A DNA stretch of 64,000 nucleotides, from contig CP053418.1 of assembly GCA_013127575.1 (NCBI GenBank), positions 2,356,001-2,420,000 on the forward strand, in the 5' to 3' direction. Source of the stretch: Ramlibacter terrae. GTDB taxonomy: Bacteria; Pseudomonadota; Gammaproteobacteria; Burkholderiales; Burkholderiaceae_C. The position numbers were made by a program, and so were the translations under genes. The number at the start of each line of letters is the position of its first letter. Position 1 is the stretch's first letter. The notes under the pieces were generated by a model. It was not told the DNA's origin. It did no database searches and saw only the letters and a program-made list of their open reading frames with translations. Shown here one piece after another: positions 1-64,000 of this stretch.

Positions 1-1599
1 GATCATCACCACCGGCTACCACCCGAAGGCGGGCGAGCGCGGCGCCGGCGTCCTGGCGCGGCGCGTGTTCGTCCGGCGCGGTGGATCGTCATCGGCGGCA
101 TGCTGCTCAGCGCGATCGCGATTTCGCTCGTCTACCCGAGCATGCGGTCGGAGCTGTCGCCGATCGAGGATCGCGGCGTGATCTCGTCCAACATCACGGC
201 GCCCGACGGCGCCACGCTGGACTACACCAACCGCTACGCCCGCGAACTGGAGCGCCGGGCGGCCAGTACAAGGAATTCGACCGGATCTTCGCCAACGTGG
301 GCAACCCGTCGGTGTCGCAGGGCAACGTGACCTACCGCACCGTCGACTGGGAAGACCGCAAGCGCAGCACCATCGAACTGGCGCGCGAGCTCGGCCCCAA
401 GATGGCCGCGCTGCCGGGCGTCAACGCCTTCCCGATCACGCCGCCTTCGCTGGGCGGGGCTTCCGCGACCGGCCGGTGAACTTCGTGATCCAGACGTCCG
501 ACAGCTACCAGGCGCTCAACCAGGTCGTGCGGCAGATGCTCGACGAGATCGCCAAGCAGCCGGGCATCCTGCAGCCCGACGTCGACCTGCGGCTGAACAA
601 GCCGGAACTGCGCCTCGACATCGACCGCGCCAAGGCGGCCGACATGGGCGTGCCGGTGGACGCCGTCGCCAAGGCGGTCGAGACGATGCTGGGCGGGCGC
701 AACGTCACCCGCTACAAGCGCGACGCCGAGCAGTACGACGTGATCGTGCAGATCCAGTCGTCGGGCCGCACCACGCCCGAGGACATCGACGGCATCTACG
801 TGCGCGGCCGCAACGACACCGTCATCCCGCTGTCGGCGCTGGTCAAGATCAGCGAGAACGTCAGCCCGCGCGAGCTGAACCACTTCGGCCAGCGGCGCTC
901 CGCCACGATCTCGGCCAACCTCTCGCCCGACTACTCGCTGGGCGAGGCGCTGACGTTCATGAACCAGGCCGCGGGGCGGGTTCTCAAGCCCGGCTACACG
1001 ACCGACCTGAACGGTACCTCGCGCGAGTTCCGCAACTCGCAGGGCGCGCTGGCCATCGTGTTCGTGCTGTCGCTGGTGTTCATCTTCCTGGTGCTGGCCG
1101 CGCAGTTCGAGAGCTTCCTCGACCCGCTGGTGATCATGCTGGCCGTGCCGCTGTCGATGATCGGCGCGCTGCTGGCGCTCAAGTGGTCGGGCGGCTCGCT
1201 CAACGTGTACTCGCAGATCGGGCTGATCACGCTGGTGGGGCTGATCACCAAGCACGGCATCCTGATCGTGGAGTTCACCAACCAGCTGCGCGAACACGGG
1301 CTGGCCACGGTGGACGCGATCGTCAAGGCCGCCGGCCAGCGCCTGCGCCCGATCCTGATGACCACCGGCGCCATGGTGCTGGGCGCGCTGCCCCGGCGCT
1401 CGCCACCGGCGCCGGCGCCGAAAGCCGCCAGCAGATCGGCTGGGTGATCGTGGGCGGCATGTCGCTGGGCACGCTGCTGACCATCTTCGTGGTGCCCACC
1501 ATGTACTCGGTGTTCGCCCGCGCGAAGGTGCCGGGCGCCAACACGGCGACGGTGGTCGAGACGCCCGTGCACCACGAGCACGACACGGTGGCGAAGTAG
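1..1599 (+). CDS. RND efflux transporter, C-terminal part (cut by window start, frame-broken)
   Basis: This is the C-terminal half of an inner-membrane RND (AcrB/MdtC-like) multidrug exporter, which would exchange protons for drugs with a periplasmic adaptor and an outer-membrane channel. The readable pieces run from the periplasmic porter domain (YKEFDRIFANVG, PVNFVIQTSDSYQALNQ) to the last membrane helices (LVFIFLVLAAQFESF, LVGLITKHGILIVEFTNQ, PILMTTGAMVLGALP). The KHGILIVEF stretch is typical of the family's conserved TM11 region. Three breaks, near 255, 455 and 1390, each disappear if a CCWGG site is restored. The stop is at 1597-1599 and a terminator follows. The substrate cannot be told. 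Confidence 0.9.
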
Positions 1600-1623
1600 G
1601 GTTGCCTTGCGCCTGAAATGACG

Positions 1624-1653
1624 AATGCCCGCGGGCGCGAGCCGGCGGGCATT
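1624..1653. terminator. Rho-independent terminator after the RND gene
   Basis: The arms AATGCCCGC (1624-1632) and GCGGGCATT (1645-1653) pair perfectly around a 12-base loop and are followed by a T-rich stretch. It lies between the convergent RND gene and DUF4189 gene and could serve both. Confidence 0.8.
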
Positions 1654-1698
1654 TTGCTTTGCGGAGTGCAGGCGGCGCGGGCCGCCGGCGTCAGCCGC

Positions 1699-2052
1699 TT
1701 ATTCGCACTCGGAGACCAGGACCTTGCAGGCCTTGTTGCCGCATTCGTTCATGGCCATCGTGTTGGCGACGTCCTGCGAGCGGCCATAGCCGACGCCGTA
1801 GTACTTCTTCGAGCCGGCGTAGGCGCCGCACTTGTCGAAGCGCACGACCACCTTGCAGTTCTTGTTGCCCGACTTGCGGCATTCCTTCATGGCTTCGCGG
1901 GCCGCTTCCTCGCGCGAGCTCGCGCCCGTCACCACACCGTAGCCGGGATCGGTTTCACCTTCTTCGTCGTCGACGGCGATGGCGCCGGCGGCCTGCACGC
2001 CCATGGGGATCACGAAGGCGGCCAGCAGTGCGAAGCGGGACAGGAAATTCAT
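1699..2052 (-). CDS. DUF4189 domain secreted protein
   Basis: A 117-residue protein with a signal peptide (MNFLSRFALLAAFVIPMGVQA) followed by a small cysteine-bearing domain of the DUF4189 type. Visible motifs are SREEAAREAMKECRKSGNKN and KYYGVGYGRSQDVANTMAMN. The repeated pattern of an alanine-rich helix, a Cys and a short basic turn is characteristic of the family. The gene is intact, is convergent with the RND gene and has no operon partner. Its role is unknown; related proteins are exported and of unknown function. A 160-base AT-richer gap upstream (2053-2213) probably holds its promoter. Confidence 0.75.
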   Translation of the reverse strand: MNFLSRFALLAAFVIPMGVQAAGAIAVDDEEGETDPGYGVVTGASSREEAAREAMKECRKSGNKNCKVVVRFDKCGAYAGSKKYYGVGYGRSQDVANTMAMNECGNKACKVLVSECE

Positions 2053-2213
2053 GGTGACTTTCGGTTGAATTGAGGGGTTGTCGAAAAGACGTGCGGAGCA
2101 TACCCAACAAGCCGAACCTGTCACAAGATATTTCAATAGTGACTGTGCGTTTCTTGCATCAGCATTGCGCAATGCAGAAAAGTCGCTTATTTCACGCCGA
2201 TGCAGCGTGCTAA

Positions 2214-3485
2214 CTAGATCGAACCCTCGAACATCATCACGTCGACCTCGTCGCCGGCCGCCACGTTGCCCTGCGCGTGGTGCAGGACGATCAGCCCGTT
2301 GGCCTGCACCATCGAGCTCAGGACGCCCGAACCCCGGTTGCCCGTGATGCGCACCTCCAACCCGCCGTCGGGCGTGCGGGTGACGGTGCCGCGCTGGTAT
2401 TCGGTGCGCCCCGGCTTCTTGCGCAGGGGCTCGGCGCTGCGCGCCTTCAGCAGCACCGGCGGCGCCGGCGTCGCGCCCATCATCGCCAGCAGGGCGGGCC
2501 GCACGAAAGCGAGGAAGGTGACCATCACCGCCACCGGATTGCCCGGCAGCCCGAACAGCACCGCGTTGCCGATGCGCCCGACCGCCATCGGCCGGCCCGG
2601 GCGCATGGCGATGCGCCAGAAGGCGACGTCGCCCAGTTTCTTCATCATCGCCTTGGTGAAGTCGGCCTCGCCGACGCTCACGCCCCCGCTGGTGATGATG
2701 GCGTCGGCGCGCGCGGCGGCCTGCGTGAAGGCCTGTTCGAGCAGCGCCGGTTCGTCGCGCACCACGCCCATGTCGATGACTTCGCAGCCCAGGCGCGTGA
2801 GCAGTGCGTGCACGGTGTAGCGATTGCTGTCGTAGACGGCGCCTTCGCGCGGCGGCTCGCCCAGGCTCAGGATTTCGTCGCCGGTGGAGAAGTACGCCAC
2901 GCGCAGCCGGCGCACCACCGGCACCTGCGCGATGCCGATGCTGGCGATGAGGCCGCAGGCCGCCGGACCCAGCCGCTCGCCGCGCGGCAGGGCAGGGCGG
3001 CCCTCCATCAGGTCTTCGCCCTTGAAGCGGCGGTTGTCGCCGGGCTGCAGCAGGCCGGCGGGGATCTCGACCCGGCCATCGGCGCCGCTCTGGTGAACTC
3101 CTGCGGAACCACGGTGTCGAGGCCCGCCGGCATGATCGCGCCCGTCATGATCTTCACGCACTGGCCCGGGCCCACCGTGCCGCGCCAGGCCTGGCCCGCG
3201 AGAGCGGTGCCGGCCACCTCCAGCCGCAGCGGCTGCCCGCCCGCCAGCTGCGCGCCGTCGAAGGCGTAGCCGTCCATGGCGGAGTTGTCGTGCGGCGGCA
3301 CGCTGACCGGCGAGACGAGGTCCTGCGCCAGCACGCGGCCGAGTGCATCGAACACCCCGACGGTCTCGGTCTCCGCCACCGGCGTCACGAGCCGGGCCGG
3401 GGAACTGTCCGACCGCTTCGGCGCCGAGGGCTTGCGGATCGTAGCCCTGCAGCTGCGCGGCGACCTGCGCGATGGTCGGGGTCAC
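2214..3485 (-). CDS. moeA: Molybdopterin molybdenumtransferase MoeA
   Basis: MoeA inserts molybdate into adenylylated molybdopterin in the last step of Moco synthesis. Seen in the pieces: PPHDNSAMDGYAFD and KIMTGAIMPAGLDTVVPQE near the N-terminus, FSTGDEI and DSNRY in the middle, TSGGVSVGEADF, and FGLPGNPVAVMVTF towards the C-terminus, all family signatures. The GTG start overlaps the mobA stop (GTGA), so the two are probably translationally coupled. There are two breaks. One near 3095 is cured by restoring CCAGG. The other near 3400 is an expanded CCTGG (read CCCCGG). About 423 residues when rebuilt, normal for MoeA. Confidence 0.93.
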   Translation of the reverse strand: MTPTIAQVAAQLQGYDPQALGAEAVGQFPGPARDAGGGDRDRRGVRCTRPRAGAGPRLAGQRAAARQLRHGRLRLRRRAAGGRAAAAAGGGRHRSRGPGLARHGGPGPVREDHDGRDHAGGPRHRGSAGVHQSGADGRVEIPAGLLQPGDNRRFKGEDLMEGRPALPRGERLGPAACGLIASIGIAQVPVVRRLRVAYFSTGDEILSLGEPPREGAVYDSNRYTVHALLTRLGCEVIDMGVVRDEPALLEQAFTQAAARADAIITSGGVSVGEADFTKAMMKKLGDVAFWRIAMRPGRPMAVGRIGNAVLFGLPGNPVAVMVTFLAFVRPALLAMMGATPAPPVLLKARSAEPLRKKPGRTEYQRGTVTRTPDGGLEVRITGNRGSGVLSSMVQANGLIVLHHAQGNVAAGDEVDVMMFEGSI

Positions 3486-4105
3486 GACGACTGTTCGAGC
3501 CGGTGCAGCTCGGCCAGCGTGTTGGCGTTGAAGAAGGCCGACGGCTCGTCGCCCGGCTGGTCGAAGGGGACGAGCACCGTCTTGTGCTGCGCCGTCCACA
3601 CGTCGATCTTGCGGCCGCCGCCGTGCGTGAAGGCGACCAGGCTTTCCATCAGCTCGCGGCGAAGCAGCGAGAACACGGCTGCGCGCGCACACGGGCCTCC
3701 GATCCGGGCGCTTCCTCGCGCGCGGCCGCCATGGCGATGTCGGCGCCGTCGCGCTCCAGCGCCTCGGCCAGCCGGGCCACGAGGTCCTGCGGAAACAGCG
3801 GCGTGTCGCAGGGCACCGTCACAGGTAGTCGGTCTCGCACTGTTCCAGCCCGGCGGGAAGCCGGCCAGCGGTCCCGGGAAGTCGGACATCGCGTCGGGCC
3901 AAACCGGCACGCCGAACGATTCGTAGGCCGCGAGGTTGCGGTTGGCGTTGACCATCACCTCGCCGACCTGCGGCGCCAGCCGCAGCATCGTGAAGAGGGC
4001 CAGCGGCACGCCGCGGAAATTCTGCAGGCCCTTGTCGGCCCCGCCCATGCGCGAGCCGCGCCCGCCGGCGAGGATCACGCCGGTGATGTCGTTCTTGGAA
4101 ATCAT
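3482..4105 (-). CDS. mobA: Molybdenum cofactor guanylyltransferase MobA
   Basis: MobA transfers GMP to molybdopterin to make the bis-MGD form of the cofactor. The N-terminal nucleotide-binding loop [20 protein letters not shown] is complete, followed by [14 protein letters not shown] and [13 protein letters not shown]. The start ATG overlaps the moaA stop (ATGA) and the stop overlaps the moeA start. Breaks near 3860 and 3830 fit lost CCTGG bases. One near 3680 fits loss of A from CCAGTG. Rebuilt length is about 208 residues, typical for the family. Confidence 0.92.
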
Positions 4106-5216
4106 CCGCCTATGTAGCTCATTTCGACGCGCCGTTGCGGCGCGCCGGGGTCCGCGGCGAGGGTGCCGCGCAGTTCGGAATAGCGGTCGCTGCGGCCCTG
4201 CCAGATGTGGCCGATGGCCGACGCCAGGTCGGCTTCGCTCGCGCCGCCGCGCAGCAGCGCGCGCAGGTCGTAGCCGTTGGCCGCGAAGAGGCACAGGTAC
4301 AGCTTGCCTTCGGTGGAGAGCCGCGCGCGGTTGCAGTCGCCGCAGAAGGCTTGCGTGACGCTGCTGATCAGGCCGATCTCGCCGCTGCCGTCGGCGTAGC
4401 CCCAGCGTTCGGCCGTTTCGCCCGGCACGGTGGGGTCGAGCTGCACCAGCGGGAATTCGGTGGCGATCTTCGCGCGCACTTCGGCGGACGGCATCACTTC
4501 GTCCATGCGCCAGCCGTTGGTGGCGCCCACGTCCATGTACTCGATGAAACGCAGCACGATGCCGCTGCCGCGGAAGTGGCGCGCCATCGGCAGGATCTGG
4601 TCGTCGTTGGTGCCGCGCTTGACGACCATGTTGACCTTGATCGGCCCCGGGCCGGCGTCGCGCGCGGCTTCGATGCCTTCCAGCACTTCGGCCACCGGGA
4701 AGTCGACGTCGTTCATGCGGCGGAAGATGGCGTCGTCGAGCCCGTCGAGGCTGACCGTCACGCGCTGCAGGCCGGCCGCCTTCAGGGACTTCGCCTTGCG
4801 TGCCAGCAGCGAGCCGTTGGTGGTCAGCGTCAGCTCGGGCGGCGTGCCTTCCACGGTGCGCAGCGCGGCCAGCTGCCCGACCAGGATCTCGATGTTCTTG
4901 CGCAGCAGCGGCTCGCCGCCGGTCAGGCGGATCTTGCGCACGCCGTGGGCGACGAACTGGGTCGCCAGCCGCGTGATCTCCTCGAAGCTCAGCAGCGAGG
5001 CATGCGGCAGGTACTTGTAGTCCTTGTCGAAGACTTCCTTGGGCATGCAGTAGCTGCAGCGGAAGTTGCAGCGGTCGGTGACGCTGATGCGCAGGTCGCG
5101 CAGGGGGCGCCCGAGACTGTCCGCCAGCAGCCCGGTGGCGGCGACCCGGCGCGCGGGCAACGTCGCGCCCAGCGCGGCGAGGCGCTGGTCGACCGGGGAA
5201 TCACGCGTTCAGCCAT
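4102..5216 (-). CDS. moaA: GTP 3',8-cyclase MoaA (radical SAM)
   Basis: MoaA starts Moco synthesis by converting GTP to 3',8-cyclo-GTP using S-adenosylmethionine. The SAM-cluster motif [10 protein letters not shown], the [11 protein letters not shown] motif and the C-terminal cluster cysteines ([13 protein letters not shown], with a further Cys downstream at LYLCLF) are all present, as is the C-terminal GG (SYIGG). The true start is probably the ATG at 5216 (MAERVIP), reached by restoring one CCTGG near 5195. It is the first gene of the moaA-mobA-moeA operon. Confidence 0.95.
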
Positions 5217-5419
5217 TCCGGGATTGTGACGCCGCTTGCCCGGCCGTCAAACCGGGGGCTTGCCGCGGTCGCCGCGGCCCTGTTGGTTTCCGCGCACGGG
5301 TGCGTGAAAACTACGCCCTCGCAGGCAGTTTTCCGCCCGGCGGGCCCGGCGCTCTGGACCTGCGCCTGCCTCTGCCACAAGCTTCGCTCTCGCCGTTTTT
5401 CCAGAGGCAGGAGTACCAC

Positions 5420-6146
5420 ATGCCCACACTGCGTTCACGCATCTTCGTCCCCGCGCTGCTGTGCGCCTTGCTCGCGGCCGGCGCCGCGCAGGCCCAGGAG
5501 TCCGCGCGCCAGACCGCGCCCGGCTTCACCGCGCGCGCCGCCGCTTCGAAGCTGGTGGTGATCCCCGCCGACATGGAGCTGTACTCCATCAGCGCCGGCG
5601 GCGTCGTCGAGCCGCGGCAGGACTGGACCGCCGCCGCCCAGAAGAACTTCAGCGCGGCGCTCGCGAAACAGCGTGCCCGTCTCGGGGCCAACACCAGTGA
5701 GCTGAGCGCCGCCGAGCTGGACGAGTTCGGCGAGGTGGCGGCCCTGCAACCGCGCCGTCGCCAACGCGATCGCCATCCACCACTACGGCAACCTGAAGCT
5801 GCCGACGAAGGCCGACCAGCTCGACTGGTCGCTCGGCGAGGCGGTGCGGCCGCTCAAGGAGCGCACCGGCGCCGACTACGCCCTGTTCACCTTCATCCGC
5901 GACAGCTACACCAGCAACGAGCGCAAGGCGGCGATGGTCGCCATGGCGCTGCTCGGCGCGATCACGTTCGGCGGCGAGCAGGTGGGGTATGCCTCGCTGG
6001 TGGACCTGAACACGGGGCAGGTGGTCTGGCACAACGCGGTGAACCGCATGTGGGGCGACCTGCGCGACGTCGAGCCCGCCACCGAAACCGTGGAGGCCAT
6101 GCTCAAGGGCTTCCCGGCGCTGCAGGGCGCGGAGGTGCGGCGATGA
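5420..6146 (+). CDS. Secreted protein of unknown function (first gene of envelope cluster)
   Basis: The protein starts with a clear Sec signal peptide (MPTLRSRIFVPALLCALLAA, cut near AQA). The mature part has no domain I can name; readable segments include KLVVIPADMELYSISAGGVV, HHYGNLKLPTKADQLDW and YASLVDLNTGQVVWHNAVNR. A good ribosome site (GGCAGGAG) precedes the ATG. One break near 5745 shifts the frame; it is not an obvious CCWGG case. The stop overlaps the start of the M48 protease gene (ATGA), so they are co-transcribed. The valine-tryptophan-rich C-terminal half resembles beta-strand lipoprotein-like domains, but that is a guess. Confidence 0.75.
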
Positions 6147-7322
6147 CCGCCGTGGCCGAAGGCCGGCGCGGCTTCCTGCGCTCGGCCTGCCGCCATTGCG
6201 TCGGCCTGGCCGCCCCGGCCGGACTGCCGGTGCTGGCGCAGGAGCTGGCCGGCGGCGTGCTGCCGCCCCGCTTCACGCGGCCGGCCGCCGACACCGACGA
6301 GGGCGGGCTCTGGGGAATGATGGACCGCGAGGAGAGCAAGCTGCGCCGCAGCCCGCTCACGATCCGCGACGCCCGCCTGCAGGCCTACCTGCAGGGGCTG
6401 GTGGCACGCCTCGCGCCCAGCCACAGCCCCGACATCCGCGTGCATGCGGTGCGGGTGCCGCTGTTCAACGCCATGATGGCGCCCAACGGCATGATGATGG
6501 TCTGGAGCGGCCTGCTGCTGCGCGCGGAGAACGAGGCGCAGCTCGTCGCGGTGATCGGCCACGAACTCGGGCACTACGGAGCGCCATTCGGTGGAGCAAC
6601 TGCGCGCCGCCAAGGACCGCGCGGTGGTGAGCTCGATGGTGGGGATGGTCGGGGGCATCGGCACCACCGTCGGCCAGATCGGCCTGCTGGCCAACGCCTT
6701 CGCCTTCTCGCGCGAGCATGAATCGCGCGCCGACCGGCTGGGCGTGCGCCTGATGCAGCAGGCGGGCTACGACGGCCGCGAAGCCGCCAACGTCTGGGAC
6801 AACCTGCTGGCGGAGATGAAGGTCACCGGCGGCGAGAAGGCGGGCAGGCACGGCGACATCTTCGAAACCCACCCGACCACGGCGGGCCGGCGCGACGAGC
6901 TGCTGGCGCTGGCCGGCGGCCGCGGCGGCGATGCCGGCGAAGACCGGCTGCGCCAGGCGATCGCGCCGCTGCGCCGGGCTGGATCCAGGACGAGGTCAAG
7001 CGCGGGCAGTACGAGGAGAGCCTGGTGCTGTTCGATCGCATGCTCCAGCGCCGGCCCGACGACGCCGAGGTGCTGTACGGCCGCGCCGAGGTGTTCCGCT
7101 TGCGTGACGAAGGCAGCGATGCGGCGCGCGCACTCGCCGACCTGCAGCAGGCCGTGGCGACGCCGCGGGCGCCGGCCGAAGCGCATCGCGCGCTGGGGCT
7201 GCTGCACCGGCAGCGCAAGGACAGCGCCGCCGCCGTGCAGTCGTTCGAGAAATACGGCGCTCGCGCCCGAGGCGCCCGATGCCGGGCTGGTGCGTAGCTA
7301 CCTCACGGAGATGAAGCCATGA
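6143..7322 (+). CDS. M48 family metallopeptidase with TPR-like C-terminus, probable Tat substrate
   Basis: The zinc-protease motif HELGH is at about residue 140, and a downstream conserved Glu segment (SREHESRADRLGVRLMQQAGYD) matches M48 peptidases such as BepA/LoiP. The N-terminus GRRGFLRSACRHC looks like a twin-arginine signal. The C-terminal third carries TPR-like helices (RRPDDAEVLYGRAEV, APAEAHRALGLLHRQRKDS). Breaks near 6580, 6978 and 7257 are all cured by restoring CCTGG. Rebuilt length is about 395 residues. It overlaps both neighbours by 4 bases and probably helps in outer-membrane protein quality control. Confidence 0.88.
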
Positions 7323-7921
7323 AATGGATCCTGTCGCTGGTGCTGGCGGGGTGCCTGTCGGCCTGCGCCATGGCCTACCGCATGGAGGGGGACCGGTCGT
7401 CAACGACAAGCTCGCGGTGCACGTCTCGGCGGCCGGAACCACGTGAGCGATCCGTGGGACGGCGACCCCTACGACACTGGACGCGCGACGGCATGCCGCT
7501 GGACCACCTGCGCCTGTGGGGCGGCGTGAAGCCGGGCCAGCCGCTGATGACGAAGCCGATGGTCTTCCTGCGCAACGAGGACCAGAAGGCGCCGCGCGTG
7601 CCGACCTTCCGCGCCGGGCTGGGCCACGAGAAGCTGGTGAGCCTGTTCGAGGAGCTGTACGCGACCGCCGGCGCCGTCACCGTCACGAAGATCGACCCGA
7701 CCGTCTTCGCGGGCAGCAAGGGCGTGCGCTTCGAGTTCACGCTGCTGCGCCGCTCCGACGACCTGCCGATGCGCGGCGTGGGCTGGGTCGCCGTGCGCCC
7801 GGACCCGGTGCACGGCGAGGAGCTGTATGCGGCCACCTTCGTGGCGCCGCGCGCGGGCTTCTACGCGCGGCTGCTGCCGATGGCCGAAGAGGTGGTGAAG
7901 TCGGCGCGGGTGAAGGGCTGA
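7319..7921 (+). CDS. Putative lipoprotein, last gene of envelope cluster
   Basis: The N-terminus MKWILSLVLAGCLSACAMAY has a lipobox-like LSAC, so the protein is likely lipid-anchored. The body reads ...PLDHLRLWGGVKPGQPL..., ...GSKGVRFEFTLLRRSDDLP... and ends SARVKG. I do not recognise the family. Three breaks between 7390 and 7480 are each restored by CCTGG. The ATG overlaps the protease stop. Together the three genes encode an exported protein, a protease and a lipoprotein, suggesting one envelope function. Confidence 0.72.
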   Translation: MKWILSLVLAGCLSACAMAYRMEGDRSSTTSSRCTSRRPEPRERSVGRRPLRHWTRDGMPLDHLRLWGGVKPGQPLMTKPMVFLRNEDQKAPRVPTFRAGLGHEKLVSLFEELYATAGAVTVTKIDPTVFAGSKGVRFEFTLLRRSDDLPMRGVGWVAVRPDPVHGEELYAATFVAPRAGFYARLLPMAEEVVKSARVKG

Positions 7922-7925
7922 CGCC

Positions 7926-9358
7926 TCACCCGTGCTTGATCGCCACGGTCTTCAGCGTGGTGAACCCGTACAGCGCCTCGAAGCCCTTTTCGCGCCCGTA
8001 GCCGGACGACTTGACGCCGCCGAAAGGCAGTTCCACGCCGCCGCCGGCGCCGTAGTTGTTGATGAACACCTGGCCGCTGTGCACGCGGCGCGCCATGCGC
8101 AGTTGGCGGCTGCCGTCCTGCGTCCAGACGCCGGCCACCAGGCCGAAGTGCGTGGAGTTGGCGAGTTCCACCGCGTGGTCCTCGTCGCGGAAGCTCATGG
8201 CGGCGAGCACCGGGCCGAAGACTTCCTCCTGCGCCAGCCGGTGCGTGACCGGCACGTCGCGCAGCAGCGTCGGCGCCTGGTAGAAGCCGGATTCCGGCGC
8301 TTCTTCGACCACCTGCCCCTCGGGCGACCATGCCGATGCCGGCATGCTGCGCGTCGGAGAGGAAGTCCCACACGCGCTGCTGCTGCGTCTGGCGGATCAG
8401 CGGGCCGACGTCCAGGTCCATCGCGGCCGGGCCGACGCGCAGGTTGGAGAAAGCGGTGCCCGGCGCTCCAGCAGCGGCTCGTAGATGCTTTGCTCCACCA
8501 GCAGGCGCGAGCCGGCGGAACAGGTCTGGCCGGCGTTCTGCACGATGGCGTTGATGACCACCGGCACGACCTCGTCGAGGTTGGCGTCGGCGAAGACGAT
8601 CTGCGGGCTCTTGCCACCGAGCTCCAGCGTCACGGGGCAATGGCGCTCGGCCGCCGCCTGCTGGATCAGCGTGCCCACGGTGGGGCTGCCGGTGAAGCTG
8701 ATGTGGTCGATGCCGGGATGCCGCGCCAGCGCGTCGCCGACTTCATGGCCGTAGCCGGTGACTATGTTGATCGCGCCGGCGGGGAAGCCCACTTCGGCCG
8801 CGAGTTGCGCCACGCGCAGCAGCGACAGGCAGGCGTCCTCCGAGGGCTTGACCACGCAGGTGTTGCCGGCGGCCAGCGCGCCGCCGACGCTGCGGCCGAA
8901 GATCTGCATCGGGTAGTTCGAGGGCACGACGTGGCCGGTGACGCCGTGGGGCTCGCGCCGGTGAGCACCGTGTAGCCCTGCTGGTAGGGCAGGGTCTCGC
9001 CGTGCAGCTTGTCGCAGGCGCCAGCGTAGAACTCGAAGTAGCGGGCCAGCGCCACGGCATCGGCGCGGGCCTGCTTGGTGGGCTTGCCGCAATCGCGCTG
9101 CTCGATGGCGGCGAGCTCCTCGGCGTGTTCGCCGAGCTTGAGCGACAGCCGCATCATCAGCCGGCCGCGCTCGGCCGCGCTCAGGCGGCTCCAGACGTTG
9201 TCGTAGCACTGGCGCGCCGCCTTCACCGCGGCGTCGATGTCCTCGGCGGTACCGCGCTGGATGGTGTCGAAGGGCTGGCCGTCCGAAGGATCGATGACGG
9301 GCAGGGTGCGCTCCGAAGACGAGCGCACGGCGGCATTGGCGATGAAATGGTGCTGCAT
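7926..9358 (-). CDS. NAD(P)-dependent aldehyde dehydrogenase
   Basis: An aldehyde dehydrogenase superfamily enzyme oxidising an aldehyde to an acid. The order of motifs is normal: PHGVTGHVVPSNYPMQIFGR, VKPSEDACLSLLRVAQLA, FTGSPTVGTLIQ, catalytic Glu in LELGGKSPQIVFADANLDE, catalytic Cys in NAGQTCSAGSRLLVEQ, EEVFGPVLAAMSF, and PFGGVKSSGYGREKG. Rebuilt length is about 478 residues. Breaks near 8460 and 8960 fit CCWGG; one near 8320 looks like a C-run loss. The substrate is not evident. The start is at ATG 9358; an alternative ATG lies at 9376. An inverted repeat (7-base arms) lies just upstream. Confidence 0.92.
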
Positions 9359-9404
9359 GGCGCAATTTTGCGCCAAGTGCCGAGCCCTCTCCCGCCCGGG
9401 GACG

Positions 9405-10220
9405 TCAGCCGCGGACCGGCACGAACTGGTCGCCGTTGGCGGCCAGCCATTGCTGCGACGCGCCCGATTCCTGCTGGTCCGGGTGGAAGTCGCGGCGGAA
9501 GTATTCGCGCCACGGCTTGTACGTCAGGCGCAGCAGGCCGCGCTGGCCGAACAGGAAACTCGCGCCGCTCTTCCGGGTGCTCCACTTCCAGAGCGTGCCG
9601 TCCTCGTGCAGGTTGCGCGCGGTCTGGCGCAGCACGTCGGTGAGGAAGAAGACCGTCACGCGGCGCATCCACGTCAGGCGCCATGCGTGGCTGCCGCCCA
9701 GCGCCTGGTACAGGTCGAAGGCGGTGGTCTTGTGCTCGGACTCCTCGGCGCTGTGCCACAGCCACAAGGTCTTCAGGCGCTGGTCCTGCTCGCCAAGCAG
9801 GTCGGTGTTGGCCAGCAGGAACTCCGCGAAGATCGCGGTGAAGTGCTCGTTGGCGGCGGTGATGCCGAGCCAGTGGCGGACGTCCTGGCCTTCCATCAGC
9901 TTCAGCCGCGCCTTGGCGCGCGGCTCCCAGTGTTGACCAGCCCCAGCTTGTCGAGGTGCGCGTTGTACAGGCTGTGCAGGCGGCGGTGCGTGGCCTCGGC
10001 CGACGAAGCCCTGCACCTCGGCGCGGAAGCGTTCCTGTTGCTCCGGCTCCAGTTCCTTGAAGCCGTTGCGCACCGAGTCGATGAAGAACTGCTCGCCGAA
10101 CGGAAAGCTCATCGACAGGGCGTTGAACAAAGCCGTGCGAAAGGCGTCGCCCGCGCACCAGTGACGGGCGATGGGCGCTTCCATGTCTACGAGGAGGCGG
10201 CGGACGACGAGTTCGGTCAT
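9405..10220 (-). CDS. Predicted metal-dependent hydrolase (PF10118-like)
   Basis: The protein shows the features of the predicted metal-dependent hydrolase family: a helical all-alpha fold with conserved His/Glu (FPFGEQFFIDSVRNGFKELE, NEHFTAIFAEFLL, WLWHSAEESEHKTTAFDLYQ). These could bind a di-metal centre. Two breaks occur: near 10005 (CCAGG) and near 9938 (a CCACTGG site read CACTGG). Rebuilt length is about 272 residues. It is divergent from the TetR gene and the shared promoter carries two identical palindromes, so it is probably the regulated target. The true substrate is unknown. Confidence 0.8.
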   Translation of the reverse strand: MTELVVRRLLVDMEAPIARHWCAGDAFRTALFNALSMSFPFGEQFFIDSVRNGFKELEPEQQERFRAEVQGFVGRGHAPPPAQPVQRAPRQAGAGQHWEPRAKARLKLMEGQDVRHWLGITAANEHFTAIFAEFLLANTDLLGEQDQRLKTLWLWHSAEESEHKTTAFDLYQALGGSHAWRLTWMRRVTVFFLTDVLRQTARNLHEDGTLWKWSTRKSGASFLFGQRGLLRLTYKPWREYFRRDFHPDQQESGASQQWLAANGDQFVPVRG

Positions 10221-10248
10221 GGGCTCTGGCCTTGGTTGGATCGCCGGT

Positions 10249-10305
10249 TGGTACACCGGCGTACCACTCCATGATTGCGGCAGATGCTGGTACTGTCAAG
10301 TACCA
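10249..10305. promoter_or_regulatory. Two TetR-type operators TGGTAC-N6-GTACCA
   Basis: Perfect inverted repeats TGGTAC-N6-GTACCA occur at 10249-10266 and 10288-10305, with centres 39 bp apart. They lie exactly between the divergent hydrolase (start 10220) and TetR gene (start 10314). The second overlaps where the TetR ribosome site would be. The arrangement suggests autoregulation and control of the hydrolase. Confidence 0.8.
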
Positions 10306-10313
10306 TCCGACCC

Positions 10314-10874
10314 ATGGCCAGTGAAGAAATCCACCACCACCGCGGCCGCGTGCTGGAAGGCATGGCGCGCGCGGTCGCCGACCAGGGCTATGCGGACACG
10401 ACCATCGCCGACATCGTGCGCGAGGCGAGCGTGTCGCGCCGCACCTTCTACGAGCACTTCGCCGGCAAGGCGGAATGCCTGGTGGCGCTGTATGAAGCGG
10501 CGAGCCACAACGCGCTGAAGGTGCTGCGCGACGCCATCGATCCGGCGCACGACTGGGAGGAGCAGGTGGAGCGCGCGCTGGGTGCCTACCTCGGCTGCAT
10601 GGCAGCCAACCCGGTGCTGATGCGCACGCTGTTCATCGAGATCCTCGGTCTCGGCGCGGAAGGCCTGGCCGCGCGGCGCCGCGTGAACCAGGAGATCGCC
10701 GACTACATGCTGGGGGTGGTGGGGTCGGAGCGCGTCACGCCGGAGATGGCAATGGCCGTCGTCGGAGGCATCCACGAGCTGGTGCTGCAGGCCATCGAGG
10801 ACGGCCGGGTGACTGAACTGCCGGAACTGACGGTGACCGCGACCGCGCTGGTGAAGGCGGTGGCGCACCGCTGA
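10314..10874 (+). CDS. TetR/AcrR family transcriptional regulator
   Basis: The N-terminal helix-turn-helix is clear: GYADTTIADIVREASVSRRT followed by FYEHFAGKAECLVALYEAAS, the usual TetR signature. The C-terminal ligand-binding part is all helical and 187 residues is normal. The gene is intact. ATG at 10314 was preferred to the upstream in-frame ATG because the HTH starts at the usual distance and the operator would otherwise be coding. Likely an autorepressor using the palindromes just upstream. Confidence 0.93.
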   Translation: MASEEIHHHRGRVLEGMARAVADQGYADTTIADIVREASVSRRTFYEHFAGKAECLVALYEAASHNALKVLRDAIDPAHDWEEQVERALGAYLGCMAANPVLMRTLFIEILGLGAEGLAARRRVNQEIADYMLGVVGSERVTPEMAMAVVGGIHELVLQAIEDGRVTELPELTVTATALVKAVAHR

Positions 10875-10875
10875 A

Positions 10876-10900
10876 CGAAAAAGCGGCCCCGCAGGGCCGC
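10876..10900 (-). terminator. Terminator between tetR and hppA (convergent)
   Basis: The arms GCGGCCC (10883-10889) and GGGCCGC (10894-10900) enclose a 4-base loop. On the minus strand the hairpin is followed by a T run, so it mainly terminates hppA. Confidence 0.8.
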
Positions 10901-10919
10901 CTTCCTTGGTGCTGGTCGG

Positions 10920-12986
10920 TCAGCTGTGGAACTTCACCACGAGCGGCACGATCAGCAGCGCCACGATGTTGATGATCTTGATCAGCGGGTTCACCGCCGG
11001 GCCCGCCGTGTCCTTGTAGGGATCGCCGACCGTGTCGCCGGTCACGGCAGCCTTGTGCGCTTCCGAGCCCTTGCCGCCATGGTGGCCGTCTTCGATGTAC
11101 TTCTTGGCGTTGTCCCGGCGCCGCCGCCCGTGCACATCGAGATGGCGACGAACAGGCCCGTGACGATCGTTCCCATCAGCAGGCCGCCCAGCGCCTTCGG
11201 GCCGAGCAGCAGGCCGACCAGCACCGGCACCACAACCGGCAGCAGCGACGGGATCATCATTTCCTTGATGGCCGCCTTGGTCAGCATGTCGACGGCCACG
11301 CCGTACTCGGGCTTGCCCGTGCCGTCCATGATGCCCTTGATGTCGCGGAACTGGCGGCGCACTTCGACCACCACCGCACCGGCGGCGCGGCCGACCGCTT
11401 CCATCGCCATCGCGCCGAACAGGTAGGGGATCAGGCCGCCGATGAAGAGGCCGATGATCACCATCGGGTCCGACAGGTCGAACGTGATCTGCCGGCCGTA
11501 GCTCTCCAGCTTGTGGGTGTAGTCGGCGAACAGCACCAGCGCGGCGAGGCCGGCGGAGCCGATGGCGTAGCCCTTGGTCACGGCCTTGGTCGTGTTGCCC
11601 ACGGCGTCGAGCGGATCGGTGATGTCGCGCACGCTGGACGGCAGCTCGGCCATCTCGGCGATGCCGCCGGCGTTGTCGGTGATGGGACCGTAGGCGTCGA
11701 GCGCCACCACGATGCCGGCCATGCTCAGCATGGACGTCGCGGCGATGGCGATGCCGTAGAGGCCCGCCAGCCAGTACGAAGCCAGGATGGCGGCGCAGAC
11801 GAACAGCACCGGCCAGGCGGTGGAACGCATCGACACGCCGAGGCCGGCGATGATGTTGGTGCCGTGGCCGGTGGTGGAGGCTTGCGCGATGTGCTGCACC
11901 GGCGAGTACTGCGTGCCGGTGTAGAACTCGGTGATCCAGACCAGCGCGCCGGTCAGCACCAGGCCCACCACGCAGGCGCCGAACAGGCGCATCTGCGAGC
12001 CGGTGGACGTGACGGCGTTGTCCGGCATGATCCAGACGGTGACGAAGTAGAAGGCGACGAGCGAGAGCACGCCGGCGATGGCCAGGCCCTTGTACAGGGC
12101 GGGCATCACGTTCTTCATGCCGGGCGAGGCCTTGACGAAGAAGCAGCCGATGATCGACGCGATGATCGACACGCCGCCCAGCGCCAGCGGGTAGAGCACC
12201 GCGTTGGTCTTGGCGCCGGCGATCAGCAGGGCGCCCAGCACCATGGTCGCGATCAGCGTCACCGCATAGGTCTCGAACAGGTCGGCGGCCATGCCGGCGC
12301 AGTCGCCGACGTTGTCGCCCACGTTGTCGGCGATCACGGCCGGGTTGCGCGGGTCGTCTTCGGGAATGCCCGCTTCGACCTTGCCCACCAGGTCGGCGCC
12401 GACGTCGGCGCCCTTGGTGAAGATGCCGCCGCCGAGGCGCGCGAAGATGGAGATCAGCGACGAGCCGAAGGCGAAGCCGATCAGCGGGTTCAGCAGCGCG
12501 GCCAGGTTGCGGTCGGGCGTGAGGTTGCCGTTGCCCACGGGGAACCAGTAGAAGGCCGTGACGCCGAGCAGGCCGAGGCCGACCACCAGCATGCCGGTGA
12601 TGGCGCCGCCGCGGAAGGCGACGTCGAGCGCCGGGCCGATGCCGCGCGTGGCGGGTTCGGGCCGTGCGCACGTTGGCGCGCACCGAGACGTTCATGCCGA
12701 TGAAGCCGCAGGCGCCGGAGAGCACGGCGCCGATGATGAAGCCGATGGCCGTCTTGCCGTCGAGGAACACGCCGATCAGGATGGCGAGCACCACGCCGAC
12801 GATGGCGATGGTCTTGTATTGCCGCGCCGGGTAGGCCGCCGCGCCGGCCTGGATGGCCCCCGCGATCTCCTGCATGCGGGCGTTGCCCGCGTCCTGGCTC
12901 AGGATCCAGCTGCGGGCCCAGAAGCCATAGGCGACGGCCGCGAGGCCGCAGACGAGCGCCAGAATCAGCGCCGAGTTGCCGGTCAT
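10920..12986 (-). CDS. hppA: Membrane-bound H+-translocating pyrophosphatase
   Basis: This integral membrane enzyme (about 16 helices) couples pyrophosphate hydrolysis to ion pumping. Family motifs seen: [20 protein letters not shown] (substrate loop), [37 protein letters not shown], and [13 protein letters not shown] near the C-terminus. At the site that separates potassium-dependent from independent enzymes it has GNTTKA (Lys), which points to the K+-independent proton-pumping type. Breaks near 11115 and 12660 are CCWGG sites. Rebuilt length is about 689 residues. Confidence 0.95.
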
Positions 12987-13208
12987 CAAGTTCTCCTTCC
13001 GTTGCTGTGAGTCTTTGCGGTGGCAACGCGAGCGGTGCCACCGCTGCGTTGCTTCCTCGTGACTCCCACCCGGGAGGCGATTGGCCAACGGGCGGACTAT
13101 ACGAGGAAAGGCGTGAACAGATTCACGTCAGTCGGGGGAAAGCGACGCCTGCCAAACTAAAATCAGGGTTTCTCCCGATCTCCCGCTTTCATCCCTTAGA
13201 ACGAAACC
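12987..13208 (-). promoter_or_regulatory. Divergent hppA/ppa promoter region with structured hppA leader
   Basis: On the minus strand, just before hppA, a strong hairpin lies at 13017-13044: GCGGTGGCA and TGCCACCGC, 9 bp, 10-base loop. A competing hairpin uses GCAACGC and GCGTTGC flanking AGCGG/CCGCT. The two cannot form together. A short outer pair GAGTC/GACTC encloses both. A good ribosome site (GGAAGGAG on the minus strand) precedes the hppA ATG. No known riboswitch consensus was recognised. The ppa promoter must lie in the AT-richer part near 13150-13200. Confidence 0.5.
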
Positions 13209-13751
13209 ATGTCCCTCGACCTCGTCACCCCCGGCAAGAATGTTCCCGACTCGTTCAACGTGATCATCGAGATCCCGATGAACGCCGACCCCGTCAAGTA
13301 CGAAGTGGACAAGGAGACCGGCGCGATCTTCGTGGACCGCTTCATGTCCACGTCGATGCACTACCCGACCAACTACGGCTACGTGCCCAAGACCATCAGC
13401 GGCGACGGCGACCCGGTCGACGTGCTGGTGATCACGCCCGTGCCGCTGATCCCCGGCGTGGTCGTCACCTGCCGCCCGATCGGCATCCTGATGATGGAAG
13501 ACGAGGCCGGCCAGGACGCCAAGGTGCTGGCCGTCCCCACCGACAAGATCCCGGCGATCTACACGCAGTGGCAGAAGCCGGAAGACCTGAACCCGCTGCG
13601 GCTGAAGACCATCAGCCACTTCTTCGAGCACTACAAGGACACGGAGCCAGGCAAGTGGGTGAAGGTGCTGGGCTGGGAAGGCCCGGAGTCGGCCCGCAAG
13701 GAAGTGCTGGACGGGATCGAGGCGTACCAGAAGGCCAATCCGGGCAAGTAA
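13209..13751 (+). CDS. ppa: Inorganic pyrophosphatase (soluble, family I)
   Basis: Soluble PPase hydrolyses pyrophosphate to phosphate. The intact 180-residue protein shows the family I active-site residues: [19 protein letters not shown], the Tyr-rich [20 protein letters not shown] with the DGDPVD signature, and [14 protein letters not shown]. It lies divergent from hppA, so the cell has both an energy-conserving and a dissipating pyrophosphatase side by side. Confidence 0.97.
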
Positions 13752-13771
13752 GCAGCGGGCTGAGCAGAGAG

Positions 13772-13833
13772 CTGTCATCCCCGGGCTCGACCCGGGACCC
13801 ATGCCTGTTCGCGCGCCGGCGCTGGATTGCGGG

Positions 13834-13856
<23 letters not shown>
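13772..13856. repeat. REP-like palindromic repeats (two units)
   Basis: Two palindromes lie in tandem: CCCGGGCTCGACCCGGG near 13781 and GCGGGTCAAGCCCGC near 13838, joined by a spacer. The second unit, including the flanking TGGATT and AATGACAA, recurs at 15387-15420. These are dispersed intergenic palindromes of the kind common in proteobacterial chromosomes. They sit at the 3' ends of both ppa and the downstream minus-strand gene. Confidence 0.75.
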
Positions 13857-15370
<1,514 letters not shown>

Positions 15371-15386
15371 TCACGCTGCGTGGCCG

Positions 15387-15420
15387 TCGCTGGATTGCGG
15401 GTCGAGCCCGCAATGACAAG
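15387..15420. repeat. REP-like palindromic repeat (single unit)
   Basis: Contains GCGGGTCGAGCCCGC with the same TGGATT and AATGACAA flanks as the copy near 13838. It lies between glnB (+) and the LOG gene (-), i.e. at two 3' ends, where it could act as a bidirectional terminator. Confidence 0.75.
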
Positions 15421-15428
15421 GGTGTGGT

Positions 15429-16018
15429 TCAGATCTTCGACACGTCCATCCGCTGCGCGGGCCGGATCCCCGCCACCAGCCGCTGCAGCACCTCGTCGGC
15501 CTCGCTGCCGATCGTCAGCAGGTCCAGCATCGCTTCGGTCATGAAGCCGTGCAGCACGCCCTGCCGCAGGAAGTCCACCAGTCCCGCGTAGTAGCCGCCG
15601 CTGTCGAGCAGCCCGACGGGCTTGTCGTGGAACGACAGCTGGCGCCACGTCCAGGCCTCGAAGAATTCCTCGAAGGTGCCGATGCCGCCGGGCAGGGCGA
15701 GGAAGGCGTCGGCCCGCTCGGCCATAAGGCTCTTGCGCTCGTGCATGTTCTCGACCACGTGCAGTTCGGTGCAATCGCGCTTGGCCCATTCGCGTTCGAC
15801 CATCGAGCGCGGGATGATGCCCACGACGCTGGCGCCAGCGGCGAGCGCCGCATCCGCCAGCACGCCCATCAGGCCGTTGTTGCCGCCGCCGTAGACGAGC
15901 TGGCCGCCGCGCTCGCCGATCCGGTGCCGACGCGGGTGGCGGCCGCGGCGAAGGCGGGGTCGGTGCCCGGCCGGGAACCACAGTAGACGCAGATGGAAAA
16001 GGCGGCAGAAACAGGCAT
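15429..16018 (-). CDS. LOG family protein (cytokinin riboside 5'-monophosphate phosphoribohydrolase-like)
   Basis: The protein has the Rossmann-like LOG fold with ICVYCGSRPG at the N-terminus, the nucleotide-binding VYGGGNNGLMGVLADAAL, and the hallmark PGGIGTFEEFFEAWTW catalytic motif. Such enzymes release the base from N6-modified AMP or act on nucleotide monophosphates. One break near 15915 fits CCAGG. Rebuilt length is about 197 residues, normal. It stands alone between a REP repeat and the RDD operon end. Confidence 0.9.
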
Positions 16019-16043
16019 GCCCTGATTCTCGCCGAGGCGCGCG

Positions 16044-16531
16044 TCAGGCCGCGTCGACCAGCCGCGTGCCCGCCCACGCGTCGTGCCAGAACTGGCGCTG
16101 CGGATGGAACCGGCTGAGCAGCGCCCAGAACACGACCCAGCCGAAGAACACGACGGCGATCTCCCAGCGCTGCAGGTGCCCGCCCTGCGCCACGGCCAGC
16201 GGCGGCAGCACCCACATCGAACAGTAGACGTAGCGCAACGCCGCGCGCGCCAGCGTCACGCGGCGGCCATGCCGGTCGACCATGCGGATGCGCCGGTCTT
16301 CATGGGCAGGGTCTGTCCCTTGGACCAGCACCAGGTGCAGTAGACGCCCATGGCCAGCGCGACGAAGGCGGCCAGCCCCTCGCGGTGCTCGAGCGCGTGG
16401 CGCATCTGCGTGGCGACGGAGAAGACCAGCGCGGCAACCAGGGCGACGGCGAACAGCAGCAGCGACTCGTAGAGCCAGCAGGCCATCCGGCGCCCCGGGC
16501 CGGGCGCGACCATCGAAACCGGCGCGTTCAA
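16044..16531 (-). CDS. RDD family membrane protein
   Basis: A small integral membrane protein with RDD features: GRRMACWLYESLLLFAVALV in the first helix region, an internal CTWCWSKGQTLPMKTWRIRM segment when the frame is restored, and a C-terminal helix IAVVFFGWVVFWALLSRF followed by HDAWAGTRLV. The TTG start overlaps the stop of the DUF3106 gene (TTGA). One break near 16275 is a lost CCTGG. It is the last gene of the sigma factor operon. Its function is unknown. Confidence 0.85.
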
Positions 16532-17186
16532 CGCTGCACGGGCGCCGGGGCGGGCGGCGGCGGGACGTTGGCTTCGACGGCCGCCGTGCCGGCGATGCGC
16601 GGCGTGCGGGCGTTCGGCTTGGCGGCCTGCGCCTCCCTCGGGCGGCTTGGCCAGCTTGAGCTTGGGCTCGGGCTGCACGGCGGCGGCCGTCGGCGGCGCC
16701 GGCGGCTTGGCGGCGCGGGCGCCGGCGGCGAGCTTGCGCTTTTCTTCCGCGGGCAGGGCCTGGTAGGCCTCCCACTTGGCTTTCTTGTCGTCGGGCGGAA
16801 CGGCCTGCGATTCGGCGAAGTTCATGCGCGCCTGGGTGCGTTGCTGCGGCGAAAGCGCGGCCCACTCGGCCATGCGGCTGTGCAGCCGGGCCTGTTCGGG
16901 CGGGGGCATGGTGGGGTAGTTGGCCGACAGGGCCAGCCACTTGCGCTTGTGCGCTTCGCTCAGCCTGCTCCAGCTGCCGGTGAGCGGCGCCAGCGCGGCC
17001 TGCTGCGGCGGCGTGAGCTCGGCCCGGTGGGCGTGGATTCCGGCTTGGGGACGCGCTTGGGTGCGGCCTGCACCGCCGCCGCCGGCTGGGCTGGCGTGGA
17101 CTGCGCCACCGCTTCGGAGGCGGCGCCGGCGCACGCGCACCACGCGAGCAGGCCGGCTGCGCGCCAGAGAGGGAGCCGCGGTTCAT
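16528..17186 (-). CDS. DUF3106 domain protein
   Basis: Begins with a signal-like segment (rebuilt GLLAWCACAGAASEAVAQS), a proline/alanine-rich linker, then the DUF3106 core with repeated short helical motifs: LTPPQQAALAPLTGSWSRLS, KRKWLALSANYPTMPPPEQA, ALSPQQRTQARMNFAESQ. The C-terminal third is Lys/Pro-rich. Several breaks occur in low-complexity parts. It overlaps both neighbours by 4 bases. In related genomes DUF3106 proteins are found beside sigma factor and DUF3619 genes, as here. Its biochemical role is unknown. Confidence 0.8.
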
Positions 17187-17605
17187 TCGCGGCCCGATTG
17201 CTTCAGGAACTGCAGGAAGCCCGGATCGGCGTAGGCCGCCGGCGGGAGGTCGTCGGTGAGCAGGGCGGCGTCGACTTCGGCGATCTCGCTGGCGCGGCGC
17301 TCGGCCGGAAGCTGTGGATGAGCACGAGCCCGGCCACGAGCGCCACCGGGGGCAGCACGGAGCCGATGCGCGTCCAGAGGCTGAAGCGTTCGCCGCCGAG
17401 CGTGGCGGCGCCGCCCCGTTGCCGAGGACGGCGGGCGCGGCGGCGGGTTGCTTGCGCACCTGCAGGGCGCGCACGCGGGCGGCGCGCAGCCGCTCGCTCA
17501 CGTCGTAGGGCAGGTCTTCGGTGCTGTCCGCAAGGCGGACGGCCACCGCGCGGCCGAACGGGTCGGCGTGATCTGGGCACGCTGTGGGTTCGTGGTGGTG
17601 GTCAT
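17183..17605 (-). CDS. DUF3619 membrane protein, likely anti-sigma-type partner
   Basis: The rebuilt protein has a soluble N-terminal part (STEDLPYDVSERLRAARVRAL), one membrane helix (VLPPVALVAGLVLIHSF) and a short C-terminal tail (FLQFLKQSGRE). Breaks near 17565 and 17305 are CCAGG sites and one near 17410 is unclear. The gene follows the ECF sigma gene with ATGA overlap. A soluble N-terminus plus one helix encoded directly after an ECF sigma factor is the layout of an anti-sigma factor, but that role is inferred only. Confidence 0.75.
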
Positions 17606-18168
17606 AGTGTGATTCCCTTTGCCTTCAGCGCCTTGCCGAGGGCCTGGACCGCCCGTGAGCAGTGTGTCTTGACACTGCCTTCCGAGCAGCCCATGGCCGC
17701 CGCCGTCTCGGCGACGTCCATCTCCTCCCAGTAACGCATCAAAAACGCTTCGCGTTGACGGGCGGGCAATTCCATGATTTCGGTTTCGATCTCTCGCAGG
17801 ATCTGTGCCCGGCGGGTGGCGTCCTCCGCGCTCTCCACCTGCTGGGTGTCGGCCGCGCCCGCAAAGTTCTCCAGCAGGTCGAAATCGCCGTCGTCGGACG
17901 CCGATTCGAAGTCGCTGAGGTTGGAAAACAACGCATTGCGCGTCTTCTGCCGCCGGAACCAGTCGAGCGTGGAGTTCGAGAGGATGCGCTGGAACAGCAT
18001 CGGCAACTCGGCGGCCGGCTTGTCGCCGTAGTGCTCGGCGAGTTTCATCATGCTGTCCTGCACGATGTCGAGCGCCGCCTCGGCGTCGCGCACGTGGTAG
18101 ACGCTGCGCTTGAAGGCCCGCTTCTCCACGCCCTTGAGGAAGTCGGAGAGTTCGCGTTCGGTGGCCAA
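17602..18168 (-). CDS. ECF-type RNA polymerase sigma factor
   Basis: An intact 188-residue sigma-70 family protein. Region 2 reads AEAALDIVQDSMMKLAEHYG followed by LFQRILSNSTLDWFRRQKTR. An acidic linker of about 40 residues (DFESASDDGDFDLLENF) separates it from region 4 with the HTH (LPARQREAFLMRYWEEMD, VAETAAAMGCSEGSVKTHCS). It leads an operon with DUF3619, DUF3106 and RDD genes on the minus strand. Unusual is the long acidic linker. Likely an envelope-stress sigma factor with its membrane partner. Confidence 0.93.
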   Translation of the reverse strand: MATERELSDFLKGVEKRAFKRSVYHVRDAEAALDIVQDSMMKLAEHYGDKPAAELPMLFQRILSNSTLDWFRRQKTRNALFSNLSDFESASDDGDFDLLENFAGAADTQQVESAEDATRRAQILREIETEIMELPARQREAFLMRYWEEMDVAETAAAMGCSEGSVKTHCSRAVQALGKALKAKGITL

Positions 18169-18247
18169 GGAAAGTCGGTGGGGACGGTCGGGGTAGCCCG
18201 AAATTATGGCACCCGGCGCGCTGCGGATGGGCAGGGGCTTGCTGCAG

Positions 18248-18406
18248 TGCGATAATGCGGCTGCAAGTCAAAAGGCAAACGAGTCCGGATCCGGTGGTGC
18301 AACCGCCTGCCCATGGTCCGAGGTTCTAAGTCCCGACACAGCTTCACGAGAGCGTGTGAAGGGGCACCCCAAGGTTCTCGCTTCGAAACCCGAAAGGTTG
18401 ATCAAC
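18248..18406 (+). promoter_or_regulatory. ilvB promoter and long 5' leader
   Basis: An extended -10 element TGC-GATAAT lies at 18248-18256 and there is no good -35. The predicted transcript has about 145 untranslated bases before the ilvB ATG at 18407. The leader holds pairing segments such as GGTTG...CAACC and GGGCACCCC but no short leader ORF rich in branched-chain codons that I could see. The type of control is unknown. Confidence 0.5.
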
Positions 18407-20180
18407 ATGGAAATCTCCCGTACGGAGCTCAGCTCCGCCGCCGCGGCCGCCTCCGGCCCCTCGCTCGAACTGCGCGGCGCCGAAATCCTCGTCAAGTCGC
18501 TCCAGGCCGAAGGTGTCAAGTACATCTGGGGCTACCCGGGCGGCTCCGTCCTGCACATCTACGACGCCCTGTACAAGCAGGACACGATGCAGCACGTGCT
18601 GGTGCGCCACGAACAGGCCGCCGTGCACGCCGCCGACGGCTATGCCCGCGCCACCGGCGAAGTCGGCGTGGCGATGGTGACGTCCGGCCCCGGCGTGACC
18701 AACGCCGTCACCGGCATCGCCACCGCGTACATGGACAGCATCCCGATGGTGATCATCACCGGGCAGGTCCCGACCGCCGCGATCGGCCTCGACGCCTTCC
18801 GGGAATGCGACACCGTCGGCATCACGCGCCCCATCGTCAAACACAACTTCCTCGGTCAAGGACGTGCGCACGCTGGCCGAGGTGATGAAGAAGGCCTTCC
18901 ACATCGCCCGCAGCGGCCGTCCCGGCCCGGTGGTGGTGGACATCCCGAAGGACGTCTCCTTCAACAAGACCGCCTACACCGGCCATCCCGACAAGGTCGA
19001 GATGCGCTCGTACAAGCCCGTGCACAAGGGCCACGGCGGCCAGCTGCGCAAGGCCGTGCAGCTGCTGCTGTCGGCGAAGCGTCCGTACATCTATGCCGGC
19101 GGCGGTGTGATCTGGCGAACGCCAGCGAGGAACTGCGCACGCTGGCCGACATGATGGGCGCGCCGTGCACGAACACGCTGATGGGGCTCGGCGCCATCTC
19201 GGGCACCGATCCCAAGTTCCTGGGCATGCTGGGCATGCACGGCACCATCGAGGCCAACAACGCGATGCAGAACTGCGACGTGCTGCTGGCCGTCGGCGCG
19301 CGCTTCGACGACCGCGTGATCGGCAACCCCAAGCACTTCGCCTCCAGCGAACGCAAGATCATCCACATCGACGTCGACCCGTCGAGCATCTCCAAGCGCG
19401 TCAAGGTCGACATCCCGATCGTCGGCGACGTCAGGACGTGCTGCGCGAGCTGATCGCCAACCTGCAGGAGTCGGACACCAAGGCCGATGCGCCGGCGCTG
19501 GCCGACTGGTGGAAGACCATCGAAGGCTGGCGGCAGCGCGACTGCCTGAAGTACGACCGCGGCAACAAGGACGTGATCAAGCCGCAGCACGTGATCGAGA
19601 CGCTGTGGAACATGACGAAGGACGTCGAGACCTACGTCACGTCCGACGTCGGCCAGCACCAGATGTGGGCCGCGCAGTTCTACAAGTTCCAGGAGCCGCG
19701 CCGCTGGATCAACTCCGGCGGCCTCGGCACCATGGGCGTCGGCATTCCTTACGCGATGGGCATCAAGCTGGCCAAGCCGGACGCCGAGGTGTACTGCATC
19801 ACCGGCGAAGGCTCGGTGCAGATGTGCATCCGGGAACTCTCCACCTGCTTCCAGTACAAGACGCCGATCAAGATCATCTCGCTGAACAACCGCTACCGGG
19901 CATGGTGCGCCAGTGGCAGCAGCTCGATTACGAAGGTCGCTACAGCCACAGCTACATGGACGCGCTGCCCGACTTCGTGAAGCTCGCCGAGGCGTATGGC
20001 CACGTCGGCATGCTGATCGAGCGCCCGGAAGACGTCGAGCCGGCGCTGCGCGAAGCGCGCAAGCTCAAGGACCGCACGGTGTTCATGGACTTCCGCACCG
20101 ACCCCACCGAAAACGTGTGGCCGATGGTGAAGGCGGGGCAGGGCATCACGGAGATGCTGCTGGGCAGCGAGGACCTTTGA
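18407..20180 (+). CDS. ilvB: Acetolactate synthase, catalytic (large) subunit
   Basis: Catalyses the ThDP-dependent first common step of valine, leucine and isoleucine synthesis. Motifs: YIWGYPGGSVLHIYDALY, the catalytic Glu in LVRHEQAAVHAADGYARAT, VGARFDDRVIGN, SGGLGTMGVGIPYAMG, and the ThDP motif GEGSVQMCIRELST. Four breaks (near 18853, 19113, 19432 and 19897) all vanish with CCWGG restored. Rebuilt length is about 591 residues. GEG rather than the more usual GDG starts the ThDP motif. First gene of ilvB-ilvN-ilvC. Confidence 0.96.
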
Positions 20181-21915
<1,735 letters not shown>

Positions 21916-21933
21916 GCGCACGCACGCGCAGCG

Positions 21934-21958
21934 AAGGCCGCCCCCGGGCGGCCTTTTT
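21934..21958 (+). terminator. Terminator after ilvC
   Basis: AAGGCCGCCC and GGGCGGCCTT are perfect 10-base arms with a 2-base loop and a T run. It ends the ilvBNC transcript before pssA. Confidence 0.9.
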
Positions 21959-21988
21959 GCTGCCTGCCGCAACCCTTACACTCGGACC

Positions 21989-22807
21989 ATGCACGACGGA
22001 CACGACACCCAGCCCGACGCCTTCACCGACGGCACGTTGCCGCGCAAGCGTCGCAAGGGCATCTACGTCCTGCCCAACCTCTTCACGCTGGCCGCGCTGT
22101 TCGGCGGCTTCTATGCGGTGGTGATGGCCATGAACGGCCGCTTCGACCTGGCCGCCGCCGGCGTGTTCTGCGCGATGGTGCTCGACAGCCTCGACGGCCG
22201 CGTCGCCCGCATGACCAACACGCAGAGCGCGTTCGGCGAACAGATGGATTCGCTGTCCGACATGGTGTCCTTCGGCGCAGCGCCCGCGCTGATCGCCTAC
22301 GAATGGTCGCTCAAGGGCCTCGGCCGCTGGGGGTGGATCGCCGCCTTCGTCTATTGCGCCTGCGCCGCGCTGCGCCTCGCGCGCTTCAACGTCAACACGG
22401 CCGTGGTCGACAAGCGCTACTTCCGGGGCCTGCCTTCGCCGGCGGCCGCCGCACTGGTGGCCGGCTTCATCTGGCTGATGACCGAATACGAAGTGAAGCC
22501 CTACGACGTCACGTGGATCATGTTCGGCCTCTCGCTCTATGCCGGCCTGACGATGGTGACCAACGTGCCGTTCTACAGCTTCAAGGACATCCAGATGAAG
22601 AAGAGCGTGCCCTTCGCCGTGATCGTGCTGATCGCGCTCGGCATCGCCGTCATCAACATCCATCCGCCGGTGGTGCTGTTCGCGATCTTCGTCGCGTATG
22701 GTCTCTCGGGCTACGTCATCTACGGCTGGCGCAAGGCCAAGGGGCAACGCGCCAGCATGATCAGTACCTCCACGGACGAGCCAGAGGAAAGTGGACTCCA
22801 CCGGTAG
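21989..22807 (+). CDS. pssA: CDP-diacylglycerol-serine O-phosphatidyltransferase
   Basis: Makes phosphatidylserine, the precursor of phosphatidylethanolamine, in the inner membrane. The CDP-alcohol phosphotransferase motif is complete: LDSLDGRVARMTNTQSAFGE followed by QMDSLSDMVSFG, providing the D-G-x2-A-R...G-x3-D-x3-D pattern. Several membrane helices follow, for example VIVLIALGIAVINI. The gene is intact, 272 residues. It sits between the ilv terminator and the leuA leader, a context also common in related betaproteobacteria (from memory). Confidence 0.95.
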   Translation: MHDGHDTQPDAFTDGTLPRKRRKGIYVLPNLFTLAALFGGFYAVVMAMNGRFDLAAAGVFCAMVLDSLDGRVARMTNTQSAFGEQMDSLSDMVSFGAAPALIAYEWSLKGLGRWGWIAAFVYCACAALRLARFNVNTAVVDKRYFRGLPSPAAAALVAGFIWLMTEYEVKPYDVTWIMFGLSLYAGLTMVTNVPFYSFKDIQMKKSVPFAVIVLIALGIAVINIHPPVVLFAIFVAYGLSGYVIYGWRKAKGQRASMISTSTDEPEESGLHR

Positions 22808-22828
22808 GGCTGTGATAAAGTGATCCAC

Positions 22829-22882
22829 ATGAACCGAATTGCGCTGGCCCTACTGCTATCTCCCCACGGGCGGAGACGGTAA
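22829..22882 (+). CDS. Leucine-rich leader peptide for leuA attenuation
   Basis: A 17-codon ORF reading MNRIALALLLSPHGRRR. It contains four Leu codons within five residues, two of them the rare CTA, in a genome where CTG/CTC prevail. It is followed 24 bases later by a terminator hairpin and then leuA. Ribosome stalling at these codons under low charged tRNA-Leu would favour antitermination. A weak promoter-like GATAAA lies a few bases upstream of the ORF. Confidence 0.8.
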   Translation: MNRIALALLLSPHGRRR

Positions 22883-22906
22883 AGCGCGCGCGCATTTTCC
22901 CAGTCG

Positions 22907-22940
22907 ACGGCCCGTTTGCACCTGCAGCGGGCCGTTTTTC
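22907..22940 (+). terminator. leuA attenuator terminator
   Basis: ACGGCCCG (22907-22914) pairs with CGGGCCGT (22928-22935), followed by a T run, between the leader peptide and the leuA start at 22982. Position and form fit a transcriptional attenuator. Confidence 0.82.
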
Positions 22941-22981
22941 ATTGGGGCTGCGGGTTTCCTGAACCACCACCGAGATCCACC

Positions 22982-24648
<1,667 letters not shown>

Positions 24649-24664
<16 letters not shown>

Positions 24665-26186
24665 TCATCTTCGACACCACCTTGCGCGACGGCGAACAGT
24701 CGCCGGGCGCGTCCATGACCGAGGGGACGAGAAGCTGCGCATCGCGCGCAGCTCGAGCGCCTGAAGGTGGACGTGATCGAAGCCGGCTTCCCCGCCAGTT
24801 CCAACGGCGACTTCGAGGCGGTGCAGACCATCGCCCGCGCGATCAAGGATTCGACGGTGTGCGGCCTCTCGCGCGCCAACGACCGCGACATTTCCCGCGC
24901 CGCCGAAGCCTTGAAGGACGCCGCCCGCTCCCGCATCCACACCTTCATCGCGACGTCGCCGCTGCACATGGAAAAGAAGCTGCGCATGTCGCCCGAGCAG
25001 GTGCTGGAGCAGGCGAAGCAGGCCGTGCGCTTCGCGCGCAACCTGTGCGGCGACATCGAGTTCTCGCCCGAGGACGGCTATCGCAGCGAGATGGACTTCC
25101 TCTGCCGCGTGCTGGAGGCGGTAATCGCCGAGGGCGCCACCACCATCAACGTGCCCGACACCGTGGGCTACGCGGTGCCCGAGCTGTACGGCGAGTTCAT
25201 CCGCACGCTGCGCGAGCGCGTGCCCAACTCCGACAAGGCGATCTGGTCGGTGCACTGCCACAACGACCTCGGCATGGCCGTGGCCAATTCGCTGGCCGGC
25301 GTGAAGATCGGCGGCGCGCGCCGGTGGAGTGCACGATCAACGGCTGGGCGAGCGCGCGGGCAACTGCTCGCTCGAAGAGATCGTGATGGCGGTGAAGACG
25401 CGGCGCGACTACTTCGGCCTCGCGCTGAACATCGACACGAAGCACATCGTGGCGGCGAGCCGCATGGTCAGCCAGACCACCGGCTTCGTGGTGCAGCCGA
25501 ACAAGGCCGTGGTGGGCGCCAACGCGTTCGCCCACGCCAGCGGCATCCACCAGGACGGCGTGCTCAAGGCGCGCGACACCTACGAGATCATGCGCGCCGA
25601 AGACGTGGGCTGGTCGGCCAACAAGATCGTGCTGGGCAAGCTGTCGGGCCGCAACGCGTTCAAGGCGCGCCTGCAGGAGCTCGGCGTGCAGCTCGAAAGC
25701 GAAGCCGACATCAACGCCGCCTTCGCCAAGTTCAAGGAGCTCGCCGACCGCAAGAGCGACATCTTCGACGAGGACATCCTCGCGCTCGTCAGCGACGAAG
25801 CTGTAACACACGAACAGGAAACCTACCGCCTCGTCTCGCTGCGGCAACACAGCGAGACCGGCGAGCGTCCGCACGCCGAAGTCGTGTTCTCGGCAGGCGG
25901 CAAGGAAGTGCGCGGGGCGTCCGACGGCAACGGGCCCGTCGATGCGTCGCTCAAGGCGATCGAAAGCCACGTCAAGAGCGGCGCCGAAATGGTGCTGTAT
26001 TCGGTCAACGCCATCAGCGGCTCCACCGAGAGCCGGGGCGAGGTGACGGTGCGGCTGCAGAACTCGGGCCGGGTGGTCAACGGCGTCGGCGCCGACCCCG
26101 ACATCGTGGTCGCTTCGGCCAAGGCGTACCTCAGCGCGCTGAACAAGCTGCAGAGCAAGGCCGACCGGGTCGCGGCGCAGGGGTAG
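24649..26186 (+). CDS. leuA: 2-isopropylmalate synthase, E. coli-type
   Basis: A second synthase of the shorter class (about 512 residues). It starts [20 protein letters not shown], the classic type-1 motif, followed by [34 protein letters not shown] (metal His), [20 protein letters not shown] and a C-terminal LeuA dimer domain ending [14 protein letters not shown]. Breaks near 24722, 25320 and 25346 mostly fit CCWGG. It overlaps the first leuA by 16 bases. Two different classes in tandem is unusual; one may be the feedback-resistant or a related acyltransferase. Confidence 0.9.
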
Positions 26187-26342
26187 GACAAATTCACGGG
26201 CCGGGCGGCATGAGGTTGCCGTCCTAAGTCCTTGATTTGTGTAACTTTTGCGGCGCGAAGTACAAGGCCGAAGTACACTCTGGTCTTCCACGGTGCGTGT
26301 CAGTTGTTTCCTACGCACCGGGAGCACAGGAGTGACCGAACC

Positions 26343-27391
26343 TTGAAACGTTTCGCACACACCATTGCAGTGGCTCTTTTGGCACTGGCCTTGGCACCCT
26401 CGACCGCAGGGGCAGGCGAAGGCCGCCGCGTCGCCAAGAAAGCCGAGCCGACCGTCGTCAAGAAGGCCCGGGCCGGCAAATCCTTCGTTACCAAATCCCG
26501 CCGCGAAAGCGTGGTGCGCGCCGCGACGCCGCCGCGGCTGTCGTTCGGGCACATCGCGGGCCTGAACGCGACGCAGGACGACCTCGACCTCAAGTCCAGC
26601 GTCGCCCGGTGATCGACCAGGACACCAGCGAAGTGCTGCTGAGCAAGAACGATTCGGCCGTGCTGCCGATCGCGTCGCTCACCAAGCTGATGACCGGCCT
26701 GATCATCAGCGAAGCCCGCCTGCCGATGGACGAAGCCGTCACCATCACGGAGGACGACGTCGACACCGAAAAGGGCAGCAGCTCGCGCCTGAAGGTCGGC
26801 ACCACGCTGACCCGCGGCGAGCTGATGCACCTGGCGCTGATGTCCAGCGAGAACCGCGCGGCGCACGCGCTGGGCCGCACCTATCCGGGCGGCATGAACG
26901 CCTTCGTCGAGGCGATGAACGCCCGCGCGCAGCTGCTCGGCATGCGCGACACGCGCTATGTCGAACCCACCGGCCTGTCGAGCCGCAACCAGTCCAGCGC
27001 CAAGGACCTGGCCCGCCTCGTCAGCACCGCTTCGAACGATTCGATGCTGCGCGAGCTGTCCACGTCGCACGGCTACGAAGTGGCGGTCGGCAACCGCACG
27101 CTGCAGTACCGCAACACCAACCGCCTCGTGAAGAACCCCGAATGGGAGATCGGCCTGCAGAAGACCGGCTACATCTCCGAAGCGGGCCAGTGCCTGGTGA
27201 TGCAGGCCAAGGTCTCGGGACGCAAGCTGATCATGGTCTTCCCGGATTCGGCCGGCAAGCTGAGCCGCATCGGCGACGCGGAGCGCGTGCGCAAGTGGGT
27301 CGAAACCCACGTGCCCGGCGGTATGCCCGGCGCGCTGCCGACGGGGCTTCCGAACGGCGGCAACACCGTCATCCGGCAAGTGAACGGCTGA
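26343..27391 (+). CDS. pbpG: D-alanyl-D-alanine endopeptidase (PBP7/8-like)
   Basis: A serine DD-peptidase that cuts peptidoglycan cross-links in the periplasm. Signal peptide MKRFAHTIAVALLALALAPS, then the three active-site motifs in order: SLTK, SEN (SSENRAAHALGRTYPGG) and KTG (QKTGYISEAGQCLVMQ). The TTG start was chosen because it gives an intact signal peptide behind a GGAG-type site. One break near 26609 is a lost CCTGG. About 350 residues. A bidirectional terminator follows. Confidence 0.92.
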
Positions 27392-27407
27392 TCTTCGCCG
27401 CCCATGC

Positions 27408-27432
27408 AAAAGGCCCCTCGCGGGGCCTTTTT
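27408..27432. terminator. Bidirectional terminator between pbpG and iclR-type gene
   Basis: A perfect hairpin AAAAGGCCCC / GGGGCCTTTT with T runs on both strands, placed between convergent genes. Confidence 0.9.
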
Positions 27433-27443
27433 CACTGGTGCGC

Positions 27444-28248
27444 TCAGGCCGCGAGGCGCTGACTGGCCGGCGGCGGCTTGTGGCCCAGCGCGGCGGAAAT
27501 CTCATTGGCCGTCGTCTGCAACTTGCCCAGCCACGCTTCGTCCAGCCGGTCGGCCGGCGCGGAGATCGACAGGCCCGCCACCAGCCGCGCCTGGTCGTCG
27601 TAGATGCCGGCGGCCATGCAGCGCACGCCGAGTTCCAGCTCCTCGTTGTCGCGGGCGATGCCGTACTGGCGCGCCTTGCCCAGTTCGCGCTCCAGCACCG
27701 GCAGCTGAGTGATGCTGTTCTTGGTGTGGCCCGCCGGCCCGTGCGCGTGCGGCATACGCGCGCACGCGCTGCGCGTCGTCGGCGGCGAGGAAGAGCTTGC
27801 CGGTGGAAGTGAGGTGCAGGGGCGCGCGGCCGCCGATGGCGCGCACCACCTGCATGCCCGAGCGCTCGCTGTACGCGCGTTCCACGTAGACGATCTCGTC
27901 GCCTTGCCGAACGCTCAGGTTCACCGGCTGCTGGATCTGCTTGTGCAGTTCGCGCATCGGGAGCAGGGCGGCGTCGCGCACGTTCAGGCGCGCCTTCACC
28001 AGGTTGCCCAGTTCGAGCAGGCGCATGCCCGGGCGGTAGCTGCCCGCCTCGGGCCGGTCGACGAAACGGCCGGTGGCGAGGTCGTTCAGGATGCGGTGCG
28101 TGGTGGACGGATGCAGGCCCGTCTTCTCGCTGATCTCCTTGAGCGAGACGGCATCCTCGCGCGATGCCAGCACGTCGATCAACGCGAACATGCGTTCGAT
28201 CACCCGGATCGTGGGGGTGGCCGGAGCCGACGAATCTTTCTTGCGCAT
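27444..28248 (-). CDS. IclR family transcriptional regulator
   Basis: N-terminal winged HTH (VLASREDAVSLKEISEKTGL followed by HPSTTHRILNDLATGRFVDR) and a C-terminal effector domain (VYVERAYSERSGMQVVRAIG, LGVRCMAAGIYDDQARLVAG, LSISAPADRL). This is the normal two-domain plan of about 268 residues. One break near 27745 is a lost CCTGG. No obvious target gene is adjacent apart from bpt-aat upstream, which is on the same strand behind a 62-base gap. Effector unknown. Confidence 0.92.
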
Positions 28249-28310
28249 GGGCGAGAACCTCCGCCCATATTTTACTTGGTGAAATCAGCGGGCGCTCGCG
28301 GCGCCGGAAG

Positions 28311-29059
28311 TCACCCCTCGGAAGCGTCACCCGGAACCCACTGCCCGTCGCGCAGCACCTCGTGCGGATGGAAGCGCGCCTTGTAGTTCATCTTGGGGCT
28401 CTCGCCGATCCAGTAGCCAAGGTAGACGTGCGGCAGCTGCAGCTTGCGCGCTGGTCGATCTGCCACAGCACGCTGTACGTGCCGTAGCTCGCGCCTTCGT
28501 CGGGTTCGTAGAACGTGTAGACCGCCGAGATGCCGTCGTTGAGCACGTCGAGGATGGACACCATGCGCAGGGCGCCCGCGCTGCCGTCGGGCAATGTGTC
28601 GCGGAATTCGACCAGCCGCGAGTTGACGCGGCTTTGCAGCAGGAACTGCGTGTACTGGTCGATGCTGTCGTGGTCCATGCCGCCGCCGGCATGGCGGCCG
28701 GTCTGATAGCGCAGGTACAGATGGTAGTGCTCGGGTACGAAGCACAGCTTGAGCACGCGCGCCTGCAGGTTGCCGTGCTTCGTCCACGCGCGGCGCTGGC
28801 TGCGGCCCGGTTCAAACTTGTCGACCAGCACGCGCAGCGGCACGCAGGCTCGGCAGCCGTCGCAATACGGCCGGTACGTGAACATGCCGCTGCGCCGGAA
28901 GCCGCTGGTGACGAGGTCGGAGTACGCGTCGTTGTGGATCAGGTGGCTGGGCGTGGCCACCTGCGACCGGGCCTGCTTGCCCGGCAGGTAGCTGCACGGG
29001 TAGGGCGCCGTCGCGTAGAACTGCAGCGTCTGGAGCGGGAGGTCCTTGAGGTGCGTCAC
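28311..29059 (-). CDS. bpt: Aspartate/glutamate leucyltransferase (Bpt)
   Basis: Transfers leucine to N-terminal Asp/Glu for the N-end-rule degradation pathway. Family signatures: [20 protein letters not shown], the [12 protein letters not shown] cysteine cluster, [19 protein letters not shown], and the C-terminal [20 protein letters not shown]. One break near 28455 is a lost CCAGG. The GTG start overlaps the aat stop (GTGA). About 249 residues. Confidence 0.94.
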
Positions 29060-29810
29060 GCGGTTGTGGGATGCGGCAGGAGTGAATTCCAGTATACGGG
29101 CTCGAACCGCCAGGCGACAGGGTCGCGCGCGGCCTCGCGCGCGACATGTTCCACAAATTGCTGCCGCGGTATCTCGCGCGCGCCGAGCGAAGCCAGGTGC
29201 CGCGTGTTCTGCTGGCAGTCGACCATGGCCACACCGGCCTGGCGGCACCACGCGACCAGCGCCGCGAGCGCGATCTTCGAGGCGTCGGGCACGCGCGTGA
29301 ACATCGATTCGCCGAAGACCGCGCGGCCGATCTTCACGCAGTACAGCCCGCCCACCAGTTCGCCGCCGATCCAGGTCTCCACGCTGTGCGCGAAGCCGGC
29401 GCGATGGAACGCGCGGTAGGCGCGCACCATCGGCGGCACGATCCGGTGCCCGACTGGCCCGGCCGGTCGCTGGTGGCGCAGGCGGCGATCACCTTGTCGA
29501 AAGCGGAGTCGAAGCGGATCTCGCAATGCGGATCGGCGATGAAGCGCGCCAGCGTCTTGCGCAGCGAGCGGTGCAGGCGGAACGCGTCGGTGAAGAGCAC
29601 CATCCGCGGATCGGTGCTCCACCACAGGATGGGCTGGCCCTCGCTGAACCACGGGAAGATCCCGGCACGGTAAGCGCGCTGCAGCGTGTCGACGTCGAGC
29701 GCGCCGCCGGCGGCCAGCAGCCCGGGCGCCGGCTGCCGGTCGTCCCAGGCCCGCGCGGTGTCCGGGAAGGGGTCGCCGGGTTTCAGCCGGGGCAGGTGCA
29801 TCGCCCGCAT
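29056..29810 (-). CDS. aat: Leucyl/phenylalanyl-tRNA-protein transferase
   Basis: Adds Leu or Phe to N-terminal Arg/Lys as an N-end-rule tag. Motifs: [40 protein letters not shown], and [40 protein letters not shown]. The Cys-Gln-x3 region reads [15 protein letters not shown]. One break near 29447 is a lost CCTGG. The start ATG 29810 has a GGGAG site. Operon aat-bpt, the two N-end-rule transferases together. Confidence 0.94.
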
Positions 29811-29930
29811 TCTCTCCCGCCGCGAAGCTTTCCCGGGCCGCGTGGGGCTTGTCCGACAGACGCCGCAAGGCCGCGCCTACAGCAAGCCCTGCAGTGTCGG
29901 CACTAGTGTGTAGCAGCCGAGGGAGATGCC

Positions 29931-30299
29931 ATGCAGAACACGACCAGCAACGAAGCAGATAGTGGTGCCGACCACCGCGCGGCGGTGCGCTTCGAGACCG
30001 ACTTGCCGGTGCGCATCGACGGCGCGCACGGGCGCACCTTCAACATCAGCGCGCAGGGCATCTACTTCGAGACCGACATCCCGCAGCAACTCGGCGCGCT
30101 CGTGAACTTCACGCTCGAGTTCAACCTGTACGGGCAGACGCACCACATGCTGTGCGAAGCCAAGGTGGTGCGCCTCGAAGAGCAGGGCGCCCGCATCGGC
30201 GTGGGCGCGCGACTGCTGGCGCCGTTCTTCGCCGGCGAGGAGACGGCGGAGATCGTCGCCGTCGCGGTGCCGCAGCCGCAGGCCGCCAACGCCGCCTAG
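29931..30299 (+). CDS. PilZ domain protein
   Basis: A 122-residue protein with the PilZ c-di-GMP domain: the RxxxR-like start (DHRAAVRFETDLPVRI) and the [D/N]xSxxG element as NISAQGIYFETDIP, then beta strands CEAKVVRLEEQGARIGVGAR. It lacks the strict RxxxR because the first Arg is at HRAAVR; binding is plausible. It is divergent from aat and convergent with a second PilZ gene. Confidence 0.85.
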   Translation: MQNTTSNEADSGADHRAAVRFETDLPVRIDGAHGRTFNISAQGIYFETDIPQQLGALVNFTLEFNLYGQTHHMLCEAKVVRLEEQGARIGVGARLLAPFFAGEETAEIVAVAVPQPQAANAA

Positions 30300-30658
30300 A
30301 GTCCGCTGGAATCCCGTGCGCCTTCGGGCGGCACCTCGAGCAGCGCCTGCGATTGCGGCGTCAGCCGCGCGCCCACCGCATACCCGCCGGGCGCAGGCCG
30401 CACGCGCACCACTTCGGCCTGGCAGTGCAAGGGGTACTGGTGCCCGTCCAGCAGGTACTCGATGACCACCTCGACGCAGGCTCCGATTTCGTAAGGCTGT
30501 TCCGCGATGAACGACAGCCCGTTGGCGCTGAGGTCGCTCGTGATGCCTTCGCGCCCGGCGATGGAGATCGGCATTTCCGCCTGCACGCGCTCGGCCGCGC
30601 GCCGCTCGGCGCCGCGGGCGGCCAGCTGGACCGGGATGGTGTGTAACTTCTTCGGCAT
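30296..30658 (-). CDS. PilZ domain protein (second copy)
   Basis: A 120-residue single-domain protein with ERRAAERVQAEMPISI and the DLSANGLSFIAEQPYEIGAC motif (D-x-S-A-N-G), followed by CQAEVVRVRPAPGGYAVGAR. It is homologous to the neighbouring PilZ protein over its whole length (same order VV-RV..GxxxGARL). The genes converge and their stops overlap by 2 bases. Likely a duplicated c-di-GMP receptor pair. Confidence 0.85.
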   Translation of the reverse strand: MPKKLHTIPVQLAARGAERRAAERVQAEMPISIAGREGITSDLSANGLSFIAEQPYEIGACVEVVIEYLLDGHQYPLHCQAEVVRVRPAPGGYAVGARLTPQSQALLEVPPEGARDSSGL

Positions 30659-30851
30659 GCGTGCGGATCCTCCACAGCCAGCACGGTATCGCTGAGCGTG
30701 CACGAGCTTGTCGGACTGCGTGCGGCGCGCTTGTAGGACGCCGCCCTTGCGAGCGGGACGCCGGTCGCGGACGACGCCGCGCGAAGGATCCATCCGACAC
30801 GCGTGCGCTGTTGGCGCTTCCACCATGCACGGCAACCGCGAAGGAGCCCCC

Positions 30852-31006
30852 ATGTCCGACGATTCCGCGCATACGCTGGTCGACATCGCCACCCATGCGG
30901 GGGAGGCGCCTACGACGAGGACGCCCCGGGCGCCGTGGGATGGTGGGTGACCGGCGGCGTGTCGCTGCTGGCCTGGACCGGCTTGGCCTTGCTCCTGACC
31001 GCCTGA
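30852..31006 (+). CDS. Small membrane protein, unknown
   Basis: With one base restored near 30905 the ORF encodes about 51 residues: MSDDSAHTLVDIATHAGGAY, then DEDAPGAVGWWVTGGVSLLA and a C-terminal hydrophobic segment ending LALLLTA. One predicted transmembrane helix. A good ribosome site (AAGGAG) precedes the ATG. I do not recognise it. Confidence 0.55.
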
Positions 31007-31359
31007 GCCGCGCCAGGGGTTTCGGCGCCGGAGGGTTGTGCCACACTGGCATCGATGGCCCATCGAACGCACGGTCCCCAGCACACCAGCCTGCCGCCTG
31101 CCGGTCGCCGGTGGGGGCGGGGCGCGCAGAGCGTGGTGCCTTACCTCGCCGCGGCGGCCCGGTCGCGCCCCTGGTGTTGCCGAAGACGCCGGGGAAACGG
31201 AACGGATCAACAACCCCGTTTTCCGACAGATGGAGATCCGCCTGGTCTGGCGCGACGACTAAAGAGCTACTTGTAACTCGATGTTTCGTGGAAAACCCTC
31301 TGTAGGGCAGGTGCCTAAGCAGGGATGATGAGTCAACCGTACTCATCCATGCAGGGACC
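31007..31359. promoter_or_regulatory. Non-coding stretch with leader hairpin before the ABC gene
   Basis: I see no supported gene in this 353-base gap. Near its right end GATGAGT (31327-31333) and ACTCATC (31341-31347) form a 7-bp hairpin just upstream of the substrate-binding protein start. The stretch 31262-31300 is AT-richer and may hold the promoter. Short ORFs at 31038-31262 are antisense-like and unsupported. Confidence 0.4.
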
Positions 31360-32579
31360 ATGAAACTTTCGACGTGCATCCCGGCAACCGTGCTTGCCAC
31401 GCTCTCGCTCTCCGCCGCTGCCCGGGCGCCGGCTCCCGGCGCGGCGAACCCGATCCGCATCGGCCTCATCTTCCCCTGACCGGTGGTTCGGCCGACATGG
31501 GCAACAGCGCGCGCATCGGCGCCGAAGTGGCCGTCACCGAGATCAACAGGTGGGCGGCTACCGGGCCGACCGCTCGAACTGGTGGTGCGCGACGACAAGG
31601 CCAGCCCCGACGAAGGCCTGAAGCACGCGCAGGAACTGGTGCAGAAGGAGAAGGTCACCGCCACCATCGGCTTCTGCAACAGCGGCGTGGCGATGAAGGC
31701 GCTCGACGTCTTCCAGCAGAACAAGCACGTGCTGATGGTGACCTGCGCCACGGGCACCGCCATCACGGCCAAGTACCCGCCCGCCGAAAGCTTCATCTTC
31801 CGCACGTCGGCCCGCGACGAACTGCAGACGCAGTTCCCGGTGGACGAGATCGTCAAGCGCGGATTGAACAAGGTCGCGTTGCTGGTCGACACCTCCGGCT
31901 ACGGCGACCTCGGGCTCAAGGACACGGAAGCGGCGCTCGCGCGCGCCAAGCTCAAGCCGCATGCCGTGGTGCGCTTCAAGGTGGGCGTGACCACGCTCGA
32001 CGAGGAAATGAAGCAGCTCAAGGCCTCCGGCGCCGACTCGCTGATCGGCTGGACGGTGGGCCCGGAAGAGGGCGTCATCTCCGCCAGCCGGGCCAACGTC
32101 GGCTGGAAAGTGCCGCAGTTCGGCCCCCGGGGCCTGTCGCATGCATCGGCGTACACCGTGTCCGGCGGCAAGGTCGACGGCGCGCTGATGGTGCAGACGG
32201 TGCTGCCCAACGTGTTCCCCGAACGCAACGGCAGCTTCCTGCGCAACTACGCCAAGATCAGCAAGGAAAGCCCGATCGGTTCGATGATGTCCGCCGCGCA
32301 GACCTACGACGCCGTGCACCTGCTGCTGCGCGCCATGTTCGATGCGAAGAACGACCTCACGTCCGCGGGCCTGAAGAAGGCGCTGGAGAACCCGTCGGCC
32401 AGCTACCGCGGCGTCGTCAGCACGTACGAGCGCGCCTTTTCCCCGACCGACCACGACGCGATCTCCAGCAACATGCTGTGGCTGGGCACTGGCGCAACCA
32501 GGAGCGCGGCTACGCGTACAAGGAAGACGAGCGCCGCGCCACCATCCTTCGCCGCAAGGACATCGCTGGAGCCAAGTAG
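31360..32579 (+). CDS. ABC transporter substrate-binding protein, branched-chain amino-acid type
   Basis: A periplasmic Leu/Ile/Val-binding-like protein with signal peptide (MKLSTCIPATVLATLSLSAA) then the family start IRIGLIFPLTGGSADMGNSA, NQVGGYLGRPLELVVRDDKA (rebuilt), GFCNSGVAMKALDVFQ and SAAQTYDAVHLLLRAM. Breaks: near 31480 a C-run; near 31550 and 31570 CCAGG/CCTGG; near 32490 a CCACTGG site read CACTGG. The permease and ATPase genes are not adjacent, so it may be an orphan or use distant partners. Confidence 0.88.
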
Positions 32580-32620
32580 CGCACCCCGAGGCCCCTGGTG
32601 TGTTCGTACAATTGCAATCA

Positions 32621-32966
32621 TGCAGGACCGGAAGCAGGCATTGCTCGCGATCATCCAGGCGTTCGAGCGGGTCCGGCTGGCCTCGCCGGCGCGCGGGCCG
32701 GGCTGGTCGGTAGGCTTCCGCGACGAACACGAGCACCTGCTCGTCTCCTTCACGCTGGGCAGCTACCGGCAGGTCGACGACCTCGCGCGCGAAGTGGCCG
32801 GCCGGGGTTCTCGCTCACCATCCTCGATGGCGAAAGCGGGTGCGACTTCGTGTTCCGGCAGGAGGGCGCCCATCCCGACCTGCTCGCGGCCGCCGACGCC
32901 GCGGCCCACAAAGTGGCGCTGCGACCCTTGCCGGCCCGCCGCGCCTGGCGCAGGGCGCGCTGGTGA
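32621..32966 (+). CDS. Hypothetical protein, paralogue of the 33.7-kb gene
   Basis: Rebuilt about 115 residues: MQDRKQALLAIIQAFERVRL..., GPGWSVGFRDEHEHLLVSFT and GFSLTILDGESGCDFVFRQE. It shares GPGWS, FR, a central V-rich part, GFS-TILD and CDF-FR with the protein at 33739-34060, so the two are duplicates. I know no function. The break near 32812 is a lost CCAGG. Its stop overlaps the start of the next gene (TGATG). Confidence 0.65.
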
Positions 32967-33151
32967 TGCAGGACACCGGCGGCCCCGTCATGCTGCTGTC
33001 GGCGCTGAGCCGCGACCTCGCGTACTGCGTGTGGTTCTCGGAGCATGCGCAGGTGTGCAGCGGGACCTTCATGGTCAATCGGCTGGTGAATGTCGACGGC
33101 GCCCGGCGGCGGCCCTCGGTCGCGCCGGAACCCGCCACCGCCCGCCCCTGA
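32966..33151 (+). CDS. Small DUF2158 (YodC-like) protein
   Basis: 61 residues beginning MQDTGGPVMLLSALSRDLAY then CVWFSEHAQVCSGTFMVNRL. The pattern (GGPVM near the start, CxWF, then F and L) matches the short YodC-like DUF2158 family. Start ATG overlaps the previous stop. Function unknown. Confidence 0.6.
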   Translation: MQDTGGPVMLLSALSRDLAYCVWFSEHAQVCSGTFMVNRLVNVDGARRRPSVAPEPATARP

Positions 33152-33238
33152 AGCGCGAAGCGGCGCAAACAGCGACGCTCTTCACGCGATGCCGACCTTT
33201 CGCCACACGGCGGTGACGAAGCTGGTCGACAATGCGGC

Positions 33239-33442
33239 ATGTACCATGACAAGGCGGAGACGTTGCGGGCGCTGCAGCTCCCGGAAGGGAAGCTGCGGGA
33301 GTACGAAGCCCAGCCGGGGCCCGGGCCTTCCGACCCCACCTATCCGCTCTGGACCCGGCACCTGCAGGTGATGCGCGAAGAGGCAAGCGTGCTGCGCACG
33401 CAACTCGTGCAGGATGCCTCGCGCGGGAATGCCGGCGCCTAG
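33239..33442 (+). CDS. Small hypothetical protein
   Basis: An intact 67-residue ORF: MYHDKAETLRALQLPEGKLR, then EYEAQPGPGPSDPTYPLWTR, then HLQVMREEASVLRTQLVQ. Mostly helical and charged. It starts 88 bases after the DUF2158 gene. No family recognised. Confidence 0.5.
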   Translation: MYHDKAETLRALQLPEGKLREYEAQPGPGPSDPTYPLWTRHLQVMREEASVLRTQLVQDASRGNAGA

Positions 33443-33584
33443 CTTTCGGCCCGGCTGAACAGCCAGACGCATTTCTCGCGCAGCAGCCGGATGGCATGCG
33501 CGTGCCGCGCGATACCTGCGGCAGCGAGGCGCATAGCAGGCGCATGTGATCGACTTGCCGGCTCACCGACTGGTACACCTCCAT
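33439..33584 (-). CDS. Small hypothetical protein, frame-broken
   Basis: Rebuilt about 48 residues: MEVYQSVSRQVDHMRL then LAAAGIARHAHAIRLLREKC and VWLFSRAES. It is convergent with the previous ORF and overlaps its stop. The helical, basic second half looks coding, but a single frame shift near 33540 must be assumed, so support is weak. Confidence 0.35.
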
Positions 33585-33738
33585 GTCCAGCCGGTGGCGA
33601 CAAGCTGCTCGGTCGCTTGCTCATATGGAAGTGTGGACTTTTTGCTTTAGTAGGAAGAATGCGGGTGCCTTTGTAGGCGTCGGCCCACAAACCCGAGCAC
33701 GGTCTCCACAATGCGTGGGCAGTACCAACGGACGCCGC

Positions 33739-34060
33739 ATGCCACCTCGCACCGAACCGACCCAAGGCGCACCCGCGCCACGCAAGCCTCTTTTGCCGCG
33801 ACTCGAAAAGGCGCTTCGCGTCGTGCGCGAAAGCTCGGCCGGGAACGGTCCGGGCTGGTCCATCTGCTTCCGGATGCGAGCGGCTGCGAGTTGCTGTCCG
33901 CGCGGGTCGACAGCTACCAGCAAGTGCATGAGCTGGCCGCCGATGTCGAAGACCGGGCTTCTCGATGACCATCCTCGACCAGGACGCGCCCGACTGCGAC
34001 TTCATCTTTCGAACGGCCGCGACGGCGCGTTCCGGCGACGGCGTGCTCGTGCTGGAGTGA
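33739..34060 (+). CDS. Hypothetical protein, paralogue of the 32.6-kb gene
   Basis: Rebuilt about 107 residues: PRLEKALRVVRESSAGNGPG, WSICFRDASGCELLSARVDS, GFSMTILDQDAPDCDFIFR. Same architecture and motifs as the 32621 gene (GPGWS, GFS-TILD, CDF). Breaks near 33870 and 33953 fit CCGGG and CCAGG losses. It is the last host gene before the mobile element and is followed by a terminator. Confidence 0.6.
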
Positions 34061-34079
34061 CGGCCGCGCCAAAGGAAAA

Positions 34080-34113
34080 GGGGCTGCGTTTGCACGCAGC
34101 CCCTTCATTTTTT
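34080..34113 (+). terminator. Terminator just left of the mobile element
   Basis: GGGGCTGCGT (34080-34089) and ACGCAGCCCC (34094-34103) form a perfect 10-bp stem with a 4-base loop, followed by a T run that runs into the att core. Confidence 0.92.
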
Positions 34114-34159
34114 GGCTCCTCGACCGGGCTCGAACCGGGGACCTACGGATTAACAGTCC
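34111..34159. repeat. attL: duplicated 3' end of tRNA-Asn
   Basis: 49 bases identical, apart from one missing C (CCGGG against CCCGGG), to 58843-58892 inside the tRNA-Asn gene. The copy ends in the anticodon stem (AACAGTCC), so it is the displaced tRNA 3' end at the left junction of the integrated element. The sequence then diverges, which sets the core boundary. Confidence 0.9.
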
Positions 34160-34272
34160 TGAGGTAAACGCGCCGAGCGGTGCCGAGCAATACCCATAGA
34201 ATAGCTCCCACAGAGGGGAAAGCCTGCCAACCCGGCGACGGCTGCACCGATCTGGCCCCATGAATGCCGAGC

Positions 34273-34301
34273 GAAAGTGCTTACATGGGCGCTTACATGG
34301 A
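34273..34301. repeat. Possible integrase arm site (left)
   Basis: GAAAGTGCTTACATGGGCGC then TTACATGG lies 114 bases inside the left att core and just before the integrase. A similar string GAAAGTGCTTACAGAGTGAT then TTACATGA lies at 58738-58765, 78 bases inside the right core. Same orientation, same spacing of two TTACA units. They may be arm-type integrase or directionality-factor sites. Confidence 0.45.
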
Positions 34302-34314
34302 AGCGGGGGCGACT

Positions 34315-35670
34315 ATGGCTAAGGTGAGACTCACGGCTCCAAAGGTGGAAGGCTTCACCTGTCCGCCCGGCAAGGATCAAGCATTCCTGTGGGACACCGA
34401 CACGCCCGGGCTCGGGCTTCGCGCCACGGCTGGCGGTGCGCGGTCGTTCATCTTTCAAAGCCGCTTCATGGGCAAGGCGCTACGCATCACGATAGGCGCG
34501 GCGGACGTTTGGCCGCTGAGCAACCGCATGGATCGGGTAGGGGCTGGCGGAAAGGTGGTGCAGGCCGGAGCGCGGGAAGAGGCGCGGCGGCTGCAATCGA
34601 TCATCGATGCTGGCCGCGATCCCCGGATGGTGCGGGCGGAAGTGCAGGCGGCGGACCATGCAACACGGGCGGATGGGCGACGGCAAGCCGTTACCGTAGG
34701 TGAAGCCGGGCGATCTACGGCCGACAGAAAAGCGCATTGGGGCGCTCGACACTACGCGGACCATGAAGCACTAACGCATGCGGGCGGCAGCAAGAAGAAG
34801 CGCGGCGAGGGGCCGACGATTGCCGGGCCGCTGGCCGAACTGATGCCGTTGAAGCTGTCGGACCTCGACTCCGAACGCCTGGAGCTGTGGGCGGCGAAGC
34901 AGGCAGCTACGCGACCGGCAAGGGCTCGCCCGGGGCTGCGGCTGGTCAAAGCCTTCCTAGGCTGGTGCGCAACGCAGAAGGACTACCGGGAAGCGGCGAA
35001 GACCGACGCGGCAAAGAGCAAGCGCATCCGGGAAAAGTTGGGCGATGCGGAGCGGCGGAACGTGGTTCTACAGAAGGAACAACTCCCCGCGTGGTTCTCT
35101 GCGGTGCAGGCGCTGCCTAATTCGGTGATTGCCGCTTACCTGCAATTCATGCTGCTGAACGGACCTCGACCCAATGAACCGCTGGCGCTCAAGTGGGAAG
35201 ACCTTAATTTCCAGTGGCGGACGATCAGCATTCGTGACAAGGTGGAGGGGGATCGAACAATCCCGATGACGCCCTACACCGCGCACCTACTGGCGGCGCT
35301 TCCTCGGCGCAATGAATGGGTGTTCTCAAGCCCGAAGAGTGCCAGCGGCAAACTCGTTGAGCACGGGGACGCGCACGACTCCGCATGCAAGGCGGCGGGT
35401 CTGCCGGTGGTGACGCTGCAGGGGCTGCGGAGATCCTTCGCTACGCTGTCGGAATGGGTGGAGACTCCGGCAGGCATTGCGGCACAAATTCAGGGGCACG
35501 CCCCGCAGGGCATTCGGGAGCAAAACTACGTCCGCCGTCCCGTCGATCTGCTGCGGGTATGGCACGACAAGATAGAAGCGTGGATGCTGGAACAGGCCGG
35601 GATAAAGTTCACTCCGCAGGCGCATCGTCTGCAATTGATTTCCGCATCGCAGGGGGCTTCGCTTGACTGA
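34315..35670 (+). CDS. Tyrosine-type site-specific integrase
   Basis: The C-terminal catalytic domain shows the R-(K)-H-x-x-R-(H/W)-Y order: NGPRPNEPLALKWEDLNFQW with the first Arg, LQGLRRSFATLSEWVETPAG in the second box and a Tyr in REQNYVRRPVDLL. The N-terminal DUF4102-type arm (LTAPKVEGFTCPPGKDQAFL, WDTDTPGLGLRATAGGA) is typical of tRNA-targeting integrases. Start ATG 34315 is preferred over 34264 because of a GGGGGC site and the direct repeats upstream. Residues near 130 look garbled (see findings). About 451 residues. Confidence 0.92.
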   Translation: MAKVRLTAPKVEGFTCPPGKDQAFLWDTDTPGLGLRATAGGARSFIFQSRFMGKALRITIGAADVWPLSNRMDRVGAGGKVVQAGAREEARRLQSIIDAGRDPRMVRAEVQAADHATRADGRRQAVTVGEAGRSTADRKAHWGARHYADHEALTHAGGSKKKRGEGPTIAGPLAELMPLKLSDLDSERLELWAAKQAATRPARARPGLRLVKAFLGWCATQKDYREAAKTDAAKSKRIREKLGDAERRNVVLQKEQLPAWFSAVQALPNSVIAAYLQFMLLNGPRPNEPLALKWEDLNFQWRTISIRDKVEGDRTIPMTPYTAHLLAALPRRNEWVFSSPKSASGKLVEHGDAHDSACKAAGLPVVTLQGLRRSFATLSEWVETPAGIAAQIQGHAPQGIREQNYVRRPVDLLRVWHDKIEAWMLEQAGIKFTPQAHRLQLISASQGASLD

Positions 35671-36322
35671 TGATGACGATAAGACGCGCCGCAATCTGGT
35701 CGTTTTCAGTGCGGGCACTCTCGCCAGCGCTTATTTGGATCTTCCCGCATCCGTTTTATTGCAGCAGTTGCTAGGCGCCGGAAATGCTCCCGCTCCAGAG
35801 CGATTGTTGGCGGTAGCAGTCACTGTCCTGGGGTATTTGTTAGTTCGATACCTGATGTCCAGCGATGGGCAGGGCAGTACTTCGCTCTACTATCAAGTTG
35901 CCAAGGAACGGCTTTTGGCGGGCTACAGAGAGGACGCAATTCCGCTTCTGGCAGCGCGTTGGGCAAGGAATCCCCAGCAATCAACGGTCTTTATGTTTCC
36001 CCGCAACTTGGTGCCCAATCCAGAACCGTTTGTCATGACTTCGACCCCTAAGCTCCAAGGCTCGGTCGGCTGGCGGAAGGTCATCTATTCTCTTGAAGGA
36101 AGGTTTGAGACTGGGGAGGAAGACGTGCGTCCTGTCAATCAAGAGGCGAACTTTCAAGTTGAGGTCAGTCTTGATAGGTGCTATGTCGCCCGTACCCGCG
36201 TTCTAGCCTTTACGTATCCCTTTCTCTTTCATCCGGTGGGGGTCAACGCCGTCTTCCCGCTTGGCTTGTGGTTCGCTGCCTGGTGCGCAACTGGATACCG
36301 GCTGGTATACGCGCTATCGTGA
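35663..36322 (+). CDS. Membrane protein of unknown function
   Basis: 219 residues, intact. It has a hydrophobic N-terminal part (LDLPASVLLQQLLGAGNAPA, LLAVAVTVLGYLLVRYLMSS), then a soluble part (KLQGSVGWRKVIYSLEGRFE), then a C-terminal helix (LGLWFAAWCATGYRLVYALS). Two or three membrane segments. AT-richer than its neighbours, suggesting recent acquisition. It overlaps the integrase by 8 bases and the nuclease gene by 4 bases. Confidence 0.65.
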   Translation: MTDDDDKTRRNLVVFSAGTLASAYLDLPASVLLQQLLGAGNAPAPERLLAVAVTVLGYLLVRYLMSSDGQGSTSLYYQVAKERLLAGYREDAIPLLAARWARNPQQSTVFMFPRNLVPNPEPFVMTSTPKLQGSVGWRKVIYSLEGRFETGEEDVRPVNQEANFQVEVSLDRCYVARTRVLAFTYPFLFHPVGVNAVFPLGLWFAAWCATGYRLVYALS

Positions 36323-36758
36323 TTTCTGCCGCTTTCTGCACGGTGGTCGCGATCAGCGACGGCGACACGCTCAAGGCCCGATGCGGGGACGACGGCGCAT
36401 ATCGACAGGTAGTGATCCGGCTGGCGGAAGTGGACGCGCCGGAGAAGGCGCAACCCTTCGGCAACCGTTCCCGCGCTTCCTGGCGGCGCTGTGCTTCGGG
36501 GCCTTTGCAAAGATCCGGCCGGAAAAGACCGACCGCTACGGGCGCACGGTGGCCCGGGTTGAGTGCAGGGGCAAGGACGCGAGCGCGGAGCAGGCTAGGG
36601 CGGGCATGGCCTGGTTCTACGTCCGCTATGGCACGGATGCCAGCATTCAGGCGCTGGAGGGGCTCGCAAAGGTCTCCCGGGCTGGTCTGTGGTCCGATCC
36701 TCAGCCGGTGGCCCCTTGGGACTGGCGAACGGCGAAGCGCGCCGCCGCTCGCCGTTAA
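36319..36758 (+). CDS. Thermonuclease-like (SNase) protein
   Basis: Family signatures of staphylococcal-type nuclease: CTVVAISDGDTLKARCGDDG, VIRLAEVDAPEKAQPFGN, then YGRTVARVECRGKDASAEQA and MAWFYVRYG. Catalytic Arg (RLAEVDAP), Glu (PEK) and the later Arg (YGRTV) are kept. A GTG start overlaps the previous stop. One break near 36472 shifts the frame. About 147 residues. The short hydrophobic N-terminus could be a weak export signal. Possibly a defence or DNA-processing nuclease. Confidence 0.8.
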
Positions 36759-36779
36759 GCGCCGGCTGCGGGCCAACCA

Positions 36780-37172
36780 TCAGCCCTTTAACTGGTGCCT
36801 AGTTATGCCAGCGCGCCACGGGTGGTTATTCGGAGGGCCGATCCGCGTCACCGCATCGGCAGAGGGCAGCGGGCTCTGAGGCGTGGTGGGAATGTGCGGG
36901 AGCCGTTTCTCCTCTTTCTCCTGCAGGAACGTGCTTTCCGACGCGCCCTTCACAGCTTGGATGTACTCCACTTCCACTTTCGCGCTATTGACGATCACCT
37001 GTGACAGCTCGCTCATCGCCCGACCCCGCTTGATCTCCTCCGCGAGCGTGGCTATCGGCGCTTGCTTGACCACGCGTAGCTGCTCGATCAGCAAGGCTCG
37101 TACGTCGCTTATATGCTCCTCGGGGCTCGGGCTTTCGGTGTCGCTTTGGCTTTGAGTTTGGATCTCGTTCAT
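36780..37172 (-). CDS. Hypothetical element protein, minus strand
   Basis: 130 residues: MNEIQTQSQSDTESPSPEEH, then ISDVRALLIEQLRVVKQAPI, ATLAEEIKRGRAMSELSQVI, VNSAKVEVEYIQAVKGASES and a Pro-rich tail. Acidic N-terminus then a helical core with a basic patch. Its ATG overlaps the stop of a short reading frame extending the upstream gene (ATGA). Function unknown; the shape suggests a DNA- or protein-binding regulator. Confidence 0.6.
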   Translation of the reverse strand: MNEIQTQSQSDTESPSPEEHISDVRALLIEQLRVVKQAPIATLAEEIKRGRAMSELSQVIVNSAKVEVEYIQAVKGASESTFLQEKEEKRLPHIPTTPQSPLPSADAVTRIGPPNNHPWRAGITRHQLKG

Positions 37173-37241
37173 TCGCTAGTTCCCGTTCGCGACGCAGGGT
37201 CACCCCCGGTCATTTGCTTTTGCAGTTGCGCGATTTCGCGC

Positions 37242-37562
37242 TCAAAGTGAGTTTTCCGGCAGGAGTGGCAAGTTGTGCGCGTACAGCCACGCGTTGGACT
37301 TCAAGAGGCCAAGCCGATCGGACACGCTACGGACGAAGTTGATGCTGACGCCAAGGATGGACGCGATCTCCTTGTTTGCGTGGTCCGGGTAAAGCTCACG
37401 TATGCGCTGATCCTGCTCCGCAGTCGCACCTCTCGTCACCGCGTGGCATCGCTTCGAGCAGTATCGATTTTCTGACGGCCTGAAGTAGCCGAGAAACGGC
37501 GCGCCGCAGCCGGCACAGACAAGTGCGAGGATGATTGTTCGGTCCTTGCTTCGCTTGTCCAT
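37242..37562 (-). CDS. Putative zinc-binding HTH protein
   Basis: 107 residues: an N-terminal Cys pair (LVCAGCGAPFLGYF) and a second pair (ENRYCSKRCHAVTRG) form a C-x2-C...C-x3-C zinc finger, then a helix-turn-helix-like part (DHANKEIASILGVSINFVRS, VSDRLGLLKSNAW). In an alternative frame after about residue 95 a second CHSC motif and a coiled helix (HFEREIAQLQKQ) follow, so the true protein may be longer and couple to the next gene. Start ATG 37562. Confidence 0.6.
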   Translation of the reverse strand: MDKRSKDRTIILALVCAGCGAPFLGYFRPSENRYCSKRCHAVTRGATAEQDQRIRELYPDHANKEIASILGVSINFVRSVSDRLGLLKSNAWLYAHNLPLLPENSL

Positions 37563-38035
37563 CCCTGCTCCTTTGCCAAAGGATGCTGCCACCTTTGGGT
37601 CCGCGCGAAATCCTGTCGGTGCAGGAGGCGTGAATGTCTGACATGAGCTAGGAAGTGCAGGGCCTGACCCCCTGCCACAAAGTCACCAGTGACACCCGGC
37701 ACGGGTGCCACAGAGTCACGGGCTGTCACGCAGAGTCACGGCGGGCCAGGTTGCTATCAAGCTCATAACAGGCGCATAACAGGCACTCGCGGCGCGACAG
37801 AGGCGGATTGAAAGAATATCAGCGGGAATCAAGCCGACCGCTTCGGCCCCGGGAGCGTCAGCCCTAAAAGGGCTGGAATATCAACGGCTTAGCAGCGTCT
37901 TAGTGGCAAGCTATTCTGAGGCCGATTCCGGGAGGGAGTTGACATAATGGGTGCTGTATCTCTCTGGAGCAATAGAGCCGCGCTATAGAGATGCGTTAGG
38001 GAAACCCCTCCGTAGCGATGAGGTATGCTGCCGGG
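37563..38035. promoter_or_regulatory. Control region with direct repeats
   Basis: No gene seen between the divergent minus- and plus-strand sets. CAGAGTCACG occurs at 37711-37720 and 37731-37740, and CAAAGTCACC at 37678-37687. GTCAC-CA-GTGAC is a small palindrome at 37682. CATAACAGGC is tandemly repeated at 37764 and 37775. These could be repressor operators or origin iterons. The last 100 bases before 38036 are AT-richer and probably hold the rightward promoter. Confidence 0.55.
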
Positions 38036-38405
38036 ATGAGTATGCACGACACCGACGCGCAGCCGTCGCCTGAGACATTGCGCCAGCTCTGGCCGATCTG
38101 AATCTAAGCCAAGCCGACCTGTCCCGCCGGTTGCGGTAGACCGTGCGGCCCCTACGCGCTGGCTGTCGGGCACTGTGCCGGTGCCTCCGTGGCTGGTGTC
38201 ATTCCTACGGGGGTTGATCGACTTGCGGGCGCTGTCGGCCGCGCTCAGTCGTCGCTGCCTGCTGGCGAACTACCGGAAAGATTCCACGGACTGCCTTTGT
38301 TTCCGTCCGCTAAGGTTTCCCCTAGTAAAGAGATTGCGCCAAAGAAACAGATTAGGTCTATACTGGACCGCATGGAAGACAAATCCGCATCGCCTGAACA
38401 AGTGA
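38036..38405 (+). CDS. HTH regulator, first copy, frame-broken
   Basis: Rebuilt reading: MSMHDTDAQPSPETLRQALA, DLNLSQADLSRRL, VDRAAPTRWLSGTVPVPPWL, VSFLRGLIDLRALSAALSRR. A Cro/C1-type HTH followed by the PVPPWxVxFL tail also found in the next gene. Breaks near 38085 (a CCAGG site) and 38136 must be repaired. The 3' end overlaps the next gene and is uncertain. Confidence 0.5.
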
Positions 38406-38623
38406 CGCCAGAGGCGTTCCGGGCTGCGCTTGCGGAGTTGGGCTGGTCGCAGACGTTCTTTGCGGATGCGTTCGGTTGTGCTGTGGGGACTGTCTCGCGC
38501 TGGGCGAACGGGGTCAATGTGATCCCGCCTTGGGTAGGAGTCTTCCTGTCCCTGCCGTTGGAGATTCAACGCTTGCACTTTCGCTACGTGCAGAAGGGAG
38601 GCAAGGCCGACGATGGGCCTTAA
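38372..38623 (+). CDS. HTH regulator, second copy
   Basis: 83 residues: MEDKSASPEQVTPEAFRAAL, AELGWSQTFFADAFGCAVGT, VSRWANGVNVIPPWVGVFLS. Clear Cro/C1-type HTH with a VPPW tail as in the preceding copy. Intact. Likely a phage-type transcriptional switch protein. Start ATG 38372 is taken as the HTH begins at the usual distance. Confidence 0.7.
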   Translation: MEDKSASPEQVTPEAFRAALAELGWSQTFFADAFGCAVGTVSRWANGVNVIPPWVGVFLSLPLEIQRLHFRYVQKGGKADDGP

Positions 38624-38708
38624 CGACTGAATTTCAGCGGGGCTGCAAGGTGATTGGACCCACCAAGTAGCCCCTGACCACAACGCACCCCCGGAAGGAA
38701 CGTGCATC

Positions 38709-38955
38709 ATGGCTACCAGCATTGTCGCAGGTAACACTGCGGCCCCCATCACTCAAGCGGCGGACGCTAGCAAGCTCGCTGCCCCCATCCTCCAGCATGA
38801 CGGCGCTACGGAGCGCTGCGGGACCTACACACCGGAAGACGATTCCCCGCCCGTGCTGTTCATCGGCTCGCTGGCATCCCCGAGAACATCGCACGACTGG
38901 CTGAGCGTCACGGCTGGACGCGCTCGCACTGTTCAACTTCTCGCGGGAGGGCTGA
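38709..38955 (+). CDS. Small element protein, frame-broken
   Basis: Rebuilt about 83 residues: MATSIVAGNTAAPITQAADA, SKLAAPILQHDGATERCGTY, TPEDDSPPVLFIG, then SPGIPENIARLAERHGLDAL and FNFSREG. Breaks near 38870 and 38922 both fit lost CCTGG. The rebuilt stop is at 38953-38955, 3 bases before the next ATG. Unknown function. Confidence 0.5.
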
Positions 38956-38958
38956 GCG

Positions 38959-39597
38959 ATGCAGTCCTCACAAACCCAAATCGCCGTGACGTATGAGCCG
39001 CTGCCCCGGAGCGATCACTACAGCGGCACGGCGGACGCGCTGATTGCTGCCGGTGTCATCACTGCCGAACAACTCCCGGCCCGCTCCTGCGTCACCTACT
39101 ACAAGGGCGCTGTTGTCCTCGGGAAGAAGCCGACGAAGGATGAAAACTTCCTGCGCATCTATCGCACCAGTGCAAAGCGCACGGGCGTTACCAAGGGCAT
39201 CAGCTCCGCCGAAGTGAAGCGCCGCGCCGACGAAGACCGCCAGCGGATCGAGGCCGAGCGCAAGCACACGCAGGAGAAGAAGGAAGCGGCCTATAACGCC
39301 GACCCCGAAAACCTGCGCACGCTGCTTGATATGGGCTTGCGTATGGTCGAAGGGATCATCGCGGATCACGCCCCCGGCTGCGAGCGCGAAGACTCGGAGA
39401 GGAAGTCGCAACTAGATTGCCGCTTCGATGGTGACGGCGTAGAAGCTGCCTTAGCCCATATCCGGGAAGTGCAAATCTGGCTGGAGAACGTGGGCATTTC
39501 CAAGGTGGGCAACAGGGCGCTTCCTGCCGCCAACGCGGCCCGGCTGGACAAGGCTTTCCAAGCGTTCTTGCAGTCTCAGTGCACAGGGGGTGCGTGA
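38959..39597 (+). CDS. Element protein sharing a domain with the next gene
   Basis: 212 residues, intact. N-terminal ~60 residues (YSGTADALIAAGVITAEQLP, ARSCVTYYKGAVVLGKKPTK) match the next protein's YRGTIAAMVAAGIITADQVP and SSVTFYKGERI. A long charged helix (EVKRRADEDRQRIEAERKHT) follows, then DMGLRMVEGIIADH. Stop and next start overlap (TGATG). Function unknown. Confidence 0.7.
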   Translation: MQSSQTQIAVTYEPLPRSDHYSGTADALIAAGVITAEQLPARSCVTYYKGAVVLGKKPTKDENFLRIYRTSAKRTGVTKGISSAEVKRRADEDRQRIEAERKHTQEKKEAAYNADPENLRTLLDMGLRMVEGIIADHAPGCEREDSERKSQLDCRFDGDGVEAALAHIREVQIWLENVGISKVGNRALPAANAARLDKAFQAFLQSQCTGGA

Positions 39598-40411
39598 TGG
39601 CCTACGGACATTGCTTCAAGCACAACGCGGCCCTTGGCGTTGACGTTTTCACGCTGCGCAACGGGGCGACTGAATACCGGGGCACCATCGCTGCGATGGT
39701 TGCCGCTGGGATCATCACGGCGGATCAAGTGCCGGAGTCTTCCTCTGTCACCTTCTACAAGGGTGAGCGCATCGGGCGCGGCTGCGCTCGCGGCCGGATG
39801 GATGAACACTACTTGCAAGTGAAGCGGGTAGGGACTGGCCGGGTCTACGTCACGAAGGGCAACGGCTCCGAAGTGGAGCCGGAAGCCTCCAGCGAGGGCG
39901 ACAAGGCCGAAGGCGGCAAGTCCGATGCAGCGGCCCTGCCGTCCCTTGATTGGGGCTTCGCGCAGGCGTTCGCGGCGCATTGGCATCTGCTGCCGACACA
40001 CGCGAAGATCCTTCACGCGATGGCTGCTAGCCGTGGGCTGCTGGTGATGCATAGCGACCATGAAAGCCTCCCCCGCCGGGGGCGGAGATGCGGGGCTGGC
40101 TGTGGATCGGCACGGAAGACACCTTCCGGCGCTGCGGCCTGTTCAAAGGCTCCGTAAATTGGGGCTTCCAAGGCTGGGGCGCGACCGAAACCGGCGAAGG
40201 CTTGCGGGTCAACCTGCTTCGCGTCGATCACGGTGGGGAATCGCTGGTGTATGCCAGCCATCAAGCCTATGCACCTATCGGCCGCAGGGGCTGCGCACGG
40301 TTCGTGACGATGGCGGAGCAGGACGCGGGCTATCAGGTGTGGCGTTCGCGTGTGCTGGAGCCGGTAGAAGGGCTGACCGCTGGCGACGATGAAGGGGGCG
40401 AGCATGCGTAA
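39597..40411 (+). CDS. Element protein, paralogous N-terminus
   Basis: Rebuilt about 272 residues; one break near 40073 is a lost CCAGG. N-terminus MAYGHCFKHNAALGVDVFTL, shared domain YRGTIAAMVAAGIITADQVP, a middle acidic stretch (SEVEPEASSEGDKAEGGKSD), a helical segment, then MRGWLWIGTEDTFRRCGLFK and WGATETGEGLRVNLLRVDHG. Overlaps the next gene. The C-terminal WIGTEDTF / VYASHQAYAPIG part resembles no family I know. Confidence 0.65.
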
Positions 40412-40676
40412 GGCGCTCAAGGTCGGAAAGCCGACCCTAGCCCTTGTCGGCGGGCTCGACGTAAAGGGCGCTGTGTTCAAGGACTCGCTTGGCTTGCTCA
40501 AGGTTCTTCTGAGCTTGGCGATTCGCGGCGAAGTACGGGGCCTGTTCGTCGGCTACGTCGATGCGGACGGCAAGGACCAACTTTGCATCACCGACGCTTA
40601 CCGCGAAAACCCCGACCGTGCAGCCGTGCAGGCGATGCGCCTATTTCAACGACTCACACGGGAGGACAACGACTGA
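40404..40676 (+). CDS. Small element protein
   Basis: 90 residues, intact: MRKALKVGKPTLALVGGLDV, KGAVFKDSLGLLKVLLSLAI, then RGLFVGYVDADGKDQLCITD. Overlaps the previous stop by 8 bases. The alternation of strands (VRGLFVGYVDADGKDQLCIT) suggests a small beta domain. Unknown function. Confidence 0.6.
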   Translation: MRKALKVGKPTLALVGGLDVKGAVFKDSLGLLKVLLSLAIRGEVRGLFVGYVDADGKDQLCITDAYRENPDRAAVQAMRLFQRLTREDND

Positions 40677-40791
40677 CACCGCGAAGCCCTGCGGCGGCTT
40701 CTGCAGGGCATGGAAAGTTGGCGCGGACCGGGAGGAAGCTGGGGAGCCAAAACCCCGGCCCGCTGACCACAGACAACCTTGAGGATTGCAA

Positions 40792-41120
40792 ATGGCTTTC
40801 ACGACTTTACCCCAATGCCGGGAGCTGGCCCGGGCGTTGCAGCGGACCTTTGAAAATGCGAGCGAGGACGCGCCCGATGACACGGACGCAACCAACGCCC
40901 GGCGCTCTTGTTCGCGTTCCGAGCGCTGCTGGACCGGGCGACGGAGCAAACCCCGGATTACGTCATCAACTGGATGCGGGCGCTGCTGACCCCGGCGGAG
41001 AACGAGTGCGGCCCCGTGTGTCTCGGCCGGGCTGAGGGGGAGCAAGCGGGCAAGGTGTACGCGGCGATCAGACAGCTTCGGCAGGCGCTGCCTGCGGTGG
41101 AGGGCCACAAACCGGCCTGA
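40792..41120 (+). CDS. Small element protein, frame-broken
   Basis: Rebuilt about 110 residues: MAFTTLPQCRELARALQRTF, then ALLFAFRALLDRATEQTPDY, VINWMRALLTPAENECGPVC, and a C-terminal helix AAIRQLRQALPAVEGHKPA. The break near 40898 may be a lost CCAGG. Helical, unknown. Confidence 0.5.
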
Positions 41121-41648
41121 GTGCAAGGGGGCCAGTGGTTGCACTTAGGTATCTATGGAACTTGTAGTTATCCGCTTAGCCTGAGACATTGAAAGACTTC
41201 AACGGCTGCGACTCTGCATCTTCACCAACAAGCCCGCCGCGTGCGGCTTTCCCGCTAAAGAGGACTTGCCCACAGCATCACCACAGCAAATGCACCGGCT
41301 TACGCCTAGTGGATGTGCGGGCTACAACGCAGAATGGCTAGAGGGCTTGCAGGGGCCGCGCTGAGAGGGTTTCGACAGGCTTTGTCTACTGCATGCCAAC
41401 GCTCCGGCTACATGGTGCGTTGTATGTCAGGGCTTGTCGGTGGTCACAATGACCGTTGCTGGGCAAGCACAAGATATAGGGTCGATGCCGCAGGAGGCAT
41501 GATCGATAACAGAGACTACCAGGCCGCGCCTGCGTAGCAAGGTTTTGCCAGTGCCTAGGCGTTCCGCAGCGATGCGACCGCCGAAAGGATGGACCCCCGG
41601 CCATCTTGGCGCTTGGCTCTTACATCGGGGGAAATGCATCGGGGGTGC
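41121..41648. other. Non-coding stretch, no supported gene
   Basis: Reading frames on both strands are short and their translations show no family and no ribosome site. The base composition is lower in GC than the surrounding operon. A minus-strand frame (41427-41666) with a hydrophobic tail is the best of them but is unsupported. This may be a recently decayed gene or a regulatory spacer of the plus-strand operon. Confidence 0.35.
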
Positions 41649-42665
41649 ATGGTCAAAATTCGACAAGCCCGAAAGGCGACGGCGCTACATGCGCAGCCTC
41701 GCGTCCCTACCTTCACGGAATGGAACGCGCTTGAAGTGGTGGCCCGGGAAGCTCATGCCATCGTTGCCGACGCCCCGAAGCCTCCGAGGTTCGGAAGCAC
41801 TTCACTATTAGCCCCACCGCTGCCGCCAGAGGATGCAGACGAGGACGGACCTCGCATCAGCATTCTTGCCGCTCGGCTCTGGCCCCTCCCGCGCCCGTTG
41901 GCTGGCTAAGCAACCCACCAGCAAACCCGCTCGAGAGCGACGTAACCGCGATCCTGCCGGGCGCGCATAACCTAGGTGGCGACCCAGCCGAACGTCTAGC
42001 CAATCTGCGCCTGAAACTTCCCGATCTGCCCGCCTATGCGTGGCTACTGCGGCAGCAGGGCTACCGCGACGCCGTGCAGTGCCGGAGCGCGGGAAAATCG
42101 GCCCGGCATTCGCTGGCGACTTGGCCGAGTTTCAGCTCCTGCGGGCGCTCGTCCCTGCGCTTAAGCAATTTCACTTGTTCGTCACGCACTCTAGCGCGGT
42201 GAGGTATCCGACAACGACAGAGGCAACGAAGGCGCTAGCGGCTGCTGAAACCGTTCAACGCTTCTTCAAGGGCAATGCGGCGATCTCGCTAGACCCTCAA
42301 TGCGATTGGCAGGCGGTCAGTAGTGCTGATGCCGTGGTCAAGCTTCTGCGCCGCTTTGTTTCGAGTACAGCAAGCAACCGGACCAGTTGACGGAGTTGAA
42401 GCGGAAGACCACTGAGGCACTCATCATCGGAGTAGCGGCGCGCTTTGGCGAACTGTCTACTACGCTCATTGCCCACATGGTCAGCATCTTTGACGGAAAC
42501 CGCGATAGCGGGAACCTCAGGAAGACCATTCGCATGCTCGGACTGTCCGAACATGGGAAAGCGAAGCCGGAGCCTGAGCCCGTTCCGCAGCCCGCTACAG
42601 AGGCGGACAACGACGAAACGCCTAGCCTCGGCATGTGGGCCGGACTCACTCGAGGCAAGGGCTAG
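41649..42665 (+). CDS. Large element protein, frame-broken, unknown
   Basis: Rebuilt about 340 residues. Start MVKIRQARKATALHAQPRVP with a GGGGG site. Middle RLANLRLKLPDLPAYAWLLR, VPERGKIGPAFAGDLAEFQL, FHLFVTHSSAVRYPTTTEAT, and C-terminal TELKRKTTEALIIGVAARFG, GELSTTLIAHMVSIFDGN. Breaks near 41880 (CCTGG), 42079 (CCAGTG) and 42358 must be repaired. Position just before a palindrome cluster may point to replication, but no motif proves it. Confidence 0.45.
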
Positions 42666-42682
42666 AAAAGCCGGGGAGGTAT

Positions 42683-42750
42683 GGAAACCGGCAAAAAGTG
42701 CCGTTTCCGTACCGGGTACAGAAAGCGCGCATTTCGCCTGTTTCTGTACC
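42683..42750. promoter_or_regulatory. Cluster of inverted repeats
   Basis: GGAAACCGGCA and TGCCGTTTCC (one base short of perfect) at 42683-42708, then GGTACAGAAA (42715-42724) and TTTCTGTACC (42741-42750), perfect 10-base arms around a 16-base loop. GTACC-G-GGTAC at 42709 overlaps. This lies after the 41649 gene and about 115 bases before the next gene. It may be an operator set, an origin element or a terminator. Confidence 0.6.
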
Positions 42751-42863
42751 GTCTTATCGAAGTGCAGAGCAATCCCTATCGTTCACTCCAGACGCCGAGA
42801 AAAGAAGCTGATTCGCAGTGAGTCAGCAGCCCCTAAAAGGCCAGTGCGTCCCCCGGAGTGGAA

Positions 42864-43079
42864 ATGACCGCTGTTACCTTTCCCCCGATCAGCGAGGAAG
42901 CCCGGGAAGTCATCCCGAACGCTCACCTTGCCTATCTGGTGGGCCGCGAAGCAAGCACTACCCGCGATCTGTGGGCACGACAAGGCAAGGGGCCGATTAA
43001 GCCTGTTTACATCGGTGGCCGCGTCCACTGGAAGACTTCCGATGTGCGCAAGCTCCCGGGCGTGGAGGTGGCGCAATGA
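42864..43079 (+). CDS. Small excisionase/AlpA-like DNA-binding protein
   Basis: 71 residues: MTAVTFPPISEEAREVIPNA, HLAYLVGREASTTRDLWARQ, GKGPIKPVYIGGRVHWKTSD, VRKLPGVEVAQ. The layout (helix-turn, then a beta wing 'PVYIGGRVHWKTSDVRKL') resembles phage MerR/AlpA-type winged helices. Stop overlaps the next start (ATGA). Confidence 0.6.
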   Translation: MTAVTFPPISEEAREVIPNAHLAYLVGREASTTRDLWARQGKGPIKPVYIGGRVHWKTSDVRKLPGVEVAQ

Positions 43080-43468
43080 CGAATTGCCCGAACTGCCAAG
43101 CCCCGCTTGCCGCTCCTGTGGTGTCTCGAGTGCTGGCGGACGTTCGCGCGATCCGCAGCAGGGGCACGGCTACCGAAGTGCAGGAAGACCGCATGCTTGC
43201 CGCGCTGCGTGCTGGCCCGAAGTCCACGGACGATTTCCGCAAGCTGGGCATTTACCAATCATCGGCGCGGATTTGGGGTCTGCGGCAACGTGGCTACATC
43301 ATCGAGACGGAGCTATTCGACGGCTTCGCGGCTGATGGCTACTCGCATGCACGGATGGCCCGCTACACCTTGAAAGAGGAACCGCTAGCCCTTGACGCCA
43401 GCATGGCCCGGCAAGCCCCTCAGCAGCCCGCACAAGGCCAGCAAGGCGGGGAGGTCGCATGCAACTGA
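43076..43468 (+). CDS. Zinc-finger HTH protein, replication-type
   Basis: 130 residues, intact. N-terminal CPNC then a Cys-free helix; core MLAALRAGPKSTDDFRKLGI, YQSSARIWGLRQRGYIIETE. The second half is Gln/Pro-rich. The CPNC pair plus winged-helix-like core is seen in phage DNA-binding proteins. Overlaps the next gene by 10 bases. Confidence 0.6.
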   Translation: MTNCPNCQAPLAAPVVSRVLADVRAIRSRGTATEVQEDRMLAALRAGPKSTDDFRKLGIYQSSARIWGLRQRGYIIETELFDGFAADGYSHARMARYTLKEEPLALDASMARQAPQQPAQGQQGGEVACN

Positions 43469-43739
43469 CCCACCAAAGAGAAAGGGCCGCTCCCTCGCCA
43501 AAGTTCGCGGCCCCTTCGATTGCTACCCACCCCACCCAAGCGGACGGAGGACCCCACTGTAGCGGGGATTTCGACCGGCTGCAAAGCCTGCGCTGTCAGA
43601 TGGCCCGCCATGGGCTTGCAGTTGCCAGCCTGGAGGGGCAAGAACTGCTTTTGACCGGCGACGGCTTCGGCTCTCAGGTGCTGCCCGATATGCGGTGCGC
43701 GGTGATCCTGCTGCGCCGTCTGAATGGGGGCTTGCCTGA
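43459..43739 (+). CDS. Small element protein, 3' end uncertain
   Basis: About 93 residues: MQLTHQRERAAPSPKFAAPS, ...MARHGLAVASLEGQELLLTG, DMRCAVILLRRLNGGLP. In-frame translation continues through the next gene to 43866, so the end is doubtful; a one-base loss near 43735 would let it stop at 43737-43739. Unknown function. Confidence 0.45.
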
Positions 43740-43942
43740 TGTGCGATCCCAAGCAATTTACTGGGCTCCAAGCGCGCGCAGCGCTGGCCGGTGTCGAACT
43801 GCGGGCAACCCGCAACGATGCCGAGCAATGGGCCTATTTCCTAACCGCAGGCGCTGTGACTTCTGAGGTGCCTTCCCTCGAGTACGTGGAGCAATGGCTA
43901 GACCGGCTCCAAACCGCAGCGGGGGCGACTGGTGAAGCATGA
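43739..43942 (+). CDS. Small element protein
   Basis: 67 residues: MCDPKQFTGLQARAALAGVE, LRATRNDAEQWAYFLTAGAV, TSEVPSLEYVEQWLDRLQTA. Intact, helical, overlaps the next start (ATGA). The aromatic-Val pattern (YFLTAGAVTSEVPSLEYVEQ) suggests a compact helical domain. Unknown function. Confidence 0.6.
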   Translation: MCDPKQFTGLQARAALAGVELRATRNDAEQWAYFLTAGAVTSEVPSLEYVEQWLDRLQTAAGATGEA

Positions 43943-44427
43943 AGAACAAACGCAAGGGCGCGGACTCGCGCAGCGAGGGCCGATTCATCATGCTTCCGCA
44001 TGTGGTCCTCGACTCTCCGGCGTATCGCGGCCTGACGGTCCATGCGCGGGCTCTGATGATCGATCTGGCGCGGCAGTACATGGGAGCGAACAACGGGACG
44101 CTTCTCTGCTCACGCAACAAGATGCAGGAGCTGGGCTGGACTTCCAACGACATGCTGACGAAGGCGAAGCGGGAGCTTCTAGACGCAAGGCTGCTGTTCC
44201 AGACGGTGCAAGGCCAGCGACCCAACAAAGCCAGTTGGTATGCCTTGACCTGGTTCGCGCTGGCGAGAAACGACAGCTACGACGCGGGCACGGTGGAGAC
44301 GTTCCGGCGTGGCATGTATCAGGAGCTGAGGCCGCAACCGTCGCGGGAAGCGCTGTACGACAAGTGGCGCACGCCTGCTGTGAAAACGGAGTCCTTAGAC
44401 CGCCCCACGGTACAGGAGGCAGCATGA
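43939..44427 (+). CDS. Phage-type HTH replication-associated protein
   Basis: 162 residues, intact. Core: FIMLPHVVLDSPAYRGLTVH, ARALMIDLARQYMGANNGTL, MQELGWTSNDMLTKAKRELL, DARLLFQTVQGQRPNKASWY. This helical winged domain is common in proteobacterial prophages and associated elements next to replication genes. Downstream overlap with the next gene is 4 bases. Probably a DNA-binding replication or copy-control protein. Confidence 0.7.
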   Translation: MKNKRKGADSRSEGRFIMLPHVVLDSPAYRGLTVHARALMIDLARQYMGANNGTLLCSRNKMQELGWTSNDMLTKAKRELLDARLLFQTVQGQRPNKASWYALTWFALARNDSYDAGTVETFRRGMYQELRPQPSREALYDKWRTPAVKTESLDRPTVQEAA

Positions 44428-44481
44428 CTGCACCGTCCCACGGTACAGAGGGTTTCTCCGTTGCACCGCCCCACGGTGCTA
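44401..44481 (+). repeat. Triple CCGYCCCACGGT repeat across a gene junction
   Basis: CGCCCCACGGTACAG (44401), CCGTCCCACGGTACAG (44432) and CCGCCCCACGGTGCT (44465) are three direct copies spaced 31-34 bases apart. Each contains the half-palindrome CC...GG. They overlap the end of one gene and the start of the next, and in the latter encode repeated PHG / SHG units. Spacing of about three helical turns is iteron-like. Confidence 0.6.
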
Positions 44482-44798
44482 TGCGGCCCCTTTTGACCCC
44501 TTCGCCTGTCCCGCCACACGGACACCTCTTATATCTATGCCATATGGGGGAGGGGAGCAGAGCCCGGGTATTGGGGTCTGAGTCTGTCTCTTTTGACTCG
44601 AAAGAACGAGCGGCCCGCCTGAAAAGCAAAACGGCCCGCCTGCGTTCGGTGGTGTTCGCTGGCGTTCCTTGGCGTTCCCCGGCTGCGGCTGGCGGCGCAT
44701 GCCCTGACCGGCTGGCGCTGCTGACGGTAACGGTGCTGGGGTTACTCCAGCGTTACGGGGCGCACAAAGCCGACACGCTGGCGGGTTTGATCCCATGA
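44424..44798 (+). CDS. Element protein with PHG repeats
   Basis: 125 residues, intact: MTAPSHGTEGFSVAPPHGAM, RPLLTPSPVPPHGHLLYLCH, then SVSFDSKERAARLKSKTARL and a C-terminal helix LALLTVTVLGLLQRYGAHKA. The N-terminal Pro-His-Gly repeats are encoded by the iteron-like DNA, so this ORF may partly be a by-product of those repeats. Overlaps both neighbours. Confidence 0.5.
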   Translation: MTAPSHGTEGFSVAPPHGAMRPLLTPSPVPPHGHLLYLCHMGEGSRARVLGSESVSFDSKERAARLKSKTARLRSVVFAGVPWRSPAAAGGACPDRLALLTVTVLGLLQRYGAHKADTLAGLIP

Positions 44799-45010
44799 CC
44801 GCGCCCGATCTGCGCACGCTGACGGCGAGCGTTCGCGTCCTTTGGGATGCCATGAACGCGGCCCGGGTGGACTACTTCCGTGAACTGCTGGCGCTGCGCA
44901 CCTTGCAAGGTGATGCAAAGGCCATCGACCGCGCTACGCGGCAACTCCGAAACATTCTGAACACTCAGCGGCCCAAAGCTGGCCGCGCTCCTAAGAAGGA
45001 CCCGAAATGA
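44795..45010 (+). CDS. Small helical element protein
   Basis: 71 residues, intact: MTAPDLRTLTASVRVLWDAM, NAARVDYFRELLALRTLQGD, AKAIDRATRQLRNILNTQRP, ending in a Lys-rich tail. Two helices with a basic C-terminus. It overlaps neighbours on both sides by 4 bases. Unknown function. Confidence 0.6.
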   Translation: MTAPDLRTLTASVRVLWDAMNAARVDYFRELLALRTLQGDAKAIDRATRQLRNILNTQRPKAGRAPKKDPK

Positions 45011-45372
45011 CTTCAAACGCTGAATGGCTGCTGGTTGCTGGAAGCCAGTTCCTGAACAAGCCTGCGCCGAACAATGACCAGACCGAATGCGGAAGGATCT
45101 TCTCCGAGCTGGTGAAGACGGCGGCGACCGCTGCGCCCGAAGTGGCAGCGGACGCGGATGAACTGCTGTCGATGCTGGGCAAGCCCCACGCGACGGCGGA
45201 AGAGCAAGACCGAATGATTGTGCTGGCGGTGCTGCTCGGCTCGGCGCTGCCGGAGTCCGCTGTAAACGCGGCGGACTTCGCAATCCTCAAGGTGATGCGG
45301 CCCGGCGTAGGGCTCGACCTCCGCTACATCGCAACGGGCGCGCTGCCCGCATCCTCGACCTCGACCCACTGA
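45007..45372 (+). CDS. Element protein, unknown
   Basis: 121 residues, intact: MTSNAEWLLVAGSQFLNKPA, TECGRIFSELVKTAATAAPE, VAADADELLSMLGKPHATAE, then EQDRMIVLAVLLGSALPESA and RPGVGLDLRYIATGALPASS. Helical; no motif recognised. Sixteen bases upstream of the next gene. Confidence 0.55.
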   Translation: MTSNAEWLLVAGSQFLNKPAPNNDQTECGRIFSELVKTAATAAPEVAADADELLSMLGKPHATAEEQDRMIVLAVLLGSALPESAVNAADFAILKVMRPGVGLDLRYIATGALPASSTSTH

Positions 45373-45387
45373 GCAGGAGCAAGAACC

Positions 45388-45850
45388 ATGATGAACAAGA
45401 TGGAAGAACTGGCACGGGAAGTTACGGGCGATTCGGTGATGCTGGAGCAGGGTGCAGGCTTTGGCGAAGTGGATCGGGTGTCCCTGCATGCGCTGCAAGT
45501 TCGCCTGCTGGCGGCGGAAATGGGGCTGCTGGAGGGCGACGGCAACGCATGGCGGCGCGTCGATGCCCTGGAGCGTCGGCTTCGCGTGCTTACGGATCGC
45601 CGGAGATTCTCGACAACCTGATTTCAGCGGCGGCGAGGAAGGGGCGCGAAGACCTCGAGGCCGAGTCTGTCTATGCGTCGGCATCCGGGAAATGGCGGCG
45701 GAGTTTTGCAAGGACTTGGGCATCCCCGAATCGCTGGAGCTGGCCCCGACTGTGCAGCCGGAAACCCAAGCGAAACCCACGGCTAACCCAGACGTAACCG
45801 CCGGGGTTGATCCGCGCCAACAAGGGCTTGCGCTGGAGGTGCAGGAATGA
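45388..45850 (+). CDS. Element protein, frame-broken, unknown
   Basis: Rebuilt about 154 residues: MMNKMEELAREVTGDSVMLE, VSLHALQVRLLAAEMGLLEG, then ILDNLISAAARKGREDLEAE, MAAEFCKDLGIPESLELAPT and a Pro/Gln-rich end. Both breaks (near 45602 and 45688) are restored by CCAGG, each read CCGG. Unknown function. Confidence 0.55.
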
Positions 45851-46032
45851 ACGCCGACACCTTCCAAGCTGTGGGCCGCTGGGTGGCGCAGAAATGGCAG
45901 GGCCGCTTGCGTGACAGCGACGGCGACTACTTCACGGTTGCAACCCAAATGCGCAAGCAGGGGTTGCCGGTGGAGCTGGCGCTAATGCTGCTGTGCGGCT
46001 CGGCTTGCACGGGCCTGGAGGTGGGCAAATGA
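45847..46032 (+). CDS. Small element protein
   Basis: 61 residues: MNADTFQAVGRWVAQKWQGR, LRDSDGDYFTVATQMRKQGL, PVELALMLLCGSACTGLEVG. Overlaps both neighbours by 4 bases. One short hydrophobic segment. Unknown function. Confidence 0.5.
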   Translation: MNADTFQAVGRWVAQKWQGRLRDSDGDYFTVATQMRKQGLPVELALMLLCGSACTGLEVGK

Positions 46033-46688
46033 TCCGGCTGAATGTGCATCGGGAAAGCTGGCAATTCCCGGAACTGATGGAGCGATGGGGCTTCACGCGG
46101 GACACGGACGTTAAGCGCCTGATCCAGCGCGGCGAGCTGACGCCCTACGCGACGTTTGCACGCGATCTGCACCCGGTTGCCATGGTGGACGGCGCGCCGA
46201 TGGTGGAGGCCGAGCTTCTGCCCGTTCATGGCGATCTGTGGCTGGTGCAGGGGCTGGCGATGAAGGTAGACAACTTCGACTACTTCTATCGCTTTATGTC
46301 CTCGGTGCCGAACTGGAGCGAAGGCGCAGAGGGGCAACTGTGGGCGCTGCCGGAGACGACTAGCTCTGATGATGTGTTGCTGACGTTCGTGGTGTCCGAT
46401 GACAACCGGCTAGCGGTGGAAAAGGCGCACTTGGACAAGCAACCTAGCCAGAAGTCGCAGAACGTCAAGGATCGTTTGTTGGTGACGCTGGCCCTTGACC
46501 GGCTGAACTGGAAGGCTGGGAAGGACGTTGACTTCACGGGCCTTACGGAGGTGATCGACGGAACCGGGGCCTACGGCATTCCGGTTAGCTACAACTCCGC
46601 AAAGAAGCACATTCGGGACCTCGTTGAAACGCTAGGGGTCGCGGACCTATCGAGGACGGCAACCGCTGAGGTGTCATTGCCACCTTAA
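46029..46688 (+). CDS. Element protein of 219 residues, unknown
   Basis: Intact. MIRLNVHRESWQFPELMERW, GFTRDTDVKRLIQRGELTPY, MVDGAPMVEAELLPVHGDLW, LVQGLAMKVDNFDYFYRFMS, and a C-terminal helical part (VTLALDRLNWKAGKDVDFTG, VSYNSAKKHIRDLVETLGVA). A conserved W/F-rich core. Might be a head or scaffold protein, but no family is recognised. Confidence 0.6.
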   Translation: MIRLNVHRESWQFPELMERWGFTRDTDVKRLIQRGELTPYATFARDLHPVAMVDGAPMVEAELLPVHGDLWLVQGLAMKVDNFDYFYRFMSSVPNWSEGAEGQLWALPETTSSDDVLLTFVVSDDNRLAVEKAHLDKQPSQKSQNVKDRLLVTLALDRLNWKAGKDVDFTGLTEVIDGTGAYGIPVSYNSAKKHIRDLVETLGVADLSRTATAEVSLPP

Positions 46689-46776
46689 AGGCGAGTTGCT
46701 GCCACTGAGCAGCATTGCGCATCGGCAAACTCTCTTCTAACGCGCGCACGAAGCTATGCGCTAGGAGAGAGTCCCT

Positions 46777-47280
46777 TTGATTCCGAACGACACTGACGCC
46801 GACAGCATTACACCTGAACCGGCTTCCGGCTTTGAGCTGCAAGAGCAGCCGGGCGGGCGCATTCTCGTTGAGGCCGGCGTCCCGTTTGCTGCCAACCGCT
46901 TGCAAGCGGAGATTGACGCGGCCTACTCGCGGCTGTGGACCTTCTACGCATGGATCGGGCCGCTTGCAGAGGCTGCGCTGTCTTTTGGTGGCACCGAAGG
47001 CAAGGCGCAGGCGATCACTGAATACGGCAACGACACCACGGGCCAGTACAGCGACCGCGAAAAGCACGACGCCTATCTGGCGCATGTGCGCAAGGCGACC
47101 GGAGACGCGCAGCCGTGGATCTGGCCGATGCTCGACGCAGCCCGCGCAAGCGTGGTGGTTAGCCCAGTGGGCTTCTGCTTCACGGTTTCCACGCGCCACG
47201 GCGTGCAGTTCGACATTGCAGCGATGCTGCCTTTCTGCGGGCTGACCCCGTTTGCCGAAGGTGACGAGGTGGCGCACTGA
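46777..47280 (+). CDS. Element protein, TTG start
   Basis: 168 residues, intact. TTG start at 46777 with a clear AGGAGAG site; the next ATG is much further. MIPNDTDADSITPEPASGFE, LQEQPGGRILVEAGVPFAAN, RLQAEIDAAYSRLWTFYAWI, GPLAEAALSFGGTEGKAQAI, HDAYLAHVRKATGDAQPWIW. It precedes the ejection-like genes and shares their long transcript. Unknown. Confidence 0.6.
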   Translation: MIPNDTDADSITPEPASGFELQEQPGGRILVEAGVPFAANRLQAEIDAAYSRLWTFYAWIGPLAEAALSFGGTEGKAQAITEYGNDTTGQYSDREKHDAYLAHVRKATGDAQPWIWPMLDAARASVVVSPVGFCFTVSTRHGVQFDIAAMLPFCGLTPFAEGDEVAH

Positions 47281-48970
47281 TGGCATACGACAAGAAATCG
47301 GCGCAGGCCGAACTGGACGCATACAAGCTGAAGACCTTTGGCGGGGCTGGTGCGACTGCATCGGCCAGCCCGACGATTCCGCAATCTGTGTTGGATCACT
47401 TCAACAAGAACAGCTTTGCGCTGAACGATTCAACTGGCATGTTTTCCACGCACATCGACGGCGGGAAGGTCTATCAGATGGTGCCGGGTGCATCGCCTGG
47501 TGACATGCGGGATAGCAGTGCTGGCGGCGGCGGGTTTATGTCGTATGACCCCCGGCGCAACGATGACGGCAGTATTCAAATGGGCGTGGGCGACCGCTAT
47601 AGCAAGTTCGACCTTGGCGGCAAGTACACGGGTCAGGGCGCATTCAAGGACGCAGGCTCAGGGCTCGACCTCGCGGCAATGGCGGCGCTTGCTGCGGTGA
47701 CGATGGGCGTTGGCCTTCCCGCGCTGATGGGCGCTGGCGCGGCCGGTGCTGGCGGTGGTGCTGCTGGCCTGGCGCTGCGGAGCTTGGCGCGGCCGGTGTA
47801 GGTGCTGCTGAAACTGCGGCGGGTGCTGGTCTGAGCTTCGGCACGGAATTGGGCGCTGCGGGTGTTGCCAACGCGGCGACGGTCGGAGCTGGCCTGACTC
47901 CCGAACTAATGGCCGCAACTATGGGCATGACGCCTGAAGCCTTCGCGGCGCTGGGTGCTGGTGGCATCGGCGCTGCTGGTGCGGCTGCTGGGATGGGCGC
48001 TGGAACTGCGGCGGCTAGCACTGCTTCGGGCGCTGGAAATGGCTTGCTGTCGCAGTTCGGGAACTACCTGACCACTGCTGACGGCATGAAGACGGCTCTT
48101 GGGGTGGCGAGTGCGCTGGGCGGCGCTGCTGGCGGCGCGAAGGGCGAAAGCGCAGAGAAGACCACTTCTACGGAGCTGCCGTCCCACCTCCAAGGGCCGG
48201 TTAGCAATCTCTTTGGACAAGCAACGGGTCTTCTTAACGCGCAACTACCGGAAACGATTGCACAGGGGCAAAGCACGGTGAAACAGGGACAGGGGCTGCT
48301 CGGCATGCCCATTGCTGGCAATGGTACTGGGCTCTTGAACATGCCCAAGAACAACGTTAAAGACCTCGCCAAGGTGAAGCTTGGAACGGTCAACTTCAAC
48401 AATAACCCCTACATGAAGGATGCGGAGGCTGCGCTAGGCATGCGGACGCGGGAGCTTCTGAGCGACAACAACCTACAGATTCAGGGGAATGCGGTTTCCT
48501 CGGGAGGGTTGGGCGGAAGTAGGCAGGGTCTGGCGCAAGGCATCGCGGCGGGGAAGGCGGCGGACTACCTGCAATCCAACTTGGCGGGCATGTATAGCAA
48601 CGCCCGGGAGAACCAGTCGAATCGCAACCTTACGCAGTACGGCATGGATCAGAACTACAACCTTGCCGGTCGCGGACAAAACATTCAGCTCCGTGGGCAG
48701 GATCTGAGCAAGTACCAAGGCGATCAACAGTTCTATGGGCAGCAGCGGCAACAGGATCAATCCGGCGCGGCGCTCGGTGCTGGCTTGGTGGCGCAGGGTC
48801 AGCAAGCTCCGTGGAACACGCTCGGCAACGCCAACGACATTTTCAAGAGCTATTTTGGCAACGGCAACCAGACGACTTCCGCGCAGAGTGGCGGCGGCTG
48901 GAGTGGCGCTCTCGGGGGCCTGATGCAAGGCATCGGGTACGGATCAAAGATGGGCTGGTGGGGGAGCTGA
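47280..48970 (+). CDS. Large phage structural protein, probable DNA-ejection protein 1
   Basis: Rebuilt about 563 residues. N-terminal MAYDKKSAQAELDAYKLKTF, then a Gly/Ala-rich, strongly hydrophobic middle (ALMGAGAAGAGGGAAG, AGAGLSFGTELGAAGVANAA), and a C-terminal Gln/Asn-rich helical part (GMYSNARENQSNRNLTQYGM, GQDLSKYQGDQQFYGQQRQQ). Such Ala/Gly-rich plus Asn/Gln-rich profiles typify podovirus internal virion or ejection proteins. One break near 47770 is a lost CCTGG. Confidence 0.6.
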
Positions 48971-48971
48971 T

Positions 48972-50785
48972 ATGGGCTTGTTTGATCCTCAACTGTTGGC
49001 CCTGCTTAGCGGCAGCGGCCAAACTGGCGGCACTCCCTCCACGGGCTTGCTGGCGAACACCGGCCCGCAACAGCAGCCGATGGGTCTACTTGGCGGCGGG
49101 TGGCAACCGCAGCAGGGAGATGGCTTGCTTCGCTCGCTGGTGGGCGATCCCCGCAACCCAAACGATCCGCGCGCCGATGCATTGATGGCGCTGGGCTCGG
49201 GTCTTTCTCGCGGAAGCATGTCTTCCGGCTTCGACGCGGCGCGGGGAGTCTTCGCGGACACGGAGGAACGGGGCATGCGTCGAGCTGCGCAGGAGCAGCA
49301 GCTACTAGCGGGCCGCATGGGGCTTACGAAATCTGCGATGGAAATTCAGTCCATGCAGCAGGCGCAGCAGAAGCAGCAGGCGCTAGCCCCGGCTCGCCAG
49401 CGGATGCGCGGTGGACAGGCATTTCAAGCCCTGCCGAACGGGTCCGACAGCTTCGGCATTCCGACCGTGGGCGAGACTCCGCTTTTCAGCATGGGCACGC
49501 AGCCGGGCGCATCGTCGGCGATGGGCAATGCTGGCATGCCGCAGTTCTCCGGCCCGCAGTACGGCGCTGGTCAGCCCGGGGCGCACAGTTCCCGCAGCAG
49601 GCCCCACAAGGTGGCTATAGCGGTGGCGCTGGGGGTGGCGCGGGCGGCGGGTCCTCGGACATTTATCAGAGCCTGATCCGGGAAGCGCAGTTCTACGAGC
49701 AGAACAACGAGCCGGAAGCGGCGCTCAAATACTACAAGCAGGCCGAGCAGTTCAAACCGAAGTTCAGCCAAAACCCGCAAATCATGAAGGACCCGCGCAC
49801 GGGCAACCTTGTAAACGTGGTGCTGGGCGAGGATGGAACGCATCGGATCATCCCGCTTGGCGTGAAGCCGGATATTCAGCTAACCGACCTCGGCGGCAAC
49901 TATCAGGCCATCGACAAGAACGAGACTCGCGGCGGGCAGTCGTTCGCCAAAACTCCGACCTTTGCGGATCGCAACTCCGCTTACAGCAATCAGATTGCAG
50001 CGGGAAATCAGAACCTGTCGGAACGGCGCTTCAAGCTCGATGAGCAGCGGTTTGCCTACGATCAGCAAAAGCCCGAAATCAAGGAAATCAACGGCCAGTT
50101 TGTGGCGGTCTACCCGAACGGCGGCGGTGCTGGCGGCGGTGGCCCGCGCATGACTCCGATTGCTGGCGGCGAAAACCTGCCCGGCGACGTAAAGCTAACG
50201 GAAGCGCAAGGCAACGCTACGCAGTTCGGCATTCGCATGGGGGACTACCCGCACGCTGCAAGACCTTGAAAAGAAGGGGATCAACCCTTGGCCCTCTGAG
50301 GTGGATCGCGCGGGCTACAAGGCCGAGTTTCCCAACTGGATGCCTGGCAATCAGGTAGCCGGTAGCGTGCTGACGAACCTTAACCGCAAGACGGTTTCTG
50401 ATAACGCGCTGCGCTATCGGCAGGCGCAAGACAACTGGATCACGGCGAACCTTCGCAAGGAATCGGGCGCTGCCATTCCTGTCCCTGAACTGGAAGCGGA
50501 GCGCGCGAAGTGGTTTCCGCTGGCAGGCGAAGGCGATGAGACGATTCGGCAAAAGGCGGCTGCGCGAGTGGTGGCGGAAGAGGCCATGCAGGTACAGATG
50601 GGGCCGGGTCGCAAGCAGATGCGCGGAGCGCTGGAGCGCACTGCGCCCAAGGAGGCTGGGACAGCGGAAGCGCAGCCGCTGCCTTCCAACCTCAGTCCAA
50701 GCAGCCTGCAGAAGGGCAAGACCTACACGCTGCCCAACGGCAAAGCGGCGACCGGGACGGCATGCAGTTTAGGGCGGTGAAATGA
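48972..50785 (+). CDS. Probable DNA-ejection protein 2, frame-broken
   Basis: Rebuilt about 604 residues. Starts MGLFDPQLLALLSGSGQTGG; Gln/Gly/Pro-rich with MEIQSMQQAQQKQQALAPAR, then NNEPEAALKYYKQAEQFKPK, and a C-terminal part (AGYKAEFPNWMPGNQVAGSV, NWITANLRKESGAAIPVPEL). Breaks near 49576 and 50755 fit CCAGG/CCTGG. Stop overlaps the next start (ATGA). Long Gln-rich helices suit an internal virion protein. Confidence 0.55.
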
Positions 50786-53402
50786 GCGAAACCTTCTCCT
50801 TGTCGGATGTGCGCAAGATGGCCGAAGCGGATAGCTCGGGCGGTGGGGAAACCTTCTCCATCGGTCAAGTGCGGGCGATGGCGCAGGAGCAACCGGCCCC
50901 CGCTACTGGAGCGAGCGCGCTTGCTCTGGTCAACCCTGCGGTGCAGGCGGCGGCGTTGTTCTCGCCTGAGGGTCGGACGCAATTGGGCCGGTTCGCTGCC
51001 GGTGGCGTCCGTGGTGCTGCCGACATTGGAAATACGATCCTCAACGCGGGCGGCTGGCTGGCGGACAAGGGCATTAACGCGGTCCGACAGCCGACGCTCT
51101 CGGATCTAGTCACGGGCAAGCCGCAGCCGGGCAAGCGCTGGAACGCTGACCGGGAAGCCTCGCTCAATGAGTTTTTTGATGAACGCATCCCGCAGGGCGA
51201 CGTAGCTGGGAACATGGGTCGCATTGGGATGAACGTTGCGGGGACGATGGGCGTCGGTCCGGCAATGGCGTTCCCGCTGCGTGCGGCCGGTGCTGCCGTC
51301 CCCGCGCTTTCCTCGACCCTTACGCCCGTGGCGAACGCGGTTAGCTCCAGTGGCATGAGTACCGGCCTCAACGTGGGCCGCAATGCCCCCTTGGCGGCTC
51401 GCGCGGGGGATATGGCGCTGCGTGTGGCTGGCGGTGCTGCTGGTGGCTATGCAGGCGCTGGACTGGTTGACCCCAATTCGGCCGAGATGGGCGCGCTGTT
51501 TGGTGGTGCGGCTCCCCCTGTATTGCAGGGCGCTCGGGCCGTAACCCGGGGGCTCGGCACTGCTGCAAGCGCATTGCGTCCGGCTCCCGGCGTGAGTGGC
51601 GCAGATATGCGCTCTGCTCGGGATATTGCCGCAATGGCAGGTGTCGATCCGAACGACCTTCAAGCGGTGGCACAGGTGCGCGATGCGCTGCGCCAGTCTG
51701 GCCCGGGCATCATCCCCGGTCAGCGGACCGTCCCTGAGATTCTGCAAATGCCTGGAGTGAGCCAGCTTCAGCGTTCCGTGCAGGCCGTGCAACCGGCTCC
51801 CTTTGTTGCTCGCAACGCTGAGCGTGAAGGCGCACGGCGTGAAGTGCTGGAACGCATCGCACCAATCGGCAACCGTGCAGAGGTGCAGCAGGAAGTGGGG
51901 GACGCGATCAGCGAATACGCGATTCCCGCCCACCAGCAGGCGCAGCAACGAGTCAGCCGACTGTTTGAGGGCGTGGACCCGTTCGGAGAGGCGAGGGTAA
52001 ATCTGCCGATCGATGAAATGCAGGCGGGAGTAGATCGATTCCTAGGCCCGGGCACGTTCGGCACTGGCCGCCATGCCCGTGGCGCGGTGGACGAGGCTCG
52101 ACGCATCGGCACGATGGAGTTGCCTGCGATCACGCCGACGCGGGTAGCTGCCTCGCGGCAACCTCAAGACCTCCTGCAGGCGGTGCGCCAAGCTGGCGGC
52201 ATCAACCCGCTGAGCGCAGGCGGGATGAACAATGAGATTCGGGAGTTTGGACAACGGCAGGCGCGTACTACGGGCCTGGTGCGGAATCAGGGCCGCACCA
52301 TCGATGAACTTGCCGGGCTGATGCACGAACGGGGCTACCTGCAAAGCGCGGACCCTGCCGAACTGCTGGAGGCTATGCGTCTGAACCTGCGGGGGCAACC
52401 CGTGTACGCGGCCGATATTGCGGATGACGCCTTCCGGGGACGCCTGGAGCGCTCGATGGGCGATGCTCCGCAAGGTGGCGCGGTTCCGCAGCCGGTGCCC
52501 TTCGATGAGCTGCAAAACCTGCGTTCTTCGATCACGGAGAAATGGGCGGAGGCGCGCAAATTCGGCAACAACCGGGAAGCGGCGGCGCTAGACGTTCAAC
52601 GCAAGGCCATTGATGCGCAGTTGGAGCGACTTGCAGCAGGGGAGGGACAACCCGGCGAGTATTTCGGCGCGGACATGGTGCAAAGCTACCAGCAGGCGCG
52701 GCAGGCTCACGCAGCAAAGCAGCAGCAATTCAAGACCGGCCCACAGGCGGGCATGTTCCGCCGGGGTGGGAGCGGACTTCCTCAAATGCAGGGCGGGCAG
52801 ATTCCGCCTAAGTTCTTCAACGGCAACGGCTCGCAAGTCTCGGACGCGCAATCCTTCCGGCGACTTGTGCAAGACGATCCGCGACTAATGGACGAACTGC
52901 GCCGCTATGCGGTGAGCGAAGGCGCATCCAAGACCACGGCAAACGGCAACCTTTCGGCGTCGAAGTTCGGGCAATGGCTGGACTCTCGGGCGGGCGCAAC
53001 CGGCGAGATATTCAGCCCGCAGCAACAAGCGTGGCTGAAGGCGATTGCGGAGGATCTGAAGCAGGCAGCGAACGCGGAGAGCCTCGGACGCTCTACCGGG
53101 TCCGACACGGCGCAGAAGGCCGCTTCCATGATGCGCCCGGGCCTTCTGGACAACCCGGGGGCACGCTACGCAGTCGGGAAGATTCCGGGGGCGGTCTGCT
53201 GATGGATTGGGCCGCGAACACGGCCCGAACGGGGAAGGCGGACCGGCTGGGCGGATTGCTGATGGACCCGGAGCGGACCGGGAGCCTGCTTGACACGTTC
53301 ATTGCGACCCAGCAACCCCAACCGCAGGGGCTGCTAGGCCAGCCGCTTACTCCCTACCTGCTCCGCGCTGCGCCGGGTCTTGTTGGGAGCGGTGGGCGTT
53401 GA
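50782..53402 (+). CDS. Probable DNA-ejection protein 3 (largest)
   Basis: About 873 residues. N-terminal short repeats (ETFSLSDVRKMAEADSSGGG and ETFSIGQVRAMAQE) then a Gly/Ala-rich hydrophobic part (GVRGAADIGNTILNAGGWLA), followed by a long helical region and a C-terminal Pro/Gln-rich tail. The FSxxxVRxMA repeats recall N-terminal repeats of podovirus ejection proteins. One break near 53188 is a lost CCAGG. Confidence 0.6.
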
Positions 53403-53544
53403 GATCGTCCCAAAAATCCCGACCGCCAGTGCGATACGCATACACGAACGTCACCACGCCCACGATGACGACAAGCGCAACCAGCTTCCAGAACATGAAA
53501 GAGCCAAAGACTTGGCTCCAGAACGATGCATCCATCGGCCGCAT
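53347..53544 (-). CDS. Small membrane protein, antisense to the ejection gene end
   Basis: 66 residues: MRPMDASFWSQVFGSFMFWK, LVALVVIVGVVTFVYAYRTG, GRDFWDDLNAHRSQQDPAQR. One clear membrane helix. It overlaps the end of the plus-strand gene by 56 bases. Could be a small holin- or immunity-like protein; not proven. Confidence 0.5.
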   Translation of the reverse strand: MRPMDASFWSQVFGSFMFWKLVALVVIVGVVTFVYAYRTGGRDFWDDLNAHRSQQDPAQRGAGRE

Positions 53545-53653
53545 TATGGGCGCGGCGCTGGCTGACCTGTCAATGGCCGCTTTGTGGATGAGTGGCGCTC
53601 GCTGGCCGGATGCGCCGGGCGTCTGACTGCAACTCGCTTGCTTAGGGGATGGA

Positions 53654-54385
53654 ATGGCTAAAGACGACGACACGGGGAAGCCTCGGACGGCGATTCAGAT
53701 TCCCGAAGACGAGAAGCGCGGACAACATCAACAAATGGCCGATGTGAGCCTATCGAGCACGGCGAACGGCGGCATTGCTGCGATGCGATGGGCGCAAAAG
53801 GGCTTTGGCGAGATTGGCATTAACGAGGCCATTACGGTCGTTCAGGAGCGGGCCGACGCTGCGGCATCCGGCGACCTCGCGGCGGCGAAGGGCATGCTGA
53901 TTTCTCAGGCGAGCGTGCTGGATGCGGTGTTTAACCAACTTGCCAGCCGGGCGGCGACCCTGCTCAAGGTGAAGCCCGATGGCTCTTGGTCCTGTGAGAC
54001 GGAGGCGATGGAATCGATGATGCGAATTGCCTTCAAGGCGCAGGGCCAGTGCCGGGCAACCCTCCAGACGCTGGGCGAGCTGGTCAACCCGCGATCCGTG
54101 GCGTTCATCAAGCAGGCTCCCGGCTCGCAAGCCAACGTGACGGCGGGGGCGCAACAGGTGAACAACGGGCAGCAGGGCGGGACCGCTGCGCCTGCGAGAG
54201 ATTCGGAAAAGAGAGCAAACGAACTTTTGGAGGCAATCCCTAGTGAACAGCTGGACCTTGGAACGCAAGCAACGACAGGCAGAGCTAATCCGAAGCTGGA
54301 AGCCGTGGGAGCGGTCAACCGGGCCGCAGTCGGAAGCGGGGAAGTCCGCCAGCTCCCGAAACGCCACAAAGCACGGGCAGCGTAG
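53654..54385 (+). CDS. Conserved element protein, first member of an overprinted pair
   Basis: 243 residues, intact: MLISQASVLDAVFNQLASRA, MRIAFKAQGQCRATLQTLGE, LVNPRSVAFIKQAPGSQANV, AQQVNNGQQG, then LEAVGAVNRA. I recall (from memory) a family of similar proteins in proteobacterial elements, with the order NxLxxRA...QxQCRATLxTL...QxxxxGPQQVNN. It is followed by, and overlaps, a second gene in another frame. Function unknown. Confidence 0.7.
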   Translation: MAKDDDTGKPRTAIQIPEDEKRGQHQQMADVSLSSTANGGIAAMRWAQKGFGEIGINEAITVVQERADAAASGDLAAAKGMLISQASVLDAVFNQLASRAATLLKVKPDGSWSCETEAMESMMRIAFKAQGQCRATLQTLGELVNPRSVAFIKQAPGSQANVTAGAQQVNNGQQGGTAAPARDSEKRANELLEAIPSEQLDLGTQATTGRANPKLEAVGAVNRAAVGSGEVRQLPKRHKARAA

Positions 54386-54473
54386 CGCGGAAGCCATAGC
54401 GGACCGGCGCGAACTGTCGGCAATGCTGGCGACGTTCCGCGATCAGCGGGCTTCGATCTGCTCGGGCGGCTGA
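54243..54473 (+). CDS. Conserved element protein, second member of an overprinted pair
   Basis: 76 residues: MNSWTLERKQRQAELIRSWK, PWERSTGPQSEAGKSASSRN, ATKHGQRSAEAIADRRELSA. Starts with GTG inside the previous gene and shares 143 bases with it in a different frame. AxLIRxWxPWxxSTGPxxxxGKxxSSRNAxKxGxRS is recalled from related elements. Function unknown. Confidence 0.65.
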   Translation: MNSWTLERKQRQAELIRSWKPWERSTGPQSEAGKSASSRNATKHGQRSAEAIADRRELSAMLATFRDQRASICSGG

Positions 54474-54493
54474 AAACAATCAAAGGAAATCAA

Positions 54494-54765
54494 ATGCGCT
54501 CGGATTGCCCTAACGATGAACTGCCGGAACCGGAGCCCTGTCTGGGGCTATCGATCACGTAGCGCGGGTCCTAGCTGGCTGGCGCGGGCGGTCCAGCTAT
54601 GAGCGGTGGAGCGCTATTGCAGAGGGTGCGGAAGACGGCTGGAAGGGCGGACGCCGCATCATCAAGGCGCTTCCCTCGACGGCTGGTGACGATGAAGACG
54701 AGGCGCGGCCGGTGCAGAGCTGGTCCGATATGCGAGAACGACTGAAAGGGCTAGTGACGGCATGA
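54494..54765 (+). CDS. Small element protein, frame-broken
   Basis: Rebuilt about 90 residues: MRSDCPNDELPEPEP then GAIDHVARVLAGWRGRSSYE, RWSAIAEGAEDGWKGGRRII, KALPSTAGDDEDEARPVQSW. One base is missing near 54540. Stop overlaps the next start (ATGA). Acidic and helical. Confidence 0.5.
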
Positions 54766-55172
54766 CGAACGAACAAACCGAACTGCAACGGGCGGACGAA
54801 CTGGCGGCGCTGCGGCTCAAGGTGCAGGTACTGGACGCGCAGCAGCAAGCTATGCGCCTGGTGCTGGTTGCCTGCGTGACGACTTCCCCGGAGGCGGCGG
54901 CGATGCTGCAAAGGGCGCGCCCCGTGTTCGTGCAGTCGTTGCGAGGCTTCGGAGTGACGGACCCTCTGCAGCTCCAGTGCGGGGCCGACTTCATGGAGGG
55001 GCTGGCGCTGGCCGGTGAAGCCCAGAAGCCGCGAAGCCTGCCCGAGTTTGTGCGGCGGCTGGCCTTCGACACGCTGGCGACGGTAGAGGCGGTCTGTCGG
55101 CCGTCGCGGTGGAGCTGGCGCACTGCGCTGGGCGTGGCCGGTGTCGCGTCAGCAGTCTTCCTACTAGCCTGA
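54762..55172 (+). CDS. Membrane-anchored element protein
   Basis: 136 residues: MTNEQTELQRADELAALRLK, VQVLDAQQQAMRLVLVACVT, then DFMEGLALAGEAQKPRSLPE and a C-terminal membrane helix (ALGVAGVASAVFLLA). Tail-anchored form with a coiled-coil start. Unknown. Confidence 0.6.
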   Translation: MTNEQTELQRADELAALRLKVQVLDAQQQAMRLVLVACVTTSPEAAAMLQRARPVFVQSLRGFGVTDPLQLQCGADFMEGLALAGEAQKPRSLPEFVRRLAFDTLATVEAVCRPSRWSWRTALGVAGVASAVFLLA

Positions 55173-55174
55173 CC

Positions 55175-55462
55175 TTACTGTGCAGGGGGTGCGCTTGGGT
55201 CGATGCCTAGGCGCTGGTGAATCGCGGCGACGGTGTGAAGGACGCCTTCGATTTCCCTGTGCATGGTGGAGATTTGCTGATCCGTCAGCGGAGTGGCCAA
55301 GCCGATGTCTTCAACGATGCCAGCGTACTCCTTCAGCCTTTCTATCACCGCAGCGTTGTCGGCGACCAGCAGCGCGATCATTGAGTGCATTGCATGCACC
55401 CGCGCTTCCAAGGTCAGAATGGCGGCGCTTTGCGCTTCAGGATTCGTGGGCAGTTCGTCCAT
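55175..55462 (-). CDS. Small helical protein
   Basis: 95 residues: MDELPTNPEAQSAAILTLEA, RVHAMHSMIALLVADNAAVI, ERLKEYAGIVEDIGLATPLT, DQQISTMHREIEGVLHTVAA. Likely a helical coiled-coil. Convergent with the previous gene. Unknown. Confidence 0.6.
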   Translation of the reverse strand: MDELPTNPEAQSAAILTLEARVHAMHSMIALLVADNAAVIERLKEYAGIVEDIGLATPLTDQQISTMHREIEGVLHTVAAIHQRLGIDPSAPPAQ

Positions 55463-55504
55463 CTTTTGCTCCGGTTAGGGCGGGTAAATCGTGCTCCGAG
55501 CCAC

Positions 55505-55993
55505 CTAAAGGCGACGCTCGCCCGTGCCACGAAGCAATGTTTGCACTTGGATGACCATGCGCTGGGTGGCTGCTTCCATGCCTCGCAACGAAAACCGGCT
55601 AACTCGGAAGTCGCCGCTTTCCATGGGGAAAGCGATGCCGATAGTTCCGGTGCCAGAGATAGCCTTGTTCGCTAGCTCATAGTTGGTGAACACGTAACGG
55701 CCCTTGACCCTGTCATTGGGTGCGCAGCGCAAATCAACGTGCACGGCACCGTTTGGAGTACTCAGGAGGGCGGGGTATTCGTTGCCATCGGTGCACGTGG
55801 CCTGCAGTGTCATGACCCAGAGACAGCCTTCCGGCGAACACAGCCGGCCAAAGATGCCGCCGGTGCTGTTCATGGTCGCAGCCAAGAACGCATTCTCGCC
55901 ATCGATCTTTTGCACAGTCCAATCGGCATAGTTCTGCGCGCTCGCCCCTACACACGCGAGCAGGGCGGTGGAAACTGCAATGAGTGATTTCAC
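55505..55993 (-). CDS. Secreted protein of unknown function
   Basis: 162 residues with a signal peptide (MKVKSLIAVSTALLACVGAS, cut near SAQ) and a body with four cysteines: TGGIFGRLCSPEGCLWVMTL, ATCTDGNEYPALLSTPNGAV, HVDLRCAPND. The GTG start at 55993 (GGGAG site) was chosen to give the signal peptide. Two disulfides likely. A lysogenic conversion or defence factor is possible. Confidence 0.65.
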   Translation of the reverse strand: MKSLIAVSTALLACVGASAQNYADWTVQKIDGENAFLAATMNSTGGIFGRLCSPEGCLWVMTLQATCTDGNEYPALLSTPNGAVHVDLRCAPNDRVKGRYVFTNYELANKAISGTGTIGIAFPMESGDFRVSRFSLRGMEAATQRMVIQVQTLLRGTGERRL

Positions 55994-56193
55994 TTTGAGG
56001 CTCCCGGGACTCCGCGGATCGGCGGGTAGGTGATTCTGTGACTGCGGGCACATCGCTTCAGATAATGGAGCATGCGCCCAGCCCGGACAGAGGGAAAACC
56101 CGGCTGCTCAGGCGATGAGCGGCGGGGCTGGCAGGCCTTGCTAGCGGTACTGTCGCTCGCTCGCCAAGTGACGGCGTGCGACGGAAGGGAAGC

Positions 56194-56491
56194 ATGAAGC
56201 GATTCCCTGGCGGCAACCGTGCTGGCGTTCTCCTGTTCGTTCGCTATCGCCCATGGGGGTGGTTTAAACGCGGAGGGTTGCCACAACAACCGCAAGACCG
56301 GCGACTACCACTGTCACCGCTCTCCGCCCCCATCTGCCAGCCGGAGCAACGACGCGCCCGCCGGGAATGCGGCGCCGCTGCAAGCCGCGCCATCGCGCTC
56401 CGATTCGTCAGGCCCTACCTGCTACACCGGGCCACGAGGTGGGACGTACACCATCACGCCGAGCGGCCGGAAGAACTACAGCGGGTGCTAG
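56194..56491 (+). CDS. Secreted YHYH/PBCV-adaptor-like small protein
   Basis: Rebuilt about 99 residues: MKRFLAATVLAFSCSFAIAH signal peptide, then HNNRKTGDYHCHR and a C-terminal PRGGTYTITPSGRKNYSGC. The middle resembles YHYH-type and the end the PBCV-specific basic adaptor motif. One break near 56205 is an inserted C at CCTGG, needed to reach the signal peptide. Likely exported and Cys-stabilised. Confidence 0.65.
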
Positions 56492-56856
56492 AGCGGTCTT
56501 CGGCGGAGCTGTGTCTGCCGCAATCGCCACCGTGTGCAAGTCTCGCGCAAGCGGTAGCCGCGATCCGCTAGACCCCTCCAGCCTCTGATTTCGGGCGTTC
56601 CTGCCAATCTCGGGGTTTAGTCATGCCGGGCGTTGTACGCGGTCGGAGCTGGCGTGCGTGGTGCGTATTGCCGGAGGGCTGGTGCAGCAGTGCGCACGGG
56701 AGGCGGCAACGTCCCCGCTTTTGGGTGCATTGGGCGCGGCAATCCCCCAACTTCGGGGGTATTCGGCTCGGCAATGGGGTCGGTTTCGGGGTTGTTACCG
56801 CGTGGAAACCGCGAGGAGACTAGTTCGCCGGGCGGTGCTGTATGCTTGCTCAGTGC

Positions 56857-57177
56857 ATGCCAAAGTCATTCTTGAGCGGGACAGGGGGAGTACCGGGCAT
56901 CCTACGGGCCGAAGGACACTGGCACGGGCGACCTGCACCTCACTTACCGCACAGTGAACAACCGGCGCGTGGGCGTGCTGCAGCTCTGGGCGCTGATCGG
57001 CGTTGGCCGAACCTCTACGATCCTCGACTGCTGGACCTCTCTGCGGATCGCATGCGGTTCCTTGGCTTTGAGCGGGTGGAGAAGGCTTGGCATATGCAGG
57101 AGTGGATATGCACGATGATGCCGGCCGAGCAGCCAGCATGTCATTGTCCACGACCGTCCTGTGCTCCATCGGTTTGA
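56857..57177 (+). CDS. Possible small protein, frame-broken
   Basis: Rebuilt reading MPKSFL..., GDLHLTYRTVNNRRVGVLQL, WALIG then YDPRLLDLSADRMRFLGFER, MQEWICTMMPAEQ. Two frames must be joined near 56885 and 56995. The middle is clearly protein-like, but support is weak. The rest of 56492-57265 shows no gene. Confidence 0.35.
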   Translation: MPKSFLSGTGGVPGILRAEGHWHGRPAPHLPHSEQPARGRAAALGADRRWPNLYDPRLLDLSADRMRFLGFERVEKAWHMQEWICTMMPAEQPACHCPRPSCAPSV

Positions 57178-57265
57178 GGCGCCCTACCACTGCAGCGACC
57201 AGGTGCGAGCTGCTGTTGGTGCCGTTCCCGATTGCATCTCGCCCACAAGTAAAGAAGATGAGCCA

Positions 57266-57643
57266 ATGAAATCCAAAGCCCTTTTTCTTGTTTGGATAGC
57301 GTTCGTCGGCTCGGTATTCGCTCAGCCGGGTCGCGACCCAGCGGGTGGGTGGTCAAAAGATCCTCGGTTCAGCGAGCCACGTAATTTAGACAACAGGAAG
57401 CCGAGTCAACAGCCCAGCAGGCCAGCACCCGCCACTATTCAGGAGAAATCGCGAACGGAGATGCTGAAGGATCCACGGGCAGGTCAGGAGGAAAAAGGCG
57501 TCCTACAAGACGCCGTAGAGAGGACCCTACGCACCCTCGATCGGTACGAGCCCGGGGGCGATGGCGCTACTGCTGCGCAAGCGGTTCGAGAAGCGTTCAG
57601 AACATACGAAATTATTCAGCGGAACAAGAAGGCCAAACCCTGA
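57266..57643 (+). CDS. Secreted helical protein
   Basis: 125 residues, intact: signal peptide MKSKALFLVWIAFVGSVFAQ, a Pro-rich linker, then RTEMLKDPRAGQEEKGVLQD, AVERTLRTLDRYEPGGDGAT, AAQAVREAFRTYEIIQRNKK. Soluble helical domain after export. Unknown. Confidence 0.6.
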   Translation: MKSKALFLVWIAFVGSVFAQPGRDPAGGWSKDPRFSEPRNLDNRKPSQQPSRPAPATIQEKSRTEMLKDPRAGQEEKGVLQDAVERTLRTLDRYEPGGDGATAAQAVREAFRTYEIIQRNKKAKP

Positions 57644-57765
57644 GGCCTTCAACTGGAGTTGGCGCAGGCGCCGCTCCTTTCGAAGGGCCTCTCGCAACCG
57701 AAGACGCCCTTCTACGTGGCACTTCTCTAGGTCGTACCAGTCGCACACGCCGCAACCGACTGCAG

Positions 57766-58724
57766 TTATGTTTTGGAGGAGTCTCCCCCTCTGAGTAACT
57801 TTCGCAGATCGCCCTCTGGCAAGTGCATCAGAGTAGGCAGTGCGTCGATGTACGTTCGGCGGCTCAGTTTGCCTTCTCGTGCATCGACTGTGACCACTTC
57901 GCCCACCAGCTCTTGTGCTGCGATTGCTCCAGCCGGAGTAATAGCTAGCAAAGTGAAGCAGCCGAACAGGTCCACCGATGTAGCCAAACCGAGGGTCGGC
58001 AGAACGGCGCATGTGATCGTGTGCTCGTGGTGCGCTGCGCTGCGAGCAAATCCAGGCGGCAATGGAAGCCCCCGGGCACCTTGCAATCCCGAATCCAAAA
58101 TTTCGGCCTCCGTCTTTGCCAGCATGGCAGTTCGCAGCAATTGCCCACTTGGACCGGTGATCGCGGGATCGCCAAAAACACGAACGGTCATCAGGTACGC
58201 AATCTTGAACAGCTGTTGCCGAACGATTGCCATGTCGCCATTCATGCTGAGGCGAAGCTGAGGGTTAGGCAAGCTAGCGGCTGTTCCAAGCTGCAGAGCG
58301 AGGCCTTTCCTTGCGTGATCCTTCAGCACTTGGTCAGCTAGTGCCCGCGCATCATCCCCAAAGCCGCGAACACCCGCCACTCGGCCTTCCAGATCTTTTA
58401 TAACCGGCTGCTTAAATCCAAACCGTGGTCCCTCGTGCGTGAACGTGGCTCGCACAGCTTCGCCCGTCTGCTGCACGGAACCTTCGGGGTGGCCCGTACA
58501 GCGCCAGACCTAGACTCGACGCCCTGAGTCATTGCCAGAAATCGGATCAGCGGATCCGTTACGGTTGGCTCGTCGATCAGGTCGTTCATTCTCCTGTTCT
58601 CGGAAACCAAAGCGCGCACCGTAAAGCTGGGAGGAGCGCCGAGGGCGACCGGAAGCACATGCTCGTCGTTGCAGTCTTCGCTCGACAAGGGACGCAAGGA
58701 GTAAGGGCAAATCGTCTGAGCCAT
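57766..58724 (-). CDS. HNH-like endonuclease, cargo gene near attR
   Basis: Rebuilt about 319 residues. N-terminal CPYSLRPLSSEDCNDEHVLP with a DEHVLP core and VALGAPPSFTVRALVSENRR. The pattern (Cys, then a DEH-x-P His box, then an N-R-x-N pair) is HNH-type. The C-terminal part (LFKIAYLMTVRVFGDPAITG) is helical. One break near 58468 shifts the frame. Possible defence or restriction cargo. Confidence 0.6.
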
Positions 58725-58737
58725 CAGAGTCCTCCGA

Positions 58738-58765
58738 GAAAGTGCTTACAGAGTGATTACATGAA
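58738..58765. repeat. Possible integrase arm site (right)
   Basis: Similar to 34273-34301: GAAAGTGCTTACA followed by TTACATGA, same orientation, 78 bases inside the right att core. Confidence 0.45.
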
Positions 58766-58842
58766 ACCAGGCGGGCGTGAAAAAGGGGTCTAGCCTTGTG
58801 GACTAGACCCCTTGAAAAGCCATTGTGAATCAATGACTTAGA

Positions 58843-58892
58843 TTTGGCTCCTCGACCCGGGCTCGAACCGGGGACCTACGGATTAACAGTCC
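58843..58892. repeat. attR: core inside the intact tRNA-Asn
   Basis: 50 bases matching the left copy at 34111-34159 except one extra C (CCCGGG). It covers the 3' part of the tRNA from the anticodon stem to the CCA end. Confidence 0.9.
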
Positions 58893-58920
58893 GGCGCTCT
58901 ACCGACTGAGCTATCGAGGA
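58845..58920 (-). tRNA. tRNA-Asn (GUU)
   Basis: 76 bases on the minus strand beginning TCCTCGATAGCTCAG and ending GTCGAGGAGCCA, with CCA encoded. Anticodon loop CTGTTAA gives anticodon GTT (Asn). The acceptor stem TCCTCGA/TCGAGGA is perfect. A perfect -10 TATAAT lies 11 bases upstream of the 5' end (58932-58937). Confidence 0.96.
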
Positions 58921-58955
58921 ACAAGCCTCAGATTATAGCGTCATTTTTCGGGTCT

Positions 58956-61077
58956 TCAGAGCTCGGCGGTGAAACTCACGCGCAGTCCGCGCGGTGCGCC
59001 GGGATAGAGATAGACATGGCCGAACTGGTAGGGCGATTCCTTCCAGTAGCGGCGGTCGAACACGTTGTCGATGCCGACCGTCCACGACGCGAGGGCACCA
59101 CCCATGCGCGTGTCGTAGCGCAGCGCCGCATCGACGCGCGTCCACGATGGCAGGCGGATGGTGTTGTCCGCGAGCACCGCGCGCCGGCCTTCGTGCGAGA
59201 CGCTGCCGCGCACCGAAAGCCCGGGCAGGCTGGCCAACCGGTAGCCTGCGCGCCCGCGCGCAGCGCGTGGTCGGGCACGTTCACGGGGGCCTGCCCATTG
59301 CTTGCGGGCTCGGCCACGCTGCCGCGGCGCTGCGCGTCGAGCAGCGTCACGCCGCCCCACAGTCGCCACGGGCCTTGCGCCCACTGCGCCGAAGCTTCCA
59401 ATCCGCGGTGCACCGCTTCGCCGTCGTAGGCGCCGGTGCAGGCCGCGAAGGTGCGGTTGCAGAAGTCGATGTTGGAGACCGGCCGCTCGATGCGGAAGGC
59501 GGCGACGTTCCAGCCGAAGGCCGTGTCGCCGCCGCGCAGCCCGGCTTCGACCTGCGTGGAGCGCAGCGCCGGCAGCACGGCCCCTGGTTCGCGTACAGCG
59601 GGCTGTTGGGCACCTGCTGCGACTCGACGCCGCGGCCCCAGCTCGCATAGGCCAGCACGCCGCTGCCCAGCTTGAAGCTGGCCGCGAGCCAGGGCGTGGT
59701 GACGCGCTGGTCGTAGCCGTTGCGCGCCGTGCCGTCGGTCATCACCGTGCCGCGGTCCAGGACGGTGTGCCGCAGGCCCAGCCACGTGGTCAGGCGCGGA
59801 CCCCACTGCACTGCATCGCTGGCCGAGAACTCGAGCGAGCGCTCGTCGCGGTTCGTGCCGGGCACTTCGGGCAGCGGCGCGGGCGGCGTCACGCTGTTGC
59901 CGTCGATGTGGCCGCCGCCCGCGTAGTTGAACACCTGCGGCCCGAAGCGGTTGCGCACGCGCGATGCGAGCACGCCGAACGCAAGGTCGTGCACGGCCTC
60001 GCCGCTGGTGACCCTGCCCTTGAGGTTCACCGCGGCGGCGTGCTGGCGGCGCCGCTCGTCTTCGCTGCGGAAGTCGTAGGTGTCGAAGCTGCCGTCGGAA
60101 CAGAAGCGGTCGAAGTTGCCCTCGGCGCCGCAGCCGAACGGGAAGGCCGTGTAGTCGTCGCTGCGCAGCCGCTGCGTGCCGACCTGGGCCGACCAGCGCC
60201 AGTCGCGGCCCAGCGCCTGCGTGAAGCGCAGCGTGCCGGTCACGCCGTCGAATTGCGAGCGCTGCAGCCGGGGCTGGTCGTTGAGGTTGCGGCGCGGATC
60301 CACCGGGTCCGGCAGCGTGTTGCCCAGCAGGCTGAAGCCCGACTGGCTGCCCTGCGCGCGGTGGCTCCACTCGGCTTCCACCTCCAGCAGCGCGTCGCGG
60401 CCCAGCCGCCAGTCGCCGGCGAAGGCGAGCAGCTGACGTTCGCCTTCGAGGTTGCGCACCTGCGGGCGCAGCCGCTCGGTGGCGGCGTTCAGGCGGTAGC
60501 CGAACACCGGCCGGCGCCGAAGCGGCCGCCGAGATCGATGGCGCCGAGCACGCCGCCGCCCTGCGTGTACTCCAGCGTCGCGGCGCGCAAGTCGTTCTGC
60601 GTCGGGCGCTTGACCACGTAGTTGACCAGGCCGCCCGGCGCGCTGGTGCCTGCACGGATGCCGCTGGTGCCCTTGAGGATCTCGATGCGTTCCTTGTTGT
60701 CCAGCGGGATGACGGTTTCGGCGCTGACCGGCAGGCCTTCGCGCCGGTAGTTGAAGCGGTTGTCGAGCGTGAATCCGCGGATGGCGAGGAAGTCCCAGTA
60801 GCCGGGCGCGTTGTACGCGTCGCTCACCGACGCATCGAAGCGCGTCAGGTCGGCCAGCCTCCGCGCGCCGGCCTCCTCGGATCCGTTGCTGGTCGATGAC
60901 CGTGGCCTGCGCGGGGACGTCCTGCAGCGGGACGTCGCCGAAGCCGGTGACGTCGGCGGGCGCCGAGGCGCCGCCGGTGATGGTGACCGCACGAAGGGTC
61001 GCGTCCTGCGCGTGGGCGGAGGCCGCCAGCGCGAACAGGAGCGCCACCGCATGCGGGACGGGTCGGTGGATTGCCAC
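58956..61077 (-). CDS. TonB-dependent receptor under TPP control
   Basis: Outer-membrane active transporter. Signal peptide AVALLFALAASAHA; plug domain with GYWDFLAIRGFTLDNRFNYR and LKGTSGIRAGTSAPGGLVNY; barrel ending SPYQFGHVYLYPGAPRGLRV and FTAEL. Siderophore-type by fold, but a TPP riboswitch on the same strand and the thi operon next door indicate a thiamin-related substrate. Breaks near 60885, 60512, 59580 and 59237 fit CCWGG sites. GTG start at 61077. About 708 residues. Confidence 0.9.
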
Positions 61078-61159
61078 GACGTCTTTTCCTTCAACGTTGG
61101 TGGCAGGTCGGCGCGCTGAATGGCTTGCGGTGCCGGCGAGAAACCGCGACGCCATCGAA

Positions 61160-61247
61160 AGCTTGCTTCCCTGCGCGAGGATTACCTCAGTCAGGTTCAA
61201 AGGGACTCTCTCAGTCGCTGCCGCGGCAGCAACACCCCTAGCGGCCT
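61160..61247 (-). promoter_or_regulatory. TPP riboswitch (for the TonB receptor)
   Basis: Minus-strand RNA contains the thi-box core CTGAGAGAGTCCCTTTGAAC, then CTGACTGAGGTAATCCTCGC and GCAGGGAAGCAAG, with a GGGGTG start. These are the P2/P3 and P4/P5 conserved parts of RF00059. It precedes the receptor start by about 80 bases. Confidence 0.92.
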
Positions 61248-61311
61248 TCACACGGGGTGAAGGTGCGCGCATTGTAGCGGCAGGTTTTTTCGCGGCCATA
61301 ATGGGCGCTGC

Positions 61312-61392
61312 TAGAGGTGTCCGCGGCAGGTGCCGCGGACTGAGAAACACTCTTCGAACCTGATCTGGGTCATGCCAGCGTAGGGAAGCGTC
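61312..61392 (+). promoter_or_regulatory. TPP riboswitch (for thiM-thiE-thiD)
   Basis: Plus-strand GAGGTGTCCGCGG, then CTGAGAAACACTC and GAACCTGATCTGGGTCATGC, CAGCGTAGGGAAGCG. All conserved TPP-binding segments are present. It lies 55 bases before thiM. Confidence 0.93.
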
Positions 61393-61446
61393 ACCAGCCT
61401 GGCCTTTCCGCCGCCGTGTCCCGGGTCCCGCCACAAGGACCGCTTC

Positions 61447-62280
61447 GTGACCGACCTGCTGACCCCCTCCGATCTCTGGGCCGACATCGCCGCCGTGCGC
61501 GAGCGCGCGCCGCTCGTGCACAGCATCACCAACCTGGTGGTGATCAACCTCAACGCCAACGTGCTGCTCGCCGCCGGCGCCTCGCCGGTGATGGCGCACG
61601 CGCACGAGGAAGTGGCCGACATGGTCGGCATCGCGCAATCGCTCGTGGTCAACATCGGCACGCTCGACCCGTACTGGGTCGAGAGCATGGAGATCGCGCT
61701 GCGCGCCGCCGCGAAGCGCGGCATTCCCTCGGTGCTCGACCCCGTCGGCGCCGGCGCCACGCCGTATCGCAACCAGTGCATCGAGCGCCTGCTCGACGCC
61801 GCCGCGCCGACGGTGATCCGCGGCAACGGTTCCGAGATCATGAGCACGGCGGGCGCCGCGATCCGCACGCGCGGCGTGGACAGCAGCGCCGGCGCCAACG
61901 ACGCGCTCGACGCGGCGCGTGCGCTGGCCGAACGCACGCGCGGCACGATCTGCGTCAGCGGCGTGACCGACCACGTCGTCGACGCGCACGGGCGCTGGAG
62001 CCAACTGTCGAACGGCCATGCGTGGATGACGAAGATCACGGGCATCGGCTGTTCGGCGACGTCGCTGGTCGGCGCCTTCTGCGCGGTGCAGCCCGACGCC
62101 TGGCGCGCAACGACATCCGCGATGGCCTTGCTCGGCGTCGCCGGCGAGCTGTCGGCCGAACGCGCGGCGGCCGCCGGGCAGGGCGTCGGCAGCATGCAGG
62201 CGCTGCTGCTCGACGCGCTGCAACTGCTGGACGAAAGGGAGTTCCTGCGGCGCGTGCGGCTGGAGGCGCAGCGGTGCTGA
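61447..62280 (+). CDS. thiM: Hydroxyethylthiazole kinase
   Basis: Phosphorylates the thiazole for salvage into thiamin. GTG start, intact 277 residues. Motifs: [63 protein letters not shown], and [20 protein letters not shown] (active-site GIGC). Controlled by the upstream TPP riboswitch. Its stop overlaps the thiE start. Confidence 0.96.
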
Positions 62281-62920
62281 ACCGGCCCTCGGCCGGCGCG
62301 TTGCGCCGGCAGTTGCGCCTGTACCGGTGACCGACGAGGGCTTGTGCCGCGGCCGCCCGCTGGCCGACGTCGTGGCCGCCGCTGTCGGGGCGGCGCCACC
62401 TGCGTGCAGCTGCGCGACAAGCACCGGGCACGCGCGAGTTCTGGCGCAGGCCATGGTGCTCAAGAGCCTGCTGGCAGCGTCCGGCGTGCCGCTGGTGGTG
62501 AACGACCGCGTCGACGTCGCGCTGGCCTGCGGCGCCGAGGGGCTGCACGGGGCAGGGCGACATGGCGCCCGAGGAAGCGCGCCGCCTGTTGCCGCCGCAT
62601 GTGTTCATCGGCTGGTCGGTGGAGACGCCGGCCGACGTCGCGCGCAGCGTCGCGTTGCCGGTGGATTACCCGGGCGTCAGCCCGGTCTTCGCCACGCCCA
62701 CCAAGACCGACACCAAGGCACCATGGGGCGTCGACGGCCTGCGCCGCGTGCGCGCGGCCACCCCGCTGCCGCTGGTGGCGATCGGCGGCATCCATCCGGC
62801 GAACGCACGGGAAGTCTTGCGGGCCGGCGCCGACGGCACGGCAGTGGTCAGCGCGCTGTGCGCGGCCGACGATCCCTGCGCGGCGGCGCGTTCCTTTTGC
62901 AGGAGATGAAGAACCCATGA
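62274..62920 (+). CDS. thiE: Thiamin-phosphate synthase
   Basis: Joins HMP-PP with thiazole phosphate. Motifs (rebuilt): [89 protein letters not shown]. Four breaks near 62330, 62444, 62455 and 62548 fit CCTGG; one near 62391 and one near 62897 are run-length losses. GTG start overlaps thiM by 7 bases with a GGAGG site. About 218 residues. Confidence 0.93.
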
Positions 62921-63753
62921 CGAGCACCCGCTACGCCCGCGTCCTTTCCATCGCCGGCTCCGACAGCGGCGGCGGCGCAGGCATCCAGGCCGACCTCAAG
63001 ACCTTCTCGGCGCTGGGCTGCTACGGCATGACCGCGGTCACTGCGCTGACGGCGCAGAACACACGCGGCGTCAGCGGCATCCATGCGGTGCCGCCCGCGT
63101 TCCTGAAGGCGCAACTGCAGGCGGTGATCGAAGACATCGGCGTCGACGCCGTCAAGATCGGCATGCTGCACGCGCCCGAGATCGTCGAAGTGGTCGCATG
63201 GGCCATCGACACCTACCGGCTGCCGAACGTGGTGCTCGACCCGGTGATGGTCGCCACCAGCGGCGACCGCCTGATCGCGCAGGAAACGGTGCAGGTGCTG
63301 GTGCGCGAACTCTTCCCGCGCTGCGTGCTGGTCACGCCGAACCTCGACGAGGTCAGCCTCCTGCTGGACCGGCCGGTCACCGAAGCCTCGGCGCTGCGGC
63401 AGGCTGCCGCCGACCTGATGGCGCTCGGCGCGCGCGCGGTGCTCGTGAAGGGCGGTCACCTGCAGGGCGACGAGGTCGTCGACGTGCTGGGACTCGCGGG
63501 CCCGCCGGTGTCGTTCGAGGAGATCCGCGCGCCGCGCATCGCCTGCACCAACACGCATGGCACCGGTTGCACGCTGTCGTCCGCCATCGCTTGCGGGCTC
63601 GCGCTGGGACACGACTTGCCCGAAGGCGTGCGGCAGGCCGCGGGCTTCGTGCGCGCGGCGATGGCCTCGGGCGCGACTGTGCGCACCGGCGGCGGCCATG
63701 GACCGCTGGATCACGGGCACGCGCCGGTGGCCAGCCGGCGCTTTGCGCTCTAG
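62917..63753 (+). CDS. thiD: Hydroxymethylpyrimidine/phosphomethylpyrimidine kinase
   Basis: Two-step kinase making HMP-PP. Intact 278 residues: VLSIAGSDSGGGAGIQADLK, TVNTRGVSGIH-type start, VVLDPVMVATSGDRLIAQET, ACTNTHGTGCTLSSAIACGL (anion-hole GTGC). ATG overlaps the thiE stop (ATGA). Confidence 0.96.
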   Translation: MTSTRYARVLSIAGSDSGGGAGIQADLKTFSALGCYGMTAVTALTAQNTRGVSGIHAVPPAFLKAQLQAVIEDIGVDAVKIGMLHAPEIVEVVAWAIDTYRLPNVVLDPVMVATSGDRLIAQETVQVLVRELFPRCVLVTPNLDEVSLLLDRPVTEASALRQAAADLMALGARAVLVKGGHLQGDEVVDVLGLAGPPVSFEEIRAPRIACTNTHGTGCTLSSAIACGLALGHDLPEGVRQAAGFVRAAMASGATVRTGGGHGPLDHGHAPVASRRFAL

Positions 63754-64000
63754 GCGCGCGGGCGCGTCGCGAAGGCGAGCGCGAAGCTCAGGGCCAGCGC
63801 CGGCAGCGCCGCGCCGGCGGCGGGCGCCCATTCGCGGCAAGCGTGGTACGTGGCGATGCCGGCGAACCAGATCGCGATCGGCACGGCGTGCGCCTTGCCC
63901 GTCCGTGCGAGCAGCGCTACCGCATCGGCGCCGAAAGCGAGCCGCCCGAGGATCACGCCGAACAGCGGCACGAACACCGAGCTGAGGATCAGCAGGAAGG
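63750..64000 (-). CDS. cytX: CytX/CodB-like permease, C-terminal end (cut by window)
   Basis: Last 80 or so residues of an NCS1-type permease: SVFVPLFGVILGRLAFGADA, VALLARTGKAHAVPIAIWFA, GIATYHACREW then a terminal helix. Position after thiD (convergent, overlapping by 4 bases) suggests the HMP permease CytX of the thiamin regulon. The rest lies outside the window. Confidence 0.6.
   Translation of the reverse strand, partial: FLLILSSVFVPLFGVILGRLAFGADAVALLARTGKAHAVPIAIWFAGIATYHACREWAPAAGAALPALALSFALAFATRPRA

Follow-up and report, generated by a model that had tools for sequence, protein, structure and literature searches.

The gene pair considered here was found in the window, that is, the whole 64-kb stretch of DNA that was analysed, in which a small second gene begins inside the 3′ part of a longer first gene. 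The features of the locus and of the region upstream are as follows:

34264..35670, + strand: tyrosine integrase, 18 kb upstream of the pair (phrog_1, E 1.9e-21; Pfam PF00589, E 4.2e-9)
47849..48970, + strand: phage protein resembling DNA ejection proteins, located 5′ of the pair (phrog_4287, E 1.4e-10)
53654..54385, + strand: gene 1, an ORF from ATG to TAG of 243 aa, with its last 47 residues inside the overlap; relatives found
54222..54233, + strand: Shine-Dalgarno-like site for gene 2, AACTTTTGGAGG, inside the NELLE codons of gene 1
54243..54473, + strand: gene 2, an ORF from GTG to TGA of 76 aa, coding for a small basic protein predicted to be helical; relatives found
54243..54385, + strand: 143-nt overlap, probably dual-coding, in which gene 2 is read in +1 phase with respect to gene 1; submitted to constraint tests
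54296..54326, + strand: doubly read motif, LEAVGAVNRA in gene 1 (54296-54325) and WKPWERSTGP in gene 2 (54297-54326), from the sequence and alignments

As read from the sequence, the GGAGG of the putative ribosome-binding site lies at 54229-54233, 9 nt 5′ of the gene 2 GTG. The last 88 nt of gene 2 extend beyond the gene 1 stop, and the conservation of the gene 2 family, whose members share the motif W-x-P-W-x-x-S-T-G-P...GK...N-A-x-K-x-G, continues there. A previous sequence-only reading of this locus had proposed that the 143 bases encode both motifs in different frames, and the open reading frames and their coordinates confirmed it, as did the scarcity of stops in the gene 1 frame among relatives that is described below. 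Along the window (1-64000), many ORFs seemed to be broken across frames, and the genome, a single contig of 5.28 Mb, was scored 63.7% complete; the assembly of the window is probably indel-rich.

The pair probably lies in the mobile element of the upstream integrase, and this region of the window is probably a prophage. Among 53 named dual loci with 6 kb of upstream sequence, same-strand genes for a tyrosine integrase were found in 44, for DUF3987/Toprim proteins in 36, and for AlpA in 15, with integrase and DUF3987 together in 33; the upstream gene clusters were named from one representative each. Restriction-like genes, named by the appearance of their sequences, were present near the pair in a few loci. 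The pair is thus common to prophage-like regions, integrase/DUF3987 islands, and plasmids. Satellites of the P4-like and PICI types carry an integrase, AlpA, and a primase module without structural genes, and depend on a helper. The upstream gene content of many named loci resembles that of such integrase-AlpA-primase islands (P4-like, PICIs, PICMIs), whereas the window, with its integrase and DNA ejection-like gene, looks more prophage-like.

The distribution of the pair was followed from both genes. In 99 genomes around the species of the window, gene 1 had 11 matches, of which eight were clear (E below 1e-14, the genome of the window counted), and in all eight gene 2 overlapped it in the same phase; weak gene 1 matches at three loci (L009, L010, and L011; E 2e-4 to 6e-4) were unconfirmed by the core model. 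Gene 1 was rare in wider samples, being found in 10 of 369 genomes class-wide and in 5 of 398 phylum-wide, again with the genome of the window counted. Viral contigs yielded 27 gene 1 loci, some of them near-identical, of which 26 had gene 2 in +1 phase and the 27th stops at the end of its contig; in 25 of those 26, gene 1 ran on for more than 90 nt past the gene 2 model start. GenBank phage records gave no match to the queries tried. Gene 1 copies with no gene 2 nearby comprised three loci of one genome in which gene 1 is fragmented (L091, L094, and L096) and two at contig ends (L053 and L093).

With gene 2 as the query, 151 loci were confirmed in genome contigs and 80 named loci were retained, the carriers including Pseudomonas, Methylobacter, Methylotenera, Marinobacter, Acidovorax, Nitrosomonas, Aromatoleum, Arenimonas, and others. 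From the gene 2 records, 129 had a distinct sequence and a score of at least 50, 126 a usable start, and 115 were left after those at least 95% identical were dropped. Gene 1 was detected in 100 of these 115 non-redundant loci, and in 98 of the 100 the two genes were in +1 phase. The overlap, including the gene 1 stop, had a median of 104 nt and reached at least 60 nt in 94 of the 100 dual loci. One gene 2 copy (L154) was seen in a MAG labelled Chthoniobacterales, with gene 1 undetected, and reflects either a transfer or a mis-binned contig.

Plasmids extended this range to a second phylum. Only 5 of 72,556 plasmid records carried gene 2, and the gene 1 model matched all five. The two genes overlapped in four of them, by ~74 nt in one Polaromonas plasmid, ~185 in Fischerella, ~113 in Pseudanabaena, and ~128 in Anabaena, these lengths being a reading of starts and annotated ends. 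The proteobacterial gene 1 model matched the cyanobacterial plasmids at E 1e-9 to 1e-14, and a profile comparison indicated that the gene 1 families of the two phyla are homologous (99.4% probability, E 6.7e-22); the cyanobacterial gene 1 had no match in the viral contigs. Since the carriers are mobile, the presence of the pair in two phyla speaks for age or transfer and not for vertical descent. The sequence-only view that two conserved families are overprinted by an old overlap was borne out by the 94 non-redundant loci with at least 60 nt and by the three cyanobacterial plasmids. The distributed gene tables, which are stated by their source to be incomplete, omit gene 2 in four plasmids (L177, L178, L179, and L181) despite its open, conserved frame; in the fifth (L180) it is listed, but with a start ~75 nt 3′ of that proposed in this analysis.

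The two predicted proteins differ in order. The model of gene 2 was nearly all helix, with a mean pLDDT of 88, and the family had a median net charge of +8.5. The model of gene 1 comprised a helical core at about residues 24-144, with a pLDDT of about 90 or more in most of it, followed from about residue 151 by a stretch of pLDDT 47-67 without secondary structure, in which the overlapped residues 197-243 fall. Such an arrangement, in which a disordered tail lies over an ordered protein, is common among overlapping genes. Neither protein had a significant match in Pfam, PHROGs, or NCBIfam (the best, at E 0.049, came from the members of the gene 2 alignment), a PDB sequence search gave nothing useful for either, and Foldseek found no match in BFVD at E 0.001 or less. 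Structure comparison with the PDB returned no chains for gene 2, an absence that excludes no family, and for the gene 1 core many unrelated helical hairpins, the best with Z 9.9 over 69 residues, which likewise excludes no family. Among these hairpins was TerS of phage G20c (Z 7.7 over 72 residues, rmsd 3.2); a relation to small terminases found no PHROG or Pfam match. Among the papers listed by the literature searches, no title or abstract opening named the pair, and a literal search for the motif had no match.

The second half of gene 2 shares the motif STGPxTxxGKxxSSxNAxxHG with a set of larger proteins (hhalign 97.5%, from a three-protein alignment), although in those proteins the motif usually lies near the N-terminus. 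They recur elsewhere in the phylum (L199-L218), in part within phage-like regions; when five were scanned, one matched phrog_26872, of unknown function, and none matched Pfam. A fusion of gene 1 and gene 2 in these larger proteins was considered and rejected, as the gene 2 motif was present and gene 1 was absent (hhalign 0.6%, three proteins). Since the motif occurs in larger proteins, the second half of gene 2 has a life outside the pair. This occurrence elsewhere, the predicted disorder of the gene 1 tail, and the absence of that tail in three pair-carrying loci described below (L113, L156, and L177) suggest an extension of gene 1 across gene 2 and not the reverse; the gene 1 tail is probably the overprinted part.

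The start of gene 2 carries signals of its own. Taking in each locus the start nearest to the model start, 97 of 100 loci began with ATG and 3 with GTG, and 90 of 100 had a Shine-Dalgarno-like tetramer 3-13 nt upstream, compared with 8.6% for positions drawn at random within these loci. This site falls within the NELLE codons of gene 1, where the first Leu codon was CTA in 71 of 87 loci (6.8 expected) and CTT in the other 16, and the second was TTG in 78 of 87 (13.7 expected). This choice of Leu codons indicates that AACTATTGGAG is held at the nucleotide level. The start region was also slightly less structured than its synonymous encodings (mean z 0.67; 79% of 75 loci), and some of the codon bias among the earliest codons of gene 2 may stem from this weak mRNA structure. 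RNAalifold gave no consensus RNA fold for the 75 alignable loci.

The gene 1 tail may look conserved merely because gene 2 is. The third codon position of gene 2 is the first of gene 1, so that a change that is silent in gene 2 will almost always alter gene 1, and the gene 2 motifs WTxER and WxPWxxSTG dictate much of the gene 1 motifs LDxG and LEAVGxxxR. The conservation of both motifs, which the sequence-only reading had put forward, was therefore upheld as an observation but was insufficient alone as evidence, the Trp and Pro codons of gene 2 forcing most of the LEAVG-like motif. A null was accordingly built by re-encoding each gene 2 at random with synonymous codons, drawn according to the codon usage of long ORFs at that locus. 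As the loci share ancestry, the simulated P values are inexact. The tests restricted to an open gene 1 frame (constraint, third position, RNA, third frame, and tail similarity) used fewer loci, and L113 was left out of the analysis of loci under 65% identity and of tail similarity.

Against this null, stops in the gene 1 frame were strongly avoided. The frame was closed before alignment column 35, the codon after WxPWE and some 24 codons into gene 2, in only 5 of 100 loci, with 47.6 expected, and among loci under 65% nucleotide identity such early stops occurred in 4 of 50, with 25.8 expected. At the level of single codons, T-ending codons that make a stop in gene 1 numbered 3 of 163 in columns 10-18 (29.0 expected) and 2 of 144 in columns 19-33 (30.9 expected), or 5 of 307 against 59.9 for columns 10-33 pooled, over the 100 loci. 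The deficit vanished in columns 34-52, where gene 1 usually ends (114 of 419, 86.8 expected), and beyond column 52 the count was 110 of 528 (132.9 expected). T was scarce also where it makes no stop, with 64 of 720 in columns 19-33 (144.6 expected), 132 of 1021 in columns 34-52 (218.0 expected), and 269 of 1278 beyond column 52 (290.6 expected). At column 12, where T gives Leu in gene 1, it was tolerated (21 of 94 against 20 expected). The third frame, taken as a control, showed no avoidance, with 83 stops observed and 57.4 simulated in 94 loci preselected for an open gene 1 frame, which indicates that stop avoidance is specific to the frame of gene 1. The stops of gene 1 clustered instead at column 45, in the Gly-Lys codons of gene 2, where 33 of the 64 loci still open there were closed; the null closes 18% of the loci reaching this column, or 11.

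Fourfold sites that are first positions of gene 1 were 78% purine in columns 19-33 (46% expected), and the corresponding sites beyond column 53 were 58% purine (47% expected); since some of the bias persists beyond the overlap, it is partly not due to gene 1. In 60 diverse open loci, the mean identity of the gene 1 tail over columns 12-33 was 0.379, and 100 simulated sets held open gave a mean of 0.315 and a maximum of 0.329. The similarity of the tail is mostly a shadow of gene 2, and a clear part of it is not. The first guess made for this overlap, a conservation by shadow only in which Trp and Pro codons dictate LEAVG, proved insufficient in the stop, third-position, and simulation tests.

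The strength of selection was then estimated by sorting changes by what they do in each of the two frames. This follows the approach of OLGenie (PMC7531306), but with a simplified and uncorrected count on independent pairs (31, 44, and 44 in three identity bins). Within the overlap, gene 2 gave pNN/pNS ratios of 0.147, 0.185, and 0.238 and pSN/pSS ratios of 0.121, 0.357, and 0.434, all with intervals below 1. For the gene 1 tail, pNN/pSN was 0.788 in the closest pairs (0.594-1.058), 0.744 (0.598-0.921), and 0.690 (0.583-0.812), and pNS/pSS, which counts 17-21 sites, was 0.663, 1.436, and 1.254, every interval including 1. The third-position divergence of gene 2, taken as overlap over downstream, was 0.86, 0.66, 0.87, and 0.87 in four protein-identity bins, with the interval below 1 in the second bin only; an alternative pairing by identity within the overlap itself (ratios 0.61, 0.89, and 0.99) was biased and was replaced. 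Gene 2 is strongly constrained, and the gene 1 tail is weakly constrained in its amino acids and strongly held open. Constraint in both frames, which the sequence-only reading had made a point to check, was thus strong for gene 2 but weak for the gene 1 tail, whose second measure is indistinguishable from 1. As to what is expected of a functional same-strand overlap, purifying selection in the downstream frame and conservation of the phase were both found, and selection in the upstream frame was indicated by stop avoidance together with the excess of tail similarity.

Cases of one gene lacking the overlapping partner frame, which had been held to speak against an ancient overlap, were looked for, and a minority exists in the form of non-overlapping pairs, early gene 1 stops, and gene 2 copies without a detected gene 1. 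In a Rubrivivax MAG (L113) and an Azohydromonas isolate (L156), the gene 1 core has another end, 68 and 14 nt, respectively, before the gene 2 model start, and the genes do not overlap. In the Polaromonas plasmid pH8NP1 (L177, 7883-8919), gene 1 retains NKLL but has another end beyond it, the Shine-Dalgarno stretch has changed, a small ORF with a hydrophobic start (8494-8700) lies between the genes, and gene 2 runs from 8704, so that the overlap is gone. Frame 1 over gene 2 closes within 11 nt in L156 and 20 nt in L177, as it should if nothing but an overlapping gene 1 holds this frame open, and stays open in L113. The existence of three pair loci without overlap means that the overlap is not indispensable and can be lost. 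Early stops of gene 1 were found in four further loci (L141, L027, L099, and L072). In a Methylotenera MAG (L098, ~7975-8207), C-terminal residues of gene 1, only the last 31 positions of its model, are fused in frame to gene 2. Gene 2 occurred without a detected gene 1 in 15 of 115 loci; 12 of the 15 were still open in frame 1 past column 35, and some of the 15 lie at contig ends. At least some of these have the appearance of losses, of broken copies, or of a gene 1 that escaped detection, and not of an older state.

Taken together, these results favour, with a probability of roughly 0.8, the reading that both frames of the 143 bases truly code for protein, in a gene pair of mobile elements from which two proteins would be produced from one mRNA by internal initiation. 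The one mRNA would be read twice. Ribosomes entering at the gene 1 start would make the helical core and then the disordered tail across the first half of gene 2, stopping shortly past its WxPWxxSTG motif, and other ribosomes would start at the gene 2 site inside gene 1 (GGAGG followed by AUG or GUG) and make the small basic helical protein. The gene 1 tail would tolerate most changes that gene 2 tolerates, being kept open and biased in composition wherever the genes overlap. Both proteins would be made, a point on which the conservation of the Shine-Dalgarno-like site bears, and gene 2 would be translated with or through gene 1 by coupling. The two products would serve the element together, perhaps by binding nucleic acid, in keeping with the charge of gene 2.

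The dual-coding reading has to be weighed against the view that only gene 2 is real and the tail of gene 1 merely reads through it, with a forced motif and no function. The far stronger constraint on gene 2, the 0.315 of 0.379 of tail identity that the gene 2 null yields alone, and the predicted disorder of a tail that is missing or cut in some loci all fit such a functionless tail, which we nonetheless regard as unlikely, since it leaves unexplained a more than ninefold avoidance of frame-1 stops (5 of 100 against 47.6) that the third frame does not share, a tail similarity above all 100 simulations, and a scarcity of T even where no stop would result (64 of 720 against 144.6 in columns 19-33). 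A constraint on the nucleotides themselves, through a cis-acting DNA or RNA element such as start accessibility, an RNA fold, or a packaging or attachment site that drives codon choice, has a smaller chance still. It would account for the retention of AACTATTGGAG with rare Leu codons and for the reduced structure of the start region, but RNAalifold returned no consensus structure in 75 loci, the pattern tracks the codons of gene 1 (stop-making T nearly absent, Leu-giving T tolerated), and the signal weakens past the gene 1 stop.

Programmed frameshifting, joining both genes into one long product, is suggested by the in-frame fusion in the Methylotenera MAG; no more than the final 31 positions of the gene 1 model are present at that locus, however, and a start codon with a well-placed Shine-Dalgarno-like site precedes gene 2 in 90 of 100 loci, which makes a joined product very improbable. 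That the overlap is an artefact of gene prediction or a sequencing error might be suspected from the possibly indel-rich assembly of the window (63.7% complete, one 5.28-Mb contig) and from the survey of Palleja et al. (2008), in which none of the 715 co-directional prokaryotic overlaps of more than 60 bp that were analysed was real, errors being the usual cause (PMC2478687). The same phase and position recur, however, in isolates, MAGs, viral contigs, and plasmids that were assembled independently, and an artefact is hardly credible.

Within the dual-coding reading, a stronger version is doubtful. In it, the overlap itself would be a working part instead of a relic of compression, reading through the gene 2 start setting the ratio of two subunits of one complex, and the gene 1 tail and gene 2 would have been held together since before the pair passed between Proteobacteria and Cyanobacteria. 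The Polaromonas plasmid pH8NP1, as the third carrier of the pair without overlap, makes this less likely. If it were true, cellular genomes and plasmids would harbour a co-directional overlap of ~100 nt that is both deep and functional, in a class for which 0 of 715 were reported as real. The separated pairs (L113, L156, and L177) and the early-stop loci amount to natural experiments on the purpose of the overlap, and L177 is a natural uncoupling of gene 1 and gene 2.

Long same-strand overlaps are rare in bacteria and are usually treated as annotation errors. The present pair is unusually widespread. In the survey of Palleja et al., the longest overlap accepted as real was that of holD-rimI in Enterobacteria, which is conserved and co-directional and measures 32-56 bp (PMC2478687). 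The present one is likewise conserved and co-directional, but about twice as long (median 104 nt), and unlike holD-rimI it spans two phyla and concerns mobile genes. The pair is a counter-example, with many homologues, to the rule of that survey, and the cost of treating overlaps as errors can be seen in the plasmid gene tables, which list gene 2 once in five records and with a later start. As a change that is silent in one frame alters an amino acid in the other, both directions of the frame conflict can be measured here. The compositional null for phase bias proposed by Sabath et al. (PMC2542354) bears on the origin of overlaps and not on their conservation.

In phages, same-strand overlaps as long as this one are known, spanins being an example. 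In the spanins Rz/Rz1, the downstream gene codes for a lipoprotein with a lipobox and the upstream gene for an inner-membrane anchor. Two-component spanin genes are embedded in lambda (Rz/Rz1) and overlapped in P2, and the published account describes the downstream gene as often lying in the +1 frame and often missed by annotation (PMC6139136). The present pair is similarly a long same-strand overlap of phage type in the +1 frame, with a second gene missed by annotation. By eye, however, no lipobox and no obvious transmembrane segment could be recognised in either protein: the single Cys of gene 2 is residue 73 of 76, and gene 1 has no N-terminal hydrophobic stretch. The PHROG and Pfam scans gave no spanin match for either protein, and the pair comes after integrase/DUF3987 modules or phage genes. 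An antisense ORF across gene 2 was open and similar in 19 loci, and is probably a by-product of the gene 2 codons.
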